This document shows, piece after piece, positions 1 through 64,000 of a DNA stretch of 64,000 nucleotides. This stretch comes from Halanaeroarchaeum sp. HSR-CO (GTDB lineage: Archaea > Halobacteriota > Halobacteria > Halobacteriales > Halobacteriaceae). The DNA is taken from contig NZ_CP087724.1 of NCBI RefSeq assembly GCF_024972755.1, positions 310,001-374,000 of the forward strand, in the 5' to 3' direction. Numbering within the stretch: the stretch's first letter is position 1; each line of letters starts with the position of its first letter. A program made the position numbers and the translations under genes. The notes beneath the pieces are model-generated. The model was given only the letters and a program-made list of their open reading frames with translations. It ran no database searches and was not told the origin of the DNA.

Positions 1-371
1 CGGACATCGATCCGGCGGAGTACTTCATCGAGGGCGGATCGCTCTTCGATGCCGGGGAGATCCGGTCGCTCGCCGGAAATCGGGACGAACTGCTCGCCCG
101 GATCCGTGAGAGCCGGTACGGTGAGGACCTCTCCGAGGCCATCGACGACCTCGAGTCCGCCGAGAGCCTGATCGACTTCGAACACGCACTCGACGGGGCC
201 ATCGTGTCCTATGCGGACTACCTCTCTCACGTCTATCCCCTCTCGGTGTGTCCGGTCCTCGCGTACGTGGTAGCGAAGGAGCGCGAGGTGAACAACATCC
301 GCGCCATCGCCCGCGGTCTCGAGGCCGGTCTCGAGCGAGAACAGATCGAAGCGGAGCTGGTCACCCTATGA
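1..371 (+). CDS. atpC: A-type ATP synthase subunit C, 3' end only
   Basis: Partial gene: the window opens inside it, leaving about 122 residues up to the TGA at 369-371. Subunit C is the funnel-shaped socket (V-type d family) joining the central stalk to the membrane rotor. The visible part is helical and acidic and ends with the family segment [14 protein letters not shown] about 30 residues before the stop. The stop overlaps the next start codon by ATGA, and the gene opens the run C-F-A-B-D, the usual haloarchaeal order. Identification rests on this segment and on the operon. Confidence 0.93.
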
Positions 372-706
372 GTCAGGAGATAGCGGTTATCGGAAGTCCC
401 GAGTTCACGACCGGGTTCCGGCTCGCCGGCGTCCGTCGCTTCGAGAACGTCGCAGTAGCGGACAAAGACGAGGACCTCGACGCCGCCGTCGAACGCGTCC
501 TCGCGGACGAGGGGATCGGGATCGTCGTCATGCACGACGACGACCTCGAGTACCTCTCCCGAGACACGAGGAACGCGGTCGACACCAGCGTCGAACCCGT
601 CTTCGTCACGCTCGGCAGCGGCGCGGCCGGCGGCAGCGGACTCCGCGAACAGATCAAACGTGCCATCGGTATCGACCTGATGGCGGAGGAAGGAGACAGC
701 GAATGA
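368..706 (+). CDS. atpF: A-type ATP synthase subunit F
   Basis: 112-residue protein starting [21 protein letters not shown], the Rossmann-like N-terminus of the V/A-type F (NtpG) family, with the usual length of about 100-115 residues. Subunit F is part of the central rotor stalk and acts on the catalytic A3B3 head. The start was chosen at 368 because ATGA couples it to the stop of atpC; an upstream in-frame extension would lie inside atpC and carries no family sequence. Its stop overlaps the atpA start by 4 nt, so the operon is translationally coupled here too. Confidence 0.95.
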
Positions 707-2454
707 GTCAGACACAACGAGCAACACGCGGACGGATCGAAAGCGTGAGCGGTCCCGTCGTGACCGCCACGGACCTCGACGCCCAGATGAACGACGTCGT
801 GTACGTCGGTGACGAAGGGCTGATGGGCGAGGTCATCGAAATCGAAGGGGACATCACCACCATCCAGGTGTACGAGGAGACCTCCGGGGTCCGACCGGGC
901 GAACCAGTCGAAAACACCGGCGAACCGCTGACGGTCGACCTCGGTCCGGGCATCCTGGACTCCATCTACGACGGCGTCCAGCGCCCACTGGAGGTCCTCG
1001 AAGAGCAGATGGGCGCGTTCATCGACCGTGGGGTCGACGCCCCCGGTATCGACATGGACGCGACCTGGGAGTTCGAACCGTCCGTCGAGGCGGGCGACGA
1101 GGTCGCCCCTGGCGACGTCGTCGGGACCGTCCAGGAGACGGTGAGCATCGAACACCGGGTCATGGTGCCCCCGGACTACGAGGGCGGCGAAGTCACCGCC
1201 GTCGAGTCGGGGACCCACGGCGTCACCGACCCCATCGTCGAACTCGACTCCGGCGAGACGGTCACCATGCACCAGGAGTGGCCGGTCCGCCAGGCACGAC
1301 CGGCCGCGGACAAGCGCACTCCCCGCGAACCCCTCGTGACGGGCCAGCGCGTCCAGGACGGGCTGTTCCCCATCGCGAAGGGCGGGACGGCGGCCATCCC
1401 GGGCCCCTTCGGCTCCGGGAAGACCGTCACCCAGCAGCAACTCGCGAAGTGGTCCGACGCGGACATCGTCGTCTACATCGGCTGTGGCGAGCGGGGAAAC
1501 GAGATGACGGAGGTCATCGAGGACTTCCCCGAACTCGAGGACCCGAAGACGGGCCATCCGCTCATGTCCCGGACGTCGCTCATCGCGAACACGTCCAACA
1601 TGCCGGTCGCGGCCCGCGAATCCTCCATCTACACGGGGATCACGCTCGCTGAGTACTACCGCGACATGGGCTACAACGTGGCGCTGATGGCCGACTCCAC
1701 CTCGCGGTGGGCCGAGGCCATGCGCGAGATCTCCTCGCGGCTCGAGGAGATGCCGGGCGAAGAGGGCTATCCGGCCTACCTCTCCGCGCGACTCTCGGAG
1801 TTCTACGAGCGTGCCGGCCTGTTCGAGAACCTGAACGGGTCCGAGGGGTCGGTCTCCGTCGTCGGCGCGGTCTCGCCGCCCGGCGGTGACTTCTCCGAAC
1901 CGGTCACGCAGAATACGTTGCGTATCGTGAAGACGTTCTGGGCGCTGGACGCGGACCTCGCCGAACGGCGACACTTCCCGGCCATCAACTGGAACGAGTC
2001 CTACTCGCTGTACAAGGACCAGCTGGATCCGTGGTGGGAGGACAACGTCGCCGACGACTGGCCCGAAACACGCCAGTGGGCGGTCGACGTCCTCGACGAG
2101 GAGACCGAACTGCAGGAGATCGTCCAGCTGGTCGGCAAAGACGCATTGCCGGAGGACCAGCAGCTCACGCTCGAAATCGCCCGCTACATCCGCGAGGCGT
2201 TCCTCCAGCAGAACGCCCTCCACGACGTCGACACCTACTGCGAACCGGCGAAGACCTACGAGATCCTGGGTGCCATCGAGACCTACCACGACGAGGCGTT
2301 CGAGGCGCTCGACGCCGGCGTCCCCATCGAGGAGATCACGTCCATCGAGGCCGCGCCGCGGCTGAACCGCATCGGCACGACCGAGGACTACGAAGCGTTC
2401 ATCGACGAGGTCGAGCAGGAAATCACCGACCAACTCCGGGAGGCCTACGAATGA
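703..2454 (+). CDS. atpA: A-type ATP synthase catalytic subunit A
   Basis: 583 residues, the normal length for the catalytic A subunit. The N-terminal beta-barrel is followed by the A-specific non-homologous insert at about 115-190 and then the nucleotide-binding domain. The P-loop GPFGSGKT lies at residues 234-241, as expected for the catalytic rather than the regulatory subunit. Further family segments are GCGERGNEM and [20 protein letters not shown]. It overlaps atpF by 4 nt and atpB by 4 nt. ATP synthesis or hydrolysis is driven by the A1Ao rotor in the cell membrane. Confidence 0.98.
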
Positions 2455-3872
2455 AAGAGTACCAGACAATCACCGAGATCAGCGGTCCGCTGGTGCACGT
2501 CGAGACCGACGAGCCCATCGGCTACGACGAGATCGTCGAGATCGAGACGCCCGACGGGACGGTCAAGCGTGGTCAGGTCCTCGAGACTGCCGGCGACGTC
2601 GTCGCCATCCAGGTCTTCGAGGGGACCGAGGGGATCGGCCGGGACGCGTCCGTGCGCTTCCTGGGCGAGACCCTCAAGATGCCCGTCACCGAGGACCTCC
2701 TCGGTCGCTCGCTCGACGGCTCCGGCCAGCCGATCGACGGCGGGCCGGACATCGTCCCCGAGGACCGCCGCGAGATCGTCGGCGCCGCGATCAACCCGAC
2801 GGCTCGCGAGTTCCCCGCCGAGTTCATCCAGACCGGCGTGAGCGGTATCGACGGCATGAACACGCTCGTTCGTGGCCAGAAGCTCCCGCTCTTTTCCGCG
2901 TCCGGGTTGCCACACAACGATCTGGCCCTCCAGATCGCACGCCAGGCGACCGTGCCCGAAGAGGAGACAGACGGCGAGGAGGGTTCCGAGTTCGCCGTCG
3001 TCTTCGCCGCGATGGGGATCACGGCCGAGGAGGCAAACGAGTTCATGGAGGACTTCGAACGGACCGGGGCGCTCGAGCGCTCGGTCGTCTTCCTCAACCT
3101 GGCCGACGACCCGGCCGTCGAGCGGACCATCACGCCGCGACTCGCGCTCACCACCGCGGAGTACCTGGCCTTCGACAAGGGCTATCACGTCCTCGTCATC
3201 ATGACGGACATGACCAACTACTGCGAGGCGCTGCGCGAGATCGGTGCGGCTCGCGAGGAGGTCCCGGGCCGTCGTGGCTACCCCGGGTACATGTACACCG
3301 ACCTGGCCCAGCTCTACGAGCGGGCGGGTCGCATCGAGGGCGTCGAGGGCTCCATCACCCAGATTCCCATCCTGACGATGCCCGGCGACGACGACACCCA
3401 TCCGATTCCGGACCTGACCGGCTACATCACGGAGGGACAGATCTACGTCGACCGGAGTCTCAACTCCCAGGGGATCGAACCCCCGATCAACGTCCTGCCG
3501 TCGCTCTCTCGCCTGATGGACGAGGGGATCGGTGAGGGCCTCACCCGCGAGGACCACGGCGACGTCTCCGACCAGCTCTACGCGGCGTACGCGGAGGGTG
3601 AGGACCTGCGCGACCTCGTGAACATCGTCGGTCGCGAGGCCCTCTCGGAGCGTGACAACAAGTACCTCGACTTCGCGGATCGCTTCGAGAACGAGTTCGT
3701 CCAGCAGAGCTTCGAGACGGCCCGAACCATCGAGGAGACCCTCGACATCGGCTGGGAACTGCTCTCCGATCTCCCCAAGTCGGAGCTCAACCGGATCGAC
3801 GAGGAGCTCATCGAATCGTACTACGTCGAAGACGCCGAGGAGGACTCCGAGGCGGCCGAAGCCGAGGCCTAG
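2451..3872 (+). CDS. atpB: A-type ATP synthase regulatory subunit B
   Basis: 473 residues with the alpha/beta ATPase fold. Where the catalytic subunit has a P-loop, this protein reads [17 protein letters not shown], which lacks the GKT lysine; this is typical of the non-catalytic B subunit that alternates with A in the head. The start ATGAAAGAG overlaps the atpA stop (ATGA); a longer reading frame upstream lies wholly inside atpA and is rejected. The C-terminus ends in an acidic run, a common haloarchaeal feature. Confidence 0.97.
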
Positions 3873-3882
3873 ACACTCCACC

Positions 3883-4569
3883 ATGGCAGAAGACGTCAAG
3901 CCGACGCGAAAGAACCTGATGGAGATCGAGGATCGCATCCAGCTCTCCGAGCGAGGCCACGACACGCTCGAACAGAAGCGTGACGGCCTCATCATGGAGT
4001 TCATGGACATTCTCGACCAGGCCCAGGACGTCCGCGAGGAGATGGAGGCCGACTACGACCGCGCCCAGCAGGCCATCGACTCCGCCCGGGCCATCGAGGG
4101 CGACGTCGCGGTCCGCGGTGCCGCCGCCGCGCTCAAAGAGCACCCGGAGATCACGGTCGAGTCGAAGAACATAATGGGCGTCGTCGTGCCCCAGATCGAG
4201 TCGAGCAAAGTCAAGAAGACCCTCGATCAGCGCGGCTACGGCGTCCTCGGAACGAGCGCCCACATCGACGAGGCGGCCGAAGCCTACGAGGACCTCCTCG
4301 AGTCCATCGTGCTCGCCGCCGAGGTGGAGACGGCGATGAAGAAGATGCTCTCGGAGATCGAGACGACCAAGCGGCGCGTCAACGCCCTGGAGTTCAAACT
4401 CCTTCCGGACCTCTACGAGAACCAGGAGTACATCCAGCAGAAACTCGAAGAACAGGAGCGCGAAGAGATCTTCCGGATGAAGAAGGTCAAGGCCAAGAAG
4501 GAACGCGAGGAGAAAGAAGAACGCGAGGAGAAGGCAGCCCAGGACGCCGAGGCCGCCGCGAGCGAGTAA
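3883..4569 (+). CDS. atpD: A-type ATP synthase subunit D
   Basis: 228 residues, starting 10 nt after the atpB stop. Subunit D forms the long coiled-coil axle of the central stalk that turns inside the A3B3 head. The N-terminal segment [20 protein letters not shown] and the long charged helices at both ends match the V/A-type D family. The C-terminal 30 residues are an almost pure Lys/Glu/Arg helix. The start at 3883 was preferred to an earlier in-frame Met inside atpB. Last gene of the operon; the next gene has its own TATA-like element. Confidence 0.96.
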
Positions 4570-4599
4570 GCTTTTCTCGATCCCTCCCGTCGACCCGGT

Positions 4600-4992
4600 A
4601 TGCGTTGTCCGAACTGTGACGCCACGACCGTCGCGTTCGCCATCCCCGAGGCCGTCCAGGACGCGATGCCGGAAGCCCGTCCGGCTGGCGCGCTCTGTAC
4701 ACACTGTCTCACCGTCACGCCACTCGACGACCCGCCCAGCGAGGCGCCCGACTGGTCGGCCGTCCACGAGGCCTTCCCCACCGGGGAGGCCGGTGCGACC
4801 ATGGCCACGCTCCTGGCGCTCGTGGATTCGCTCGCCCTCTACCGGGCGGAGATAGACGCGGTGGCTCGCCACGCTGAGTCCCTCGGCGTCGACGTCATGC
4901 TGGTTCTGGACCGACTGGCCCGCGACGACGCCATCGACCCGCACTTCGACATCGACCGACGGCGGGCACAGCTCGAGCAGCTACTGGCCTAG
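4600..4992 (+). CDS. Small zinc-ribbon protein, haloarchaeal conserved (DUF6276-like)
   Basis: 130-residue protein of unknown function. Two CxxC pairs (C3/C6 and C33/C36) would make a zinc ribbon at the N-terminus; the rest looks helical, with a leucine-rich segment MATLLALVDSLALYR near residues 68-82. No catalytic motif is visible. A TATA-like AGCTTTTCT at about 4570-4578 lies 22-30 nt before the ATG, so it may be transcribed apart from the ATP synthase operon. The DUF6276 label is from memory of haloarchaeal annotation and is tentative. Confidence 0.8.
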   Translation: MRCPNCDATTVAFAIPEAVQDAMPEARPAGALCTHCLTVTPLDDPPSEAPDWSAVHEAFPTGEAGATMATLLALVDSLALYRAEIDAVARHAESLGVDVMLVLDRLARDDAIDPHFDIDRRRAQLEQLLA

Positions 4993-5065
4993 ACTTCTTG
5001 TACTCGGACCGGCCCACCCGATGGTATCGCTCGCTGCCATGCGCGGGTCAGGCCGAGGCGGGAGT

Positions 5066-5130
5066 CCGACACACCGGCCCGCGGATTCGCCAGCTTCGGG
5101 GAGAATTGCTGGTGAGCAAACCCGTGTCGG
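5066..5130. other. Nested inverted repeats between convergent genes
   Basis: The 178-nt gap between the convergent ends of the zinc-ribbon gene and prf1 holds a 7-bp arm pair CCGACAC (5066-5072) and GTGTCGG (5124-5130). Inside it, GCCAGC (5089-5094) can pair with GCTGGT (5108-5113) including one G-U pair. It could be part of a terminator or a small RNA. No T-run follows and no tRNA or C/D-box signature was found, so the function is open. Confidence 0.3.
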
Positions 5131-5170
5131 CTGTTCGCCAATCCACGTAGCAGGCTGACCGCTCGACGCC

Positions 5171-6418
5171 TTAGACGCCTGTCGAGTATCGGAGGATGCC
5201 GGCGACGCCGCCGAAGGCGGTGAGCAACTGCTCGCCCTTCTCGAAGTCCGTCGAGATGAAGTGGGTCTCGGTTCCCCGGTCGTCGGCGATGTTCATGAGG
5301 TGCTCGATGGCGTCCTCGCGGTCGGCCTCCGCCGCGGATTCGCCGCACTCCTCGCATTCGTACTCGGGTGTCGAGTGTCTCGAATCCACGAGTTCGCGTT
5401 CCTCGTGGCCGTTGGGGCACTCGTAGGTGACGACGTCCTGGCGGAGGTCCTCGCTGATGAGCAACGTCTCCACCGAGCCCATCACCAGGTTGCGACGGGT
5501 CGGCTCGAACCCGTAGGTGGCGAGGTCGCCGCCGTGGAGCTCCTTGAAGAAGGTCTCCATGTCGTCTTTGTCTTGCATGAGCTCCGCGTCCGCGAGGGCG
5601 GCGCTGCCGGCGTCGACGAGGTCGTAAAGCCCGGATTCGTCGGTGTAGGCCACGTCGAACTTCCCGAGGACCTTGTCCTGGAGCTCGTGGTGGAGGTAGT
5701 CGCCGTCGAGGAACTCGTCTTTCGTCGGCGAGGGACCGCCGACCAGGATGCCGTCGAGTTCGTGGCGTTCGGCGACGAACAGTTCGTTGGCCATCTCCGC
5801 GACCTCCTGGTAGAAGTTGTCGATGGCCTCCAGCCGGAGGCGGGCGAACCGCTGGGCTGACTGGCCACCTTTCCGCTGCTTGCCGGGGACCAGCGAGGTG
5901 GCCGATTTCACCGGGTCGACGCGCTTGCCTTTGAGCCAGCCGACGTTCGCCTCGCGTCTGTCGAGGACGATGAGGCCGTAGAGGCCCTTGTCCGTGAGCA
6001 TCCCCTCGAGTGGCTCGGTCAGGAACTCCGAATCGCAGTGGTACCGAAACGACTGGATCTCCTGGGGCGGGTTCTCCAGCACCTCGGTGACCATGTCCGT
6101 CTGCCCGCCGCCGGCGTCGATCGCGCCCGAGAACAGCACCATGCCGTTCTCCGGCGGGGTGTCGTAGTACTTCAGTCGGGCCTTGATAGACGAGAGGGCG
6201 TCCTGGACGTTCGTCCGGGTGTCCTTGGACTTGATGTTGGCCGCCTCGCTGTGCTCCTGGGTGACGTGGGCGACGACGTCCGAAATCTGCTTGTCCGGGG
6301 GGACGTAGATGGTGACGAGCTGGGTGCCGCTGCCCCGGCGCTCCTGGAGGTCCTCGATGACCTTCCGAAACTCGTATTTCCGTCGGTCTTCGGACTCCTC
6401 CGCCTGCGTGCCGCTCAT
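5171..6418 (-). CDS. prf1: Peptide chain release factor aRF1
   Basis: 415 residues, normal for archaeal/eukaryal-type class 1 release factors. The stop-codon reading loop NIKS is at residues 61-64 (SEAANIKSKDTR) and the peptidyl-tRNA hydrolysis loop GGQ at 184-186 (RKGGQSAQRFARLR). The C-terminal domain carries four cysteines in two pairs (CPNGH and CEECGE), the zinc-binding mini-domain of domain 3. It recognises all three stop codons and frees the nascent protein on the ribosome. It is convergent with the preceding gene. Confidence 0.98.
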   Translation of the reverse strand: MSGTQAEESEDRRKYEFRKVIEDLQERRGSGTQLVTIYVPPDKQISDVVAHVTQEHSEAANIKSKDTRTNVQDALSSIKARLKYYDTPPENGMVLFSGAIDAGGGQTDMVTEVLENPPQEIQSFRYHCDSEFLTEPLEGMLTDKGLYGLIVLDRREANVGWLKGKRVDPVKSATSLVPGKQRKGGQSAQRFARLRLEAIDNFYQEVAEMANELFVAERHELDGILVGGPSPTKDEFLDGDYLHHELQDKVLGKFDVAYTDESGLYDLVDAGSAALADAELMQDKDDMETFFKELHGGDLATYGFEPTRRNLVMGSVETLLISEDLRQDVVTYECPNGHEERELVDSRHSTPEYECEECGESAAEADREDAIEHLMNIADDRGTETHFISTDFEKGEQLLTAFGGVAGILRYSTGV

Positions 6419-6539
6419 TGGACGATTCTAGCCGGTCGGCGGGTAAGTATGCTTTGACACTCGGGGTGCCCGGTTGAACCGTGTGGTAGTTGTCAGCAGT
6501 TCCAATGATTTGAAGCCGGATAGCCGAGAACGGGGTAGT

Positions 6540-7694
6540 ATGGACTTCGAACTCTCCGAGGAGCAGGTTGCGATTCGCGACGAAGTGCGTCGGTTCGCCG
6601 AAAACGAGATCGAACCGGTCGCCACCGAGTTCGACGTCGAGGAGAAATATCCCTACGACGTCGTCGAGAAAGCCGCCGAGATGGGCCTGACCGGCGCGAA
6701 CATCCCGATGGAGTACGGGGGAGCGGGCTATTCCGCCCTCGACGTCGCCATCATCAGCGAGGAGCTGTTCGCCGTCGACCCCGGCATCGCGCTATCGATC
6801 GTCGCGGCCTCGTTCGGGGCCGATGCCATCATGGGATTTGGAACCGAGGACCAGAAAGAGCGCTTTCTGCCCCCGGTCGCCGAGGGCGACGCCATCATGG
6901 GGTCGGCTATCTCGGAGCCCGACACCGGCTCCGACGTCTCCTCCGTGTCCACCAGCGCCGAGAAGGACGGCGACGAGTGGGTCCTCAACGGGAACAAGAT
7001 GTGGATCACCAACGGGTCGGTCGGCGACTTCTTCGTCGTCATCGCGGAGACCGACCCGGACGTCGAGGACCGCTACTCCGGGTTCTCCCAGTTCGTCGTC
7101 GAGTCCGACCGGGACGGCTTCAAGGCCGACAAGATTACGGGGAAGCTGGGCGTCCGCGGCAGCGACACGGCGGAGATCATCCTCGACGACGTCCGCATTC
7201 CAGAGGAGAACCTCATCGGGTCCCGCGGGATGGGCTTTCTCCAGCTCATGCAGTTCTTCGACGAGACCCGAACGATGGTGGCCGCCCAGGCCGTCGGGAT
7301 CGCCAAGGGGGCTTCGGAGGCAGCCCTCGAGTACGCACAGGAACGCGAACAGTTCGGCCGGTCCATCAGCGAGTTCCAGGCCATCCAGCACAAGCTCGCG
7401 GACATGTACTCCAAGACCGAGGCCGCTCGCCAGCTGACCTACAAGTCGGCGTGGGCCGTCGACGAGGACCGCGACGACCTGACGATGCTGGCCTCGATGG
7501 CCAAGGAGTACGCATCGCGAATCGCGGTCGAGGTCGCCAACGAGGCCGTTCAGATCCACGGTGGCTCGGGCTACGTCAACGACTTCCCGGTCGAGCGGTT
7601 CTACCGCGACGCCAAGATCACCCAGATCTACGAGGGGACCTCCGAGATCCAGAAGAACATCGTCGCCCGCGAACTCCTCGGCAAAGGATTCTAA
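6540..7694 (+). CDS. Acyl-CoA dehydrogenase
   Basis: 384 residues, full length for the family. Flavoenzyme that oxidises an acyl-CoA to the 2-enoyl-CoA and passes electrons to ETF. The family order is complete: helical N-domain ([20 protein letters not shown]), FAD-contact segment [13 protein letters not shown] and [14 protein letters not shown], and C-terminal helices with [20 protein letters not shown]. The segment [16 protein letters not shown] carries the glutamate that acts as base in short-chain enzymes. The start at 6540 gives the standard MDFELSEEQ; 22 codons upstream are read-through. The substrate chain length cannot be told. Confidence 0.94.
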
Positions 7695-7737
7695 CTGTCA
7701 TCGAACGGGGACGTTTCGGGGTCGGGCCTGCACAATC

Positions 7738-7744
7738 CTTTATG
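7738..7744 (+). promoter_or_regulatory. TATA-like element of the MinD-family gene
   Basis: CTTTATG lies 27-33 nt upstream of the ATG at 7771, the distance expected for a leaderless haloarchaeal transcript. No Shine-Dalgarno-like sequence precedes the ATG, which agrees with that. Confidence 0.5.
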
Positions 7745-7770
7745 TCCCAACCGTCGTAGAACCGGTATCA

Positions 7771-9051
7771 ATGGCTACTTCGCGTGTGTACGCAGTGGCG
7801 AGCGGCAAGGGTGGAGTGGGCAAGACCACCACTGCCGTCAACCTGGGTGCCGCCTTCGCGGAAGCGGGACGGACCGTCGTCGTCGTGGACGTCGACCTCG
7901 GGATGGCGAACATGGGGGACATGCTGGACGTCGAGACGGCGTCCCCGACCCTCCACGACGCCCTGTCCGGTGACGCCGCCATCGAGGAGACACTCCAGGC
8001 CGCGCCGGGCGAGTTCGACGCCGTCCTCGGGAGTCGTGGCGTCGAAGCCTTCGGCCGAGCCGACCCCGCCGGTCTGCGGGCGGTCGTCGACGACCTCCGC
8101 GAGCGGTACGACGTCGTCGTGCTGGACACGGGCGCCGGACTGAGCTACGACGCGGCCCTCCCGCTGGGCCTCGCGGACGGCGTGATCCTCGTCACGACTC
8201 CCGACGACGCCGCCCTGCACAACGCCGAGATGACCGGCGATATCGTCGACCGCATCGGTGGGACGGTGACGGGCGTCGTCGTCAATCGGATGGGAGGATC
8301 GACCGGCGAGTCGCCCTCGGCCATCGCGTCCCGGCTGGGAGTCTCCGTCCTGGGATCGGTCCCCGAGGACAGTGCGGTCGCCGAGAGCGCCGAGACGGGC
8401 ATCCCGCTGACCGTCGCGGATCACACCAGTCCGGCGGCCCAGTCGTTCCGCGAGATCGCGTATGGCATCCTCGAGGAACCGCTCCCGAGGGACTGGATGG
8501 ACGACGAGGAAGTCGGTCCGGACTCGGCGTCCGACGACGCGGATGGGGACGACGGGGACATCATCGTCGCGGATACTGGTGGTACCGAGGGCGAGTCCGA
8601 CGCTCCAGCCACGGGGGCCGATGCGACTCCCCCGGCGGGCGAGACCGAAACCGGCGATCGCCCCGCGGCGGAACCGGATGAGTCGGCCGTCGACGACGTG
8701 ATCGACCCGACCGACGAGGACATCATCGAGGCGGCGACCGGCCCGACGGGTGAGACCGAGGAGGAGACGGCGGCGGATCAGGCAGCGGGCGACGAATCGA
8801 ACGCAGAAGCCACGACGGCGACCGGCGTCGAACCGGACCAGACTGTGGAGACCGACGACGGGGAATCCGGTGGACCGGGAATCGCGGACGCCATCGAGAC
8901 TGCGGAGTCGGACCCGGAGACCGCCGAGGCCGACGCGCTCGTCGAGACCGTGGACGAAGAGGGGGCCGGCCCGGCGGCCACGGATGGAGACGAAACGGCA
9001 GCGGAGTCACGCTCGCTACTCTCGAAACTGACCGGCGGCCGGTTCGGCTGA
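7771..9051 (+). CDS. minD4: MinD/ParA-family ATPase with long acidic tail (MinD4-like)
   Basis: 426 residues. The ATPase core is about residues 1-240, with the deviant Walker A SGKGGVGKTT at 11-20 (signature K13, P-loop K18), VDVDLGMANMGD and VVLDTGAGLSYDA. A low-complexity tail of roughly 170 residues rich in Asp, Glu, Thr and Ala follows. It ends in a basic, amphipathic-looking RSLLSKLTGGRFG. In Haloferax volcanii the MinD paralogue with a long C-terminal extension, MinD4, oscillates and positions archaella and chemosensory arrays; as I recall, it sits near the ATP synthase and argS genes, as here. The family call is sure; MinD4 orthology is inferred from tail and context. Confidence 0.8.
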   Translation: MATSRVYAVASGKGGVGKTTTAVNLGAAFAEAGRTVVVVDVDLGMANMGDMLDVETASPTLHDALSGDAAIEETLQAAPGEFDAVLGSRGVEAFGRADPAGLRAVVDDLRERYDVVVLDTGAGLSYDAALPLGLADGVILVTTPDDAALHNAEMTGDIVDRIGGTVTGVVVNRMGGSTGESPSAIASRLGVSVLGSVPEDSAVAESAETGIPLTVADHTSPAAQSFREIAYGILEEPLPRDWMDDEEVGPDSASDDADGDDGDIIVADTGGTEGESDAPATGADATPPAGETETGDRPAAEPDESAVDDVIDPTDEDIIEAATGPTGETEEETAADQAAGDESNAEATTATGVEPDQTVETDDGESGGPGIADAIETAESDPETAEADALVETVDEEGAGPAATDGDETAAESRSLLSKLTGGRFG

Positions 9052-9067
9052 GTGGGGACGGCTGTTC

Positions 9068-10828
9068 CTACATCGAGTCCGGTGCAGCCACGCCCAGGAT
9101 GTCCAGGGCGTTGGCCATCGCATTGCGCGCGGCGACGACCAGCGCCAACCGGGCGTTACGGCGTTCTTCGGCCACGTCCTCGGCGAGGACCGGGCACTGC
9201 CGGTAGAAGCCGTTGAACGCGTCCGCCAGGTCACGGGTGTAGGTCGCGACCGAGTGTGGTTCGAGTTCGTCGGCGCTCTCCTCGACGACCCAGGGGAACC
9301 GGGCGAGCGTCCGCAGGAGGTCCTCCTCGGCGTCGTGGGTCAGGACGCCCGTGTCGATGGCGGTCCCGTCGACCGCCGATCCGGCCTCCGCGAGGATCCC
9401 ACAGGAGCGAGCGTGGGCGTACTGGACGTAGGGTGCGCTCTGCCCCTCGAAGTCGAGGGCGTCGTCCCAGTCGAAGGTGATCGGTTTGGTCGGCTGTTTG
9501 GAGACGATGTCGTAGCGGACGGCGCCGATACCCACCTGGTGGGCGATGCGGTCGACGTCCGCGTCCGTGAGTTCGTCGTCGCGGATGCGGGTATCGAGGC
9601 GACTCTCGACCGCCTCGCGGGCCCGTTCGATGGCCTCGTCGAGGAGGTCGTCGAGGTCCACGCCGGTCCCCGCCCGGGTGCTCATCTTCCCCTCGGGGAG
9701 GTTGACGTAGGAGTAGATGACGTCGCGGAGGCGGCCGGTGTCGTTGCCGAGGATATCGAGGGCGGCCTGGAGCTGTGCGGCCTGGAGCTTGTGGTCCTCG
9801 CCCAGGACCGTCACGGCCCTGTCGTACTCCTCGAACTTCCACTCGTGGTGAGCCAGGTCGCGGGTCGTGTAGAGGCTGGTCCCGTCCGAGCGGAGGAAGA
9901 CGAGGTCCTTCTCGAAGCCCCGATCCGAGAGGTCGAGGTGCCAGGCACCCTCGTCCTCGTAGGCCAGGTCGGTGTCGATCAGGCGTTCGGCGATCCGGTC
10001 GGTGCTCCCGTCGCGGATGAACCGGGTCTCCTTGACGAACTCGTCGAACTCGGCGGGAAGCCGCGAGAGACAGTCGGTCATCCCCTCGAGGACCTGGTCG
10101 ACGACCTCGCTGACCCGCTCGAAGGTCGCCTCGTCACCCGATTCCAGGCCCTGCATGATGGCCTGTATCTCGGCTTCGGCGGCCTCGACGGCGTCATCGT
10201 CGGCGGTTTCCAGGAACTCGTTGCCCGTCCGGTAGTAGCGCACCAGGTCGTACTCGATGCGGTCACGTTCCGGCGGTTCATCGAGGTCCGCTTCGTCGAA
10301 CGTCTCGTAGGCCCAGGTGAAGACGGCCATCTGGCGGCCCGCGTCGTTCACGTAATAGTGGACGTCGACGTCGTAGCCGGCGTAGTCCATCACGCGGGCC
10401 ACGGCATCGCCCAGGATCGGGTTGCGGGCCCGACCGACGTGGACCGGGCCGGTCGGGTTCGCACTCGTGTGTTCGACCACGACCGAAGTGTCCTTCGAGG
10501 GGAGCGCCCCGTAGTCGTCGGCCTGGGCTGTCTCGAGGGTATCGGCCAGATACGCACGGTTCGGCTGGAAGTTGACGTACGGTCCCTGCACGGAGACGTC
10601 TCCGACGTAGTCGGTTGCCGAGGCGTCGATCGCGGCGGCGACGTCGGCGGCGATCTCCGGGGGCGGCGCCCCGACGACCGACGCGAGCCGGAACGCGGCA
10701 CTGGATGCGAGGACCGCCGGGACGTCCTCGGGCGGCTCCTCGATACCCAGGTCGTCGGTCGGGAGATCGAGGGACTCGAGCGCGGCGGCGAGCACCGTCT
10801 CGACCTCCTGGCGGAAGGATAGCAGCAT
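9068..10828 (-). CDS. argS: Arginyl-tRNA synthetase
   Basis: 586 residues, class I aminoacyl-tRNA synthetase charging tRNA-Arg. The HIGH-type motif reads [12 protein letters not shown] around residues 126-136 and the KMSKS loop is KMSTRAG from residue 381. The C-terminal helical anticodon-binding domain (DALPS type) is present to the end, with [11 protein letters not shown] near the C-terminus. A TATA-like CCTTTAGG (read on the minus strand, 10851-10858) lies 23-30 nt before the ATG. It is convergent with the MinD-family gene, with 16 nt between the stops. Confidence 0.97.
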
Positions 10829-10921
10829 ACTCGTTCGGTCGATGGCGCGGCCTAAAGGCGTTCTGAATGGGGGCTCTCGGGGGTGCCCCTGTGCCCCATC
10901 GACCCGCGCCCCGCGGTGCCG

Positions 10922-11353
10922 TTACCGGACGACCGTCACCGGGACGGGCGAGCGTCGCGTGACCGACTCGGCGACGCTCCCCAGGAGGATCCGGCCGGCG
11001 CCGGTTCGACCGTGGCTTCCGATCACGATGTGATCGACGTCGTTGTCCGCTGCGTAGGAGAGAATCGATTTGGTGACGTCCCCTTCGACCATCTCGGTCT
11101 CGATCTCGACCCCGTGTTCGTCGGCCGTCTCCTCGGCATCTTCGAGGACGACGCGGGCTTTCTGCCGGTACGTTTCGACGATATCTTCCCTGTCGACGGT
11201 CGGAGCCTCGATCCCGATGGGTGTGTGGATTTCCTTTCGATCGAGGACGTGTAGTGCCGTGATCTCGGCGTCCTCACACTCCGAGATAGCGTAATCGAGT
11301 GCGTTACAGGACATCTCCGAATCGTCGACCGGGACCAGAATGGTTTCGACCAT
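10922..11353 (-). CDS. UspA-family universal stress protein
   Basis: 143 residues of the single-domain UspA fold. It starts MVETILVPVDDSEMS, with the Asp after strand 1 that contacts nucleotide, and carries the ATP-binding motif G-2x-G-9x-G-S as GSHGRTGAGRILLGS near the C-terminus, so an ATP-binding Usp is expected. The chosen start gives the canonical N-terminus; an in-frame ATG five codons upstream (MFGRS) is possible. It is divergent from the Taw1 gene. The specific role is unknown. Confidence 0.92.
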   Translation of the reverse strand: MVETILVPVDDSEMSCNALDYAISECEDAEITALHVLDRKEIHTPIGIEAPTVDREDIVETYRQKARVVLEDAEETADEHGVEIETEMVEGDVTKSILSYAADNDVDHIVIGSHGRTGAGRILLGSVAESVTRRSPVPVTVVR

Positions 11354-11488
11354 GGAACGGCCGAACATCAGTCCGCCTGACACATGAATGTTCACCCACC
11401 ACCCGGCGACATCGTGTGGCGGCGGGCGAATCCGTGACACCACCCCGCTGGCGAATCCCTTTTGGCCTTCCGGCGAGTCCCCGAAGGT

Positions 11489-12433
11489 ATGGACAGCGGA
11501 TCGGGGAGCGGTCAACTCGCGGACCCCGACTACCACAGCGAGAACCACACCGCGGTACAGACCTGCGGGTGGACCAAGAACGCCCTTCGGGGAGAGGGGA
11601 CCTGCTACAAGCACGCCTTCTACGGCATCCGCTCTCACCGGTGCATTCAGATGACGCCGGTCGTCCGCTGCAACGAGCGTTGCGTGTTCTGCTGGCGCGA
11701 CCACGGCGGCCACGCCTACGAACTCGACGGCGTCGAGTGGGACGACCCCGAGGCGGTCGTCGACGCCTCGATCGACCTTCAGCGGACCATCCTCGCCGGG
11801 TTCGGCGGGAACCCCGACGTGCCAGAAGAGCGCTTCGAGGCGGCGATGGACCCCCAGCACGTGGCCATCAGCCTCGACGGTGAACCGACGCTCTACCCCT
11901 ACCTTCCGGAACTGATCGAGGCCTACCACGACCGGGGGATCACGACGTTTTTGGTGAGCAACGGGACCCGGCCCGACGTGCTCGCCGAGGCGGCGCCCAC
12001 GCAACTGTACCTCAGCGTGGACGCACCGACCGAGCCGATATTCGACGACGTCGTCGGCGCGATGGAAGCGGATGCCTGGGAGAACCTCCGTCGTTCGATC
12101 GACGTCCTCTCGGAGAAAGCGGGGCGGACCACCATCCGGACGACGCTCGTCGACGGGGAGAACATGACCGACCCCGAGGGGTACGCCGCGCTCTACGAAC
12201 GGGCCGACCCGGATTTCGTAGAGTTAAAGGCCTACATGCACGTCGGTCACTCTCGAGCGCGTCTCGACCGCGACGCGATGCCGACCCACGAGGCCGTCTC
12301 GGCCTTCGCCGACCGGATACGCGAGTACCTCCCAGAATACGACGTCAAACGCGAATCCTCGCCCTCGAACGTCGTACTGCTGGCGAAAGACGAGGACACC
12401 TGGGTCGAGGAACTGAAGCCGTCCGGTCAGTAG
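11489..12433 (+). CDS. taw1: tRNA 4-demethylwyosine synthase (TYW1/Taw1)
   Basis: 314 residues. Radical SAM enzyme that builds the imidazopurine ring of 4-demethylwyosine from N1-methylguanosine at position 37 of tRNA-Phe, using pyruvate carbons. The radical-SAM cluster motif CNERCVFC uses C61, C65 and C68. Three more cysteines, C26, C39 and C52, match the second cluster described for archaeal TYW1. VAISLDGEPTLYPYL follows the radical SAM GE-type segment. The start MDSGSGSGQ was chosen by length and by a weak TATA-like CTTTTGG about 25 nt upstream. Confidence 0.93.
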   Translation: MDSGSGSGQLADPDYHSENHTAVQTCGWTKNALRGEGTCYKHAFYGIRSHRCIQMTPVVRCNERCVFCWRDHGGHAYELDGVEWDDPEAVVDASIDLQRTILAGFGGNPDVPEERFEAAMDPQHVAISLDGEPTLYPYLPELIEAYHDRGITTFLVSNGTRPDVLAEAAPTQLYLSVDAPTEPIFDDVVGAMEADAWENLRRSIDVLSEKAGRTTIRTTLVDGENMTDPEGYAALYERADPDFVELKAYMHVGHSRARLDRDAMPTHEAVSAFADRIREYLPEYDVKRESSPSNVVLLAKDEDTWVEELKPSGQ

Positions 12434-12448
12434 GGGTCACGGCGACAC

Positions 12449-12466
12449 CATCTCAGATTTGAGATG
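12449..12466. promoter_or_regulatory. Inverted repeat upstream of the riboflavin operon (candidate RbkR operator)
   Basis: CATCTCA, 4-nt spacer, TGAGATG: a perfect 7-bp inverted repeat just upstream of a TATA-like GTTTAG (12485-12490), which itself lies about 25-30 nt before the ATG of the HTH-riboflavin kinase gene. This is the place for an operator or activator site. The downstream protein has its own DNA-binding domain, so autoregulation is a natural inference. Confidence 0.55.
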
Positions 12467-12514
12467 CGTTCCAAATCCGATACTGTTTAGGGCCGCGACT
12501 CGCTATGGACAACT

Positions 12515-13222
12515 ATGGCTACGCAAGCGGGGACGCGCGTGGTCGGCTTCGACGAGCTGGCCGTACTCAAGCGTCTGGCCCTCGGGGGTGCCAGACGCGG
12601 CGAGATCAAAATCTCGTGCAGCCGACTCGCCGACCACCACGACGTCTCGACGCAGACCGCCTCCCGGCGGCTGCAGGCGCTCGAAGACGCCGAACTCGTC
12701 GAACGCGAGACCGTCAGCGACGGACAGTTCGTCTCGCTCACTGCCGCCGGCGAACGGGCCCTCAAACGCGAGTACGAGGATTACCGTGCCATCTTCGAGG
12801 ACCAGGCGGACCTCGCCCTGCACGGGACGGTGACCTCCGGCATGGGCGAGGGCCGCCACTACATCTCCCTGCCGGGCTACAACCGACAGTTCGAGGAGAA
12901 ACTGGGCTACGACCCGTATCCCGGCACGTTCAACGTCGACCTGACACGCCAGTCCCGGCGTGAACGATCGGCGATGGAGTCCTTCGAGCCGGTCCCCATC
13001 GAGGGCTGGGAGGACGAAGAACGGACCTACGGGCCGGCGTACTGTTATGCCGCCACGATCGAGGTCCCCGGCGGGCCGGCGGCGTCGCCGGCACACGTCA
13101 TCGTCCCGGACCGGACCCATCATGACGACGATCAGGTAGAGCTCATCGCGCCCGAGCACCTGCGCGAGGAACTGGGCGTTCTCGACGGCGACGAGGTGAT
13201 CGTGCATGTCGCCGCCGAGTAA
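12515..13222 (+). CDS. rbkR: HTH domain fused to CTP-dependent riboflavin kinase (RbkR/RibK)
   Basis: 235 residues. Residues 1-85 form a winged helix-turn-helix ([30 protein letters not shown]); residues 95-235 are the archaeal DUF120 kinase, which makes FMN from riboflavin with CTP. Kinase hallmarks are [20 protein letters not shown] followed by PGTFNVDL. Proteins of this architecture (RbkR) have been described in archaea as bifunctional kinase and transcription regulator of riboflavin genes. The ATG at 12515 fits a leaderless start. Its 3' end overlaps ribB by 17 nt, so kinase and synthase are co-translated from one operon. Confidence 0.93.
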
Positions 13223-13877
13223 GGCGACACAGGCCGCCGACGTCGACGAGGCGGTCGCGGCCTTCGCCGCCGGCGACCCGGTCCTCGTCCACGACTTCGC
13301 GGACCGCGAGGGTGAAGTCGACATGGTCTACCCGGCGCGGTCGGTCACGCCGACCGACGTCGCGACCATGCGAAACGATGCCGGCGGCCTGGTCTGTGTC
13401 GCCCTCGGGCCAGAGGTCGCCGACGCCTTCGAGTTGCCCTTCCTGGCGGACGAGATCGGCCACCCGGCCGCCGAGAGCGAGCACCTCGGGTACGACGAGC
13501 GCTCCTCGTTTTCCCTCTCGGTAAACCACCGCGAGACGTACACCGGGATCACGGATAGCGACCGCGCACTCACCATCTCGCGACTCGGCGACGCCGCCGC
13601 GACTCCCGAGACGACCGACTTCGCCGCCTCGTTCCGCGCGCCCGGCCACGTTCACGTGCTCAGAGCGGCCCGGGACGGGCTCTCGGGGCGGAAGGGACAC
13701 ACCGAGATGGGCATCGCGCTCGCCGAGGCGGCCAGTCGCGAATCCGCCGCCGTCGTCTGCGAGATGCTCGACGACGAGACGGGCGAGGCGCTCTCGACGA
13801 CGGACGCACGGGCCTACGCCGACCGGTACGACATCCCGTTCGTGGAGGGGCGGGACCTCGTGGCGGCGCTCGAATAA
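13206..13877 (+). CDS. ribB: 3,4-dihydroxy-2-butanone 4-phosphate synthase
   Basis: 223 residues, single-domain RibB without a fused GTP cyclohydrolase II. It converts ribulose 5-phosphate to the four-carbon precursor of riboflavin plus formate. The acidic metal/substrate loop appears as [16 protein letters not shown] near residues 29-44; other family segments are [20 protein letters not shown] and the HVHVL strand, with [11 protein letters not shown] after it. The N-terminus overlaps the end of rbkR. Riboflavin genes are often paired with this kinase in haloarchaea. Confidence 0.94.
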
Positions 13878-13888
13878 CACGTCTCTTC

Positions 13889-14311
13889 TCAGACGAGCGT
13901 CGCGTCGAGCGTGATGTCGATGCTGGCGAGCGCCTGCGAGACGGGACAGCCCTCTTTGGCCCCCTCGGCGATCTCCTGGAAGGTCTCCTCGTCGATACCC
14001 TCGACCTCGGCGGTCGTCTCGAGGTGGCTCGTGGTAATCTGCGGTCCGTCCTCCATCGAGAGCGTGATCGTCGCCTCCGTCTCCACGGAAACCGGGTCGT
14101 AGCCCGCGTCGTCGAGTTCGTTGGCGAAGGCCATCGAGAAACATCCGGCGTGGGCGGCGCCGATCAGTTCCTCCGGGTTCGTCCCATCTCCCTCCTCGAA
14201 GCGCGAGGCGAAGGAGAACGCGCCTTCGAAGGCACCGCTACCGAAGGCCATCTGTCCGTCGCCGCGTTTGAGCGTCCCGTTCCAGACTGCATTTGCTGTA
14301 CGTTGTGGCAT
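13889..14311 (-). CDS. OsmC/Ohr-family peroxiredoxin-like protein
   Basis: 140 residues. OsmC-family proteins reduce organic hydroperoxides with a pair of cysteines; here C57 (GAAHAGCFSMAF) and C122 (EGCPVSQAL) sit in the expected places, with the N-terminal Arg-containing strand (NAVWNGTLKRGDG). The start at MPQRTANAVW was chosen; 14 upstream in-frame residues have no family similarity. It is convergent with ribB (11 nt between stops). Confidence 0.93.
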   Translation of the reverse strand: MPQRTANAVWNGTLKRGDGQMAFGSGAFEGAFSFASRFEEGDGTNPEELIGAAHAGCFSMAFANELDDAGYDPVSVETEATITLSMEDGPQITTSHLETTAEVEGIDEETFQEIAEGAKEGCPVSQALASIDITLDATLV

Positions 14312-14441
14312 TGCAGACTGGTGTTCGTCTTCCGACACCTTCAGTGTATTCACGGGGGTGGGTACTGCCGCTGGGGATGTATCGAGCCCGGCCGATGGCG
14401 GACAAACCGCCGGCCCGCGACGGGGGACGTAACTGTAATGG

Positions 14442-14448
14442 TTTTATA
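14442..14448 (+). promoter_or_regulatory. TATA-like element of ilvE
   Basis: TTTTATA lies 25-31 nt upstream of the ATG at 14473 in an otherwise G+C-rich stretch, the clearest TATA box of this part of the window. A transcript from it would be leaderless. Confidence 0.65.
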
Positions 14449-14472
14449 GTGTCGCCGGCGCAATCGTGTATC

Positions 14473-15402
14473 ATGCCTGGATTCGCGGACATGGACGTCG
14501 AGACGATCTGGCAGAACGGCGAGTTCAAAGACTGGGACGACGCGACGACCCACGTGTTGACCCACGCCCTCCACTACGGATCGGGGATCTTCGAAGGGGT
14601 TCGGGCCTACGACACCGACGAGGGGACGGCGATCTTCCGCTGGGACGAACACCTCGACCGGCTCTTCGCCTCGGCGAAGCCCTACGACCTCGACATCGGC
14701 TACTCGCGTGAAGAGTTGACGGAGGTGACCCTCGAGTTGCTCCGCCGGGAGGACCTGGAATCGGCGTACATCCGACCCATCGTCTACTACGGCTATCACT
14801 CGCTGGGGGTCAGTCCGGTCGACGTGCCGACCGAGACCGCCATCGCCGCCTGGCCGTGGGGCGCCTACCTCGGCGACGAGGCACTCGAGAACGGCGTGAA
14901 GGTGATGGTCTCCTCGTGGCGCAAACACGCCTCCAGTCAGGTGCCGACCAACGCGAAGACGACCGGCCTCTACGTCAACAGCATGCTCGCCGGCGAGGAG
15001 GCCCGCCGCAACGGCTTCGTCGAAGCGATCGTCTTGAACAAGGAGGGCAACGTTGCCGAAGGACCGGGCGAGAACCTCTTTCTGGTCCGCGACGGCGAGC
15101 TATTCACCCCGGGGCTCTCGGAGAGCATCCTCGACGGCATCACCCGGGACACCGTCATCAAACTCGCGCGCGAGCGGGGCTACACCGTCCACGACAACGT
15201 GGCCATCAGTCGGGGCGAGTTGAACACCGCCGACGAACTCTTCTTCACCGGCTCGGCGGCCGAGGTCACGCCCATCCGGCAGGTAGACAACGTCGAAATC
15301 GGCAACGGGTCACGCGGACCGGTGACCGAGGAACTGCAGTCGGCCTTCTTCGACCTGGTCGAACACCGCGGTGATCACGACGAGTGGTTCACCGACGTCT
15401 GA
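14473..15402 (+). CDS. ilvE: Branched-chain amino acid aminotransferase
   Basis: 309 residues, fold-type IV PLP enzyme interconverting Leu, Ile and Val with their 2-oxo acids, using glutamate as partner. The PLP lysine is K162 in NAKTTGLYVNS; other family segments are HALHYGSGIFEGVRAY, YIRPIVYYGYHSLGV, EGPGENLFLV and the phosphate-binding FFTGSAAEVTPI. The start at MPGFADMDVETIW agrees with the TATA element; the long upstream in-frame extension is rejected. It works with IlvA and RidA further along. Confidence 0.96.
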   Translation: MPGFADMDVETIWQNGEFKDWDDATTHVLTHALHYGSGIFEGVRAYDTDEGTAIFRWDEHLDRLFASAKPYDLDIGYSREELTEVTLELLRREDLESAYIRPIVYYGYHSLGVSPVDVPTETAIAAWPWGAYLGDEALENGVKVMVSSWRKHASSQVPTNAKTTGLYVNSMLAGEEARRNGFVEAIVLNKEGNVAEGPGENLFLVRDGELFTPGLSESILDGITRDTVIKLARERGYTVHDNVAISRGELNTADELFFTGSAAEVTPIRQVDNVEIGNGSRGPVTEELQSAFFDLVEHRGDHDEWFTDV

Positions 15403-15990
15403 TCAGTCGTCCGCGAAGACTTCCTGTCGATTGACCTCTTCGGTCTCGCCGAACCCGGCGCTGAGGACGCGGGTCAGCGCTTCCTCGACGCGTTCGCCCG
15501 TCTCCTCGTACTTGTGGGGTTCGACCTCGATGACGAACCCGGTGGTGATGTTCGGCGCCGTCGGCAAGAACAGCACGTCGCGACCGTCGTGTGTCTTCTG
15601 GCCCGTCTTGAACGCGGTCATCCGCATGTCGTTCCAGAGGGTGACCTTGACTGGTTTCTGGAGGTCGCTCGTCCCGGTCAGCGCCGTCTCCACGGCCATC
15701 TTCGAGGCGTTGTAGACGATCCGCAGGCCCGGCAAGCGATTGAACACTTCGTCGATGAGCTCCTCGACGAGTCCACCGAGCGCCGTGCGCATCATGTAGC
15801 CGACCGAGAAGACCACGAGCAAGAACAGCGCCAGCGTCAGGAGCACGCCGACGACCGGGTTCGTGACCAGCGAAGAGAGCAACGCGATGGCGGCCAGCTT
15901 CGTGAATAGCCACCACACCACGTAGAGGGTCACCATGATGGGCAGGAGGACGACGAGGCCGGAGACGAGGTCCCGTTTCCAGGATGCCAT
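15403..15990 (-). CDS. DUF502 membrane protein
   Basis: 195 residues with two N-terminal transmembrane helices (about residues 12-35 and 48-70) and a soluble C-terminal domain. The segments LVSGLVVLLPIMVTLYVVWW and LPTAPNITTGFVIEV are hallmarks of the DUF502 family, found widely in bacteria and archaea, function unknown. The start MASWKRDL was chosen; nine upstream residues are possible but unlikely. Its stop directly abuts the ilvE stop on the other strand. Confidence 0.9.
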   Translation of the reverse strand: MASWKRDLVSGLVVLLPIMVTLYVVWWLFTKLAAIALLSSLVTNPVVGVLLTLALFLLVVFSVGYMMRTALGGLVEELIDEVFNRLPGLRIVYNASKMAVETALTGTSDLQKPVKVTLWNDMRMTAFKTGQKTHDGRDVLFLPTAPNITTGFVIEVEPHKYEETGERVEEALTRVLSAGFGETEEVNRQEVFADD

Positions 15991-16063
15991 GTCCGAAGTC
16001 AGGGCGGGGGGTATCATCAGCCTTGTTCTCGGCGGCCGACTCGCCCCGTCTCGAACCGGCCGG

Positions 16064-16070
16064 CTTTATG
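16064..16070 (+). promoter_or_regulatory. TATA-like element of carS
   Basis: CTTTATG lies 25-31 nt before the ATG at 16095, consistent with a leaderless transcript. Confidence 0.5.
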
Positions 16071-16094
16071 CGATGGGCGGTCACACCGGGAACC

Positions 16095-16640
16095 ATGAAC
16101 GTGCTCTCCGTGGTGGCCGTCGCCATCTGGGCGATGCTGCCCGCCTACATCCCCAACAACGCCGCCGTCCTCGCCGGTGGGGGGCGCCCCATCGACGGAG
16201 GGCGGACCTGGGACGGCCGCCGCGTGCTGGGCGACGGGAAGACCTGGCGGGGAACGGCCGTCGGGGTCACCGCCGGCCTCGTGGTGGCGGGCGTGTTGAA
16301 CGTCCTCGAACCGAGCGTCTCGGGGGCCCTCGGCGTCGGCGTTCCCCGATTCCCGGCCGCGGTCGCGCTGGCGCTCGCGGCGGGTGCCATGCTGGGCGAT
16401 ATCCTGGCTTCCTTTCTCAAACGCCGCACCGGTCGGGAACGGGGTGCTGCCTTCCCCGTCGTCGACCAGCTCGACTTCGTCGTGGTCGCCCTCCTGGCGA
16501 CCTCCCTCGCCGCCCCGGCGTGGTTCGTGTCGGTCTTCACGGTGCCAGTCATCGTGGCCGTCCTGGTCCTCACCCCGGCGCTCCACCTGCTGACGAACGG
16601 CATCGCGTACCTGCTCGGACTCAAAGACGAGCCCTGGTGA
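16095..16640 (+). CDS. carS: CDP-archaeol synthase (CarS)
   Basis: 181 residues, about five transmembrane helices. CarS transfers CMP from CTP to digeranylgeranylglyceryl phosphate, activating the archaeal lipid core for head-group attachment. The family motif LGDGKTWRGTAVG lies at about residues 45-57 after the first membrane segment (WAMLPAYIPNNAAVLAGGG), and GDILASFLKRRTGRERG, with FPVVDQLDF just after it, gives the second conserved block. The start MNVLSVVAV is 25 nt behind the TATA element. It precedes pyrE2 on the same strand, but that gene has its own promoter. Confidence 0.93.
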   Translation: MNVLSVVAVAIWAMLPAYIPNNAAVLAGGGRPIDGGRTWDGRRVLGDGKTWRGTAVGVTAGLVVAGVLNVLEPSVSGALGVGVPRFPAAVALALAAGAMLGDILASFLKRRTGRERGAAFPVVDQLDFVVVALLATSLAAPAWFVSVFTVPVIVAVLVLTPALHLLTNGIAYLLGLKDEPW

Positions 16641-16685
16641 GTCCATCTACGAACGTTTATCTTCGGCGTTCTCCACAACTCGCAC

Positions 16686-17213
16686 ATGGCCGACGCGGAA
16701 CTCATCCAGGCGCTCCGGGACGCCGATGCCGTCGAATACGGCACCTTCGAACTCTCTCACGGCGGGACGAGCGACTACTACGTCGACAAGTACCTCTTCG
16801 AGACCGACCCGCACTGCCTCGAACTCATCGCCGACGCGTTCGCCGAGCGGGTGGGCGAGACCACGCTGGCCGGCGTCGCCCTCGGCGCCGTCCCCCTCGT
16901 GGCTGCCACGAGCGTCGCGACGGGGAACCCCTACGTCATCGCCAGGAAACGAAAGAAGGACTACGGGACGGCGAACCTGATCGAGGGACGACTGGACGAG
17001 GGCGAGACGGTCGTCGTCCTCGAGGACATCGCTACCACTGGCAAGAGCGCCCTCGACGCCGTCGAGGCACTCCGCGAGGCCGGCGCGGTGGTCGAACGCG
17101 TCATCGTGGTCGTCGACCGACAGGAGGGTGCCGGCGAGCTACTCGCCGAGCACGACGTCGAACTCGAATCGTTGGTGACCGCCGAGGACCTGCTCGCAGC
17201 CGCCGAGGACTGA
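16686..17213 (+). CDS. pyrE2: Orotate phosphoribosyltransferase
   Basis: 175 residues. It makes OMP from orotate and PRPP in pyrimidine synthesis. The PRPP-binding loop reads [40 protein letters not shown] and [19 protein letters not shown] are the substrate segments. The sequence closely resembles the haloarchaeal PyrE2 used as the ura marker in Haloferax. A TATA-like CGTTTATCT at about 16655-16663 lies 23-31 nt before the ATG. The adjacent PRT-domain regulator is a separate protein. Confidence 0.95.
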
Positions 17214-17274
17214 CCGGTCCACCGTCCGGGTGAGGGCCGGTGGATGTGGACGGACGTGCTCTGAATCGCTGGGA

Positions 17275-17307
17275 ACGATTCCGGGATATTCATAGTTGTG
17301 GAATCGT
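17275..17307. promoter_or_regulatory. Inverted repeat bracketing the gfcR TATA box
   Basis: ACGATTCC (17275-17282) and GGAATCGT (17300-17307) are perfect 8-nt arms, 17 nt apart. The spacer contains ATATTCATA, which sits at TATA-box distance (about 25-33 nt) from the ATG at 17318. A protein bound across both arms would cover the TATA box, so this looks like an autorepression site; arm length and symmetry are seen, the function is inferred. Confidence 0.55.
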
Positions 17308-17317
17308 GTGTATCGTT

Positions 17318-18031
17318 ATGAACCGCGCCGAGAAGGCCACCCTGCAGTTGCGGGCGGTCTCCGTCCTTCGGACGCTCAAGGAGACGCGCACGTACGACGA
17401 ACTCGCGGCGGAGACCGATCTTCCCGCTGGCGACCTCAACCGCTACGTCAACGGGCACGTCCTCCCGAGCGCCGACCGGGCCCAGGCGGTCGTCCGCGAC
17501 ATCGGTGGGGGAACCCTTCGAACCGAGATCCGGGACCGTGTGCGTCTCGACGACGAGGGCTACGTCGACAACTCCGGCATCGTCTTCGATCAGTCACTGC
17601 TCGACCTCGTCGCCCCCGTCGCGGCCGAGACGTACGCCTTCGAGCGGCCGGACGTCGTATTGACCGCGGCGACGGACGGCATCACCCTGGCCGCCGCCCT
17701 CGCCCGGTACTACGACGCCCGGTGTGCCTACGCGAAGAAGGCAAAGGAGACGGCCGTCGAGGACTTCATCGAGGCGAGACAGCGCCTCGACTCCGGTATC
17801 GAACTCACCTACTACCTCCCGGCCGCCGCGCTCGAAGCTGGTGACACGGTCCTCGTCGTCGACGACCTCATCCGCTCCGGCGAGACCCAGGAACTCCTCC
17901 TCGACATCGCCGCGGCGGCCGAGGCGCGGGTCGCGGGCGTCTTCGCCCTCATCGCCGTCGGTCGTGACGGTATCGAACGGGCCGAAGCGCTCACCGACGC
18001 CCCGGTCGGGGCCCTGGTCGAACTCGAGTAA
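17318..18031 (+). CDS. gfcR: HTH-phosphoribosyltransferase-domain regulator GfcR
   Basis: 237 residues: an N-terminal helix-turn-helix (about 15-60; TYDELAAETDLPAGDLNRYV), then a type I PRT domain with the PRPP loop VLVVDDLIRSGETQELL. Once called PyrE1, the Haloferax protein of this architecture was shown to be GfcR, an activator of glucose and fructose degradation genes, not an orotate PRTase. The start MNRAEKATLQ is leaderless-compatible and follows the inverted repeat; the upstream in-frame codons are dropped. Its neighbours are pyrE2 and a purine permease, so a ligand linked to PRPP or nucleotides is plausible but inferred. Confidence 0.88.
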   Translation: MNRAEKATLQLRAVSVLRTLKETRTYDELAAETDLPAGDLNRYVNGHVLPSADRAQAVVRDIGGGTLRTEIRDRVRLDDEGYVDNSGIVFDQSLLDLVAPVAAETYAFERPDVVLTAATDGITLAAALARYYDARCAYAKKAKETAVEDFIEARQRLDSGIELTYYLPAAALEAGDTVLVVDDLIRSGETQELLLDIAAAAEARVAGVFALIAVGRDGIERAEALTDAPVGALVELE

Positions 18032-18133
18032 GCCGACGGGGCTGGATCGCGAGCGGTGTCGATTCCTCTCAGATGTATGCCGGAACGTGCATAACAACGG
18101 TTAAGTGGTACGTAATAATATGCTCGACCGTGT

Positions 18134-19579
18134 ATGGGATTCAGTGAAACGCTGGCCGACTACTTCGGTTACGACGAGCACGATACGAACCATCGGACGG
18201 AGATCCTCGCGGGGATAACCACGTTCCTCACGATGTCCTACATCGTTGTGGTCAATCCCGCCATCCTCTCGGCGGCGATCCAGCCGGAGGGAATCAGCCC
18301 GGAACGCACCTTCCAGATGATCGCGGTCGTCACCATCATCGCCGCCGCGACGGCGACGCTGGTGATGGCGCTGTACGCCAATCGTCCGTTCGCCCAGGCG
18401 CCGGGACTTGGACTGAACGCCTTCTTCGCGTTCACCGTCGTCCTGGGTCTCGGCATCCCCTGGCAGACCGCGCTGGCCGCCGTCGTGGTCGAAGGGGTCG
18501 TCTTCATCGCTCTCACCGCCGTCGGCGCCCGCCGGTACATCATCGAACTGTTTCCCGAACCGGTCAAACTCTCCGTCGGGGCGGGTATCGGCCTGTTCCT
18601 CGCCATCATCGGTCTGGAGGAGATGCGACTCGTGGCGGGCGATGCGGCGACGTTCGTCACCTTCAGCCCGGTCTTCGGGTCTGACCCGGTGGCCATCATC
18701 TCCGTCGTCGGCCTCTTTTTGACCCTGGCGCTGTATGCGCGTGGGGTACGTGGGTCGATTATCCTGGGGATCGTCGTCACTACCCTGATCGGGTACGCCG
18801 CCTCGGCGATGGGTTACGCGGCCTATCCCGCCGATTCGGAGGCACTGAAGGCAATGGGGGTCACCCTGGCCGACGTCGCTCTCGCGCCGAACGCCCCCAT
18901 CGTCTACGACGCCGCGAGCTACAACATCGCACCGCTGGCTGGTGCGTTCGTCTCCGGACTGCAGAACATCGAGGCGTTCTCTTTCGCCCTCATCGTCTTC
19001 ACGTTCTTCTTCGTGGACTTCTTCGACACCGCCGGGACGCTCACCGGCGTCTCACAGGCCGCCGGATTCCTCGACGAGGACGGTAACCTCCCCCAGATCG
19101 AGCGGCCCCTAATGGCGGACGCGGTCGGCACCACCGTCGGTGGCATCCTCGGGACCTCCACCGTGACGACCTACATCGAGTCGGCGACCGGCGTCGAAGA
19201 GGGCGGGCGCACCGGCATGACGGCCCTCGTCGTCGCGCTCCTCTTCGTGGCAACGCTCGCCGTCGTCCCCCTCGCGGTCGCGGTCCCGTCCTACGCCTCC
19301 CACCTCGTGCTCGTCGTCGTGGGCATCATCATGCTCTCGAACGTCGCCGAGATCGCGTGGGACGACATCACGTTCACCATCCCGGCCGCGCTGACCATCT
19401 TCGTGATGCCCTTTACCTTCTCCATCGCCTACGGTATCGCGGCGGGGCTCATCTCCTATCCGATCGTCAAGACCGCCGTCGGCGAGTTCGACGAGGTCCA
19501 CGTCGGCCAGTGGATCCTCGCTGCGGCCTTCGTGCTCTACTTCTTCGTCCGCACCGGTGGCGTGCTGACCGGTATCTGA
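18134..19579 (+). CDS. NCS2/AzgA-type purine permease
   Basis: 481 residues with about 12-14 transmembrane helices. The AzgA subfamily of NCS2 carriers takes up guanine, hypoxanthine or adenine by proton symport. Family segments are EILAGITTFLTMSYIVVVNP near the N-terminus, FAQAPGLGLNAFFAFTVV and FFVDFFDTAGTLTGV, and STVTTYIESATGVEEGGRTG. AT-rich elements GGTTAAGT (about 18099-18106) and GTAATAATA (about 18113-18121) precede the ATG. The exact purine cannot be told from sequence alone. Confidence 0.92.
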   Translation: MGFSETLADYFGYDEHDTNHRTEILAGITTFLTMSYIVVVNPAILSAAIQPEGISPERTFQMIAVVTIIAAATATLVMALYANRPFAQAPGLGLNAFFAFTVVLGLGIPWQTALAAVVVEGVVFIALTAVGARRYIIELFPEPVKLSVGAGIGLFLAIIGLEEMRLVAGDAATFVTFSPVFGSDPVAIISVVGLFLTLALYARGVRGSIILGIVVTTLIGYAASAMGYAAYPADSEALKAMGVTLADVALAPNAPIVYDAASYNIAPLAGAFVSGLQNIEAFSFALIVFTFFFVDFFDTAGTLTGVSQAAGFLDEDGNLPQIERPLMADAVGTTVGGILGTSTVTTYIESATGVEEGGRTGMTALVVALLFVATLAVVPLAVAVPSYASHLVLVVVGIIMLSNVAEIAWDDITFTIPAALTIFVMPFTFSIAYGIAAGLISYPIVKTAVGEFDEVHVGQWILAAAFVLYFFVRTGGVLTGI

Positions 19580-19650
19580 CCCGCCGGCCCGTTCTGGCCG
19601 TTTGCGCTGGTTTCGTCGCAACTAACCGTGGCGGAATCGAAACCGATCCC

Positions 19651-19902
19651 ATGACCGGTATCGAACTCTACGTGCAGCCGGGCTGTCCGTACTGCGAGAA
19701 GGTCGAGCGGAAACTCGAGGAACTCGGGCTGGACTACGAGGAACACACCGTCTCGCGACTTCGCTTCCGCCGCGACGAGGTCGAGGCAGTAAGCGGACAG
19801 AAGGGCGTCCCCGTGCTCGTCGATCCGGAACACGGCGTCGAGGGGATGGCCGAGAGCGACGATATCGTCGAATTTCTCGAGCGAACCTACGGAGCGAACT
19901 AG
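19651..19902 (+). CDS. Glutaredoxin-like protein
   Basis: 83 residues of thioredoxin fold with a CPYC active site (C12-C15; [19 protein letters not shown]). The cis-proline region reads [21 protein letters not shown], followed by DDIVEFLE, the normal glutaredoxin/GST-N layout. Likely a small thiol-disulfide carrier; haloarchaea use gamma-glutamylcysteine rather than glutathione, so the partner is uncertain. The 3' end overlaps the stop of the convergent HTH gene by 4 nt. Confidence 0.92.
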
Positions 19903-20861
19903 GGGTCCGGCGGTCGACTGCGCTCGCCGATCATATCGCGGAACTCGTCGGGGTCGTCGACGTCCGCTATCTCGTCGCGCTCGATGATCGCGGTGTCGTC
20001 GATCGATTCGCGAGACGCGTCGTCGACGAAGTAGACCGCACGCGTACGCGTGATGTGCCCGAGCGAACTCATGATCCGGGCCCGCTTGACCGCCGCCTCG
20101 GTGAACGCGGAGTGGCCCGTGAGCAGGTTGTCGGCTCGGCGGGTGTCCTCGCTGACCGCGTTGAACGGGGCTCGTTCGGTCGGATGGACGTCGAAGCCGA
20201 TACGGGTGAGGACGGCCACGATCGGTTCGTCCTCGGGGGTCACCTCTGGGTCATCGGGCGTCGGCTCCGCCTCGCGGATGTCCTCGGCACCGTCGAGGAC
20301 GCTGACGGGACTGGTCAGCCCCCCGTCGAACATGTCCTCGAGCTGCGCGGCGACCTCGACGCTCGCGTTCATGCCGTCCTCGTACTTGGAGACGGTCCGT
20401 CGCGAGACGCCGAGTTCTGTCGCGAGACGGCCAAGACTCCAGCCACGCTGTTCGCGCTCGTCGGCCAGAACGTCGCCGTCGATGTTGACGTAGAGACCGC
20501 CCGGCGCCGCGTAGATGAGTGGGGGGACGCCGTGGACGAACAGGTCGAGGGCCGTGTCGGGGTTGACCACCGGGACACCGTGTCTGAAGTAGACGACGCC
20601 GGGCTTGAGGTCCTCGTCGCGTGAGCGGAGACCGATGAGCAGCGGCGTTCCCGCCAGGTAGGTTCCCAGCCGACGCATCTCCCGGCCGGTCGGGCCGTCG
20701 AAGGCATCCACGTTGGCAAGCACTTTGACCAGGAGCAGGTCCTCTCGGCGGCGGGCCGCGATATCGAAGCTCTTGGGACGCGTCGAACAGCGGTCGCTCA
20801 CCATGAAACCCGCATCCTCCAGCATCGCCGTGAGGTTCTCGATGAGCGCGGTACGCGTCAT
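19899..20861 (-). CDS. HTH transcriptional regulator with archaeal nuclease-like N-domain
   Basis: 320 residues. The Cro/C1-type helix-turn-helix spans about 133-175 ([17 protein letters not shown], then [11 protein letters not shown]). In front is a 120-residue domain ([20 protein letters not shown]) typical of the archaeal family annotated as 'putative HTH-type transcriptional regulatory protein'; behind it is a 130-residue domain of unknown role. Targets are unknown. It is divergent from the ZIP-like transporter with its own promoter 24-33 nt before the ATG. Confidence 0.85.
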
Positions 20862-20884
20862 TCACGTTGAATACAGCACTCACG

Positions 20885-20894
20885 GCATATATGC
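20885..20894 (-). promoter_or_regulatory. Palindromic TATA box of the HTH regulator
   Basis: GCATATATGC, a perfect palindrome, sits 24-33 nt upstream of the minus-strand ATG at 20861. Position and sequence fit a strong TATA box for a leaderless transcript; the flanking G-C pairs make it symmetric. Confidence 0.6.
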
Positions 20895-21031
20895 GTTGTG
20901 CCGTCGAGGGGCCTTCTGTCGGGTGATTTGCCGATTTCGGTAGTCGAGTGGTTCCGCCGAGCACCGGAGCGGATATTCCAATCGACCCCGCGGTCGGTTC
21001 AGTCACCTGGTACGGGCCTTCGACGCAAAAG

Positions 21032-21060
21032 TTATTAATTAGAGGGCGTAATTTGTTAAA
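21032..21060 (+). promoter_or_regulatory. AT-rich promoter region of the ZIP-like gene
   Basis: Two TATA-like stretches, TTATTAATT (21032-21040) and AATTTGTTAAA (21050-21060), stand out in G+C-rich DNA. The first would place a transcript start near 21066, exactly at a mini-ORF ATG; the second would place it near 21085, leaving a short leader before the transporter ATG at 21098. Confidence 0.5.
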
Positions 21061-21065
21061 CAACC

Positions 21066-21098
21066 ATGGAACGATCGCACCGAACGGGGGGTCGCTGA
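21066..21098 (+). CDS. Possible leader mini-ORF (MERSHRTGGR) overlapping the transporter start
   Basis: Ten codons beginning ATGGAACGA, ending in a TGA that shares one base with the ATG of the transporter (TGATG). The ATG is 26 nt past TTATTAATT, so it could itself be a leaderless start. Short leader reading frames that end on the next start allow translational coupling. The peptide is basic and has no recognisable family; chance is a real alternative. Confidence 0.35.
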   Translation: MERSHRTGGR

Positions 21099-21967
21099 TG
21101 GAGACGGAAACGGCCCGCCCGGTTTCACGGACTCGCACCCGGCTCGCCTACGGTATCGCCGCGTTGGGCATTGTAGGGCTGCTCGGCGCCATCTCGCTGG
21201 GACTGGCCTACGGTCGCACCAAACTCGTCGGGATCGTCGTCTTCGGCTTCATCGCGATGATGCTGGGCGTCCTCGTCAGCCGGCTGGGCAACTTCGCCAC
21301 CCCGGGCCGACAGGTCTGGGCGTACGGTCTCGCGAGCGGCGCGATGCTCGCCAGTGCGGCGGCCCTGATCGCCCCGAAAGCGATCACCCAGCACCCGGAG
21401 TACGGCGGCTTCGCCATCGCCCTCGGCTACCTGATCGGCTACGGCGGTCACGAACTCGGCCACCTCGTCACCCACTACGAGCTCCCGGTCAACGCCGCGA
21501 CGTCGGAACTCACGCTCCACGCCCTCGCGGCGGGATCCATTATGGGCGTGGCCTACGGTGCACTCCCCTCGCTGACGGCGCTGTTCGGCTACGGGATCGT
21601 CGCTCACAAGTTCCCGGCCGGGTTCACCGGGACGGAGGCAGTCAAACAGGCCAACCTCCCCGTGAGCGTGATGTTCTTGCCGGCGGCCGCCGTCGCGATT
21701 TCGGCGATTCCGCTGTCGATTCTCACTCCGACGCTCTCGCCGATCGTCAAGGCCATCTTCTTCGGCGTCTCGACTGGTGTCTTCGCTCACGTCGGGATCG
21801 ACATGCTCCCCGAGTGCTCTCACGTCGGTTCCCACGCGGACGCGACCGGTCACGGCGCGGTCCAGTGTTCGACAGAAGCCGACCGGCTGCGCCAGTACGC
21901 CGTGCTGAGCACCTTCCTCGGCGCGGGAGCCATCTTCGTCTTCTGGCAGTTCCTCAGCATGGGCTGA
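21098..21967 (+). CDS. ZIP-family-like metal transporter
   Basis: 289 residues, about eight transmembrane helices. The conserved His-containing membrane segments of ZIP transporters appear as GGHELGHLVTHYELP, GIVAHKFPAGF and VFAHVGIDMLPECSHVG, the last two matching the HNxPEG-type motifs of helices IV and V that hold the metal site, though the PEG of helix IV is PAG here. Likely uptake or export of Zn, Fe or Mn. A longer in-frame reading upstream passes through the promoter and is rejected. Confidence 0.75.
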   Translation: METETARPVSRTRTRLAYGIAALGIVGLLGAISLGLAYGRTKLVGIVVFGFIAMMLGVLVSRLGNFATPGRQVWAYGLASGAMLASAAALIAPKAITQHPEYGGFAIALGYLIGYGGHELGHLVTHYELPVNAATSELTLHALAAGSIMGVAYGALPSLTALFGYGIVAHKFPAGFTGTEAVKQANLPVSVMFLPAAAVAISAIPLSILTPTLSPIVKAIFFGVSTGVFAHVGIDMLPECSHVGSHADATGHGAVQCSTEADRLRQYAVLSTFLGAGAIFVFWQFLSMG

Positions 21968-22190
21968 GTGGGGGTCGCTCCACCGACGCTACCGGCTTGA
22001 CGGGCACTGGCGCCCACCGGCGTGGCGGTCGTTCGGAAATCCACGCGACGGGACGTCTCTCTCGCGAACAGCAGCGAGCTCCGCTCTCTCGAACGACGGC
22101 ATCGCTGTCTCGCACGCCAGCCGGATTGTTCTCTTTGCGCGCTACGCCACCGCATCCGTTACGGTGCCCAGTGCAACCGCGACACTGCCG

Positions 22191-22197
22191 TTTAGTA
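22191..22197 (+). promoter_or_regulatory. TATA-like element of tiaS
   Basis: TTTAGTA lies 17-23 nt before the GTG at 22214 (23-29 nt before an alternative GTG at 22220). The remainder of the 246-nt gap after the ZIP-like gene shows no gene or clear repeat. Confidence 0.45.
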
Positions 22198-22213
22198 GGT
22201 CCGCCCGCTATCG

Positions 22214-23479
22214 GTGAGCGTGCAGACCGTCATCGGCATCGACGACACGGACTCTCGCGAGCGCGGCATGTGTACGACCTACGCCGCCCGCCTGGTCGCC
22301 CGCCGCCTCCGCGAACGGGGCCACCGGGTGTCGGAGATCCGTCTCGTCCGACTCAACCCCGCCGTCGAGCACAAGACCCGGGGCAATGCGGCCCTCGCCA
22401 TCCACACCGCGGCACCACCAGCAGTCGCCTTCGACGCCGCCACCGGCGTGGTGAACGAGACCGCCGAGACGGACGACGAGCGGACCAACCCGGGGGTCGT
22501 CGTCGCCACCGCGGTCGACGAACCGGTCGTCGCGTTCGCGGCCGACGCCGTCTCCACGTTCCACACCATCGAGGACGCCGACCGACTCGTCGCCGAGCGT
22601 GACTACCGGAGTGCGGGGTGGGGCGTCGGCCGGGGGAAGATCGGTGCCCTCGCCGCCGTCGGCGCCCACGCGGCCTTCGACGATTGGACCTACGAGTACA
22701 TCGCCTATCGCGACCCCGACCGCTGGGGGACGCCCCGGGACGTCGACGTGGACTCGCTGTTCGCGGCCGCGGACGCGGCGTATCCCGGCGCCTGGGATAC
22801 CGTCGACCGCGGCGAGGGTGCCCCGGTCTGTGTCCCGAACGCCCCCGGCCCCATCCTCTACGGCATCCGGGGCGACGACCCGGTAGCGCTCGCGCGGGTG
22901 GCTGCCGGGGTCGAATCCGAACCCGTTCACGATCGGGCACTCTTCGTCACGAACCAGGGCACCGACGTCCACGTTCAGCCGGGGAAACTCGGCGACCTGT
23001 CCGAGGGTCGGGCCTACCGACTCACCGCGGACGTGGTCGAGGCTCCCGAGACCGGGCCGGGTGGCCACGTCTTCTTCGCCGTCGGCGACGGCGACGAACG
23101 GCTGGCCTGTGTCGCGTTCGAACCGACCAAGCGGTTCCGGGACCGGGTGCGGGACCTGCGGGTCGGCGACCGGGTGACGGTGGTCGGCGAGGTGACCGAC
23201 GGGACGCTCAAACTCGAGAAGTTCGCCGTCCGCGACCTGCAGGAGACGACGCTCGCTACGCCCACCTGCCCAACCTGTGGCCGGTCGATGGAGAGTGCCG
23301 GTGCCGACCAGGGGTACCGGTGTCGGGACTGTGGGACGAGCGCGCCCGGACGGGTCGAAGTGCCCGTCTCGCGGGACCTCGAGGCGGGCTGGTACGAGGT
23401 TCCGCCGGTCGCGAGACGCCACGTCGCGAAACCACTGATCAGGGGTGGGTTCGACGCGCCGACACATCCCGAGCGGTGA
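22214..23479 (+). CDS. tiaS: tRNA(Ile2) 2-agmatinylcytidine synthetase TiaS
   Basis: 421 residues. TiaS attaches agmatine to C34 of the CAU-anticodon isoleucine tRNA so that it reads AUA; the pathway is archaeal. The N-terminus VIGIDDTDSRERGMCTTYAA and the segments RLNPAVEHKTRGNAALAI and GWGVGRGKIGALAAVGA are diagnostic. An OB-fold lies around 265-345 and a zinc ribbon (CPTCGRSM, then CRDCG) around 350-375. Start GTG at 22214; a second GTG two codons later is equally possible. Confidence 0.95.
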   Translation: MSVQTVIGIDDTDSRERGMCTTYAARLVARRLRERGHRVSEIRLVRLNPAVEHKTRGNAALAIHTAAPPAVAFDAATGVVNETAETDDERTNPGVVVATAVDEPVVAFAADAVSTFHTIEDADRLVAERDYRSAGWGVGRGKIGALAAVGAHAAFDDWTYEYIAYRDPDRWGTPRDVDVDSLFAAADAAYPGAWDTVDRGEGAPVCVPNAPGPILYGIRGDDPVALARVAAGVESEPVHDRALFVTNQGTDVHVQPGKLGDLSEGRAYRLTADVVEAPETGPGGHVFFAVGDGDERLACVAFEPTKRFRDRVRDLRVGDRVTVVGEVTDGTLKLEKFAVRDLQETTLATPTCPTCGRSMESAGADQGYRCRDCGTSAPGRVEVPVSRDLEAGWYEVPPVARRHVAKPLIRGGFDAPTHPER

Positions 23480-23491
23480 GCAACGCCGGTC

Positions 23492-24574
23492 TCAGTACTT
23501 CAGTCCGCTACCGGTGAGGGGCACCACGACGTCGTCGTCCGTCGACAGGACGCCCCGCTCTCGGTAGGCTTCGAGCCCGGCCACGGCGATCGCGCTCGTC
23601 GGCTCGACGTAGAACCCACGCTCGTGGAGCGCGGTCAGTGCAGCTTCGGTCGCCGCCTCGCCGATGGCGATGGCGTCGCCGCCCGTGTCGTCGACGGCGT
23701 CGAGGATCTGCTTCTGGCGAACGGGGTCGGTGATCTGGATGCCGTCCGCCACGTCGTTGATCGGTCCATCGGCGTCCTCATTGAGTGCAGCCGCGATGGG
23801 TGCGACGCCGGCCGCCTGCACTCCCAGCAGTCGCGGGACGGAGTCAGTCCACCCGGCGTCCCGGAGGGCCGTGAAGCCCCGGTAGGCACCCAGGAAGAGG
23901 GTGCCGTGCCCGAGGGGGACGACGACCGCGTCCGGGACCGACCAGTCACGCTGGGCGGCCAGTTCGACGGCGAACGTCGCGGTCCCTGCGAAAAAGGCCG
24001 GGTTCCAGGCGTGGCTCGCGTACCAGGCGTCACCCGCCTCGACGGCGGCGACGCAGGCGTCGGTCACGTCCTGCCGTGTGCCCTCGATGGGGACCGGCGT
24101 CGCGCCGACCCGCCTGATGGCCTTCAGTTTCGATTCCTTGGCCCCGGCGGGGACGTAGATGTCGGCTTCGACGCCCGCACGCGCGGCGTACTGGGCGATG
24201 GCGGCCCCTGCGTTACCGGAAGAGTCCTCGACGACGCGGTCGACGCCGAGTTCGACCGCGCGGGAGAGGGTGGCCGTCGCGCCCCGGTCCTTGAAACTCC
24301 CGGAGGGCAAGACGTACTCGAGTTTGAACGTCGCGTCCCAGGCTGGTGCGTCGGCCAGCGGCGTCCACCCCTCGCCGAGCGTGACGTGCGGTTCGATCGG
24401 CAGGAAGTCCTCGAACGCCCAGAGGCCGCGGGCGACGCCGAGCGTCTCCGGCGGACCGTCGGGGAGCGGTCGCTCCGCGAAGTCCAGTGGGTGGCCGCAG
24501 GTGCACTGCCAGGGCTCTCCGGGCCCCGCGTCGTAGGTCTCGCCGCAATCTGGGCAGACGAGCGAGGCGGCCAT
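23492..24574 (-). CDS. thrC: Threonine synthase
   Basis: 360 residues, PLP fold-type II enzyme converting O-phosphohomoserine to threonine. A small zinc-ribbon-like N-terminus (C7, C10, C24, C26) precedes the catalytic domain; the PLP lysine is K95 in SGSFKDRGAT and the phosphate loop reads VEDSSGNAGAAIAQYAA. Haloarchaea often carry more than one ThrC-like protein, so a related dehydratase activity cannot be excluded. Its ATG shares one base with the stop of the AstE/AspA-like gene upstream (TGATG), so the pair is one operon. Confidence 0.88.
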   Translation of the reverse strand: MAASLVCPDCGETYDAGPGEPWQCTCGHPLDFAERPLPDGPPETLGVARGLWAFEDFLPIEPHVTLGEGWTPLADAPAWDATFKLEYVLPSGSFKDRGATATLSRAVELGVDRVVEDSSGNAGAAIAQYAARAGVEADIYVPAGAKESKLKAIRRVGATPVPIEGTRQDVTDACVAAVEAGDAWYASHAWNPAFFAGTATFAVELAAQRDWSVPDAVVVPLGHGTLFLGAYRGFTALRDAGWTDSVPRLLGVQAAGVAPIAAALNEDADGPINDVADGIQITDPVRQKQILDAVDDTGGDAIAIGEAATEAALTALHERGFYVEPTSAIAVAGLEAYRERGVLSTDDDVVVPLTGSGLKY

Positions 24575-25530
24575 CAGACCGAGTCCACCTCGGTACCGAC
24601 CGAACAGACGTACTCGCCCGTCGCGACCTGCGGGAGTCGGCGGGCCCGCCAGAACACCCCGTCGCGGTCCGCCGTGATGCGCGCCTTCAGCGACCCGAAG
24701 ACGTCGGTGATCTCGAAGAGGACGTCGCCGCGGGTGACCCCCGCACCCAGATCGACGTGGAAGCGGACCAACCCGCCCGACGGAGCGCCGTATCGGTCGA
24801 AATCCCTCGCTCTCACCTGCACACCCGGTGTGGGATCGCCGTCGAGGAATCCGTAGTGTTCGAGGACGTTGAAGACGCCCTGGACGCCGGTCTCGATGCT
24901 CTCCTCGTCCCACCCGACCGTCCCGCCGAGTTCCGGGTCGATGGTCGGGATACCCTCGTCGGGGGCGACCCGCGCCAGTTGTCCCTCCGGACCGCGCTGA
25001 TCCAGGATGTGGCCGGCGCCGAAGGTGCGGGCGAGTTCGAGGCACTCGTCGTGGAGTCGGTGATGACGCCCACAGCGGACCCGCGCCTCGTCGATCATCT
25101 GCGAGGTCGAGCCCTGGTGGAGGTCGAGGATGATGTCGGCCTCCGTCGCCACCTCGAAGGTGGCACTGGCGATGCGTTCCGAGGAGCTCCCGTTCGGGTC
25201 GCCGGGGTAGGCCCGGTTGAGTTTGGTGTCGTCGATGGGGTTGCGGTGCTCGGCGACCTGGTAGGCGTGATAGTTCGCGATGCCGACCACCAGCACCTCG
25301 CCCGCGAGGTCGCCCGGGTCGATCTGGGGGACGACGCGGCTCACCACCCCGAGGCCGTTGAGTTCGTCGCCATCGCTGACCGCCTGGATGTAGAGTGTCT
25401 TCCCCGCACGGTCCCCGTTGACGACCGCCACTGGCAGGCCGAACTCCGCTCCGTCTCTGGTCTCCCCGACGACCAGTCGACCAGTGTCGACCTCCCCCGG
25501 CGCAGCGCTCGCAGAGCCGAGCCTTCTCAT
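24574..25530 (-). CDS. AstE/AspA-like zinc hydrolase (M14 family) with altered metal motif
   Basis: 318 residues. The succinylglutamate desuccinylase/aspartoacylase family cleaves N-acyl amino acids. Seen here: the substrate motif HRNPIDDTKLNRAYPGDPNG and the third ligand H138 (DLHQGS). The usual HxxE ligand pair reads DGDE instead, D53 replacing His and E56 kept. The C-terminal half is a beta-rich domain like those of AstE relatives. It is translationally coupled to thrC, so a role in amino-acid metabolism is inferred; the substrate is unknown. Confidence 0.82.
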   Translation of the reverse strand: MRRLGSASAAPGEVDTGRLVVGETRDGAEFGLPVAVVNGDRAGKTLYIQAVSDGDELNGLGVVSRVVPQIDPGDLAGEVLVVGIANYHAYQVAEHRNPIDDTKLNRAYPGDPNGSSSERIASATFEVATEADIILDLHQGSTSQMIDEARVRCGRHHRLHDECLELARTFGAGHILDQRGPEGQLARVAPDEGIPTIDPELGGTVGWDEESIETGVQGVFNVLEHYGFLDGDPTPGVQVRARDFDRYGAPSGGLVRFHVDLGAGVTRGDVLFEITDVFGSLKARITADRDGVFWRARRLPQVATGEYVCSVGTEVDSV

Positions 25531-25588
25531 TGTGTCTGATGGCCGCCGCTATCACCTTGAGCGATTCGGTTGTCCCGGGCCTCGCCGC

Positions 25589-26800
25589 CTATTCGTCGTG
25601 GATGGGGTCCCGGCCGGCGAGGTCGCGAAGTCGATCCGCCCCGGCACGAGTCCCCTTGGCGATGAGGATGTCACCGGCCTCGAGGGCCGTCGTGGGACCG
25701 GGCTGGACGACCCACTCGTCGCCGCCCGTTCCCGGCCGCCGGACTGCGATGACTCGCATCCCCGTCTCGGTTTTGACGGCCCGTTCGCCGATCGTGGTCC
25801 CGTCGAGGACGCTCCCCTGGGCGACCGTCGTCCGGGCGATGATCTCGTCCGACTCCTCGACGGCCTCCTGAACCACGACGTGGGTGTCGAGTCCCCTGAG
25901 GACGCCCTCGGAGATCTCCAGGGCCGCGTCGCTGATAACCTCCGTCGAGGTCGCGATCTGCATGAGGCCTCGGAGCGAGACGGGATCGTCGACGCGACCG
26001 GCGGCCCGCAGCGTCCACGCCTCGAACCTCGATTTCAACGCGTCGACCTCGGCTTCGAGCTCGACGACCTCTTCGGCGAGGTCGGTGCTGTGAAAGAGAA
26101 CGCTGCCGTAAGCCAGGTCGACCGCGAGCTCGCTCATGTTCTTCATCAACACCAGCGAGTCGACGGCCCGTTCGAGATCCTCGACCTTCGGCTCCAGCGG
26201 TTCGAGGCGTTCGTAGGAACTCCCCGTGACAGCCTCGTAGACGGTCTCTATACCAGCTTCGGGGCCTCGGAGCAGGAGGGCGTCACCGGCGCGTAGGGTG
26301 GTGGCCTGATCGGGGTTCATCACCCAGTCACCGCCGCGACGGATGGCGAGCACGCGGACGCCGGTCTCCGTCTCCATGTTGCTGTCGCCGAGCGTGCGGT
26401 CCGCGTAAGCGGAGGATTCGACGAGTTGCCCACGCACCAGACTCTCGACCGCCTCGGGCAGTGCCGAGCGGATGTCGTCGGGGACGCCGATGTCCTCGAG
26501 GACGACCTTGGCGATGTCGCCTGCCGCGTCGCTCACCTTCTCCGCCGCCCCGATGATCCCCAGGACGGGCGCGAGCGTCTCCGCGTCCTCCGGGTTGCGC
26601 GCCGCGAGTAACAGACTCATCCGGGCGCGCAACTGCAGGACGTCCATGCGCTCTTCGAGGGCCAGCACCTCTTCGGCGACGGCGTCGCTCCGGTGGAGCA
26701 CCGCCGAATACGAGAGGTCGATGAGGAGTTCGGCGGTGTCTTTCATCTCCGCGAGGAGGTCTTTGACGCTCGCGGGTTCGTACTCGACGCGACCAGCCAT
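25589..26800 (-). CDS. Doubled PhoU-like/TrkA_C protein, potassium-channel regulator type
   Basis: 403 residues made of two similar halves: PhoU-like helices (about 8-95 and 205-300), each followed by a TrkA_C-like beta domain (about 120-190 and 320-395). Matching blocks are VRVLAIRRGGDWVMNPDQATT with LRAGDALL and MRVIAVRRPGTGGDEWVVQP with LEAGDILI. No membrane helix is present, so it is a cytosolic partner rather than the channel. TrkA_C domains bind small ligands such as cyclic di-AMP in some bacteria. The start MAGRVEYEPASV was chosen over a Met nine codons upstream. Confidence 0.85.
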   Translation of the reverse strand: MAGRVEYEPASVKDLLAEMKDTAELLIDLSYSAVLHRSDAVAEEVLALEERMDVLQLRARMSLLLAARNPEDAETLAPVLGIIGAAEKVSDAAGDIAKVVLEDIGVPDDIRSALPEAVESLVRGQLVESSAYADRTLGDSNMETETGVRVLAIRRGGDWVMNPDQATTLRAGDALLLRGPEAGIETVYEAVTGSSYERLEPLEPKVEDLERAVDSLVLMKNMSELAVDLAYGSVLFHSTDLAEEVVELEAEVDALKSRFEAWTLRAAGRVDDPVSLRGLMQIATSTEVISDAALEISEGVLRGLDTHVVVQEAVEESDEIIARTTVAQGSVLDGTTIGERAVKTETGMRVIAVRRPGTGGDEWVVQPGPTTALEAGDILIAKGTRAGADRLRDLAGRDPIHDE

Positions 26801-26860
26801 GTCTCGCCGTTCGCCCCCGGCGAGCAAAAACGTACCCCCGTCAGCCGAGCGGCCCGGTCC

Positions 26861-28018
26861 TCACCGCGCGTCCAGCGGCGTCCAGTCGTTGTCGACGTCG
26901 CCGACGTAGCGGGCCCGCGGCCGAATGATGCGGTTGTCCTCGTACTGTTCGATGATGTGGCCGATCCAGCCGCCGATGCGGCTCATCGTGAACAGGTTAG
27001 TGTAGATGTCCGTCGGGATCTGCATCTGCTTGTAGACGGTGCCCGAGAAGAAGTCGACGTTGGGCGCGATGCCCTTCTCCTCGAGGCCGAGGGAGTCCAT
27101 GTGCGATTCGACCTCGCGGGCCAGCTTGTACCACTTGTCGTCGCCGCCGTCCTCGCCGATGAGCGTCTCGGCGTGTTCCTGGAGGATGTACGCACGGGGG
27201 TCTTTGACGTTGTAGACGCGGTGGCCGTACCCGTAGACGACACCACCCTCGTCGAGGCGGCTGTCGATCCAGTCACCGACGTCTGCCCCGCTCTCGTCGA
27301 TCTCCCCGAGCATGTTGAGGACGTCCTCGTTGGCGCCGCCGTGCAGCGGGCCCGAGAGCGCCCCGATACCGCCCGCGACGGCCTCGTAGGGGTTCGCGAG
27401 AGTACTCGCGATGACCCGCGTCGTGAACGTCGACGCGTTGGTCCCGTGTTCCATGTGGATCTGGAGGGCGGTGTCCATCGCCTCGACGTGGGCCTGATCC
27501 GGTTCCTCGCCGTGGAGCATGTAGAGGAAGTTGGCCGCGTGCGAGAGGTCCTCGCGTGGTTCGACGGGCTCTTTGCCCTCGCGGAGCCGGTTGTACGCGG
27601 CGGTGATGGTCGCGAGCTTCGCGGCGATGGATTGGCCCATCTCGACGACCCCGTCGAGGTCGTTCTCGGGGTCGACCTCGACGTTGTCGTCGTAGCCGGC
27701 GAGGGCCGCCACGGCGGCCTGGAGCGCGCCCATCGGATGCTGGTCGGCGGCCGCCAGGTCCGCGAGCATCTCCATGATCTCGTCGGGGACCGTACGCTGT
27801 TCGGCGAGCGAGCTGGCGAACGCGCTATACTCCGATTCGGTCGGCAACTCGCCGTACCACATCAGGTACAGCGTCTCCTCGAAGTCGCCGTTCTCCGCGA
27901 TCTCGTCGATATCGTACCCGCGGAAGACGAGGCGGCCCTCGTCGCCGAAGACGCGACTGAGTTCGGACTCGTCGATGACCACGCCGTCGAGCCCCTTGTG
28001 AATCTGCTCGGAAGTCAT
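26861..28018 (-). CDS. citZ: Citrate synthase (paralogue 1)
   Basis: 385 residues, type I citrate synthase of the short bacterial/archaeal form. The catalytic residues are present: first His in GALSGPLHGGANEDVL, second His in YGYGHRVYNVKDPRAYIL, Asp in APNVDFFSGTVY. The oxaloacetate-side segment reads IHMEHGTNASTF, different from its neighbour (HADHGFNASTF); AEH-type forms occur in 2-methylcitrate synthases, so substrate choice is open. It is divergent from a second citrate synthase 238 nt away. An AT-rich AATAAATAATTT lies only about 5-16 nt before the ATG, too near to be a normal TATA box. Confidence 0.93.
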   Translation of the reverse strand: MTSEQIHKGLDGVVIDESELSRVFGDEGRLVFRGYDIDEIAENGDFEETLYLMWYGELPTESEYSAFASSLAEQRTVPDEIMEMLADLAAADQHPMGALQAAVAALAGYDDNVEVDPENDLDGVVEMGQSIAAKLATITAAYNRLREGKEPVEPREDLSHAANFLYMLHGEEPDQAHVEAMDTALQIHMEHGTNASTFTTRVIASTLANPYEAVAGGIGALSGPLHGGANEDVLNMLGEIDESGADVGDWIDSRLDEGGVVYGYGHRVYNVKDPRAYILQEHAETLIGEDGGDDKWYKLAREVESHMDSLGLEEKGIAPNVDFFSGTVYKQMQIPTDIYTNLFTMSRIGGWIGHIIEQYEDNRIIRPRARYVGDVDNDWTPLDAR

Positions 28019-28256
28019 ACCAAATTATTTATTGAATAGTGTCCGGTATCAGCCTTACTGTTTCGTGGCCGGATCGACCGGGATTTTACGACAGATGACG
28101 AATGGTTCTTTCGATACCACCGATATCGCGAAACCGCTCACTCGTCTCCCGAGACGGGCCTCTCAGCCCGGTTCGTGACCGGACGTCGATCGCCGGGTCT
28201 GCCGGTAGTAAAGCATACGTCGTTAACCGTCGAAGGTCACTGTTGTAAGAGATACC
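28019..28256. promoter_or_regulatory. Shared promoter region of the two divergent citrate synthase genes
   Basis: 238 nt with several symmetric elements. TTTCGATA (28109-28116) faces TATCGCGAAA (28124-28133), an inverted repeat with one extra base. CGTCTC-CC-GAGACG (28143-28156) is a near-perfect palindrome followed by a GGGC/GCCC hairpin (about 28156-28169). TTAACC near 28223-28228 lies about 30 nt before the ATG at 28257 and may be its TATA box. Shared control of the pair is inferred. Confidence 0.45.
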
Positions 28257-29408
28257 ATGACAGACCAGCTCCACAAGGGACTCGAGGGCGTGCTCGTCGC
28301 CGAGTCCGAACTCAGCTACATCGACGGGGACGAGGGGACGCTACTCTACCGCGGCTATTCGATCGAAGACCTCGCCGAGGGCGCGAGCTACGAGGAGGTC
28401 CTGTATCTCCTCTGGAACGGATCGCTTCCGACGCGCGCGGAACTCGAGGCGTTCGAGGAATCGATGGCTGCCGAGCGCGCCGTCGACGACGGCATTTACG
28501 ACACGCTCGAGACCCTCGCGGCCGCCGACGAGGAACCGATGGCCGCCCTCCGGACGGCGACCTCGATGCTCTCCACCGAGGAACCGGAAGGCGACGCCGA
28601 GCCGGAGGACCTCGAAGCCGCCACCCGGAAGGGGCGTCGTATCACGGCGAAGATCCCCACCGTGCTCGCGGCCTTCGATCGACTTCGTAACGGGCAGGAC
28701 CCGGTCGAGCCACGCGAGGACCTCTCGCTCGCGGCCAACTTCCTGTACATGCTCACCGGCGAAAAACCGGACCCGGTGGCCGCCGAGACCTTCGACATGG
28801 CGCTCATCCTGCACGCCGACCACGGGTTCAACGCCTCCACGTTCACCGGGATGGTCATCTCCAGTACGCTGGCCGACGTCTACAGCGCGGTAACCGGCGG
28901 TATCGGCGCGCTCTCGGGCCCACTGCACGGCGGTGCCAACCAGGACGTGATGGAGACCCTGATGGAGATCGACGAGAGCCACATGGACCCGCGTGACTGG
29001 GTCGTCGACGCCATCGACCAGGGGCGACGCATTCCCGGGTGGGGCCACCGCGTCTACAACGTCAAGGACCCGCGAGCGAAGATCCTCCAGTCCAAACTCG
29101 ACGACCTGAGCGAGAGTTCGGGCGAGCGCAAGTGGTACGAGTACACCACGACCATCGAGACGTACCTCACGGAGGAAATCGGCCTCCCCGAGAAGGACAT
29201 CGCCCCGAACGTCGACTTCTACTCCGGATCGGTGTACTACCAGCTCGGCATCCCGATCGACATGTACACCCCCATCTTCGCGATGAGTCGCGCCGGCGGC
29301 TGGATCGGGCACATCCTCGAGTACCAGGAGGACAACCGACTCATCCGACCGCGGGCCCGCTACGTCGGGTCCACGTCCGAGGAGTTCGTCCCCATCGACG
29401 ATCGATAG
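28257..29408 (+). CDS. Citrate synthase (paralogue 2)
   Basis: 383 residues, clearly a paralogue of the divergent gene over the full length. The catalytic set is again complete: GALSGPLHGGANQDVM, PGWGHRVYNVKDPRAKIL and APNVDFYSGSVYY. It has the common HADHGFNASTF segment, so on sequence it is at least as good a citrate synthase as its neighbour. An insert of acidic residues (about 105-125) differs between the two. One may act on propionyl-CoA (2-methylcitrate synthase) or they may be used under different conditions; neither methylcitrate dehydratase nor lyase is in the window. Confidence 0.92.
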   Translation: MTDQLHKGLEGVLVAESELSYIDGDEGTLLYRGYSIEDLAEGASYEEVLYLLWNGSLPTRAELEAFEESMAAERAVDDGIYDTLETLAAADEEPMAALRTATSMLSTEEPEGDAEPEDLEAATRKGRRITAKIPTVLAAFDRLRNGQDPVEPREDLSLAANFLYMLTGEKPDPVAAETFDMALILHADHGFNASTFTGMVISSTLADVYSAVTGGIGALSGPLHGGANQDVMETLMEIDESHMDPRDWVVDAIDQGRRIPGWGHRVYNVKDPRAKILQSKLDDLSESSGERKWYEYTTTIETYLTEEIGLPEKDIAPNVDFYSGSVYYQLGIPIDMYTPIFAMSRAGGWIGHILEYQEDNRLIRPRARYVGSTSEEFVPIDDR

Positions 29409-29532
29409 GGGGACAGTCCCTCGGGCCGCCGTATCGGCGATTCAGCGCTATACTTTCACTTTCACTGCGCTTTCGTCGGTTTTACTATCCATCCCCGTGT
29501 CACTCCACATGCGGGTCACACGCTGGGTACAT

Positions 29533-29580
29533 CCCCCTTCCCCCATCTGTACCCCGTTCCCCCATCCCATTTCTCCCCCC
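29533..29580 (-). repeat. C-tract cluster; minus strand has six G-tracts (possible G-quadruplex)
   Basis: On the plus strand the runs are C5, C5, C4, C5, C3 and C6 within 48 nt, separated by 2-7 nt. The minus strand therefore has six guanine tracts with short loops, matching the pattern for intramolecular G-quadruplexes. It lies between the citrate synthase 2 stop and ilvA, 47 nt before the ilvA start. No gene reads through it. Confidence 0.55.
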
Positions 29581-29626
29581 TTTCGAGAAACAAATCGTTA
29601 ACAATCGGTATCGCCAACCGGTGGGC

Positions 29627-30838
29627 ATGCTCGCAGTGCAGGACGTCCTCGAGGCACGCGAACGCGTCAGTGCGGTCGCGAGGCACACGCCACTCGATCA
29701 CTCGCATACACTCTCGGCACTGACCGGTGCCGACGTCCACGCCAAACTCGAGACGTTCCAGCGGACGGGGTCGTTCAAGATCCGTGGAGCGGCCAATCGC
29801 ATCCGGACGCTCTCGACCGCCGAACAGGACGCTGGCGTGGTCACCGCGAGCGCCGGTAACCACGCGCAGGGAGTGGCGCTCGCGGCAACCCGCAGCGACG
29901 TGGATGCGAAGGTGGTCATGCCCGAGCACGCCCCTCACGCGAAGGTCGCCGCCACGCGGAGTTACGGTGCCGAGGTCGTGCTCCACGGCGAGGACTACAA
30001 CGACGCCCAGGCGAAGGCCCACGAGATAGCGGCCGAGGAACGTCGGACCTACGTCCACGCCTTCGACGACGAGTACGTCATGGCCGGGCAGGGGACCATC
30101 GGCCTCGAGATTCTCGCGGACCTCCCATCGGTCGACACCGTGGTCGTCCCCATCGGTGGCGGCGGTCTCATCTCGGGTATCGCGACGGCGCTCGAGGCTG
30201 CCGACCGCGAGATCCGCGTCGTCGGTGTCCAGGCAGCGGGGGCCTCTTCGGTGGCGACGTCGCTCGAGAAGGGCACCGTCCACGAACTGGACGCGGTGAA
30301 CACCATCGCGGACGGCATCGCCACCCGGGCGGTCGGCGAGCTGACCTTCCCGATCATCCAGGAGCGCGTCGACGAGGTCGTGACCGTCTCCGACGACGAG
30401 ATCGCTTTCGCGGTCACCCTGCTGCTCGAGCGCGGCAAGACCCTCGTGGAGGGGGCCGGCGCGGTGCCTCTCGCCGCCCTCCTCGAGGAGAAATTCGATT
30501 ACGAAGCGGAGGAAGTGATCGTCCCGGTTCTGAGCGGTGGCAACATCGACATGAACATGCTCACGACGGTCATCATGCGTGGGTTGGTCGACCAGGGCCG
30601 CTATCTCAAGATCCGGACCGTGATCAAGGACCGGCCGGGGTCGCTCCGGCAGGTCCTCGACGTCCTCGCCGACGAGCGGGCGAACATCTACGCCATCCAG
30701 CACGACCGGACCAGCCGCGACATCGCGATGAGCGACACGGAGGTCGAGATCGACCTCGAGACCCGCGGCGACGATCACGTCGAAGGCCTTCTCGAGCGAC
30801 TGCGGGGGGAGGGCTTCGACGTCGAGGTCCTGGTGTAG
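29627..30838 (+). CDS. ilvA: Threonine ammonia-lyase with ACT domain
   Basis: 403 residues, PLP fold-type II. It deaminates threonine to 2-oxobutyrate, the first step of isoleucine synthesis from threonine. The PLP lysine is K51 in QRTGSFKIRGAANR; the phosphate loop is TASAGNHAQGVAL; the glycine loop is VPIGGGGLISGIA. The last 75 residues (IRTVIKDRPGSLRQVLDVLA) form an ACT domain, usual for feedback regulation or valine/isoleucine sensing. A TATA-like GTTAACA (about 29597-29603) lies 24-30 nt before the ATG; GTG at 29621 is an alternative start. RidA follows 39 nt later. Confidence 0.94.
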   Translation: MLAVQDVLEARERVSAVARHTPLDHSHTLSALTGADVHAKLETFQRTGSFKIRGAANRIRTLSTAEQDAGVVTASAGNHAQGVALAATRSDVDAKVVMPEHAPHAKVAATRSYGAEVVLHGEDYNDAQAKAHEIAAEERRTYVHAFDDEYVMAGQGTIGLEILADLPSVDTVVVPIGGGGLISGIATALEAADREIRVVGVQAAGASSVATSLEKGTVHELDAVNTIADGIATRAVGELTFPIIQERVDEVVTVSDDEIAFAVTLLLERGKTLVEGAGAVPLAALLEEKFDYEAEEVIVPVLSGGNIDMNMLTTVIMRGLVDQGRYLKIRTVIKDRPGSLRQVLDVLADERANIYAIQHDRTSRDIAMSDTEVEIDLETRGDDHVEGLLERLRGEGFDVEVLV

Positions 30839-30877
30839 TGACGAGTACTTAAGTGGGGACCGTCCGAACGGTCGTAC

Positions 30878-31261
30878 ATGAAACGCGTCATCGACTCGGC
30901 CGAGGCCCCCGCCGCCGTCGGGGCGTACAGCCAGGCGACCACGGACGGGTCGCTTCTCTTCACCGCCGGGCAGATCCCTCTCACCCCCGACGGCGACCTG
31001 CTCGACGACGAGGGCGTCGACGTCCAGACCCGGCAGAGTCTGGAGAATATCAAGGCAATCCTCGAGGCGGAGGGCCTGAACATGCAGGACGTCCTGAAGG
31101 TGACCGTCTATCTCGCCGATATCGAGGACTTCGACGTCATGAACGATGCCTACGGCGAGTACTTCAGGGACAACCCGCCCGCCCGCAGTGCGGTGCAGGT
31201 CGGTGCCCTCCCGAAGGGTGTCGACGTCGAGATAGAGGCCATCGCGGCCCAGCGCGACTAA
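30878..31261 (+). CDS. ridA: RidA-family enamine/imine deaminase
   Basis: 127 residues. RidA hydrolyses the reactive enamine and imine released by PLP ammonia-lyases such as IlvA. The family signature NPPARSAVQVGALPKGVDVEIEA is seen in parts: the key Arg sits in ARSAVQVGALPKG and the acidic end in VEIEAIAAQ. FTAGQIPLTPDGDLL and LKVTVYLADIEDF complete it. A TATA-like TACTTAAG (30845-30852) lies 26-33 nt before the ATG, so it has its own promoter, though it follows ilvA directly. Confidence 0.96.
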   Translation: MKRVIDSAEAPAAVGAYSQATTDGSLLFTAGQIPLTPDGDLLDDEGVDVQTRQSLENIKAILEAEGLNMQDVLKVTVYLADIEDFDVMNDAYGEYFRDNPPARSAVQVGALPKGVDVEIEAIAAQRD

Positions 31262-31265
31262 ACCG

Positions 31266-31469
31266 ATGACCGGGCGACGACGAGAACACGTCCTCTGGGG
31301 ACTCGTCGGCGCACTCTCGTTTCTCGTCCTGGCACAGGGGTATCGACTCCTCTGGGACCGGGGCCCGTCCCTGTTGTCCCTGCTGGCAGTCGCCGTGATC
31401 GTCTGGATCGGTGCCGCCGTCGGTAGCGCGCTGCTCGAGTCGTGGCTGGCCGGGAAGAGAAGGGTTTAA
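31266..31469 (+). CDS. Small two-helix membrane protein, unknown
   Basis: 67 residues, with two hydrophobic helices (about 9-23 and 33-57) between basic ends (MTGRRREH and WLAGKRRV). It follows ridA by 4 nt, so co-transcription is likely. No family was recognised with confidence. The stop codon lies inside the TTTAAA element of the tRNA-Ser gene. Confidence 0.65.
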   Translation: MTGRRREHVLWGLVGALSFLVLAQGYRLLWDRGPSLLSLLAVAVIVWIGAAVGSALLESWLAGKRRV

Positions 31470-31470
31470 A
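31465..31470 (+). promoter_or_regulatory. TATA box of tRNA-Ser, inside the stop codon of the preceding gene
   Basis: TTTAAA is 27-32 nt before the first base of the tRNA (31497). Its TAA (31467-31469) is also the stop codon of the 67-residue membrane protein, so one hexamer serves both uses. Confidence 0.65.
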
Positions 31471-31496
31471 CGCCGGACACGGGTACGATGGAATGG

Positions 31497-31578
31497 GCCG
31501 GGATGGCCGAATGGCAAAGCGCACGCCTGGAAAGCGTGTCCCCTTTCGGGGTTCTGGGTTCAAATCCCAGTCCCGGCG
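31497..31578 (+). tRNA. tRNA-Ser (anticodon GGA)
   Basis: 82 nt. Acceptor arms GCCGGGA and TCCCGGC pair fully; the discriminator is G. The anticodon stem CACGC/GCGTG encloses CTGGAAA, giving anticodon GGA (reads UCC/UCU). A class II variable arm with CCCC/GGGG and the T-arm with GGTTCAAATCC are present. CCA is not encoded. A TATA element lies 27-32 nt upstream. Confidence 0.95.
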
Positions 31579-31613
31579 CTTCTTCGACGACTCATCTGTG
31601 ACGAGCACCTCGC

Positions 31614-32495
31614 CTAGCCCCGCCGCACCCACTTCTCCACGCGCTCTGCGGTGGCGGTCCCCTGGAAGACCACGTCGAAGCGATCCGTGGCGACGAGGCC
31701 GCCGAGGAGCGCGACCGCCAGCGCCGCCGAGAACCAGTTGCCGTAGAAGACGTTGACGCCGCCCCAGAGCAGGACGAAACTCACCATGTCGTCGAGGGCG
31801 AACTCGGTGGTCTCGAGTCGATCCAGCAGCTCGGTCCGGGCGAAGGCCGCGTCCAGCGCGAATACGGCGACCGTTCCGCTGAGGAGCCAGCCGGCGTAGT
31901 TCGAGAACGGGACGCCGTAGAACGCGCCACCGCCGAACGACCAGAACTGCAGCGCGACCGCCCCGGGGTCCAGGACCAGGTCGATGACCATGATCGTCGC
32001 GAGGGTGGCGGGCAACCGGACGAACCGCGACTCCGCACGAGGGCCCAGCAACAGCACGGTCAGCAGGTAGGCGTTGACCACGAGGGGGATGAAAAAGACC
32101 GGGAGACCGATGGGGATGCCGCCGACCATCGGCCCGAGAGAGATCTGGTAGGCGAACTCGCCGTACGGCCAGCCAGTCGTGATGCCGACGAACTCGATGG
32201 CGTAGGCGTAGCCCATGAGCCCACCCACCATGACACTCGCGCGGCGGTCGAGGAGCGGGACGATGGCCGCCACGAGCGGGAGCCGCATGACGGCGGTCCC
32301 GAAGAGGAGCAACATGGGCTGGTAGGCGTACGGTTCGGGAATCACGCCCTCGGCACTCGCGACGAGCAGGACGACACCGACGACGGGGAAGGTGACCGCG
32401 ATGGTGAACCGATTCCGCCGGACGAAATCGTCGAATCTGTCTTCCAGTTCGTGCCGACGATCCCCATCCAGGTCGCGCCGACGGCCCTCACGCAT
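31614..32495 (-). CDS. cruF: Bisanhydrobacterioruberin hydratase CruF
   Basis: 293 residues, about seven transmembrane helices, carotenoid hydratase (DUF422/CruF family). In haloarchaea CruF adds water to the C50 carotenoid ends to give bacterioruberin, the red membrane pigment. Family-like segments are GYAYAIEFVGITTGWPYGEF and DLVLDPGAVALQFWSF. It overlaps lyeJ by 8 nt and ends the crtB-crtI/D-lyeJ-cruF run. Confidence 0.92.
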   Translation of the reverse strand: MREGRRRDLDGDRRHELEDRFDDFVRRNRFTIAVTFPVVGVVLLVASAEGVIPEPYAYQPMLLLFGTAVMRLPLVAAIVPLLDRRASVMVGGLMGYAYAIEFVGITTGWPYGEFAYQISLGPMVGGIPIGLPVFFIPLVVNAYLLTVLLLGPRAESRFVRLPATLATIMVIDLVLDPGAVALQFWSFGGGAFYGVPFSNYAGWLLSGTVAVFALDAAFARTELLDRLETTEFALDDMVSFVLLWGGVNVFYGNWFSAALAVALLGGLVATDRFDVVFQGTATAERVEKWVRRG

Positions 32496-33324
32496 AGGCG
32501 AGCCTCCACAGTCCTGCCGCGGTCAGCAGCCCGCCGACGACCGTGTTGATCGCGGGGAAGTACCAGTACGCGGTGCCGACGTCGACGTCACGACCGGCGA
32601 CCCACAGCGCGACCATCGGATAGACGGCCAGCAACGCTCCCGCCCGCCAGTCCAGCGCGCCGAAGGCGACGGCGGCGAGTCCCCACGTAAAGACGCAGTA
32701 CAGGAGGGCACCGCGTTCGCCCAGCACGGTCGCGGTCGTTCGAATACCGCCCTGCCGGTCGGGTTCGACGTCGGGGACCGCGGAGAAGGTGTGCATCGCC
32801 ATGGCCCAGAGCCATCCCCCGACGACCGCGAGCAGCGGTGGCTGACTGCCTGCGATGGCGGCGTAGGCCGCGCCGCCGGGAAGGATGTAGAGGCCGTTGG
32901 AGACCGAATCGAGTGGCGGCCGCACCTTCAACCGAACCGGGGGCACGCTGTAGGCGGCGCCGAGCACCAGAAAGCCCGCGATCCACGGCGCGGCGGGCCG
33001 CGGGACGAGCGAGAGGAGTGCGAGCCCGAGCGCCAGACTGGCGAGCACTGCGATCACGGTCGCCCGTTCGCCCTCGTAGCGAACCTCCCGGTCCGCTTTC
33101 TTCGGATTCCGCCGGTCGATCTCCCGGTCGAAGACGTCGTTGACGCCGTACAGGAAGACGTTCGCGGGGACGAGGAAGTACGCGAACAGGGCGACCGGGA
33201 GGATGGCGAGGAGGTCGGTCGGGCGGTCGGCGCCAAACGCCAGCCCCACCAGCACGGGACCGGCGAGGTACAGCCAGAAGCGGGGGCGGGACTGTCTGAG
33301 GAGGTAGCCGGCGGGCACGGTCAC
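32488..33324 (-). CDS. lyeJ: Lycopene elongase/hydratase LyeJ (UbiA family)
   Basis: 278 residues, UbiA-type membrane prenyltransferase with about eight helices. It adds C5 units from dimethylallyl diphosphate to lycopene and hydrates the ends in bacterioruberin synthesis. The first Asp-rich motif reads NDVFDREIDRRNPKKADR and the second SAVPDVEPDRQGGIRTTA. The ATG overlaps the stop of the desaturase gene (ATGA), and the stop overlaps cruF, so the three genes are coupled. Confidence 0.93.
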   Translation of the reverse strand: MTVPAGYLLRQSRPRFWLYLAGPVLVGLAFGADRPTDLLAILPVALFAYFLVPANVFLYGVNDVFDREIDRRNPKKADREVRYEGERATVIAVLASLALGLALLSLVPRPAAPWIAGFLVLGAAYSVPPVRLKVRPPLDSVSNGLYILPGGAAYAAIAGSQPPLLAVVGGWLWAMAMHTFSAVPDVEPDRQGGIRTTATVLGERGALLYCVFTWGLAAVAFGALDWRAGALLAVYPMVALWVAGRDVDVGTAYWYFPAINTVVGGLLTAAGLWRLAYA

Positions 33325-34853
33325 AGGTCGTCGAGGACGTACTCGGCCGTGTGTTCGCCGCTGATGAGCGTCATCGGGACGCCGATGCCGGGCGTGGTGT
33401 ACGAACCGGTGAAGTACAGCCCGTCGACCGCCGACGATCGGTGCGAGGGGCGGAAGACGGCGGTCTGGCGGAGCGTATGGGCCAGCCCGAGCGCGCTGCC
33501 GGCCTCGCTGTTGAACTGCGAGCGGTAGTCCTCGACGCTCGTCGTCCGCTCCAGGACGATGCGGTCGCGGAGGTCGGTGCCGGTGTGTTCGGCGAGGTCT
33601 GCGAGGATCTGCTCCCGATAGGCCGCCCGCTGTTCCGGACCGTCCTCGAGGTCGGCAGCGATGGGGACCAGTATCACCACGGCGCTGTGACCCTCCGGGG
33701 CGACGGTGTCGTCCGTCTGGGAGGTGACCGAGACGTAGTACGCCGGGTCCGCCGGCCAGGCCGGGTCCTCGAAGATCGTCTCGAAGTGTGGGTCCCAGTC
33801 GCCCGGCAACACGAGCGTGTGGTGCTCGAGATCCGGGACCTCGCCCTCGACGCCCAGATACAGCATGAACGCGGAGGGGGCGTAGGTCCGCGACTCCCAG
33901 TACGAATCGGCGTACTGTCGCTTCTCCGGGGGGAGGAGGTCGCGTTCGGTGTGTGCGTAATCGGCGTCGGAGACGACGACATCGGCCGGGTACGCACCGG
34001 ACTCCGTCCGGACGGAGAACCCGCCACGGGCTCCCTCGATGGCGGTCACCGGCTCACCGGTGTGGTAGGTGACGCCGTGTTCCTCGCCGAGCGCGGCGAT
34101 CCCGTCGACGACGCTGTGCATTCCGCCCTCGGGGTAGAAGACGCCGAGGTTGAAATCGACGTGGCTCATCAGGTTGTACAGCGCCGGCGTGTTCTTCGGG
34201 CTCCCGCCCAGGAAGACGAGCGTGTACTGCAGTATCTGCTGGAGTTTCGGGTGATCGAAGTACGACTCGACGTGGTCTTGCATGGAGCCGAGCAGGCTGA
34301 GCCCGCGGGCGTACACCGCTAGCCGGGGGTCGAGGAAGTCCCGGAGCCTGGAGCGGTCCTCGTAGACGAAATGCTCCATCCCCACCTCGTAGTTCTCCTT
34401 CGAGGTCGCCAGATACTCCCGGAAGGTCTCGCCAGCGCCGGGTTCGTAGGCCTCGAAGAGCGTTTCTAGCTGGTCGAGGTCGCTGGTGACGTCGACGACG
34501 TCGCCGGATGGCCCCGCGGACAGCCCCGGCGGGTCGCCACGGGGGTCCGGGCCGACGTCCTCCTTGAAGAAGATGCGATAGTGCGGATTCAGGCGTTTCA
34601 GCCCGTAGTACTGGGAGGGTGCCCGGTCGAAGTGGCCGAAAAAGCGCTCGAAGACGTCCGGCATCAGATACCAGGACGGCCCGGTGTCGAATCGGAACCC
34701 GTCGGCCTCGATGGTTCCCGCACGGCCGCCGAGTTGCCCGTTCTTCTCGAGGACCGTCACGTCGGCCCCGGCGTCGGCGAGATAGCTCGCGGTCGAGAGC
34801 CCGCCGAACCCGCCGCCCACGACGACGATATCGGTGCCGCTGGCGTCGGTCAC
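33321..34853 (-). CDS. crtD: Carotenoid desaturase (CrtI/CrtD family)
   Basis: 510 residues. FAD-dependent desaturase: the dinucleotide fold reads DIVVVGGGFGGLSTASYLAD at about residues 6-25, then LEKNGQLGGRAGT; the C-terminal family segment is LYFTGSYTTPGIGVPMTL. In haloarchaea the desaturase next to lyeJ and cruF is the 3',4'-desaturase CrtD, but a phytoene desaturase role (CrtI) is possible because the gene follows crtB. Start GTG at 34853, sharing GTGA with the crtB stop; upstream in-frame codons lie within crtB and are rejected. Confidence 0.9.
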   Translation of the reverse strand: MTDASGTDIVVVGGGFGGLSTASYLADAGADVTVLEKNGQLGGRAGTIEADGFRFDTGPSWYLMPDVFERFFGHFDRAPSQYYGLKRLNPHYRIFFKEDVGPDPRGDPPGLSAGPSGDVVDVTSDLDQLETLFEAYEPGAGETFREYLATSKENYEVGMEHFVYEDRSRLRDFLDPRLAVYARGLSLLGSMQDHVESYFDHPKLQQILQYTLVFLGGSPKNTPALYNLMSHVDFNLGVFYPEGGMHSVVDGIAALGEEHGVTYHTGEPVTAIEGARGGFSVRTESGAYPADVVVSDADYAHTERDLLPPEKRQYADSYWESRTYAPSAFMLYLGVEGEVPDLEHHTLVLPGDWDPHFETIFEDPAWPADPAYYVSVTSQTDDTVAPEGHSAVVILVPIAADLEDGPEQRAAYREQILADLAEHTGTDLRDRIVLERTTSVEDYRSQFNSEAGSALGLAHTLRQTAVFRPSHRSSAVDGLYFTGSYTTPGIGVPMTLISGEHTAEYVLDDL

Positions 34854-35857
34854 GGCGACCACCGCAGGAGCGTATCGGCGACCGACTTCGAAACGGGTCC
34901 CAGCGGCCCGCTGGTCGTCGAAGAGCTCCCCGCTGGCTTCCCTTCCTTCGGGATGGCACTCGCCCGTTCGAACGTCACTATCGGATCCTTCGTAATCTGC
35001 CAGTGGAGCGCCGTCCTCGCGACGGCACGCAGTCGGTCGCGCCACGAGAGTTCCGGATGGTTCGAGAGGACGTCGTAGCCGTGGCGCCGGATCAACCGGT
35101 GGTGTTCGGCGTAGAGGACCGCCGAGAGGAGGACGCCGAACTGGACGTCCTCGGGCAGGTACGGGATCCCCTCGACGCCGGTCCGGTATCGTTCTTCCGC
35201 GCGTTCGAGTTCGTGGAGGACCGCCGCGGCGACCCCGGGGGTGAACACCTTCTCGCGGACCTCACGCTCGGAGGCGCCGTACTGCTCGAACGTGGCAATC
35301 GGGAGATAGATTCGATCGTACCGATCGATATCCTCGCTGACGTCCCGGATGAAGTTCGTCAACTGGAAGGCCTCGGCGAGGGCCTTCGCGTGCGGTCGCG
35401 CAGCCGCCGGAAGCTCCGGCGCCATGACGTCGATCAGCATCTCGGCGACGGCGACAGAGGAGCCCCGAAGGTACGCCTCGAGGTCCTCGTAGGTCTCGTA
35501 CCGGTTGGTCTCGACGTCGGTGAGCATACTGTCGATGAAGACGTCGATCTCCGCGTCGTCCATGCCGTACTCCTCGCGGAGGCGGTTCGTGGCGAGCAGG
35601 ACGGGATCGTCGGTGTCGCGTTCGCCCTTCGCCGTCGCCCGTATCGTCTCGAGACGGTCGCGTTGCTCCGCGGGCGTGGCATCCCCCGGGTCGTCGACCA
35701 CCTCGTCTGCGATCCGGAAGAACGCGTAGAGAACGTACGTCGGATGACGCGCCCGGTCGGGAAGTACGCGCGTCGCGACGTGGAACGTGGCGCCCGTTTG
35801 TTGCTGGATCGCCCGGCTCCTGGCGACGTGACTCTTCGTTGGCCGTGGCTGATTCAC
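34850..35857 (-). CDS. crtB: Phytoene synthase
   Basis: 335 residues. It joins two geranylgeranyl diphosphates into phytoene. Both Asp-rich metal motifs are visible: YAFFRIADEVVDDPGD (about 44-59) and LTNFIRDVSEDIDRYDR. The start is GTG at 35857 (GTGAATCAG); an ATG just upstream is out of frame and stops at once. A TATA-like run lies 21-31 nt before it, so a leaderless GTG start is likely. First gene of the bacterioruberin operon. Confidence 0.94.
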   Translation of the reverse strand: MNQPRPTKSHVARSRAIQQQTGATFHVATRVLPDRARHPTYVLYAFFRIADEVVDDPGDATPAEQRDRLETIRATAKGERDTDDPVLLATNRLREEYGMDDAEIDVFIDSMLTDVETNRYETYEDLEAYLRGSSVAVAEMLIDVMAPELPAAARPHAKALAEAFQLTNFIRDVSEDIDRYDRIYLPIATFEQYGASEREVREKVFTPGVAAAVLHELERAEERYRTGVEGIPYLPEDVQFGVLLSAVLYAEHHRLIRRHGYDVLSNHPELSWRDRLRAVARTALHWQITKDPIVTFERASAIPKEGKPAGSSSTTSGPLGPVSKSVADTLLRWSP

Positions 35858-35877
35858 GTTGACATATCAAACGGTAG

Positions 35878-35888
35878 CAAAAAATATG
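35878..35888 (-). promoter_or_regulatory. TATA element of the bacterioruberin operon
   Basis: On the minus strand the sequence CATATTTTTTG lies 21-31 nt before the crtB GTG. It is the only AT-rich stretch in the 55-nt gap to the next gene and would drive crtB-crtD-lyeJ-cruF. Confidence 0.6.
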
Positions 35889-35912
35889 AGTGTTTGGGTT
35901 GAGGCGGGGACC

Positions 35913-37313
35913 TCAGTGGTCCAGGTGTGCCGCGGCGTCTTTGAACAGGCCATCGAGGATTTCGGGTGTCGTGGGGTGGTACGCCCGGTCGGGCAGATCG
36001 CGGACGTCGAGGCCCATCTCGACGACGATCTGCATAGTCTTGGCCATCGCGTCCGCGTGGTAATGGAGCCCCTGGTAGCCCAGGACGGTCCCGTCTCGGG
36101 CGACGACCAGTGTGGCCAACCCTTCCGGGACGTTCTTGGCCTTGAACACGCCGTCGTCTGCCGCATCCGTAGAGACGACGACGGGGTCGTAGCCGGCCTC
36201 GCGAGCCGACTCGCCGGTGTGACCGACCCGCGCGAACGGGAGGACACCGAGGCCGGAGAAGATCACGTAGTGATGGGTCGGGTCGTACTCGGTCAGCGGT
36301 TCGCCGGCGACGTCACGCTGGATGTTCGCCGCGGCGTGAGCGCCCTCTTCTTTGGCGACGTGGAGGATGGGCTGGCGGCCGTTGGCGTCCCCCACGACGT
36401 AGACGCGCTCGTCGTCGACGGCTCGGAGCGTGTCGTCGACCCAGCCGGGCCCCGGTTCGATGGCCGTCTCCTCGATGCCCACACCGTCGAGGGCGGGTTT
36501 GCGCCCGGTAAATGCGAACACGTCGTCGGCCTCGAGCTCGTGGGTCGCTCCCTCGTGGGTGACCGTCATCCGGACCCCGCCGGCGGCCGTGGTCTCTATC
36601 TCGTTCGTCTCGGCGTCGAGCAAGACGTCGATGTCGAAGGCGTCCCGATAGAACGCGAGGAGTTCCTCGCCGTATTCGTCGTCGGCCTGGCCGAGGAGCC
36701 CCGGAAGCATCTCCACGACGGTCAGGTCCATGTCTGCCGCCTCACTGAGGTACGGGACGAGTTCCAGTCCGATGACGCCCATCCCGATGACGAGGCCGGT
36801 GTCGCCGAAACTCGTCGAATCGAGGACGTCCGCACTGGTCTGCAACGGGACGTCCTCGATGCCCGGGATGGGGGGCACGTTGACCGTCGATCCGGTCGCG
36901 ATGACGACGTAATCCGGCTCCAGAACCCGGTCGCCAACCTCGAGGACCCGGTCGTCGACGAAACGAGCGGTCTCCTGCAGGAACTCGACGTTCTCCCGCT
37001 CGGCGAGTGCTTCGGTGGCCGAGCGGCGGTGACCGGCCCAGTTCGACGTATGCTCGTTCTTCCGTTCGACGACCTGCTCGAGATCCACGTCGGGGACCTC
37101 GCCGGTGAGTCGCTCGTCGTGTCTGGCGGCGAAACGATGTTCGGCGGCCGAGAGTACCTCCTTCGACGGCATGCACCCGCGGAGGATGCAGAGCCCGCCG
37201 CCCGGGTCGCCGTCGTCGATCATCGTTATCTCCATCGTCGGGTCGTCCGCGAGTTGCTGGGCGACGACCACACCTGCACTGCCGTACGCACCGATAACCG
37301 CAACGTGGGTCAT
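35913..37313 (-). CDS. Pyridine nucleotide-disulfide oxidoreductase, class I-like
   Basis: 466 residues, of the dihydrolipoamide dehydrogenase/mercuric reductase type. The redox disulfide C42/C47 is in LCILRGCMPSKE, the NAD site is VIGMGVIGLELVP, the second FAD motif is VYVVGDANG, and the C-terminal HPTTPE matches the catalytic His-x4-Glu pair. The first FAD motif is unusual, GAYGSAG instead of GxGxxG. The substrate is unknown. The start MTHVAVIGAYG was chosen over a distant upstream Met; the gene points towards crtB but ends 55 nt upstream of it. Confidence 0.85.
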   Translation of the reverse strand: MTHVAVIGAYGSAGVVVAQQLADDPTMEITMIDDGDPGGGLCILRGCMPSKEVLSAAEHRFAARHDERLTGEVPDVDLEQVVERKNEHTSNWAGHRRSATEALAERENVEFLQETARFVDDRVLEVGDRVLEPDYVVIATGSTVNVPPIPGIEDVPLQTSADVLDSTSFGDTGLVIGMGVIGLELVPYLSEAADMDLTVVEMLPGLLGQADDEYGEELLAFYRDAFDIDVLLDAETNEIETTAAGGVRMTVTHEGATHELEADDVFAFTGRKPALDGVGIEETAIEPGPGWVDDTLRAVDDERVYVVGDANGRQPILHVAKEEGAHAAANIQRDVAGEPLTEYDPTHHYVIFSGLGVLPFARVGHTGESAREAGYDPVVVSTDAADDGVFKAKNVPEGLATLVVARDGTVLGYQGLHYHADAMAKTMQIVVEMGLDVRDLPDRAYHPTTPEILDGLFKDAAAHLDH

Positions 37314-37431
37314 ACCAGTATTGCGCCGAGCACGAACAAACACCCTTCGATACCGGACCGCCGCTGCCGGGATAGCCGCGACCCGTCGGGCCCACACAAC
37401 ACGTTTGGTCCGCGCGCCGGTAGCTTCTCAC

Positions 37432-37599
37432 ATGGGTAACCGAACTCGCGGTGGCTACTACGACTGGGCGGCGTTCTTGCGGTGTCCCAACTGCGGGTCC
37501 GACCGCGTCGAACTGGACCACTACGACGAGGGGACCTTCGTCCGGTGTGTCGACTGCGGCGCGGAGGGATGGGCCGAGGGGCTGACGTCGAGCACGTAG
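37432..37599 (+). CDS. Small zinc-ribbon protein
   Basis: 55 residues with two CxxC pairs, C18/C21 and C39/C42 (LRCPNCGSDRVELD and VRCVDCGAEGW), spaced as in a rubredoxin/TFIIB-type ribbon. Such tiny zinc-finger proteins are numerous in haloarchaea and mostly of unknown role. The ATG at 37432 is preferred; longer in-frame readings run back through the promoter of the divergent oxidoreductase. Confidence 0.8.
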   Translation: MGNRTRGGYYDWAAFLRCPNCGSDRVELDHYDEGTFVRCVDCGAEGWAEGLTSST

Positions 37600-37613
37600 G
37601 CCGCCCACCGAAC

Positions 37614-38948
37614 CTACGCCATCTCCGTCCCGAACACCAGGAAGTACCCCGTTCCGAGGAGGCCGACGACCGAGGCCGTGGCGAAGGCGACCGTCGGGCT
37701 CTGTGCGTACAGGAATCCACCGATAGCCGCACTCGGAATCACGATGGTGTTTCTGAGCAGATAGTAGGTTCCGGTCACGCGCCCGCCCGCGCCCGCCGCC
37801 GCGGGCCCGACGATCAGGGCCTTGTGCGCCGGAAGCCCGGCGAACCGCAGCCCCGAGAAGGCGAAGAGGACGACCATGACCGCGGCGTTCGCCGGGGCCA
37901 GGATCAGCAACACCGGGAACAGTGCATAGACGGCGAACCCGAGGGCGACGACGGGTTTGTGCCCGTATCGGTCCGCGAGTCGACCGACCGGGATCATCGT
38001 GAGCAGGGCGACCACCATCTCCACCGCGAGCAGGACCCCGAAGAAGGCTTCCGGGGAGTACGTCCGCCCGAAGAGGCTGAATCCGACCGCCAGGTAGTCC
38101 GTGACGACGATGACGAAGAACACGTAGACCATCCCGTTGGCAAATCGGACGAGCGTATCGCCGACCAGCAGCGGTCGTAGCGGCGCGGGCATCGACCGGA
38201 GGTCCGCGAGGATGGTGGAGAGCCCCTCGAACGATGCGCCGACGGTGTCCGCGCTCGGGTCGTAGCGGACGTGCTGGGTGATCGTCCCGACCAGAGCGAA
38301 TCCTGCGGCGATGGCCAGGATGACGCCGAAGCCCGTGGGGAAGTCGGCAACGATGGCCAGCACGCCTGCGGCGAGCAACGGCCCGAGGAGGAACCCCAGT
38401 CGGCGAAAGGTCTCCGTGCTGGCAAACCCCGTCGCGAGTGCCTCGCGACCCGCACTCTGTTTGACGATGGCGAACGTCGCGCCGAGTCCCAGCGACTTCC
38501 AGGCCTGGGTGAGCACCAGACCGAGGAAGATGCCGATGGGGAGCACGATCGGTTCACTCGCAGTGCCACCGAGTGGCACGCCGAAGACGTCGACCGTGGG
38601 GAGCGAGGGCGGCCGGATCGTGACGGTGCCGAACCACTCGGCGACGAGCCACACCACGAACCCGATGGTCGAGGCGAGGCCGAACCCCGTCAGGGCGGCC
38701 CGCGACCCGATCCGATCCGAGACGGCCCCGCCCGGATACGGATACAACGCGCTCAGAAGATTCGTCGCGCTGCCGAACAGCCCGATGGCACCCGCTCCAG
38801 CGCCGAGGACCTGCATGTACCGGGGAATGTAGCGGCTCGTCATCTGGAAGGAGAGGCTGAACAACAACATCGCGACGGAAAGGACCAGCACGTCCCGCTC
38901 CAGGGCGAGCGCCCGTCTGACGAGGTCCCGGAACCGGCCGTCCTCCAT
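37614..38948 (-). CDS. MFS transporter
   Basis: 444 residues, about 12 transmembrane helices in two halves. The MFS loop-2 motif appears as GGAVSDRIGSRAALTGFG and again between helices 8 and 9 as VGRLADRYGHKPVVALG, both close to the G-x3-D-R/K-x-G-R-R consensus. The start MEDGRFRDLVRR was chosen; the upstream in-frame sequence is the tandem repeat. The substrate is unknown; drug or metabolite export is possible. Confidence 0.88.
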   Translation of the reverse strand: MEDGRFRDLVRRALALERDVLVLSVAMLLFSLSFQMTSRYIPRYMQVLGAGAGAIGLFGSATNLLSALYPYPGGAVSDRIGSRAALTGFGLASTIGFVVWLVAEWFGTVTIRPPSLPTVDVFGVPLGGTASEPIVLPIGIFLGLVLTQAWKSLGLGATFAIVKQSAGREALATGFASTETFRRLGFLLGPLLAAGVLAIVADFPTGFGVILAIAAGFALVGTITQHVRYDPSADTVGASFEGLSTILADLRSMPAPLRPLLVGDTLVRFANGMVYVFFVIVVTDYLAVGFSLFGRTYSPEAFFGVLLAVEMVVALLTMIPVGRLADRYGHKPVVALGFAVYALFPVLLILAPANAAVMVVLFAFSGLRFAGLPAHKALIVGPAAAGAGGRVTGTYYLLRNTIVIPSAAIGGFLYAQSPTVAFATASVVGLLGTGYFLVFGTEMA

Positions 38949-39000
38949 CGTGGGAGCATTTGACAGACGGTGGCAAAACGGTTGCCCCACCGGCGACGCG

Positions 39001-39069
39001 AATCCTCCGACCCCGGTCCTCCGACGCCCATCCCCGACCCCGATCCTCCGACGCCCATCCCCGGCCCCG
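39001..39069. repeat. 27-bp tandem repeat, two copies plus a partial
   Basis: The block TCCTCCGACGCCCATCCCCG occurs at 39017-39036 and again at 39044-39063, a period of 27 bp, and TCCTCCGACCCC at 39003-39014 is a partial earlier copy. It lies between the divergent MFS gene (start 38948) and the small membrane protein (start 39110). Confidence 0.85.
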
Positions 39070-39109
39070 TTCCGCCACACTTAGTAGCGCCCTGGTCCAG
39101 CACTGGCGT

Positions 39110-39313
39110 ATGGAACTCCCGATTCGCGACCGTCTCGACGGCGTCGGCACGGTGGCGGGCGCGTTCGTCGTGTTGCTCTCGCTGGCGACCCTCCTCACGC
39201 AACCCTGGCAGTACACCGGTGGGGGTGCCGTGATGGCCCTCCAGATTCTCGGGACCCTCGCCGCCATTGGCATCGGGGTCGGACTGCTCTACCTCTCACA
39301 CTTCGTCGAGTAA
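39110..39313 (+). CDS. Small two-helix membrane protein, unknown
   Basis: 67 residues with two hydrophobic helices (about 12-32 and 39-63): GTVAGAFVVLLSLATLL and MALQILGTLAAIGIGVGLLY. Start ATG at 39110. The family was not recognised with certainty. It is convergent with the PQQ-propeller lipoprotein gene. Confidence 0.7.
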   Translation: MELPIRDRLDGVGTVAGAFVVLLSLATLLTQPWQYTGGGAVMALQILGTLAAIGIGVGLLYLSHFVE

Positions 39314-39357
39314 CGCCGGTCTGCCGTTCCTCGCCGAGAGAGCCGGTTCTCCCGCAG

Positions 39358-40617
39358 TCAGTCGGCGATGGGACCGACTTTGTACAGGCCGCCGCTCCGT
39401 CCCGAACCGTCATCGAGAAATGCCGGTGATGCCCGGTCGGCGAAGTAGACGGCGCCGTCGGCCACGAGCGGCGTGCTCGATACCCGTCCCACTCCCTGGA
39501 CCCGCCAGGTCTCCTCGCCGCGCTTCTTGTCCACCGCGTAGCAGTGCCGGTCGTAGGACCCTACCAGAACGTGCTCGGCCGTGACCGTCGGGCAGCCGAT
39601 GATCCGCCCCTGGGCGTCGAATCGCCACCGTTCGTCGCCGGTGGCGAGATCCAGTGCATAGAGATTCCCGTCGTGACTGCCGACGTAGACGGTCTCGGTC
39701 GCGGGTTCAATAGCCGGGCCGGACATCACCATGCCACCGGTGTCGACCGACCACACCTCGGCCCCATCGGTCAGGTCGACTCGATAGACCCGCTCGTCCC
39801 ACGACCCGAAGATGGCGCTCCCGTCGACGGTCGCGATGGGGCCTTTGATCGCCCCGTCAGTCGAGAATCGCCAGTCGAACGTGCGGGCGGGGTACGTCCA
39901 CGCGTAGAGGTCGCCGTCGTTCGATCCCACGACCAGCCGGCCCGCGTCCAGGTCGATGGCGGCCGTCGAGTGGGGGTGGTCGGTCGGTCGATGGTCGTCC
40001 CAGACGACCTCGCCCGTGACGGCGTCCACCCCGAACATCGCGCCGCTCGGCACGGCGTACTCGACGGCGATGTAGACGACGCCGTCGTGGTAGCCCGGAC
40101 TGGAGCCGATGGCGTCGCCGAGTTTCTGGCGCCAGAACCGATCGCCGGAGTCGAGGTCGAACGCGTAGAGGGCGCCGTCGTAGGCGCCGACGTACACGGT
40201 CCCGTTCGCGATGGCTGGTGTGCCGTGAATGCCTCGACTCGTCGGGTCGACGGCGGCGGTCCAGCGGACCTCGCCGTCCGGCGTGACGCGTCGGATCTCT
40301 CCGGTGTCGCCGGCGATCAGGACGTCCCCACCGGGGATCGCCACGGGACTGGCCTTCGCGGCGGTGTGGTCCCCGGTGTTCACGTCCCGGATCGCCCACT
40401 CGATGGTTGGGTCCTCCGGAATCGTGGCGTCGGGGTAGACCCCTCGACGGTGGAGGTCCCCGCGGAACTCCGTCGTGGCGGTCGTCGACGCCGGCAGCCC
40501 ATCCTCGTCGATCGAGCGACCGGTGAACGGGACACGCGAGAGACAGCCGGCGACCCCGCCGGTCGCGGCGACGCCGACGGTCGCGAGGAGGTCTCGACGC
40601 GAGAGCCGTTCGGTCAT
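39358..40617 (-). CDS. PQQ-like beta-propeller protein, Tat-exported lipoprotein
   Basis: 419 residues. The N-terminus MTERLSRRDLLATVGVAATG carries the twin-arginine pair (7-8), and GVAGC gives a lipobox cysteine at C25, so it is expected outside the cell, lipid-anchored. The remainder is about seven repeats of the PQQ/YVTN propeller type, for example GTVYVGAYDGALYAFDLDSG and TVYVGSHDGNLYALDLATG. No quinoprotein catalytic residues can be claimed. A TATA-like CTCTATACTG (minus strand, about 40645-40654) precedes the ATG. Confidence 0.9.
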   Translation of the reverse strand: MTERLSRRDLLATVGVAATGGVAGCLSRVPFTGRSIDEDGLPASTTATTEFRGDLHRRGVYPDATIPEDPTIEWAIRDVNTGDHTAAKASPVAIPGGDVLIAGDTGEIRRVTPDGEVRWTAAVDPTSRGIHGTPAIANGTVYVGAYDGALYAFDLDSGDRFWRQKLGDAIGSSPGYHDGVVYIAVEYAVPSGAMFGVDAVTGEVVWDDHRPTDHPHSTAAIDLDAGRLVVGSNDGDLYAWTYPARTFDWRFSTDGAIKGPIATVDGSAIFGSWDERVYRVDLTDGAEVWSVDTGGMVMSGPAIEPATETVYVGSHDGNLYALDLATGDERWRFDAQGRIIGCPTVTAEHVLVGSYDRHCYAVDKKRGEETWRVQGVGRVSSTPLVADGAVYFADRASPAFLDDGSGRSGGLYKVGPIAD

Positions 40618-40660
40618 GCCTCGTCAGTCCGCACCGGAGCAGTATAGAGTTTGGCTCGCC

Positions 40661-41122
40661 TCAGGAACCGACCCTCGCGAGCAGCCACCAGCCAGCTACG
40701 ACCAACGCGATGCCCGTTGCTCCCGTGACCGCCAGTGGTGTGGGCCTCCCGCCCGGTACGAGGACCGGACCGCCGACGGAGGCGCCGAACAGCAAGGAGA
40801 GCGCTGCGAGGACGAAAAAGACCCTGCCGACTGCACGAACCACGGCATCGCCTCCCTCCTCATCCGACCGGACCACCCGCCCAGCACTGGCACCGGCCAC
40901 GGCGAGGAGGTACATGAAGAGCGGGAAACCGACGGGGTGGTACGGCGTCAGGAACGGGAGCAGTCTCTCGACGACGTCGTATGCGACGATGATGAGATAG
41001 GCGGGGATCTGGACGGGCGGGAACCCGACGTATCGGAGGCCGTAGAAGGCGAGGACGACGGCGAAGCCGACCGCGACGTCCCGACCGAGCAGGACGTGGC
41101 GGAGGGACGGCCAGGTGCCCAT
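40661..41122 (-). CDS. Four-helix membrane protein, unknown
   Basis: 153 residues with four predicted membrane helices, including VAVGFAVVLAFYGLRYVG and FFVLAALSLLFGASVGGPVL. The middle (ERLLPFLTPYHPVGFPLFMY) is rich in Pro and aromatics. No known domain was recognised. The start MGTWPSLRHVLLGRD was chosen; an upstream Met adds 21 polar residues and is less likely. Confidence 0.7.
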   Translation of the reverse strand: MGTWPSLRHVLLGRDVAVGFAVVLAFYGLRYVGFPPVQIPAYLIIVAYDVVERLLPFLTPYHPVGFPLFMYLLAVAGASAGRVVRSDEEGGDAVVRAVGRVFFVLAALSLLFGASVGGPVLVPGGRPTPLAVTGATGIALVVAGWWLLARVGS

Positions 41123-41789
41123 GTGGGCCGGTCGACCTGCTGCCGTATCAGTCTCTCGGCGCAATTGCCTGGCCGAGATCGGCACGGCCGCACCTGCCCA
41201 ACGCCGCCCCTGGTCCCGTCGATCGTTCCGCTACTCGTCTGGCGACTCTCGGAGAATACCCCGAAACCGGCGGGTTCCGGGGTGGTGAGGTCCCATATGG
41301 CTGGTCGGTCTACGGTACCGTCGACCGCTCTGGCTATCTTCGAGGGAACTGGCCGTGGATATTGTTTTCGGTCAGACCCCCTCTCCGTCCTCTTCGATCG
41401 ACGCGCGCTTGCGTTTCACTTTTCCGGCCAAAGGCCATACGTTCGTTGACTTCATTGCAATTTATCGCTGTGAACGGTCAGTAATAAGCGCTTTGAGCTA
41501 GGTGTTGTAATGCATTGAGTCTGTTTCCGTACGTATAATGCCCTCTAGGGGAGAGACGTGCAGTATCTGGACCAATTGACGAGAATAATCTGACGTATGT
41601 ACTCCACTATCGGAAATAATATTCCGTTACATTCACTGTTTCGTGCCAATATCGAACGAATAGTCGAGATGATTGTGTCGGGGCAACGTGTCCCATTTCA
41701 GGACGGTTGCTGGATGCTGCACTCGGGTAAGTCGTTCTTATTTTCGACACAGGACGCATTACAACGGTACTGGGCCCCGAACATATACC
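41123..41789. other. Gene-free 667-bp stretch, A+T-richer than its surroundings
   Basis: No reading frame here has coding character. The right half (about 41440-41790) is clearly more A+T-rich than the neighbouring genes. It holds a CGGAA/TTCCG inverted repeat with a 6-nt AT spacer (41611-41626) and AT-rich stretches such as TTCTTATTTT (about 41735-41744), 46-55 nt before the DUF4013 gene. It probably contains that gene's control region; it could also be the left edge of an inserted block. Confidence 0.5.
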
Positions 41790-42482
41790 ATGGACATCCA
41801 ACGATCTATCACCTCCCCGATGGAGGCCGAGAACTGGCTGAAGACCATTCTCATCGGCGGGGTCTTGACATTCTTGGGCGTGTTGATCGTCCCACTGCTC
41901 ATCGTCTACGGCTACCTCGTGCGGGTCATCCGTGGAACGCTCTCGGAGGCCACCGAGCCGCCGACCTTCGACGATTGGGGCGACCTCCTCGTCGACGGCG
42001 TGAAGGCGTGGATCATCAGTCTCGTCTACATGCTCGTCCCGTTGCTCGTCGCGGGATTCACCGTGGGCGGCTCGATTTTGGCCTTCGCAACAGGGACGGA
42101 GGCTGGCGCGGCCGCCGGGGCGGGTGGGCTGTGGCTGGGATTTTCCCTGTCGGCGCTCCTCGCGCTGGTGTTCGGGTATCTCACGGTCATTGCGATCGTC
42201 AACTTCGCACGGGAGGGGGTGTTCGGCGCAGGATTCGACTTCGACGTCATCAGGACGGTCGCCGTCGACCGGGAGTACGCTCTCGCCTGGCTCGTCTCCG
42301 TGGTGATCTTCGTCGTCGCGGGGATCGTCAGCGCGATCCCGCTGGTCGGCTGGATACTGACGCCGTTCGTCAGCTTCTACGCCGCCGTGGTCGCTGCGGA
42401 TCTCTGGGCCGGCGGCTTCGCCCAGGCCCTCGAATCGACGGGTGCGATCACTCGACCGCGGGACGAGGACGTCGCCGTCTGA
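41790..42482 (+). CDS. DUF4013 membrane protein
   Basis: 230 residues with about five to six hydrophobic helices. The N-terminal part LIGGVLTFLGVLIVPLLIVY followed by GYLVRVIRGTLSEATEPPTF and DDWGDLLVDGVKAWIIS is the hallmark of DUF4013, a widespread haloarchaeal family of unknown role. ATG at 41790 (MDIQRSITSPMEAENW). The polar segment EGVFGAGFDFDVIRTVAVD lies between helices. It stands alone before two sensor kinases. Confidence 0.85.
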   Translation: MDIQRSITSPMEAENWLKTILIGGVLTFLGVLIVPLLIVYGYLVRVIRGTLSEATEPPTFDDWGDLLVDGVKAWIISLVYMLVPLLVAGFTVGGSILAFATGTEAGAAAGAGGLWLGFSLSALLALVFGYLTVIAIVNFAREGVFGAGFDFDVIRTVAVDREYALAWLVSVVIFVVAGIVSAIPLVGWILTPFVSFYAAVVAADLWAGGFAQALESTGAITRPRDEDVAV

Positions 42483-42729
42483 GCCCCCTCCTCTCCCATT
42501 CTACGCGTTCGTCACGGTCACCCGGAATTGCCGCTCGGCGGGAGGGCCGAGTCGGGACGGTCGTTCACTGCCGCCGATTTCGCCTCGTCGGGCTCGAGCC
42601 TTCGGCTTGTTCGGGGCATTCGGGCCGTTCAGGGTGTGCCCTCCAGCACCCCGAATATTTCTTGTGTATTGGTAGCAATAATTTCTATTATCGAAATACA
42701 TTTTGTGATAGACACGAAATCAGTGTCGA

Positions 42730-44973
42730 ATGAAGGGTTCTCTTCGGGTCTTGCACGTGGACGACGACCCCCGTCTCTCGGAACTCACCGGGACACACCT
42801 CGAGCGTATCGATACCCGGTTTTCCGTGACGACCGAGACGAACCCGGACCGGGCGCTCGAGCGCCTCTCCACGACCGATTTCGACGCCGTCCTCACCGAT
42901 TACGACATGCCCGAGATGAACGGAATCGCCGTTACCGAGGCGATCCGAGAACGGTGGCCTGTTCTCCCCGTCGTCCTCTTCACCGGCAAAGGCAGCGAGG
43001 AGGTCGCCAGCGATGCCTTCGCGGCAGGCGTGACCGACTATCTCCAGAAGGGGGTCGGCACCGACCAGTACCAGGTGCTGGCCAATCGACTCGCAAATGC
43101 CATCGACGCCGCAGCGGCGCAGCGCCAGCGACGCCGGTACGAGCGCGCGATGGAGGCCTCGGGCCACGCCATTCTCGTCACCGATCGCGATGGGACCATC
43201 GAATACGTCAACCCCGCCTTCGAGGAGATCACTGGGTACGCGGCCGACGAGGCGATCGGCCGAACACCCCGGATCCTCAAGTCGGGCGAACACGACACAC
43301 CGTTCTACGAGGGCCTCTGGGAGACGATCCTCGACGGCGAGATCGTCGAACACGAACTGACCAACCGGCGCAAGTCGGGTGAGCGCTACCCGGTCGACCA
43401 GACGATCGCTCCGATTACGGACGACGCGGGGGCGATCACGGGGTTCGTCGCCGTCAACGCGGATCGATCCCGACGGCAGGCCGAACAGCGCGAGCGGGCC
43501 CTCCTCCGGCGGGCCATCGACAAGGCGCACACGGCGCTCGTCCTGACGGATCCGCGGGCCCCCGACAATCCGATCGTCTACGTCAACGATGCCTTCGAGG
43601 AACTGACCGGCTACGACGCGGAGACGGCCGAGGGCCGCAACTGCCGGTTCCTCCAGGGTGCGGAGACGGATTCCGAGACCGTCGCGACGCTCCGTTCGGC
43701 GATCGACGCGGAGGAATCGGTCACGGTCGAGATCCGTAACTACCGGGCCGACGGGACCCCCTTCTGGAACGAACTCACGGTCACCCCCGTCTACGATACC
43801 GAGGGGGAACTGGTCCGCTATCTCGGCACGCAGCGGGACGTCACCGACCGCATCGAGCGGGAGCGGGAACTCCGGCAGTTCAAGCTCGCCGTCGAGGTGG
43901 CGGGCCACGCTATCTACGTGACCGACGCCGACGGAACGATCGAGTACGTCAATCCGGCCTTCGAATCTCTGACTGGCTACGCGGCGGCAGACGCGGTGGG
44001 CCGCACGCCACGCATCCTCAAATCGGGCGTTCAGGACGCGGCGTACTACGACAGCCTGTGGGCGTCCGTCACTGCGGGCGAGACCTGGGAGGAGTCGGTC
44101 GTCAACGAGACCGCGACGGGGGAGCGCTATCACGCCGTCCAGACGATCGCTCCGATCACGGATGCCGACGGGACCGTCGAGAAGTTCGTCGCGATCCAGC
44201 GCGACGTGACCGACCGCAAGGCGTACGAGCGCGAACTCGAACGGAAGACCGACCGCCTCGATCGGTTCGCGAGCGTCGTCAGCCACGACCTGCGCAATCC
44301 CCTGACGGTTGCGGACGGCCGTGTGGAACTCGCACGGCGGACGGAGGACTGCGATCATCTCGCACCGGCGAGTCGCGCCCTCGATCGCATGGGGTCGCTG
44401 ATCGAGGACCTGCTGTTGGTGACCCGGGAGGGCGACCGCGCGGTCGATCCCACGCCGGTCTCACTCGCGACCGCCGCGAACCGGGGCTGGGAGACCGTCG
44501 AGACGGCCGACGCGTCCCTCTCGGTCGGAGTATCTCGACGAATCCTGGCCGACGAATCCACGCTCCAACAGATCCTCGAGAACCTGTTCCGGAACGCAGT
44601 CGAACACGGTTCGGCGACCCAAGCGTCGTCACCTCCCGAAGGCACCGTAGAGCATGGCCCCACGAACCCTCACTCGCAGGTTCGCGATGACGCCGGCGAA
44701 CACGGTCACGAGTCGGTCACCGTCACTGTCGGGGCGACCGCGGACGGGTTCTACGTCGCCGACGACGGACCGGGATTCGAGGCGCTGTCGGGAAAAAGCG
44801 TCCTCGATAGTGGCGTCACGACCAGTGACGATGGTACCGGTCTCGGCCTCTGGATCGTAAAGCTGCTCGCCTCGGCTCACGACTGGACCGTCTCGGTGGG
44901 CGAGAGTGCAACCGGCGGCGCGCGTGTGGACATCAGCGGGGTAGCGTTCGACGAATCGGATTCTCAGTCGTGA
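42730..44973 (+). CDS. Receiver-PAS-LOV-PAS histidine kinase (putative blue-light sensor)
   Basis: 747 residues, cytosolic. Domains: receiver 5-125 (D11-D13, phospho-acceptor D57, T85, K107); PAS 135-245; LOV-type PAS 258-375; PAS 385-500; HisKA with H519 in SVVSHDLRNPL; ATPase with N622, DDGPGF and DGTGLGLW. The LOV domain has the photoactive motif GRNCRFLQG with C305, plus N337, N347 and Q368, the residues that hold flavin in LOV photoreceptors. PAS 1 and PAS 3 are near copies (GRTPRILKSG in both). The ATG is about 26 nt after an AT-rich ATACATTTT (42696-42704); an ATTTC/GAAAT inverted repeat (42681-42697) abuts it. Output partner unknown. Confidence 0.92.
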   Translation: MKGSLRVLHVDDDPRLSELTGTHLERIDTRFSVTTETNPDRALERLSTTDFDAVLTDYDMPEMNGIAVTEAIRERWPVLPVVLFTGKGSEEVASDAFAAGVTDYLQKGVGTDQYQVLANRLANAIDAAAAQRQRRRYERAMEASGHAILVTDRDGTIEYVNPAFEEITGYAADEAIGRTPRILKSGEHDTPFYEGLWETILDGEIVEHELTNRRKSGERYPVDQTIAPITDDAGAITGFVAVNADRSRRQAEQRERALLRRAIDKAHTALVLTDPRAPDNPIVYVNDAFEELTGYDAETAEGRNCRFLQGAETDSETVATLRSAIDAEESVTVEIRNYRADGTPFWNELTVTPVYDTEGELVRYLGTQRDVTDRIERERELRQFKLAVEVAGHAIYVTDADGTIEYVNPAFESLTGYAAADAVGRTPRILKSGVQDAAYYDSLWASVTAGETWEESVVNETATGERYHAVQTIAPITDADGTVEKFVAIQRDVTDRKAYERELERKTDRLDRFASVVSHDLRNPLTVADGRVELARRTEDCDHLAPASRALDRMGSLIEDLLLVTREGDRAVDPTPVSLATAANRGWETVETADASLSVGVSRRILADESTLQQILENLFRNAVEHGSATQASSPPEGTVEHGPTNPHSQVRDDAGEHGHESVTVTVGATADGFYVADDGPGFEALSGKSVLDSGVTTSDDGTGLGLWIVKLLASAHDWTVSVGESATGGARVDISGVAFDESDSQS

Positions 44974-45105
44974 ATATCGGAGGGAAAGGCTTTCTCGGGA
45001 CGCATTCGAATCGCCGGGATATGTGTCGACCCGCTGTCTGGAGGACGATCGCGCCGCTTTCGGACACCGTGATGGACCGCGGTAAGCGGAGGGTCTGAGA
45101 CGAGG

Positions 45106-46767
45106 ATGTCGAGCCTGCTCTATCTCGCACACGTCGGACTGTTCGTCGCCGCCGCCTTGGCGAGTTTCGCGAGCGTGCCTCGCGCACGACAGATCGAACA
45201 CGAGGACACTCGTATCGGGATGACCGGATTACTCGTTTCGACCGGGCTGTGGGCCGCCGCAACCGCCGGATACTTCCTCGTACCGAATCCGAGAATTGCC
45301 GAGTGGATCTACGTCTTCGGGCTGGTGGGGGCATTCACCGCCGTGGGAGCGTGGGTCTACTTTGCCGCGGCCTACACTGCCAGGCCCCCGCGACGCGCAC
45401 CGTTTCGCTGGGTCGCGGTTGCGGTCTATCTCGCCGTCGTCGGTTCGAAACTCACCAATCCAATCCACAATCTGTATTTCACCGCAGCGCCAGCCTCGAC
45501 GCCCTTCCAGCATCTCGCCGTTCAGTACGGTCCGCTTTACTGGGTGGTCCTGGGACTATCGTACGTACTGGCGGCGATCGGCTTTTTCATGCTTCTCGAG
45601 ATGTTCCACCACGCCGGCACCAACACTCGGCCGCTGGCGATCCTCGTAGCCCTGACCGCCCTCCCCGTCTCCATGGACCTGATCGCGATCGTCCACCCGT
45701 CACTGCTGGCGGTCACCTACGAGCCGATCGGCGTCGCAGCCTTCGCGATCGGGGTCCTCTTTTTCTACTTCGAGCGTTTCCAGGCGGTACAGCTCGCTGG
45801 CGACATCGACGATCCCGTGCTCTTCGTCGATCTCGACGGCTGCGTTCGCGATTACAATCAGGCCGCCAGGGACCTCTTCCCGGCGGTGGCGTCTGGCGTT
45901 GGCGACCCGCTCGAGACCGCCGCCCCGGCACTCGCAGCCGCCCTCGATGATGGTACTGACACCGTAACCCTCGATCGAAACAGTCAAACTGAGTACTATC
46001 ACGTCTCGACGATGCCGTTCGGGACGGACGAGACCGTGACCAGTCGGCTCGTCGTCCTGAACGACGTCACCGACACTCGACGTCACCAGGCCGAACTCGA
46101 GCGTATCAGCGAGCAACTCGCCGTCTTGAATCGCGTGGTTCGCCACGACATCCGCAACGACATGAACGTGATCCTCGGGTGGTCTGAACAGGTGAGAGAC
46201 CACGTGGATGCGGACGGCCGGGACGCGCTCGAACGCATTCGCGAGACCGCGAGACACGTCGTTCAGATCACCACCGTCGCACGCGATTTCGTCGAGGCAC
46301 TGACGAACGCCGACGAGCCAGACCTTCGTCCGGTCGATCTGCAGCAGTCACTGACCGTCGAAATCGAGTCTCTCCGCGAGTCGTATCCCGAAGTCGAGGT
46401 CGACGTAACGCTGCCGGACCGGTCCGTGTCAGTCCAGGCCAACGAGATGCTCTCTTCGGTGTTTCAGAACGTCCTTCACAACGCCGTTCAGCACAACGAT
46501 CACGATGAGCCCACGATCACCGTGTCGGCGAGCGTCGACGGGGAGACGGCGACCGTTCGTATTGCCGACGACGGTCCGGGAATCCCCGACGGTCGCAAAA
46601 CGGAGGTATTCGGCAAAGGAGAGATGGGTCTCGACAGTTCGGGGACCGGGATCGGGCTCTATCTCGTCGTTCAGTTGGTCGAGCAGTACGGTGGCGAGGT
46701 GTGGATAGCGGATAACGAACCGCGTGGTGCGGTGTTCGTCATCAGATTGCCGCTGGCGGACGACTGA
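45106..46767 (+). CDS. 7TM-sensor histidine kinase
   Basis: 553 residues. Seven hydrophobic helices fill about 1-225 (histidine-kinase N-terminal 7TM region), then a PAS-like domain (about 230-330; DPVLFVDLDGCVRDYNQAAR), a dimerisation/phospho domain with H347 in VVRHDIRNDMNVILGW, and the ATPase with [20 protein letters not shown] and SGTGIGLYLV. This layout is common in haloarchaea. The signal is unknown. It follows the LOV kinase on the same strand (132-nt gap), and the hairpin array starts 90 nt after its stop. Confidence 0.93.
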   Translation: MSSLLYLAHVGLFVAAALASFASVPRARQIEHEDTRIGMTGLLVSTGLWAAATAGYFLVPNPRIAEWIYVFGLVGAFTAVGAWVYFAAAYTARPPRRAPFRWVAVAVYLAVVGSKLTNPIHNLYFTAAPASTPFQHLAVQYGPLYWVVLGLSYVLAAIGFFMLLEMFHHAGTNTRPLAILVALTALPVSMDLIAIVHPSLLAVTYEPIGVAAFAIGVLFFYFERFQAVQLAGDIDDPVLFVDLDGCVRDYNQAARDLFPAVASGVGDPLETAAPALAAALDDGTDTVTLDRNSQTEYYHVSTMPFGTDETVTSRLVVLNDVTDTRRHQAELERISEQLAVLNRVVRHDIRNDMNVILGWSEQVRDHVDADGRDALERIRETARHVVQITTVARDFVEALTNADEPDLRPVDLQQSLTVEIESLRESYPEVEVDVTLPDRSVSVQANEMLSSVFQNVLHNAVQHNDHDEPTITVSASVDGETATVRIADDGPGIPDGRKTEVFGKGEMGLDSSGTGIGLYLVVQLVEQYGGEVWIADNEPRGAVFVIRLPLADD

Positions 46768-46855
46768 GACCCAGCGGTTCACCGTGCGGGGTGGGCCCGT
46801 TCGGAATAGCCTCACGTGGTGGCTGTTCGATGGGTTGTCCGCCGGTATGCCTACG

Positions 46856-47214
46856 GCGACCGCACCGCGGTCGCGGGACGTTTTTCGTCCAGGTTTTTTC
46901 CGAGTCGCGAGGGACCGGCGGTCCCTCGGGATGTGCGAACGGCGGGGTCGTCGCCGTGAGCAGAACGCGGTTCGCGAAGCGCACCCGAGGTGGTTCGAAA
47001 GCCGCTCCGCGGCTTTCGTCATGTCGTCGGAAACCGTGTGTTTCCGACTGCACGCGGAAAATCTTCGATTTTCCGCACTGCCGAGAGGCGCAAAGCGCCT
47101 CTCGTAACAAGTAAAAAAGTGGAGGAGAAGCGGGCCGGGAGGGACTTGAACCGAGCCGAGACGGTCGCTCACCCCGTTCGCGCTGCGTCTCGTCGGGCTC
47201 AAGTCCTTGGCCGC
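46856..47214. repeat. Hairpin array, unit 1
   Basis: Non-coding. Perfect stem-loops in order: 46856-46874 (8-bp stem, loop ACC); 46876-46890 (5 bp, loop T5); 46908-46928 (9 bp, GGC); 46996-47018 (10 bp, TCC); 47026-47048 (9 bp, CGTGT); 47054-47076 (10 bp, TTC); 47082-47104 (10 bp, AAA). Then comes a 25-nt copy of the tRNA-Lys 3' end (47128-47152), which opens an 84-nt imperfect inverted repeat (47131-47214). Readings through it are not genes. Function unknown. Confidence 0.9.
47128..47152 (-). repeat. 25-nt copy of the tRNA-Lys 3' end (distal copy)
   Basis: Identical to 47402-47426 and 47517-47541. It contains the last 21 nt of tRNA-Lys (acceptor 3' strand, T-arm), the discriminator and the following 3 nt. 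Beyond it the sequence diverges from the tRNA, so this is not a tRNA gene. It looks like an attachment-site remnant. Confidence 0.85.
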
Positions 47215-47224
47215 TTCGCCTTTT

Positions 47225-47236
47225 GGGGGGGGGGGG
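47225..47236. repeat. Run of 12 G between hairpin units 1 and 2
   Basis: An uninterrupted G12 run preceded by TTTT separates the two units. Runs like this are slippage-prone and also a place where assembly length can be wrong. Confidence 0.8.
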
Positions 47237-47245
47237 ATGGACTCA

Positions 47246-47488
47246 CCGCGACCGCACCGCGGTCGCGGGACGTTTTTAGTCCAGGTTTTTGCGACGAGTG
47301 GTTCGCGAAGCGCACCCGAGGTGGTTCGTAAGCCGCAAAGCGGCTTTCGTCATGCCGAGAGGCGCAAAGCGCCTCTCGTAGCAAGTAAAAAAGTGGGAGA
47401 TAAGCGGGCCGGGAGGGACTTGAACCGAGCCGAGACGGTCGCTCACCCCGTTCGCGCTGCGTCTCGTCGGGCTCAAGTCCCTGGCCGC
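47246..47488. repeat. Hairpin array, unit 2
   Basis: A shorter relative of unit 1 in the same orientation. Stem-loops: 47246-47268 (10-bp stem, loop ACC); 47268-47282 (4 bp); 47327-47349 (10 bp with one mismatch, AAA); 47356-47378 (10 bp, AAA), followed by GTAAAAAAGTG, the tRNA 3'-end copy (47402-47426) and its imperfect inverted repeat to 47488. It lacks the 47026-47048 and 47054-47076 hairpins of unit 1 as whole modules, as well as the 46908-46928 one. Confidence 0.9.
47402..47426 (-). repeat. 25-nt copy of the tRNA-Lys 3' end (proximal copy)
   Basis: Identical to 47128-47152 and to the intact tRNA end at 47517-47541. It is 115 nt from the tRNA and 274 nt from the distal copy. All three are in the same orientation, as expected of repeated recombination at one att site. 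Confidence 0.85.
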
Positions 47489-47519
47489 GTCGCTCCTCGC
47501 GGAAGTGCTCGGAGCAAAG

Positions 47520-47593
<74 letters not shown>

Positions 47594-47649
47594 GTACGTG
47601 TAAACACCGGACGACTGAGGTTAAACGCTTTCCTTCCGAGTCACCAGAC

Positions 47650-48555
47650 TCACTGCAGGTGCTCGCGGAGGAATCGCGCCTGTTTGGCCGCGACCTCCGG
47701 CGAGACCGCCCCGACCAGCGACTCGAAGTGGCCGGCCGGCAGCCGAACCCGGTGGACGTCGTCGAGAGCGTCCACCAGGCGGTCGATGGCCGCTCCCGGA
47801 ACGATCTGGTCGTCGGTCGCCTCGAGGACGAAGACCGGGACGTCGACGCTCGGGGCTCGGGAGACCGGTCGGTTGAACGGAATCTCAACGAGGACGCGGG
47901 CGGCGGTCCGGTTCGGCCACTCCGCCCGCTCCGCCTCGGGAATCATCGTCTCGTACCCCTCGAGCGATCCGGGAGTGGCGAGGACGGCGAAGTCGTCCCG
48001 ATCGCTCTCGCCGACGACCCGAACGTAGTGTGGGTCGCGTCGAAACAGGATCTGCCTGGCGTCGTTCGCGATGGCTGCCGTCATGCCCCTGACGTACTCC
48101 CAGCCACCGTGCTGGATCGCGTGACCGGCGACGTGGAGTCCGTCGGTGAACGGGACCGTCGCGACGACCGTTTCGACGTCTTCGGTGGCGGCGAGGGCGA
48201 GGACGTGCCCTCCGCTGTAGGACATCCCCCAGAGTGCGGTGGTGTCTCCGTCGACGTCGTCCCGGGAGCGGACGTACTCGAGGGCAGCGCGGTAATCGGC
48301 GCGCTGTTTCCGGGCGGAGACCACACGACGGGGCCCACCGCCGCTGTCGCCGAACCCGCGGTAGTCGAACGCGAGTGCGGCGATTCCCGCGTCGGCGAAC
48401 CGCTCGGCGAAGGCCGGCAGTCCCCAGGTTCTCCGGGCGGCGAAGCCGTGGGCCATCACGACGACCGGCGGGTGTTCTGTGTCCTCGGGGTGAAAGAGCG
48501 TCCCGGCCACCTCCGAGCGGCCGGACGTGAACGCTACCGTCTCTATCCGTGTCAT
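47650..48555 (-). CDS. Alpha/beta hydrolase
   Basis: 301 residues. Nucleophile Ser112 in ALWGMSYSGGHVLA, Asp in EATDDQIVP (about 246) and His in LPAGHFESLVG (about 277) form the likely triad; MAHGFAARRTW near residue 34 is the oxyanion strand. It resembles COG1073-type esterases and peptidase-like hydrolases. No signal peptide, so cytosolic. Substrate not identified. First gene right of tRNA-Lys, pointing back towards it. Confidence 0.88.
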   Translation of the reverse strand: MTRIETVAFTSGRSEVAGTLFHPEDTEHPPVVVMAHGFAARRTWGLPAFAERFADAGIAALAFDYRGFGDSGGGPRRVVSARKQRADYRAALEYVRSRDDVDGDTTALWGMSYSGGHVLALAATEDVETVVATVPFTDGLHVAGHAIQHGGWEYVRGMTAAIANDARQILFRRDPHYVRVVGESDRDDFAVLATPGSLEGYETMIPEAERAEWPNRTAARVLVEIPFNRPVSRAPSVDVPVFVLEATDDQIVPGAAIDRLVDALDDVHRVRLPAGHFESLVGAVSPEVAAKQARFLREHLQ

Positions 48556-48621
48556 ACCTGACAGTTCGGGCGCCGGGGCGGTAAACGCTCCGGCGCTCCT
48601 CGGCCGCGGTGAATTCGGTGG

Positions 48622-49851
48622 TCATAGCGAGACGACCTCACCGCGGGCAGGTGCACCCGCCCCGTACCCCGACTCGCGAAGGGCCGCGGCGAAGCGCTCG
48701 CACTGGTCGCCGTGGTTGACGAGGATCGTCGCCCCAGGATACGATTCGAGCAGTTCCAGCAGACCATCCCTATCGGCGTGAGCGGAGAAGTCGAACTGCT
48801 CGACGCGAGCGCTGACGGGCATCCGTCGCCCATCGATCTCGGCGCTCCCGGTGTCGAGGAGGTCCCTGCCAGGCGTCCCTTCGACCTGGTAGCCCGTCAT
48901 CGCGATCAGGTTGGTCGGGTTTCCAGCGACCGCTGGGACGTAGGTCATCGCCGGCCCGCCGGCGAGCATCCCGGCGGTCGTCACGATGACGGTGTTCTGG
49001 TCGGCGATTCGCCGGCGTTGGCCGTCTCGACCCGTCACGAACCGGGCGTGGCCGCTGGCCCGCCGAAACGCCGCTGGATCCCGGAGGGATTCGGGGGCGT
49101 GTCGCAGCCGCTCCGTCACCCGGATCCCCATGCCGTCGACGTAGCACTCGAGGTCGTTCGCTTCACAGAGGAGCATCATCTCCTGCGTGCGACCGATGGC
49201 GAACGCCGGAACCACCACGGTGCCGCCGCGGTGGATCGTCTCCGAGACCGCGCGGACGAACGACTCCTCGATCGACGCCCGCGACGGACGGGTCACGTCG
49301 GCGTAGGTGCTCTCGACGATGACCGCGTCGGCCGCCGGTCGGTCCCTCGACGGTTCGACGAGACGCTGGGCTTCGGTGTTGAAATCCCCCGTGTAGAACA
49401 GACGGGTGGCACCATCGTCGACCAGGACGTGGGCGCTCCCGGGGATGTGGCCCGCGTCGTACAGCGTGACCTCGTAGCCGGCGGCCTTGAACGGTTCGCC
49501 GTAGGCGTGGGTGACCGAGACCTCGCCGATCGCGCCGATCTCGGCCCGGGTGAAGGGCTGATCGAAGCGGTCGCCCTGGATCGACAACGTGTCCTCCGCG
49601 AGGAGGTAAGTGAGGTCCCGCGTCGCGGCCGTCCAGTGGACCGGCGGTCGACGCGTTCCCTTGAGCAACGCCGGCACCATGCCGGCATGGTCGAGGTGAC
49701 CGTGGGAGACGACGGCGGCGTCGGGGTCGACGTCGGGCGGGTAGGTCGGAGGGTTGCCGCCGCTCATGCCGTAATCCAGGAGCAGCGAATCGTCGACGAG
49801 GATTGCACTGCGCCCGATCTCTCGTGCCCCGCCGAGGAACCGTACCTCCAT
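48622..49851 (-). CDS. Beta-CASP metallo-beta-lactamase ribonuclease (aCPSF-like)
   Basis: 409 residues. The zinc motif SHGHLDHAG is at about 49-57, followed by AGHIPGSAHVL, YTGDFNTEAQ and STYAD; the beta-CASP part has VPAFAIGRTQE, and the C-terminal motifs are FSAHADRDG and ILVNHGD. Such proteins process or degrade RNA (aCPSF2/RNase J relatives). No KH domains, so this is the short type without the N-terminal extension of aCPSF1. Exact specificity is uncertain. Confidence 0.9.
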   Translation of the reverse strand: MEVRFLGGAREIGRSAILVDDSLLLDYGMSGGNPPTYPPDVDPDAAVVSHGHLDHAGMVPALLKGTRRPPVHWTAATRDLTYLLAEDTLSIQGDRFDQPFTRAEIGAIGEVSVTHAYGEPFKAAGYEVTLYDAGHIPGSAHVLVDDGATRLFYTGDFNTEAQRLVEPSRDRPAADAVIVESTYADVTRPSRASIEESFVRAVSETIHRGGTVVVPAFAIGRTQEMMLLCEANDLECYVDGMGIRVTERLRHAPESLRDPAAFRRASGHARFVTGRDGQRRRIADQNTVIVTTAGMLAGGPAMTYVPAVAGNPTNLIAMTGYQVEGTPGRDLLDTGSAEIDGRRMPVSARVEQFDFSAHADRDGLLELLESYPGATILVNHGDQCERFAAALRESGYGAGAPARGEVVSL

Positions 49852-49963
49852 CTACCCGCCATTGTTCGCCACCCGGTTTGTGTCTCCCGCTTCACGTCGC
49901 CTTCGTCGGACGAGACGAGCCAGTGACCGCCAAGGTTACGGTGTTTGATTGACAATATCTATC

Positions 49964-50260
49964 ATGGAACTTGAAGCGCTCCCGGAGGCCCTCGAAGAAC
50001 TGCCGTATCCGATAGACAGCGATGCGGTCCTCGCGCAGGTCGGTTCGATCGAGATCGACGCCCCGGACGACGAGGATTCTATCACGATCGCCACCACCAT
50101 CGACGACGTGGGACACGATGAATACGACTCCGCCGATCAGTTGTTCACGACCATCATCGGGAACCTCGGCGACCAGTACATCGGACGCAAATTCTACGAC
50201 GACCGGGGCGGCGAACTGGCAGAAGCCGGCACCGAATCCAAGGACGACGTGTCCTTCTGA
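49964..50260 (+). CDS. DUF5789-type small haloarchaeal protein
   Basis: 98 residues, acidic, without membrane helices or cysteines. MELEALPEALEELPYPIDSD, then DQLFTTIIGNLGDQYIGRKF and YDDRGGELAE resemble small haloarchaeal proteins annotated as DUF5789 (label from memory). ATG at 49964; an in-frame ATG five codons upstream is possible. No function can be given. Confidence 0.75.
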   Translation: MELEALPEALEELPYPIDSDAVLAQVGSIEIDAPDDEDSITIATTIDDVGHDEYDSADQLFTTIIGNLGDQYIGRKFYDDRGGELAEAGTESKDDVSF

Positions 50261-50556
50261 GCGGCGGATCCGGACACCGATGGGTGGGTGGTCGGCCGAC
50301 CGCTCCCCGCCGATTCGTGGTGCTCGTGCGTGAAACCGCGATGATCGGAGACCGAGTTCGGGGGTACGCAGGTTCTGTTACTGCGTGCGGCTGGGACCTG
50401 CCCTCCAATCAGTCGTACGATCCGCTCGCTGCGGTTGCCCAATCGATTCGCCGAATGGCGCACTTATTTGGCCATGGATGCGGAGCAATTCGGTATGGTT
50501 CCCCGTCATCTCCGATCTGCCGTGGCATCGATCGTCCGAACGCGGGGTGATCATTC
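50261..50556. other. 296-bp intergenic stretch, no gene seen
   Basis: Frames here lack haloarchaeal codon bias and are interrupted. A TATA-like CTTATTT (about 50462-50468) lies some 90 nt before the GTG of the following gene, so a long leader is possible. No repeat longer than a few bases was noticed. Confidence 0.4.
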
Positions 50557-52233
50557 GTGAGTGCCCCGAAAGGTTCGGCGCTCGGACTGATCGCCGTCGT
50601 GGCTCTCTCCGTCGTGGGTGCGCAGTTCGCCGTGGGGGTCGGTCTCGCGGCACCGTCACCTCCAGATAGTTCCACGCAAACGGCCGCTCTCGAAAGCGAC
50701 GTGGTCGCGCAGACCGGCTCGTACGCGAGGGGGTCACCGGATCTCGTGGCCGTCCTCGCCGACCCGGTCGTCCGCCCCGGAACGACACCGACCATCGAGG
50801 TCGGCCTCCTCAACGAGGGCGGCTATGATCTCGGCGGGTCCTCCCCCCAACCGCGGGTGACGAACGCCCGAGCGGTGTCGGTCGAGGCCGAGGCGTCGGA
50901 CGACGCCATCGAGGTCGAGTCCGGAACGGTCCCGGTCGGGACTGTCTCGACCCAGCAAGCGGCGACCGTCCCGGTCAGTCTCTCGATACCCGACGACGTG
51001 GAACCCGGCGAGTACGAGGTCGATCTCGAGGTCGAGTACACCTACACGACCTTCGTCTCGCCGAACGGCAACGTCGTCGACGAGCGGACGACTGACGAGG
51101 AGCTGTCGGTGACGATCGTCGTGGACGACGGACCCCGCTTCGAGATCGTGGACGCCGAGACGGACGCCCAGATCGGCGACAGCGGCGAGGTGACGGCCAC
51201 GCTGAAGAACACCGGTGACGAGGTGGCACGCTCGGCGTCGGTCACCGCGAGTGGCGTCGGCGGTGGGGTAACGATCGGCACCGGAGAGGCGGCCATCGGC
51301 TACGTCGGCGACTGGGATCCTGGCGAGAACCGAACTGTTACCTTCGATTCCTCGGTGAGCGAGCAGTTCGCGGCGGGTGGGTACGTCCTCGAGACGACGG
51401 TCGAGTACACCGACGTAGACGGCTTCGAGCAGACCGCGCCGACGGCCCGAACCGGTGTCTTCCCCCTTTCCGAGCAGTCCTTCGCTCTCGAGAACGTCTC
51501 GGGCTCGCTCGAGGTTGGCTACGAGGGAGCGATCACCGGCTCGGTCCGCAACGAGGGTCCACTGCCGGTGACGGCTGCGGTCGTCGTCATCGAACCGATC
51601 AGCGATCGGGTCAGTATCGACGAGCGCCGGTACGCACTTCCCGACCTCGCCCCGAACGAGACGGCCGAAATCTCCTTTACGGGTGACGTCGGCGGGCAGG
51701 CCGACGCCGGCCCACGACAGGTCGCGCTCACCGTCGAGTACGATGCCGGGGACGGGGTCCGCACCGCAGATCTGCGTGACCGAGTCACGATCGAACCCCG
51801 GACTCCGGAGTTCGCCGTCGAGGCCGAGAACGCGACAGTCTCCGCGGGCGAATCGAAACAGCTCGTCTTCACCGTGACGAACCAGCGACCGGAGACTCTC
51901 TCCTCGATTCGGGCGAATCTCTACGCCGATAGCCCGATCACGGTCGTCGACGAAGAGGCGTACATCGACGAACTCGAACCTGGCGAGAGCAGGGAGGTGA
52001 TCCTCGAGGTCCAGGCGGCTGGTTCCGCGACGCAGAAGACCTATCCGCTCGAACTCGACTTCCGGTACGAAGACGAGGGACGGAACGACCGGATCTCAGA
52101 CGCCTACGACTACCCGCTCGACGTGACCGAACCGGTCGAGTCGGAGGGACCATCGACGACGATGATCGTCATCGGCGCTGCTCTCGTCGTGGCGCTGGCA
52201 ATCGGGGGCGCGGTCTGGTACCGGCGCCGGTGA
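50557..52233 (+). CDS. Secreted CARDB/COG1361-type surface protein
   Basis: 558 residues, starting GTG. A signal-like N-terminal helix (about 8-32; LGLIAVVALSVVGAQFAVGV), then several Ig-like repeats of the CARDB/COG1361 kind (GEVTATLKNTGDEVARSASV, GAITGSVRNEGPLPVTAAVV, KQLVFTVTNQRPETLSSIRA), and a C-terminal membrane helix (TTMIVIGAALVVALAIGGAV) with a WYRRR end. It is thus a cell-surface protein with a single anchor. It precedes the RND exporter by 4 nt, and a joint role in export is inferred. Confidence 0.88.
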   Translation: MSAPKGSALGLIAVVALSVVGAQFAVGVGLAAPSPPDSSTQTAALESDVVAQTGSYARGSPDLVAVLADPVVRPGTTPTIEVGLLNEGGYDLGGSSPQPRVTNARAVSVEAEASDDAIEVESGTVPVGTVSTQQAATVPVSLSIPDDVEPGEYEVDLEVEYTYTTFVSPNGNVVDERTTDEELSVTIVVDDGPRFEIVDAETDAQIGDSGEVTATLKNTGDEVARSASVTASGVGGGVTIGTGEAAIGYVGDWDPGENRTVTFDSSVSEQFAAGGYVLETTVEYTDVDGFEQTAPTARTGVFPLSEQSFALENVSGSLEVGYEGAITGSVRNEGPLPVTAAVVVIEPISDRVSIDERRYALPDLAPNETAEISFTGDVGGQADAGPRQVALTVEYDAGDGVRTADLRDRVTIEPRTPEFAVEAENATVSAGESKQLVFTVTNQRPETLSSIRANLYADSPITVVDEEAYIDELEPGESREVILEVQAAGSATQKTYPLELDFRYEDEGRNDRISDAYDYPLDVTEPVESEGPSTTMIVIGAALVVALAIGGAVWYRRR

Positions 52234-52237
52234 CCCG

Positions 52238-54697
52238 ATGAGTGGTCTCGACGGCGCCATCGACTGGGTGGACGATCGGGTGACGGAGCGACCGCTGCTG
52301 GTCGTCGTCGCGTTCCTGCTCGTGAGTGCCGTCGCCGCCGGCGGCCTCGGCGGGATCGAGACCCAGGCCGGCGGCGACCAGTTCCAGGAGGACGTGCCCG
52401 CCCAGCAGGCCCTCGAGGACATCGACGAGGAGTTCGGCGCCAGCGTTGGCGAGACCCCGCGCACCGCCCAGCTGCTCGTGGAGGGGGATAACGTGCTGTC
52501 CCGCCCCGCGCTCGAACGAATCCTCGAGTCACAGCACCGACTGGAGACGCGGGCGGGACTCCGCGTAGAATCGACCCGGAGCCACGCCAACGTGGTGGCC
52601 AGCGAACTGGATCCCACCGCGAAGACGCCAGCCGAGCAGCGTCGGGCCGTCGCGTCCGCGACTCCCTCACAGCTCGCCGCCGCCATCGAACGGGCCGACG
52701 AGAGCGGGCGACTCGCCGGACAGCTCTCGACCGACTACCGCCCCGTTGCCCAGCGGGCCGGGACCGCCCTCGTGGTCGTCTCCTACGACCTCCCGGAAAG
52801 CGCCGGGACCGCGGAAGTCACCCCGCTGCAACAGCGCTCGGTTACGGTGCTCGACGGCGTGCCGGGCAACGAGATGGGCGAGACGGCGTATCTCTTCGGC
52901 CAGGGCATCCTGGAGCAGGAGATCACGGCCTTGCTCACCGACACGTCGATCGTGGTATTCCCCGCGGCGCTCGCGTTCATCCTCGTCTTCTTGCTGATCG
53001 CCTATCGCGACCCCATCGACATGGGTCTCGGGTTGGTGGCGCTGGTCATGACGATGCTCTGGACTTTTGGCTTCATGGGGTACGCCGATATCCCCTTCTC
53101 GGATTCGCTCGTGACGGTGTTCCCGCTCCTGCTCGCGGTCGGTATCGACTTCGGCATCCATACGATCAACCGCTACCGCGAGGAACGCCTCGAGGGGAGC
53201 GACATCGACACGGCGATGCGGACGACGACCGACCAGTTGCTCGTGGCATTCTTCCTCGTGATGGTCACGACGGTGGTGAGTCTCCTCGCGAACCTGACGA
53301 GCACCCTCTCCTCGACGCGGAACTTCGGGCTGGTCGCCGCGATGGGGATGGTCTTCACGTTCGTCATCTTCGGGGGCTTTCTCCCCGCCGGGAAGGTGTT
53401 GGTCGACCGCTGGCGCGAGCGACTGCCGATCCCGAGCTTCGATACCACCCCGCTAGGGGAAGGCGGCTCCCTGCTGGGGCGGATCCAGCTCGTCGGTGTC
53501 GACCTCGCCCGGATCGCCCCCGTCATCGTCGTCATCGTCGTCCTGGTGGGCGGTGGCGTGGCGGGCGGCTACGGAACAGGGGTGGACACGGAGTTCTCCC
53601 AGGAGGCCTTCTTCCCCACCGAGGACCGGATCGAACTCTACGAGTCGTTCCCGGCACCGTTCTCGCCGACCGACTACACCTTCATCGAGATTCTGGACAT
53701 CTTCGCGGATGACTTCGACCAGGGGCAGTTCAACTCGGTGACGCTGTACGTCGATCAATCCGTCCGGGACGACGACGCCCTCGAACTGCTGGACCGGACG
53801 ACGCACAACCCACCGGATAGCTTCGCCCGCGCACCGGACGGGACCGCGCGTGCGTCCAGCGTCGTGACGGTCATCGAGGAGTACGCCACGGCGGACGAGG
53901 AGTTCGGCCGGCTCGTCGCTACCAGCGATCGGCTCGGGACTGGCGTGCCCGACCGCGACGTCGACGCCGTCTACGACGCCCTCCTGGACTCTCCACGGAG
54001 TGACCAGGCGCGCAACTATCTGGCGGCCGACCGCGGCAGCGCCATCGTCGAGTTCACCATCGAGGGTGCCGATGTGGACGGGGGAACCGCGGTCGCCGAC
54101 GCGCAGGCCATCGCCGACCGCAGCCCCCTGGACGCCGTCGTCACTGGTCAGCTCGCGGTCAACGAGGCCGTCATCGACGCCCTCCTCGAGTCGGCGATCC
54201 GCAGCCTGTTCGCGGCCATCCTCCTCACGGCCGTCTTCCTGGTGGTCACCTACCGGCTCCTCGAAGGACGGCTCGCGTACGGGATGATCAACCTCCTTCC
54301 CGTGCTCGTGACCGTCGGCGTCCTCGTCGGGACGATGCGACTCATGGACATTCCGCTGACGCCGATCAACGCGCCGATCCTCTCGGTCTCCATCGGGCTG
54401 GGCGTGGATTACACGGTCCACTTCACCCATCGGTTCGTCGACGAGTATCAGCGCGGGACGCCCCTCGCGGAGGCCCTGCGGGTCACCGTCCGCGGTACCG
54501 GTGGGGCGCTCACCGGAAGTATGCTGACGACGGTGACCGGGCTCGGCGTCCTCTATCTCGCGCTCATCCCGCTCATCCAGGACTTCGGTATCCTGCTCGC
54601 GCTCGGCGTCCTGTACGCCTACCTCTCGGCCATCTTCTTCGTCCCGTCGCTCATCGTCGTCTGGGACCGATACGCCCCGCCAGGGCTGGGAATCTAA
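52238..54697 (+). CDS. RND-superfamily exporter (HAE3/MMPL-like)
   Basis: 819 residues in two repeats, each with one helix, a large extracellular domain and five further helices. Family segments are FPLLLAVGIDFGIHTINRYR in half 1 and SVSIGLGVDYTVHFTHRFVD in half 2; both GxDxxxH-type stretches keep the Asp-His pattern. RND proteins of this class export lipids or hydrophobic compounds, driven by ion gradients. It is coupled to the CARDB protein, which could act as the surface partner. The cargo is unknown. Confidence 0.9.
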   Translation: MSGLDGAIDWVDDRVTERPLLVVVAFLLVSAVAAGGLGGIETQAGGDQFQEDVPAQQALEDIDEEFGASVGETPRTAQLLVEGDNVLSRPALERILESQHRLETRAGLRVESTRSHANVVASELDPTAKTPAEQRRAVASATPSQLAAAIERADESGRLAGQLSTDYRPVAQRAGTALVVVSYDLPESAGTAEVTPLQQRSVTVLDGVPGNEMGETAYLFGQGILEQEITALLTDTSIVVFPAALAFILVFLLIAYRDPIDMGLGLVALVMTMLWTFGFMGYADIPFSDSLVTVFPLLLAVGIDFGIHTINRYREERLEGSDIDTAMRTTTDQLLVAFFLVMVTTVVSLLANLTSTLSSTRNFGLVAAMGMVFTFVIFGGFLPAGKVLVDRWRERLPIPSFDTTPLGEGGSLLGRIQLVGVDLARIAPVIVVIVVLVGGGVAGGYGTGVDTEFSQEAFFPTEDRIELYESFPAPFSPTDYTFIEILDIFADDFDQGQFNSVTLYVDQSVRDDDALELLDRTTHNPPDSFARAPDGTARASSVVTVIEEYATADEEFGRLVATSDRLGTGVPDRDVDAVYDALLDSPRSDQARNYLAADRGSAIVEFTIEGADVDGGTAVADAQAIADRSPLDAVVTGQLAVNEAVIDALLESAIRSLFAAILLTAVFLVVTYRLLEGRLAYGMINLLPVLVTVGVLVGTMRLMDIPLTPINAPILSVSIGLGVDYTVHFTHRFVDEYQRGTPLAEALRVTVRGTGGALTGSMLTTVTGLGVLYLALIPLIQDFGILLALGVLYAYLSAIFFVPSLIVVWDRYAPPGLGI

Positions 54698-54876
54698 GGT
54701 GGGGTGCCGGGGCCGCCGCGACCGTTCGGACCGACACCGCGACGGCGGACGATCCCCTTCGCAGTCGAGAAACCGGAGACTGACTGCCATCGAACGAAAG
54801 AATACCGACTGGGACGGCCGGTGAACGGCCACAACCGACCGAACGGAGTCGGGCTGTCGTAGCGGGTAAAACGCGA

Positions 54877-57657
54877 TTACGCGTCGAGTTCTTCCTGGAG
54901 CATCCGGCGGAGCACGAGGTGGAGGACGCCGCCGTTCTCGATGTACTGGACGCCGGCGGGCGTGCCAACCTGTGCGGTCACGTCGAACTCGATGACCTCG
55001 CCGTCGTCGTCGACGGCTTCGACGTGAAGCTCGTCTTCGACGTCGAGGCCGTCCTCGAGGCCGTGGATGGCGAACTCCTCGTCGCCGTCGAGTCCGAGGG
55101 ACTCCCAGGAGTCGCCGTCCTCGAACTGCAGCGGGAGGACGCCCATGCCGATGAGGTTGTCGCGGTAGATGCGCTCGTAGCTCTCGGCGATGGTGGCACG
55201 GACGCCGAGGAGGTCGGTGCCCTTCGCGGCCCAGTCGCGGCTGGAGCCGGTCCCGAACTCGGTGCCCGAGAGGACCACAAGCGGCGTCCCATCGTCGCGG
55301 TAGCGTTCCGAGGCCTCGAAGACGGTGGTCTCCTCGCCGGTCGGCTGGTGGACGGTGTAGCCGCCCTCGACGCCGTCGAGCATCTCGTTCTCGATGCGGA
55401 CGTTGGCGAAGGTCCCGCGCATCATGACCTCGTGGTTGCCACGGCGCGAGCCGTAGGTGTTGAAGTCGGCGGGGTCGACGCCCTGCTCCTGGAGCCACTC
55501 GCCGGCGGGAACTTCAGTACTGAACGGTCCGGCCGGGCTGATGTGGTCGGTCGTGACCGTGTCGCCGAGGGTCATGAGACAGCGCGCGTCCTCGATATTC
55601 TGGACGCCGGGCTTCTCGACGGGGAAGTCCTTGAAGAATGGCGGCTCGCGGATGTACGTGGACTCCTCGTCCCACTCGTAGACGTCGCCGGTCGGCGCGT
55701 CGAGTGCGTTCCAGTTCTCGTCGCCCTCGTGGACGGAGTCGTACTTCTCCTGGAACATCTCCTTGTGGACGGAGTCGGTCATGATCTCGTGGACCTCGTC
55801 CTGGTCCGGCCAGATGTCCTCGAGGTAGACGGGTTCGCCGTTGGGGTTGTAGCCCAGCGGGTCTTCTTCGAGATCGATGTCCATCCGCCCGGCGAGACCG
55901 TAGGCGACGACCAGCGGTGGGCTGGCGAGGTAGTTCGCGCGGATCTTCGGGTGGATGCGCGCCTCGAAGTTACGGTTGCCCGAGAGGACGCTGGTGGCCC
56001 AGAGGTCGTGTTCGTCGATGACGTCCTCTACGGGGTCCGGCAGCGGTCCGGCGTTCCCGATACAGGTCGTACAGCCGTAGCCGACGACGTGGTAGCCGAG
56101 TGCTTCGAGGTCGTCGAGGAGTTCGGACTCCTTCAAATACTCCGTGACGACCTGGCTGCCCGGCGCGAGGCTGGTCTTGACGTGTGGCGGGACGTCGATG
56201 CCGGCCTCGACGGCGTTACGGGCGAGCAGGCCCGCAGCGATCATCACCGAGGGGTTGGAGGTGTTGGTACAGGAGGTGATGGCGCTGACGGCGATGGAGC
56301 CGTGGCCGAACTCGGTCGTCCGACCGTTGGGCATCTCGATCTCGTACTTCTCGTTGAGGTCGCCGACTGGCAGTTCGTCGGCCTCCTCGACGTCGGGGGC
56401 GGCACCGCCGTTCTCGAGCCAGCGGTTGAGCGCTTCGGGGTCGGCCTCGCCGTAGTCGGTCTCCTCCTCGACGAGCCCCCGGAAGTGGGTGCGCATGTCG
56501 CCCATCGGGATGCGCTGGTCGGGTTCGCTCGGGCCGGCCAGGCTGGGCTCGATGGTTGAGAGGTCGAGTTCGACCTCCTCGGTGTACTCGGGATTCTGTT
56601 CGCCGAAGAGGCCCTGGGCCTCCAGGTACTCCTGGACGACGTCGATGTGGTCGGGGTCGCGCCCGGTGAGTTCGAGGTAGTCGAGGGTGGCCTCGTCGAC
56701 CGGGAACATGCTGATGGTCGAGCCCTGTTCGGGGGCCATGTTCGAGATGGTGGCCCGGTCGGCGACGGTCAACTCGGAGACGCCGGGGCCGTAGAACTCG
56801 ACGAAACGGTCGACGACGCCGACCTGGCGAAGCTTCTCGGTGACGTGGAGGACGAGGTCGGTCGCGGTGGCGCCCTCGGGCATCTCGCCGGTCAGCTTGA
56901 CGCCGACGACCTCGGGCAGTTTCATGGTGATGGGCTGGCCGAGCAGTGCGGCTTCGGCCTCGATGCCACCGACGCCCCAGCCGACGACGCCGATGCCGCC
57001 GATCATCGGGGTGTGGCTGTCGGTGCCGACGAGGGTGTCGGGGAGGAGCCACTCGTCGCCGCCGTCCTCGCGCTCGTGGACGACCTGGCCGAGATACTCC
57101 AGGTTGACCTGGTGGACGATACCGGTTCCCGGCGGGACGACGCTGAAGTCGTCGAAGGCCTCGTTGGCCCACTTGATCGCCTTGTAGCGTTCGGCGTTAC
57201 GCTCGTATTCGATCTCGACGTTCTTCTGGTAGGCGTCCTCGGAGCCGTAGTAGTCGACCTGGACGGAGTGGTCGATAACGAGGTCGGCGGGGATCTCGGG
57301 TTCGACGACGTTCGGGTCGACGCCCTTGCGGTCGGCGGCCGAGCGGAGGGCGGCGAGGTCGACGACGGCCGGAACCCCGGTGAGGTCCTGCAGGACGATA
57401 CGCGATGGGGTGAAGGGTACCTCGTGGTCGGGGACGTCGGGCTGCCAGGAGGCGGCGTTCGCGACGTCTTCTTCGGTGATCATGTCGCCGTCCGCGTTGC
57501 GGATGACGGATTCGATGAGGATGCGGATGCTCACGGGGAGCTTGTCGGCATCGTCGATGATGCCTTCCTCCTCGAGGGCGGAGAGGTCCGCCATCTTGTA
57601 GGTCGATCCGTCGATCTCGATGTCGCGGATTGCACCAAACGGGTTCGGTTCTGGCAT
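54877..57657 (-). CDS. acnA: Aconitate hydratase (AcnA type)
   Basis: 926 residues. Fe-S enzyme interconverting citrate and isocitrate in the TCA cycle. The [4Fe-4S] ligands are in SAITSCTNTSNP and GYGCTTCIGNAGPLP; catalytic segments are VGTDSHTPMIGGIGVVGWG, SGNRNFEARIH and GTEFGTGSSRDWAAKG, all in normal order for the AcnA/IRP1 form. A TATA-like ATAAATTA (minus strand, 57695-57702) suggests a leader of about 15 nt. It serves the same pathway as the two citrate synthases. Confidence 0.97.
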   Translation of the reverse strand: MPEPNPFGAIRDIEIDGSTYKMADLSALEEEGIIDDADKLPVSIRILIESVIRNADGDMITEEDVANAASWQPDVPDHEVPFTPSRIVLQDLTGVPAVVDLAALRSAADRKGVDPNVVEPEIPADLVIDHSVQVDYYGSEDAYQKNVEIEYERNAERYKAIKWANEAFDDFSVVPPGTGIVHQVNLEYLGQVVHEREDGGDEWLLPDTLVGTDSHTPMIGGIGVVGWGVGGIEAEAALLGQPITMKLPEVVGVKLTGEMPEGATATDLVLHVTEKLRQVGVVDRFVEFYGPGVSELTVADRATISNMAPEQGSTISMFPVDEATLDYLELTGRDPDHIDVVQEYLEAQGLFGEQNPEYTEEVELDLSTIEPSLAGPSEPDQRIPMGDMRTHFRGLVEEETDYGEADPEALNRWLENGGAAPDVEEADELPVGDLNEKYEIEMPNGRTTEFGHGSIAVSAITSCTNTSNPSVMIAAGLLARNAVEAGIDVPPHVKTSLAPGSQVVTEYLKESELLDDLEALGYHVVGYGCTTCIGNAGPLPDPVEDVIDEHDLWATSVLSGNRNFEARIHPKIRANYLASPPLVVAYGLAGRMDIDLEEDPLGYNPNGEPVYLEDIWPDQDEVHEIMTDSVHKEMFQEKYDSVHEGDENWNALDAPTGDVYEWDEESTYIREPPFFKDFPVEKPGVQNIEDARCLMTLGDTVTTDHISPAGPFSTEVPAGEWLQEQGVDPADFNTYGSRRGNHEVMMRGTFANVRIENEMLDGVEGGYTVHQPTGEETTVFEASERYRDDGTPLVVLSGTEFGTGSSRDWAAKGTDLLGVRATIAESYERIYRDNLIGMGVLPLQFEDGDSWESLGLDGDEEFAIHGLEDGLDVEDELHVEAVDDDGEVIEFDVTAQVGTPAGVQYIENGGVLHLVLRRMLQEELDA

Positions 57658-57776
57658 TACTGTTCCTAGGTCACCACGTCCCCTTGAATGATGCTAATTT
57701 ATCCTGGAGAATCGACCGAGGGTCGCCGCGGGCGTCGTCGGTAGCCCTTTTGCCGTCGCCCCCGTATTTGGAGGTA

Positions 57777-58304
57777 ATGACTCGAACTGCGACGCTCGCC
57801 GGTGGCTGTTTCTGGTGTATCGAGGCCGCGATGACGGAACTCGACGGCGTTCTGTCGGCCACCTCGGGATACTGCGGTGGCTCTGTCGCCGACCCAACAT
57901 ACGACGCGGTCTGCACCGGAGAGACGGGCCATGCGGAAGCCGTCCAGATCGAGTACGACCCCGCTGTCGTCTCCTACGAGGACCTCCTCGCGGTCTTTTT
58001 CACCATCCACGACCCGACGACGCTGAACCGACAGGGACCCGACGTCGGGAGCCAGTATCGCTCGGCCATCTTCACCCACGACGAAGCGCAACGCGAGGCA
58101 GCCGAGCGATTCATCGCGGATCTGGTGGCCGAGGAGGCGTACGGTGGCGACTCCATCGTGACCGAGGTCGAACCGCTCGAGGAGTTCTACGAGGCCGAGG
58201 CGTACCATCAGGACTACTACGAGAAGAACCCGAACGACCGCTACTGTTCGGTGTACGCCGAACCCAAGGTTCAGAAGGTACGCGAGCAGTTCGCGACTGC
58301 TTAG
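57777..58304 (+). CDS. msrA: Peptide methionine (S)-S-oxide reductase MsrA
   Basis: 175 residues. The catalytic motif GGCFWC has the reactive C11, with C14 beside it; SGYCGG (C32) and QGPDVGSQYRSAIF are further hallmarks, and YHQDYYEKNPNDRYC near the C-terminus completes the family. It repairs methionine sulfoxide. ATG at 57777, one base after GGAGGT; a TATA-like CTTTTGC lies 26-32 nt upstream. Convergent with the histidine kinase, the two stops overlapping. Confidence 0.96.
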   Translation: MTRTATLAGGCFWCIEAAMTELDGVLSATSGYCGGSVADPTYDAVCTGETGHAEAVQIEYDPAVVSYEDLLAVFFTIHDPTTLNRQGPDVGSQYRSAIFTHDEAQREAAERFIADLVAEEAYGGDSIVTEVEPLEEFYEAEAYHQDYYEKNPNDRYCSVYAEPKVQKVREQFATA

Positions 58305-59845
58305 TCGTTCGCCGGTACGGGCGCCATGTCGCCCTTCCTGGACGCGTCGGTGAATTTCGGCAGGTCGATTTCGACCACGGTCCCTCGCGGTTCGCTGTCG
58401 CTGATCTCGAGCCGACCGCCGTTCATCGTGACGATCCAGTAGACGAGCCAGAGACCGAGACCGCTCCCGTGGGCGAGTGGCGTCTCTTCGCCCTCGCGGA
58501 GGACCGCCTTCTCGTGGTCCGGAATGCCGGGACCGTCGTCTTCGACACGGATCACGGTGCGATCGGCTCCGACCGACAACGAGATGGCCACGTGTGGCTG
58601 GGCCGAGTCGTTGTGCTCGATCGCGTTCTCGATCAACTCGGAGATGGCCGTCCGGAGCGACTGTGGCGCCGGGACAGTCGTCGAATCCGGCACCGAGATC
58701 GATACGTCGACTTCAGGGTAGGCCCGCGCGATCATCCCGCATTTCTGCTCGAGATGTTCGTCGAGGGGCTTGTGGCGATTCGTCCCCTCGGTGACCTGGG
58801 TGATCTGCTCGGCCTTGCCAGCCTTCTCGTTGACGGCCTCGAGACGACTCGCAGATTCGGCGACCGTGCTGGTGTGATCGCGGATTCGCTCCGCGAGGTC
58901 CTCGAGACGGGCCGCGATGTCCTGGAGCGTTCTGTCGGTCTCCGGTTCCGGGTTCGTGGCCGAGCGGTCTCGGTCTTGCCACTCGGCGACAGCGTCGGCG
59001 AGGGCCCCGACCTCCTTAGCGTACGTATCTTTGACGAGTTCGGCGTTTCCCACGACGACGTTCAGCCGGTTGCGGAGGTTGTGCCTGAGGACCCGGTTGT
59101 AGACCTCGAGGACCTGATTTCGGAGTCGGTGGGTGGTCACGTCCGCGCCGATCGAGACGTAGTGGTCGATGCTACCGTCGGCTCCCTCGATGGGCGAGAT
59201 GGTCATCCGGATGTACCGCCGTTCGCCGGCCTTGTTCTGGTTGATCAGTTCGCCGCGCCAGGTCTCGCCCCGTTCGAGCGTCTCCCACATCTCCGCGTAG
59301 ACGGCGTCGTCCGTCGCACCGGATTTCACGATGCGTGGCGTGCGGCCCAGCGCCTCCGCTTCGGTGAAGCCGCTGTTCTGCTCGAAGGCCGGGTTGACGT
59401 ACTGGATGGTCTCGTCACTATCGGTGATGATGACCGAGTGGCCCGTCTCTTCGACCGCTCGCTGGAAGGTCCGCGCTTCCTCGACGAGGTCGAGCAGTTG
59501 ATCGCGCATCTCCCGGACCGACCGGGTGAGCGAGCCGACCTCGTCGTTGCGATCCACTGCCACGATATCGCGATGGAGGTCGCCCTCGGCGACGGCGGCA
59601 GCGTCGGTGGTGAGTTCGTCGAGCGGGCGAAGCACCTGCACGTGGAAGTAGTAGGCCATCCCGGCGATGGCGACCAGACCGATCAACTCGACGGCCACGA
59701 GGAACTGCTGGAGCCAGCCGGTCACACCGCCGCGACCACTGAGCATCCAGAGCGAGCTCCCGACGCTGAGTGTGAGTAACGCGAAGACGACGAGCAGATT
59801 GCCTGTGGCTTTCCAGCCGATCTGGCGCCGTTTCAGACTCTTCAT
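58301..59845 (-). CDS. HAMP-PAS histidine kinase
   Basis: 514 residues. Two membrane helices (about 14-35 and 45-67), HAMP (about 68-120), PAS (about 130-240; [20 protein letters not shown]), phospho-domain with H255 in [17 protein letters not shown], a long helical insert, and the ATPase ([30 protein letters not shown]). There is almost no extracellular part, so membrane-internal or cytosolic sensing is likely. The signal is unknown. A leader with a GCCCC/GGGGC hairpin (about 59882-59900) precedes the ATG. Confidence 0.92.
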
Positions 59846-60138
59846 TGTACGAGTACGGGGTGTTGTGCCACGACCATGATGTGCCCCTCACTGTGGGGGC
59901 GGAGGGGGAACCGCTGTGCCGGAGTATGTGGTATACAAGCCGTACCATATCTAAAACGTTTGGGCGGGGGCGAAATTGGTCCGGGAGTCGCTGTCCACGC
60001 GATTCCCCCGGACGATTCGCTCCGGCGGAGACGCCACCACGGCACCGGCGTCTCGTCGGTCCCACCAGTCGTCCTCGAGCCGCGTTCGGCCGACGTCGGT
60101 TCGATGGCCTTTTTGCCCGCGGAACTGTCCGTTCACCC
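59846..60138. other. Promoter region between divergent kinase and S6e genes
   Basis: 293 nt. AT-rich minus-strand elements GTATAC (about 59931-59936) and GTTTTAGATATG (about 59947-59958) lie about 90-110 nt before the kinase ATG. On the plus strand CTTTTTG (about 60108-60114) is 25-31 nt before the S6e ATG. The remaining sequence is G+C-rich with no gene. Confidence 0.4.
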
Positions 60139-60693
60139 ATGGCTACGTTCAACGTCGTCGTCTCGGACCCCGGCTCCGGGCATTCGGAGACCCGCGAGGT
60201 CGAGGGCCAGGACGCGAATCGATTCATGGGACGCGAACTCGGTGACGAGGTCGACGGGAGCGCCGTCGGCCTCGACGGATTCACCGTCGAGATCACCGGC
60301 GGCTCGGACGCCGCCGGCCGCCCCCTCCGATCGGACATCCGCGGTTCCGCGCTCAAGGAGATCCTGCTCACCGGCGGCACCGGCTACAACCCGGACCGCG
60401 AGGGCGAGCGCCGTCGCGTGACCGTCCGCGGCCGCGAGGTATCCGAAGCCGTCTCGCAGCTGAACGTCAAGATCACGGGTGGCGACGGCGACCCGCTCGT
60501 CGCGATGGGCGTCAAGGAACCCGAAGAAGCGCCCGAAGCTGACGAAGCGGCCGAGGAAGAAGCCGAAGCGGCAGACGCCGAGGAAGAAGCCGAAGCGGCA
60601 GACGCCGAGGAAGAAGCCGAAGAAGCCGACGCCGACGAAGAAAACGACGAGGACGCCGAGGACGAATCGGCCGCCGAAGACGACGAGGAGTAA
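60139..60693 (+). CDS. rps6e: 30S ribosomal protein S6e with acidic repeat tail
   Basis: 184 residues. The S6e core is about 1-128 ([20 protein letters not shown], then [13 protein letters not shown] and [20 protein letters not shown]-like [15 protein letters not shown]). The tail of about 55 residues is almost pure Glu, Asp and Ala in three 9-residue repeats. The archaeal core protein is about 125-135 residues, so the tail is an added acidic extension. The start was chosen at MATFNVVV, behind a weak TATA-like element. Confidence 0.94.
60553..60633 (+). repeat. Three 27-bp in-frame repeats in the S6e tail
   Basis: Units 60553-60579 and 60580-60606 are identical; 60607-60633 differs at a few bases. 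They encode EEEAEAADA-type 9-residue repeats, so slippage can lengthen or shorten the tail without shifting frame. Confidence 0.85.
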
Positions 60694-60768
60694 TCACTCC
60701 CCGGGACTGGCGCCGACTCGCGACTCCGTGTCAACGGCCTTTTCCCGACACGTTTCGTAGCGACGGCG

Positions 60769-61215
60769 ATGACTGGCGACCGGGTCGCGGCGTTCCTCGC
60801 CGGCGACCGCCCGGACGACGTCGCGCTCTACCTGACAGCAGACCGCATCTCGAACGTGGAGGCCTTGCTCGACCGATCGTCGGCGGAAGCCGTCGGTGAC
60901 GGTGTCCTCCTCGTCGTGGACGGCGACACGGGCCGTTCCGTGTTCGAGCGGTTCACCGGCCAGGACGCCATGGACTTCACGGGGGTGGCGATGCAACGCG
61001 AGGGACACGTCGACGCCGACCTCGCTGGTGGTGAGTGCCCCGAGTCGGGCGACGACCAGCCCCACGAACCGGCCTTCGTCTTTGCCTTCTCGGAGGCGCA
61101 GAACGAGGAGGTCGGCGGCCTGTACGAACGAGGTGACGTCGTCCACGCGTACGCGCAGTGTTCGTGTGGGACGGCGTACTCGGATAAGTGGGTCGTCGAC
61201 GAGCGGGACGGGTGA
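60769..61215 (+). CDS. DUF5807-type haloarchaeal protein
   Basis: 148 residues. Single domain starting MTGDRVAAFLAGDRPDDVAL, with FVFAFSEAQNEEVGGLYERG and a C-terminal cysteine pair in QCSCGTAYSDKW. Another Cys is in GGECPES. It resembles a haloarchaea-only family (DUF5807, from memory). No function known; the end is convergent with the DHH gene. Confidence 0.75.
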   Translation: MTGDRVAAFLAGDRPDDVALYLTADRISNVEALLDRSSAEAVGDGVLLVVDGDTGRSVFERFTGQDAMDFTGVAMQREGHVDADLAGGECPESGDDQPHEPAFVFAFSEAQNEEVGGLYERGDVVHAYAQCSCGTAYSDKWVVDERDG

Positions 61216-61230
61216 CGCCGCGAGAAGCGA

Positions 61231-62301
61231 CTACTCTTCGCGCTCGAGCGTTCCGAAGGCGTTGAGGATGACCTGTTTCGCCGTCGCCCCCTGGGTCGTC
61301 CAGTGGTGCGCGTAATCGAGCATGTCCTCGTAGATACGGGGTTTACAGCCCGCCGCACGGGGATGTCCGCCCCCGCTGACCTGGCGGGCGACCTCGTGGG
61401 CCCGTTCGAAGGTGTCACTGCCGCGGATGCTGGCGCTGCCGGCGGGCTTGACGATGACCGCCGCGTCGGCGCCCTGCACCCTTAGCTCCTCGGCGACTTC
61501 GTTCTGGGAGCAGCGGCCGTAGGTCACGCCCACGGTCCAGCCGTTCACCTCGCGCATGTCGGCCCGGGCGACGGCTCGCTCGATGAGTGCTTCCTTCTCG
61601 ACGCGTTTCTCTGCCAGGAACTCCTGGACCGCCTCGGGGAGGTCGACGCCGTGTTCCTGGACGACCTCGACGTACTCCTCCGGGTCGGTCCAGTAGGCGT
61701 AGTCGGCGAGATCGTCGCTCCGTTCGTCCTCGCGGAGCCAGAGGTCGTGGTCCCGGGTCACGACGGCCAATTCGACCAGGTAGTCCGGAACGTCGGCATC
61801 CAGAGCGCGGACCGCGACGTCGGCGGTGCACTCCTCTTCGGAGTCGCCCACGACCAGTCGGACGCCGCTCTCATCGACGGCGGTCGTGGCCTCGTCGGTC
61901 CACTGGTGGTGATCGAACCACGAGACGGTGCGCGCGTGCTCGACCAGGTCGGCGAGTGGCTCCTCGATATACTTCGGGTCGTCCGGGGCGAGGTCACAGA
62001 CGAAGACCGTCGCGCCGGGTTCGCCGTACTCCGCCGCGCGTTCGAGGCTCTCCTCGAGTTCGTGGGGACTGGTCGGCAGGAGGGCCCCCTCGCCGAACAC
62101 CTCGCGGATGATCGCGACGCAGGCCAGCCCATCGGCGTCGGGGTCGGCGAGGACGAGGACGTCGGCCCCGCTCGCTCGCTCCGCTATCTCCTCGTCCTTG
62201 CGCTCCTCGGCGACGTCGTCGGGGACGAAGAAGCCGGTGCCGGGGATGAGCGATTTCCGTTCGAGCGAGAGGTCCTCGTCGTCGATGACCCAGTCTTGCA
62301 T
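61231..62301 (-). CDS. DHH/DHHA1-family phosphoesterase
   Basis: 356 residues. The DHH-domain motifs are ADPDADGLACVAI (motif I), VFVCDLAPDD (II) and WFDHHQWTD (III, DHH), and the C-terminal DHHA1 domain has SIRGSDTFERAHEVARQ and SGGGHPRAAGC. Likely a RecJ/NrnA-like exonuclease or oligoribonuclease acting with manganese; archaeal members have varied roles in DNA repair and RNA turnover. ATG at 62301. No neighbour points to a specific partner. Confidence 0.9.
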   Translation of the reverse strand: MQDWVIDDEDLSLERKSLIPGTGFFVPDDVAEERKDEEIAERASGADVLVLADPDADGLACVAIIREVFGEGALLPTSPHELEESLERAAEYGEPGATVFVCDLAPDDPKYIEEPLADLVEHARTVSWFDHHQWTDEATTAVDESGVRLVVGDSEEECTADVAVRALDADVPDYLVELAVVTRDHDLWLREDERSDDLADYAYWTDPEEYVEVVQEHGVDLPEAVQEFLAEKRVEKEALIERAVARADMREVNGWTVGVTYGRCSQNEVAEELRVQGADAAVIVKPAGSASIRGSDTFERAHEVARQVSGGGHPRAAGCKPRIYEDMLDYAHHWTTQGATAKQVILNAFGTLEREE

Positions 62302-62342
62302 ACCGACTGGTCGGGCCGGCGGGCCAAGAATGACCCGGTTGG

Positions 62343-62780
62343 TCAGGACTCGGCTTCGTCGGTCAGTTGTCGGACGGTGAGCACGGGGACCGGACAGGTT
62401 CTGACGACGCGTTCGGCGACGCTCCCGATGAGAAAGCGGTTCTCGCCGTGCCGGCCTCGGGTCCCGGTCGCGACGACGTCGGCGTCGATGTCCCGCGCGT
62501 ACGCACTGATTTCAGCGGGGGGTCGTCCCATGCGAACGGCCGTGGTCACTGGCACGGACGCCTCCGCCGCCACTGCATCGACCGCCTCCTCGCCGTGGTC
62601 CTCGAGGGCTTCCTGTAACCGGTCGCGAACCTCCTCGGGGGCGGAAGAGACCTCGCTCTCCTCGACCACCGAGAGGGCGTGCACGTCGGCGTCGAAGCGG
62701 TCGGCGAGGTCGAGGGCGACCGCCACCGCCCGGCGGACGCTCTCCGAGCCGTCGGTCGCGATGACCACCGTATCTATCAT
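62343..62780 (-). CDS. UspA-family protein, ATP-binding type
   Basis: 145 residues. VVIATDGSESVRRAVAVALD at the N-terminus and the ATP motif G-2x-G-9x-G-S as GTRGRHGENRFLIGS near the C-terminus. Divergent from another UspA gene with 76 nt between starts; both have their own TATA-like element. Stress role by family only. Confidence 0.92.
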   Translation of the reverse strand: MIDTVVIATDGSESVRRAVAVALDLADRFDADVHALSVVEESEVSSAPEEVRDRLQEALEDHGEEAVDAVAAEASVPVTTAVRMGRPPAEISAYARDIDADVVATGTRGRHGENRFLIGSVAERVVRTCPVPVLTVRQLTDEAES

Positions 62781-62803
62781 GACGGAGCCTACCGCCGCCG
62801 CGG

Positions 62804-62834
62804 TCTTAAAAGGTGCCGCGGTGCGTTTTTAGTA
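62804..62834. promoter_or_regulatory. Back-to-back TATA elements of two UspA genes
   Basis: TCTTAAAAG (62804-62812) is 24-32 nt before the minus-strand ATG at 62780, and TTTTTAGTA (62826-62834) is 23-31 nt before the plus-strand ATG at 62857. Only 13 nt separate them, so both genes could be controlled together. Confidence 0.6.
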
Positions 62835-62856
62835 CCGCCACGACCAACCTGCACCA

Positions 62857-63300
62857 ATGACACTTGCTGTGGACACGGTGCTGGTCCCCGTCGACGGTAG
62901 CGAGGCCGCCGCCGACGCCGCGGAGTACGCGGTGGCCATCGCGGAGCGATACGACGCGGACCTCCACGTCCTCTACGTCCTGGGCGAGACGGTCGCGCGC
63001 GGGATGGAGGCCGGCGACATCGACCGGACCGACGTCGCGGACGAGAGCCAGCTATTCGTCGAGGACGTGGCCGCGATGGCCGAAGATCCGACCCGTGTGG
63101 AGTCCTCGATGGCCTACGGCTTCTCCACAGTCAGGAAGACCCGCCACCCGGGAAGTGTGGTGCTCGACACGGCCGAGGAACTCTCGGTAGATTTCATCGT
63201 CATCCCCAGGGAGTCCCTGGCGGGCGAACACGGTGACGCCCTGGAGAAGGCCGCAGAATACGTGTTGCTCTACGCCAGCCAGCCGGTGTTGTCCGTTTGA
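62857..63300 (+). CDS. UspA-family protein lacking the ATP-binding motif
   Basis: 147 residues. Clear Usp N-terminus (VLVPVDGSEAAADAAEYAVA) but the C-terminus reads FIVIPRESLAGEHGDALEKA, without the G-2x-G-9x-G-S signature, so nucleotide binding is unlikely. It could form heterodimers with its divergent neighbour, as Usp proteins dimerise. Confidence 0.9.
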   Translation: MTLAVDTVLVPVDGSEAAADAAEYAVAIAERYDADLHVLYVLGETVARGMEAGDIDRTDVADESQLFVEDVAAMAEDPTRVESSMAYGFSTVRKTRHPGSVVLDTAEELSVDFIVIPRESLAGEHGDALEKAAEYVLLYASQPVLSV

Positions 63301-63343
63301 CCCGCGATGTGCCGTCCTCGATTCGATTCGCCCTGGCGGGCGG

Positions 63344-63880
63344 TCACTCGGGGGAGAGTCTGATGGCCATCTCCAGTTCGAAGCTCTCCGCCTCGGTCGT
63401 CTCGAAGCCCACCTTCTCGTAGAGTTTGACCGCCGGCCGGTTCCAGCGCTCGACGGTGAGCCAGACTTTCTCGACGCCCTCCGATTGACCGTAGCCGAGG
63501 AGCGTCCGGAGCAACCGGGTGCCGATGCCCGCTCCCTGAAAGTCCTGGTGGACGAAGATGGCCAGTTCGTAGCCGTCGTCGTCGTCTTCGACGAGGGTGG
63601 CGTGACCCACGACCGCTTCGTCGGACACGGCGACCACGTTCTTGCTCCCCTCCTCGAGCAGGTGGTCCAGCCAGTTCCGGATCCGGTCCTCGCCGATGGG
63701 CGGGATGCCCTGTGCCCTGTCGGCCGGGTCGAAGCCGTCGTACATCTCGACCAGCGCCGGGAGGTCCTCGGACTCGAAGGCTCGCACCGTGATCGAGCGA
63801 TCCTCTCGATCGGTGAACGTAACCGGTGGCACGGGGAACGAGCCGGCCGCCGTCTCGGGGTAGGTGCGCTGGGACGTCAT
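63344..63880 (-). CDS. GNAT-family N-acetyltransferase
   Basis: 178 residues. The acetyl-CoA site motif is seen as VHQDFQGAGIGTRLLRTLL (Q/R-x2-G-x-G/A form), followed by WLTVERWNRPAVKLYEKVGF, the conserved C-terminal motif. The N-terminal strands contain VRAFESEDLPALVEMYDGF. The acceptor is unknown. Its ATG overlaps the stop of the upstream UspA gene (ATGA), so they are co-expressed. Confidence 0.9.
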   Translation of the reverse strand: MTSQRTYPETAAGSFPVPPVTFTDREDRSITVRAFESEDLPALVEMYDGFDPADRAQGIPPIGEDRIRNWLDHLLEEGSKNVVAVSDEAVVGHATLVEDDDDGYELAIFVHQDFQGAGIGTRLLRTLLGYGQSEGVEKVWLTVERWNRPAVKLYEKVGFETTEAESFELEMAIRLSPE

Positions 63881-64000
63881 CTGACCAGGGTGACCGTAAC
63901 GTGTGAGTTGAGCAGGACGAACTCCGCGATGGGCCCGAGCCGGATCTTCCCCATCGAACTCTGCTCGCCGCCGCCGATGACCACCTGTCCGTATCCTTCC
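63877..64000 (-). CDS. UspA-family protein, 3' end only
   Basis: Partial: about 40 C-terminal residues are in the window, ending LNSHVTVTLVR. GQVVIGGGEQSSMGKIRLGP resembles the Usp ATP-binding end, with Pro replacing the usual Ser/Thr of the last glycine position and an altered first part. Overlaps the GNAT gene start by 4 nt. Confidence 0.75.
   Translation of the reverse strand, partial: EGYGQVVIGGGEQSSMGKIRLGPIAEFVLLNSHVTVTLVR

Follow-up and report, generated by a model that had tools for sequence, protein, structure and literature searches.

A hairpin array behind tRNA-Lys in Halanaeroarchaeum belongs to a haloarchaea-wide class of tRNA-anchored repeats that copy the neighbouring tRNA

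In the window, the whole 64,000-nucleotide stretch of Halanaeroarchaeum sp. HSR-CO DNA that was analysed (NZ_CP087724.1, positions 310,001 to 374,000), a hairpin-rich block at 46856-47519 is flanked by a histidine kinase gene (45106-46767, plus strand) and the gene for tRNA-Lys(UUU) (47519-47593, minus strand; ARAGORN, Rfam RF00005), and alpha/beta hydrolase and beta-CASP nuclease genes adjoin the region. The tRNA-Lys is the sole tRNA of the region, in which no other Rfam family was found (ARAGORN, Rfam). The beta-CASP metallo-nuclease gene (aRNase J / aCPSF-like, 48622-49851) is two genes away from the array. An earlier note had described short hairpins in two related units together with two 80-nt imperfect inverted repeats, and these features hold up: there are at least nine hairpins, mostly with 8-10 bp stems and 3-nt loops, the units form a 141-nt direct repeat (96% identity, separation 274 bp) alongside direct repeats of 58 and 46 nt, and the inverted repeats lie at 47404-47482 and 47130-47206. 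Folding of the 669-nt block on the tRNA strand gives -336 kcal/mol versus -268 +/- 5.8 kcal/mol for 20 dinucleotide-preserving shuffles (z -11.7), compared with a z of -7.1 for the opposite strand. Of the two strands from which the note imagined a structured RNA, that of the tRNA is the relevant one.

The point missed by the first reading is that the arms of both 80-nt repeats are the 3′ end of tRNA-Lys. Read on the tRNA (minus) strand, each unit consists of an inverted copy of the T-arm of about 12 nt (INV), a core hairpin of about 45 nt, and a 22-nt tail that repeats the tRNA 3′ end, T-loop to discriminator, in direct orientation. The tails at 47404-47425 and 47130-47151 are exact copies of 47519-47540, the 3′ end of the tRNA gene that serves as anchor and template of the array. 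INV1 (47469-47482, AGGGACTTGAGCCC), which follows the tRNA sequence in relatives, and INV2 (47197-47206) are the reverse complement of the T-arm over 47471-47480 and 47197-47206 except at two core-proximal positions, one of which places a G opposite T54 of tRNA-Lys. The two cores (47426-47470 and 47152-47196) are identical and belong to core type ii (CCGACGAGACGCAGC...GACCGTCTCGGCTCG), a type whose inner stem covaries as described below. Unit 1 is preceded by a spacer hairpin with tandem G.A pairs (47492-47515, GCTCC-GA-GC-ACTTCC-GC-GA-GGAGC), a motif enriched behind tRNAs, and is followed by a T6 tract (CACTTTTTTAC, 47385-47395) that appears terminator-like from the placement of such tracts in arrays; a second T6 tract lies at 47111-47121 within the feature 46856-47121. 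A 12-G homopolymer (47225-47236; 12 C on the tRNA strand) directly before unit 2 is a possible slippage site and sequencing risk.

The remaining small hairpins of 46856-47519 constitute a separate, dispersed, terminator-like element (element B) that is unrelated to the INV-core-tail units. They sit between the two T6 tracts and a motif of the form AAAAACCTGGAC[TG]AAAAACG at 47271-47290 and 46879-46898, and the element comprises several triloop hairpins plus AAAAACCTGGACNAAAAACG. Both copies lie on the minus strand, the first (47246-47378) with hairpins at 47356-47378, 47327-47349 and 47246-47268 and the motif AAAAACCTGGACTAAAAACG at 47271-47290, and the second (46856-47121) with hairpins at 47082-47104, 47054-47076, 47026-47048, 46996-47018, 46905-46931 and 46856-46876. 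Seven copies are present in the same genome, and among 146 Halobacteriales genomes an exact pattern occurs in 13. Element B lies mostly at gene ends and, by its triloop hairpins, its motif AAAAANCTSSACNAAAAACG and the T5-6 tracts that it has on either strand, resembles a two-way terminator.

The INV-core-tail layout is not particular to tRNA-Lys. Searching the same genome with the block revealed it behind other tRNAs, including tRNA-Gly(UCC) with about eight tandem copies of about 111 nt downstream, and for 19 of the 43 tRNA genes found in it the 400 nt downstream contain both a tail copy and an INV matching the gene's own T-arm, versus one gene for the upstream side. Downstream occurrences number 18/37 in a congener, 16/35 in a genome of another family and 15/34 in Haloferax prahovense, with none upstream in each, so that over the four genomes 44-49% of tRNA genes carry the layout downstream on the same strand versus 1/149 upstream, with one to eight hairpins per tRNA. 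A strict arm pattern (GGATTTGAAN{20,50}GGTTCAAATCC) is matched in 213 of 293 Halobacteriales genomes, which represent 75 of 87 genera, and the reversed pattern used as control matches none of the 293. A degenerate form searched in 295 genomes of the phylum matches nearly all of the approximately 53 Halobacteriales sampled and only two genomes outside that order. Among the matches listed, in Halorubrum, Halovivax, Haloferax, Natrialba, Halorientalis and others, a tRNA lies upstream on the same strand wherever one is within reach. The tRNA-Lys array belongs to a class of hairpin repeats that is spread across the haloarchaea and anchored to tRNAs. A virus-borne origin was rejected, as none of the 17 contigs recovered by the arm pattern from IMG/VR is a tRNA-linked haloarchaeal copy. 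Downstream of tRNAs, a second module was seen at five loci in which the tail copy behind a hairpin lacks the T-loop and begins with the 3′ strand of the T-stem, e.g., GCGGGAGTCCCGTCGGGTCCG.

The cores fall into few types that are common to many tRNAs and families, and different cores follow one another behind a single tRNA. A search for core type i that made no use of the arms returned 30 loci, 27 of them directly behind a same-strand tRNA; of the other three, one has arms at a contig edge and two are chance matches without arms. Genomes from two families share an identical 43-nt core behind tRNA-Arg(CCU), and over three families the presence of an array at a given isoacceptor is more uniform than chance would give (P 0.005). 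Within 26 genomes of the family, several orthologous tRNA-Lys genes are without an array; in the congener, unit 1 occupies the orthologous tRNA-Lys site.

Each array copies its own neighbouring tRNA, whose sequence is tracked by the arms. For 133 tail copies, the acceptor part has an identity of 0.84 to its own tRNA versus 0.40 to the other tRNAs of the genome, and 94 of the 133 are at least 0.9 identical to their own tRNA versus 0.8% for other tRNAs. As arms had been chosen as the best complement in the sets first used for G-U counting and type-ii covariation, which biases them, an arms-free set was built, and in it INV pairs with its own T-arm at 225 of 243 positions. The type-ii inner stem shows 60 double-change cells versus a shuffle maximum of 38, although these shuffles ignore relatedness and the counts are not probabilities, and sliding the stem register by one lowers Watson-Crick pairing from 85% to 21-26%. 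Between the congeners, the T-arm of tRNA-Lys differs by one base, a difference repeated in both INV and tail (T-arm/INV GTTCAAGTCC/GGACTTGAG to GTTCAACTCC/GGAGTTGAG), with cores 96% and spacers 66% identical; tRNA-Leu(UAG) changes likewise in INV and tail (GTTCAAATCC/CGATTTGAA to GTTCGAATCC/CGATTCGAA). The T-arm position that differs in tRNA-Lys is G, C, A or T across the 26 genomes of the family, and wherever an array is present its INV matches. The INV mismatch GGATTCTAA is conserved in three genera, and correction is therefore not always fast. Tail copies with one inserted T-loop base (TTCACAATC) recur across tRNAs and species (six loci), and there the INV still matches the tRNA.

Such copies beside tRNAs, with conserved stems and changed bases, were the observation that the earlier note had named as support for a real element, and they are found in abundance. 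Its proposal of REP- or IS200-like mobile modules does not hold in the sense of one dispersed sequence, since each array bears the sequence of its own tRNA and the arms-free core loci lie almost all behind tRNAs: the arrays share with REP/BIME elements and IS200/IS605-type palindromes, known in haloarchaea as the PATEs of Haloquadratum (PMC3119063), the abundance of short intergenic palindromes, but they are not dispersed and take their arms from the adjacent tRNA, and no link to a transposase was found. The note was right that this is not a CRISPR array, as identical direct repeats with unique spacers are absent. An assembly artefact, which it had named as a possible refutation, does not agree with related arrays in most Halobacteriales genera and in the congener, and the neighbouring integrases that it proposed to list are not found near the arrays of this genome in a PF00589 search, the nearest being several kb away.

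The boundaries of the copied segments are sharp. The identity block of the tail starts at G52/G53 and mostly ends at the tRNA 3′ end, exactly so in half of 200 units and within one base in nearly three quarters. The complementarity of INV is restricted to the T-arm, and an INV spanning the whole acceptor was rejected because pairing with the acceptor part hardly exceeds that of shuffled flanks. Structure also favours the coding strand. The motif stem-GA-2bp-loop-2bp-GA-stem occurs in 33 of 149 tRNA-downstream regions, versus 6 for its antisense form and 0.3 in shuffles; predicted core loops are of 3 nt in 140 of 207 cases, mostly C(GNA)G on the coding strand; and fold energy is lower on that strand in 164 of 197. 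DNA hairpins gain exceptional stability from GNA triloops as well as from tandem pairs of the form 5′-PyGAPu-3′, the latter of which are exceptionally stable in RNA too. Tracts of at least five T are depleted inside arrays (9/71) and behind them mostly lie 5-11 nt past the last tail. A T-stretch is the transcription terminator of Haloferax volcanii (PMC7237163). Neither a bulge-helix-bulge splicing motif (after PMC7714728) nor a K-turn was seen in the folds, inspected by eye.

Helices selected as RNA are expected to tolerate one-sided changes via G-U and to avoid C-A. Counted as G-U to C-A, the acceptor stems of these genomes' tRNAs give 52:0, whereas the repeats give 20:10 for the arms, 20:10 for the core hairpins, 32:24 for the spacers and 2:4 for the type-ii stems. 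Such a ratio, about 2:1, is a weak coding-strand preference, and the helices therefore do not seem to evolve like selected RNA helices. An initial excess of 65:6, counted with the biased arms, was dropped as proof of RNA function because it came mostly from two core-adjacent positions and was about 2:1 elsewhere. The counts thus fit DNA-level copying better than selection on an RNA helix alone.

The favoured interpretation, to which we give a probability of roughly 40%, is that the units are kept matched at the DNA level via hairpin-templated strand switching on the coding strand. That strand would be single-stranded during replication or displaced by transcription of the tRNA, and the core would then form a very stable mini-hairpin. 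A 3′ end inside the core could fold back and copy INV, which would regenerate the T-arm. Having thereby acquired the T-arm sequence of the tRNA, the new end could switch to the tRNA as template and copy the acceptor part, with the outcome that arms are repaired towards the tRNA and tandem units are added. Such switching would account for a short INV limited to the T-arm next to a longer tail through the acceptor, for near-perfect stems with little wobble preference, for the C(GNA)G triloops and the coding-strand tandem G.A pairs, and for the tandem expansions. Against it stand the core types common to different tRNAs and families, for which local copying alone is insufficient, and the sharp tail boundary at the tRNA 3′ end, which copying has no reason to respect; the INV mismatch conserved in three genera also counts against it. 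An enzyme recognising the folded strand, or a function in cis, is probably needed besides copying to explain the shared cores.

A function in cis is the substance of the strongest alternative, possible but on balance doubtful, in which the array is a structured 3′ trailer co-transcribed with the tRNA and ending at the T tract. In this model INV would have two alternative partners, the T-arm, by which maturation would be blocked, and the tail copy, by which the tRNA would be released, as in a three-segment attenuator-like switch, and for this reason INV, T-arm and tail would all have to stay matched, as their triple covariation indicates that they do. Of 144 precursors folded without the tail copy, 118 have INV paired to the T-arm of the tRNA with P > 0.5, versus only 35 when the tail copy is included, and an RNA switch is therefore physically plausible. 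The conservation of arrays per isoacceptor, the position of T tracts after the last tail and not inside the array, and the preference of structure for the coding strand, in both its G.A motifs and its fold energies, speak for a transcribed function. The 2:1 ratio of G-U to C-A argues against the trailer model, as does the acceptor part of the tail, which pairing with INV leaves unexplained. The tRNA, moreover, is synthesised first and should fold before INV emerges, and several orthologous tRNAs are without an array. The wider proposition that most haloarchaea run a cis-acting quality or dosage switch per tRNA, with the transcript's own T-arm antisense, a neutralising decoy tail and up to eight modules tuning the maturation of individual tRNAs, is rather unlikely.

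Bacteria have repeats of the same layout. The E. coli tyrT/tyrV repeats (rttR, rtT RNA) are, like the haloarchaeal arrays, tandem units behind a tRNA that each end in a copy of its 3′ end (AATCCTTCCCCCACCACCA), and every repeat also contains an inverted tail copy (GGGGAAGGAT), giving the INV-core-tail layout (behind tyrV, minus strand). Unlike in haloarchaea, the tail starts within the T-loop and includes CCA, and the comparison covers one tRNA in one genome. The bacterial matches listed for the arm pattern lie mostly inside tRNA-Ser(CGA) and are trivial, and among them only Butyricicoccus tRNA-Pro and one unplaced contig look similar. Behind Butyricicoccus tRNA-Pro(CGG), INV-core-tail units including CCA lie downstream (L095 6699-6969, L129 355-484) of a hairpin and T tract resembling an intrinsic terminator, which is repeated together with the unit, and a repeat in this position counts against a trailer.

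Unlikely, too, is a reading close to the recombination target of the earlier note, in which units are cassettes and a site-specific recombinase has the T-loop (GG^TTC) as its insertion point, each insertion bringing in a new tRNA tail and pushing the old one outward, with the single-stranded INV:tail fold as the site, by analogy with integron attC. Arrays of attC sites are likewise folded imperfect palindromes with conserved outer arms, an unpaired spacer, an inner stem and a variable loop, and the covariation of arms and inner stem bears out such a fold here. The identity block from G52/G53 to the tRNA 3′ end has the geometry of tRNA-targeted integration, and the succession of different cores behind one tRNA would fit cassettes; the T stem-loop and 3′ end of tRNAs are known integration target regions (PMC8371274). 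Unlike attC arrays, however, the units are gene-free and tRNA-anchored, their arms vary from tRNA to tRNA, and the PF00589 search of this genome places no tyrosine recombinase (IntI) near any array. Orthologous units with the same core have also changed their arms after speciation, a later change that insertion does not predict. The tRNA-targeted integrative elements and partial tRNAs of haloarchaea (PMC7921747, PMC8371274) resemble the arrays in their direct 3′ tRNA copies downstream of a tRNA with a sharp boundary, but they flank kilobases and an integrase, whereas the arrays consist of units of 90-270 bp, often several, with an inverted copy and a structured core and with no integrase gene or provirus between the tRNA copies. 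That the arrays are provirus-left partial tRNAs with chance hairpins, or an assembly artefact, is very improbable: partial tRNAs do lie directly beside full tRNAs in Hfx. gibbonsii (PMC7921747), but INV is found together with covarying cores across most genera of Halobacteriales, and unit 1 is at the orthologous site in the congener. As a full explanation this is contradicted by the covariation.

In the literature searched, which included a minority of the subscription journals, no paper was found that describes the arrays, their inverted copy or the matching across whole genomes. The arrays provide a frame for the long-unexplained rttR repeats of E. coli, and their role is directly testable, as the genetic model genus Haloferax has them behind many tRNAs. 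Taken together, the data describe a repeat that takes its sequence, at each gene and throughout an archaeal order, from the neighbouring tRNA and covaries with it. Such a repeat would be either a control element for tRNAs of a new type, or hairpin-templated copying recorded very clearly in nature.
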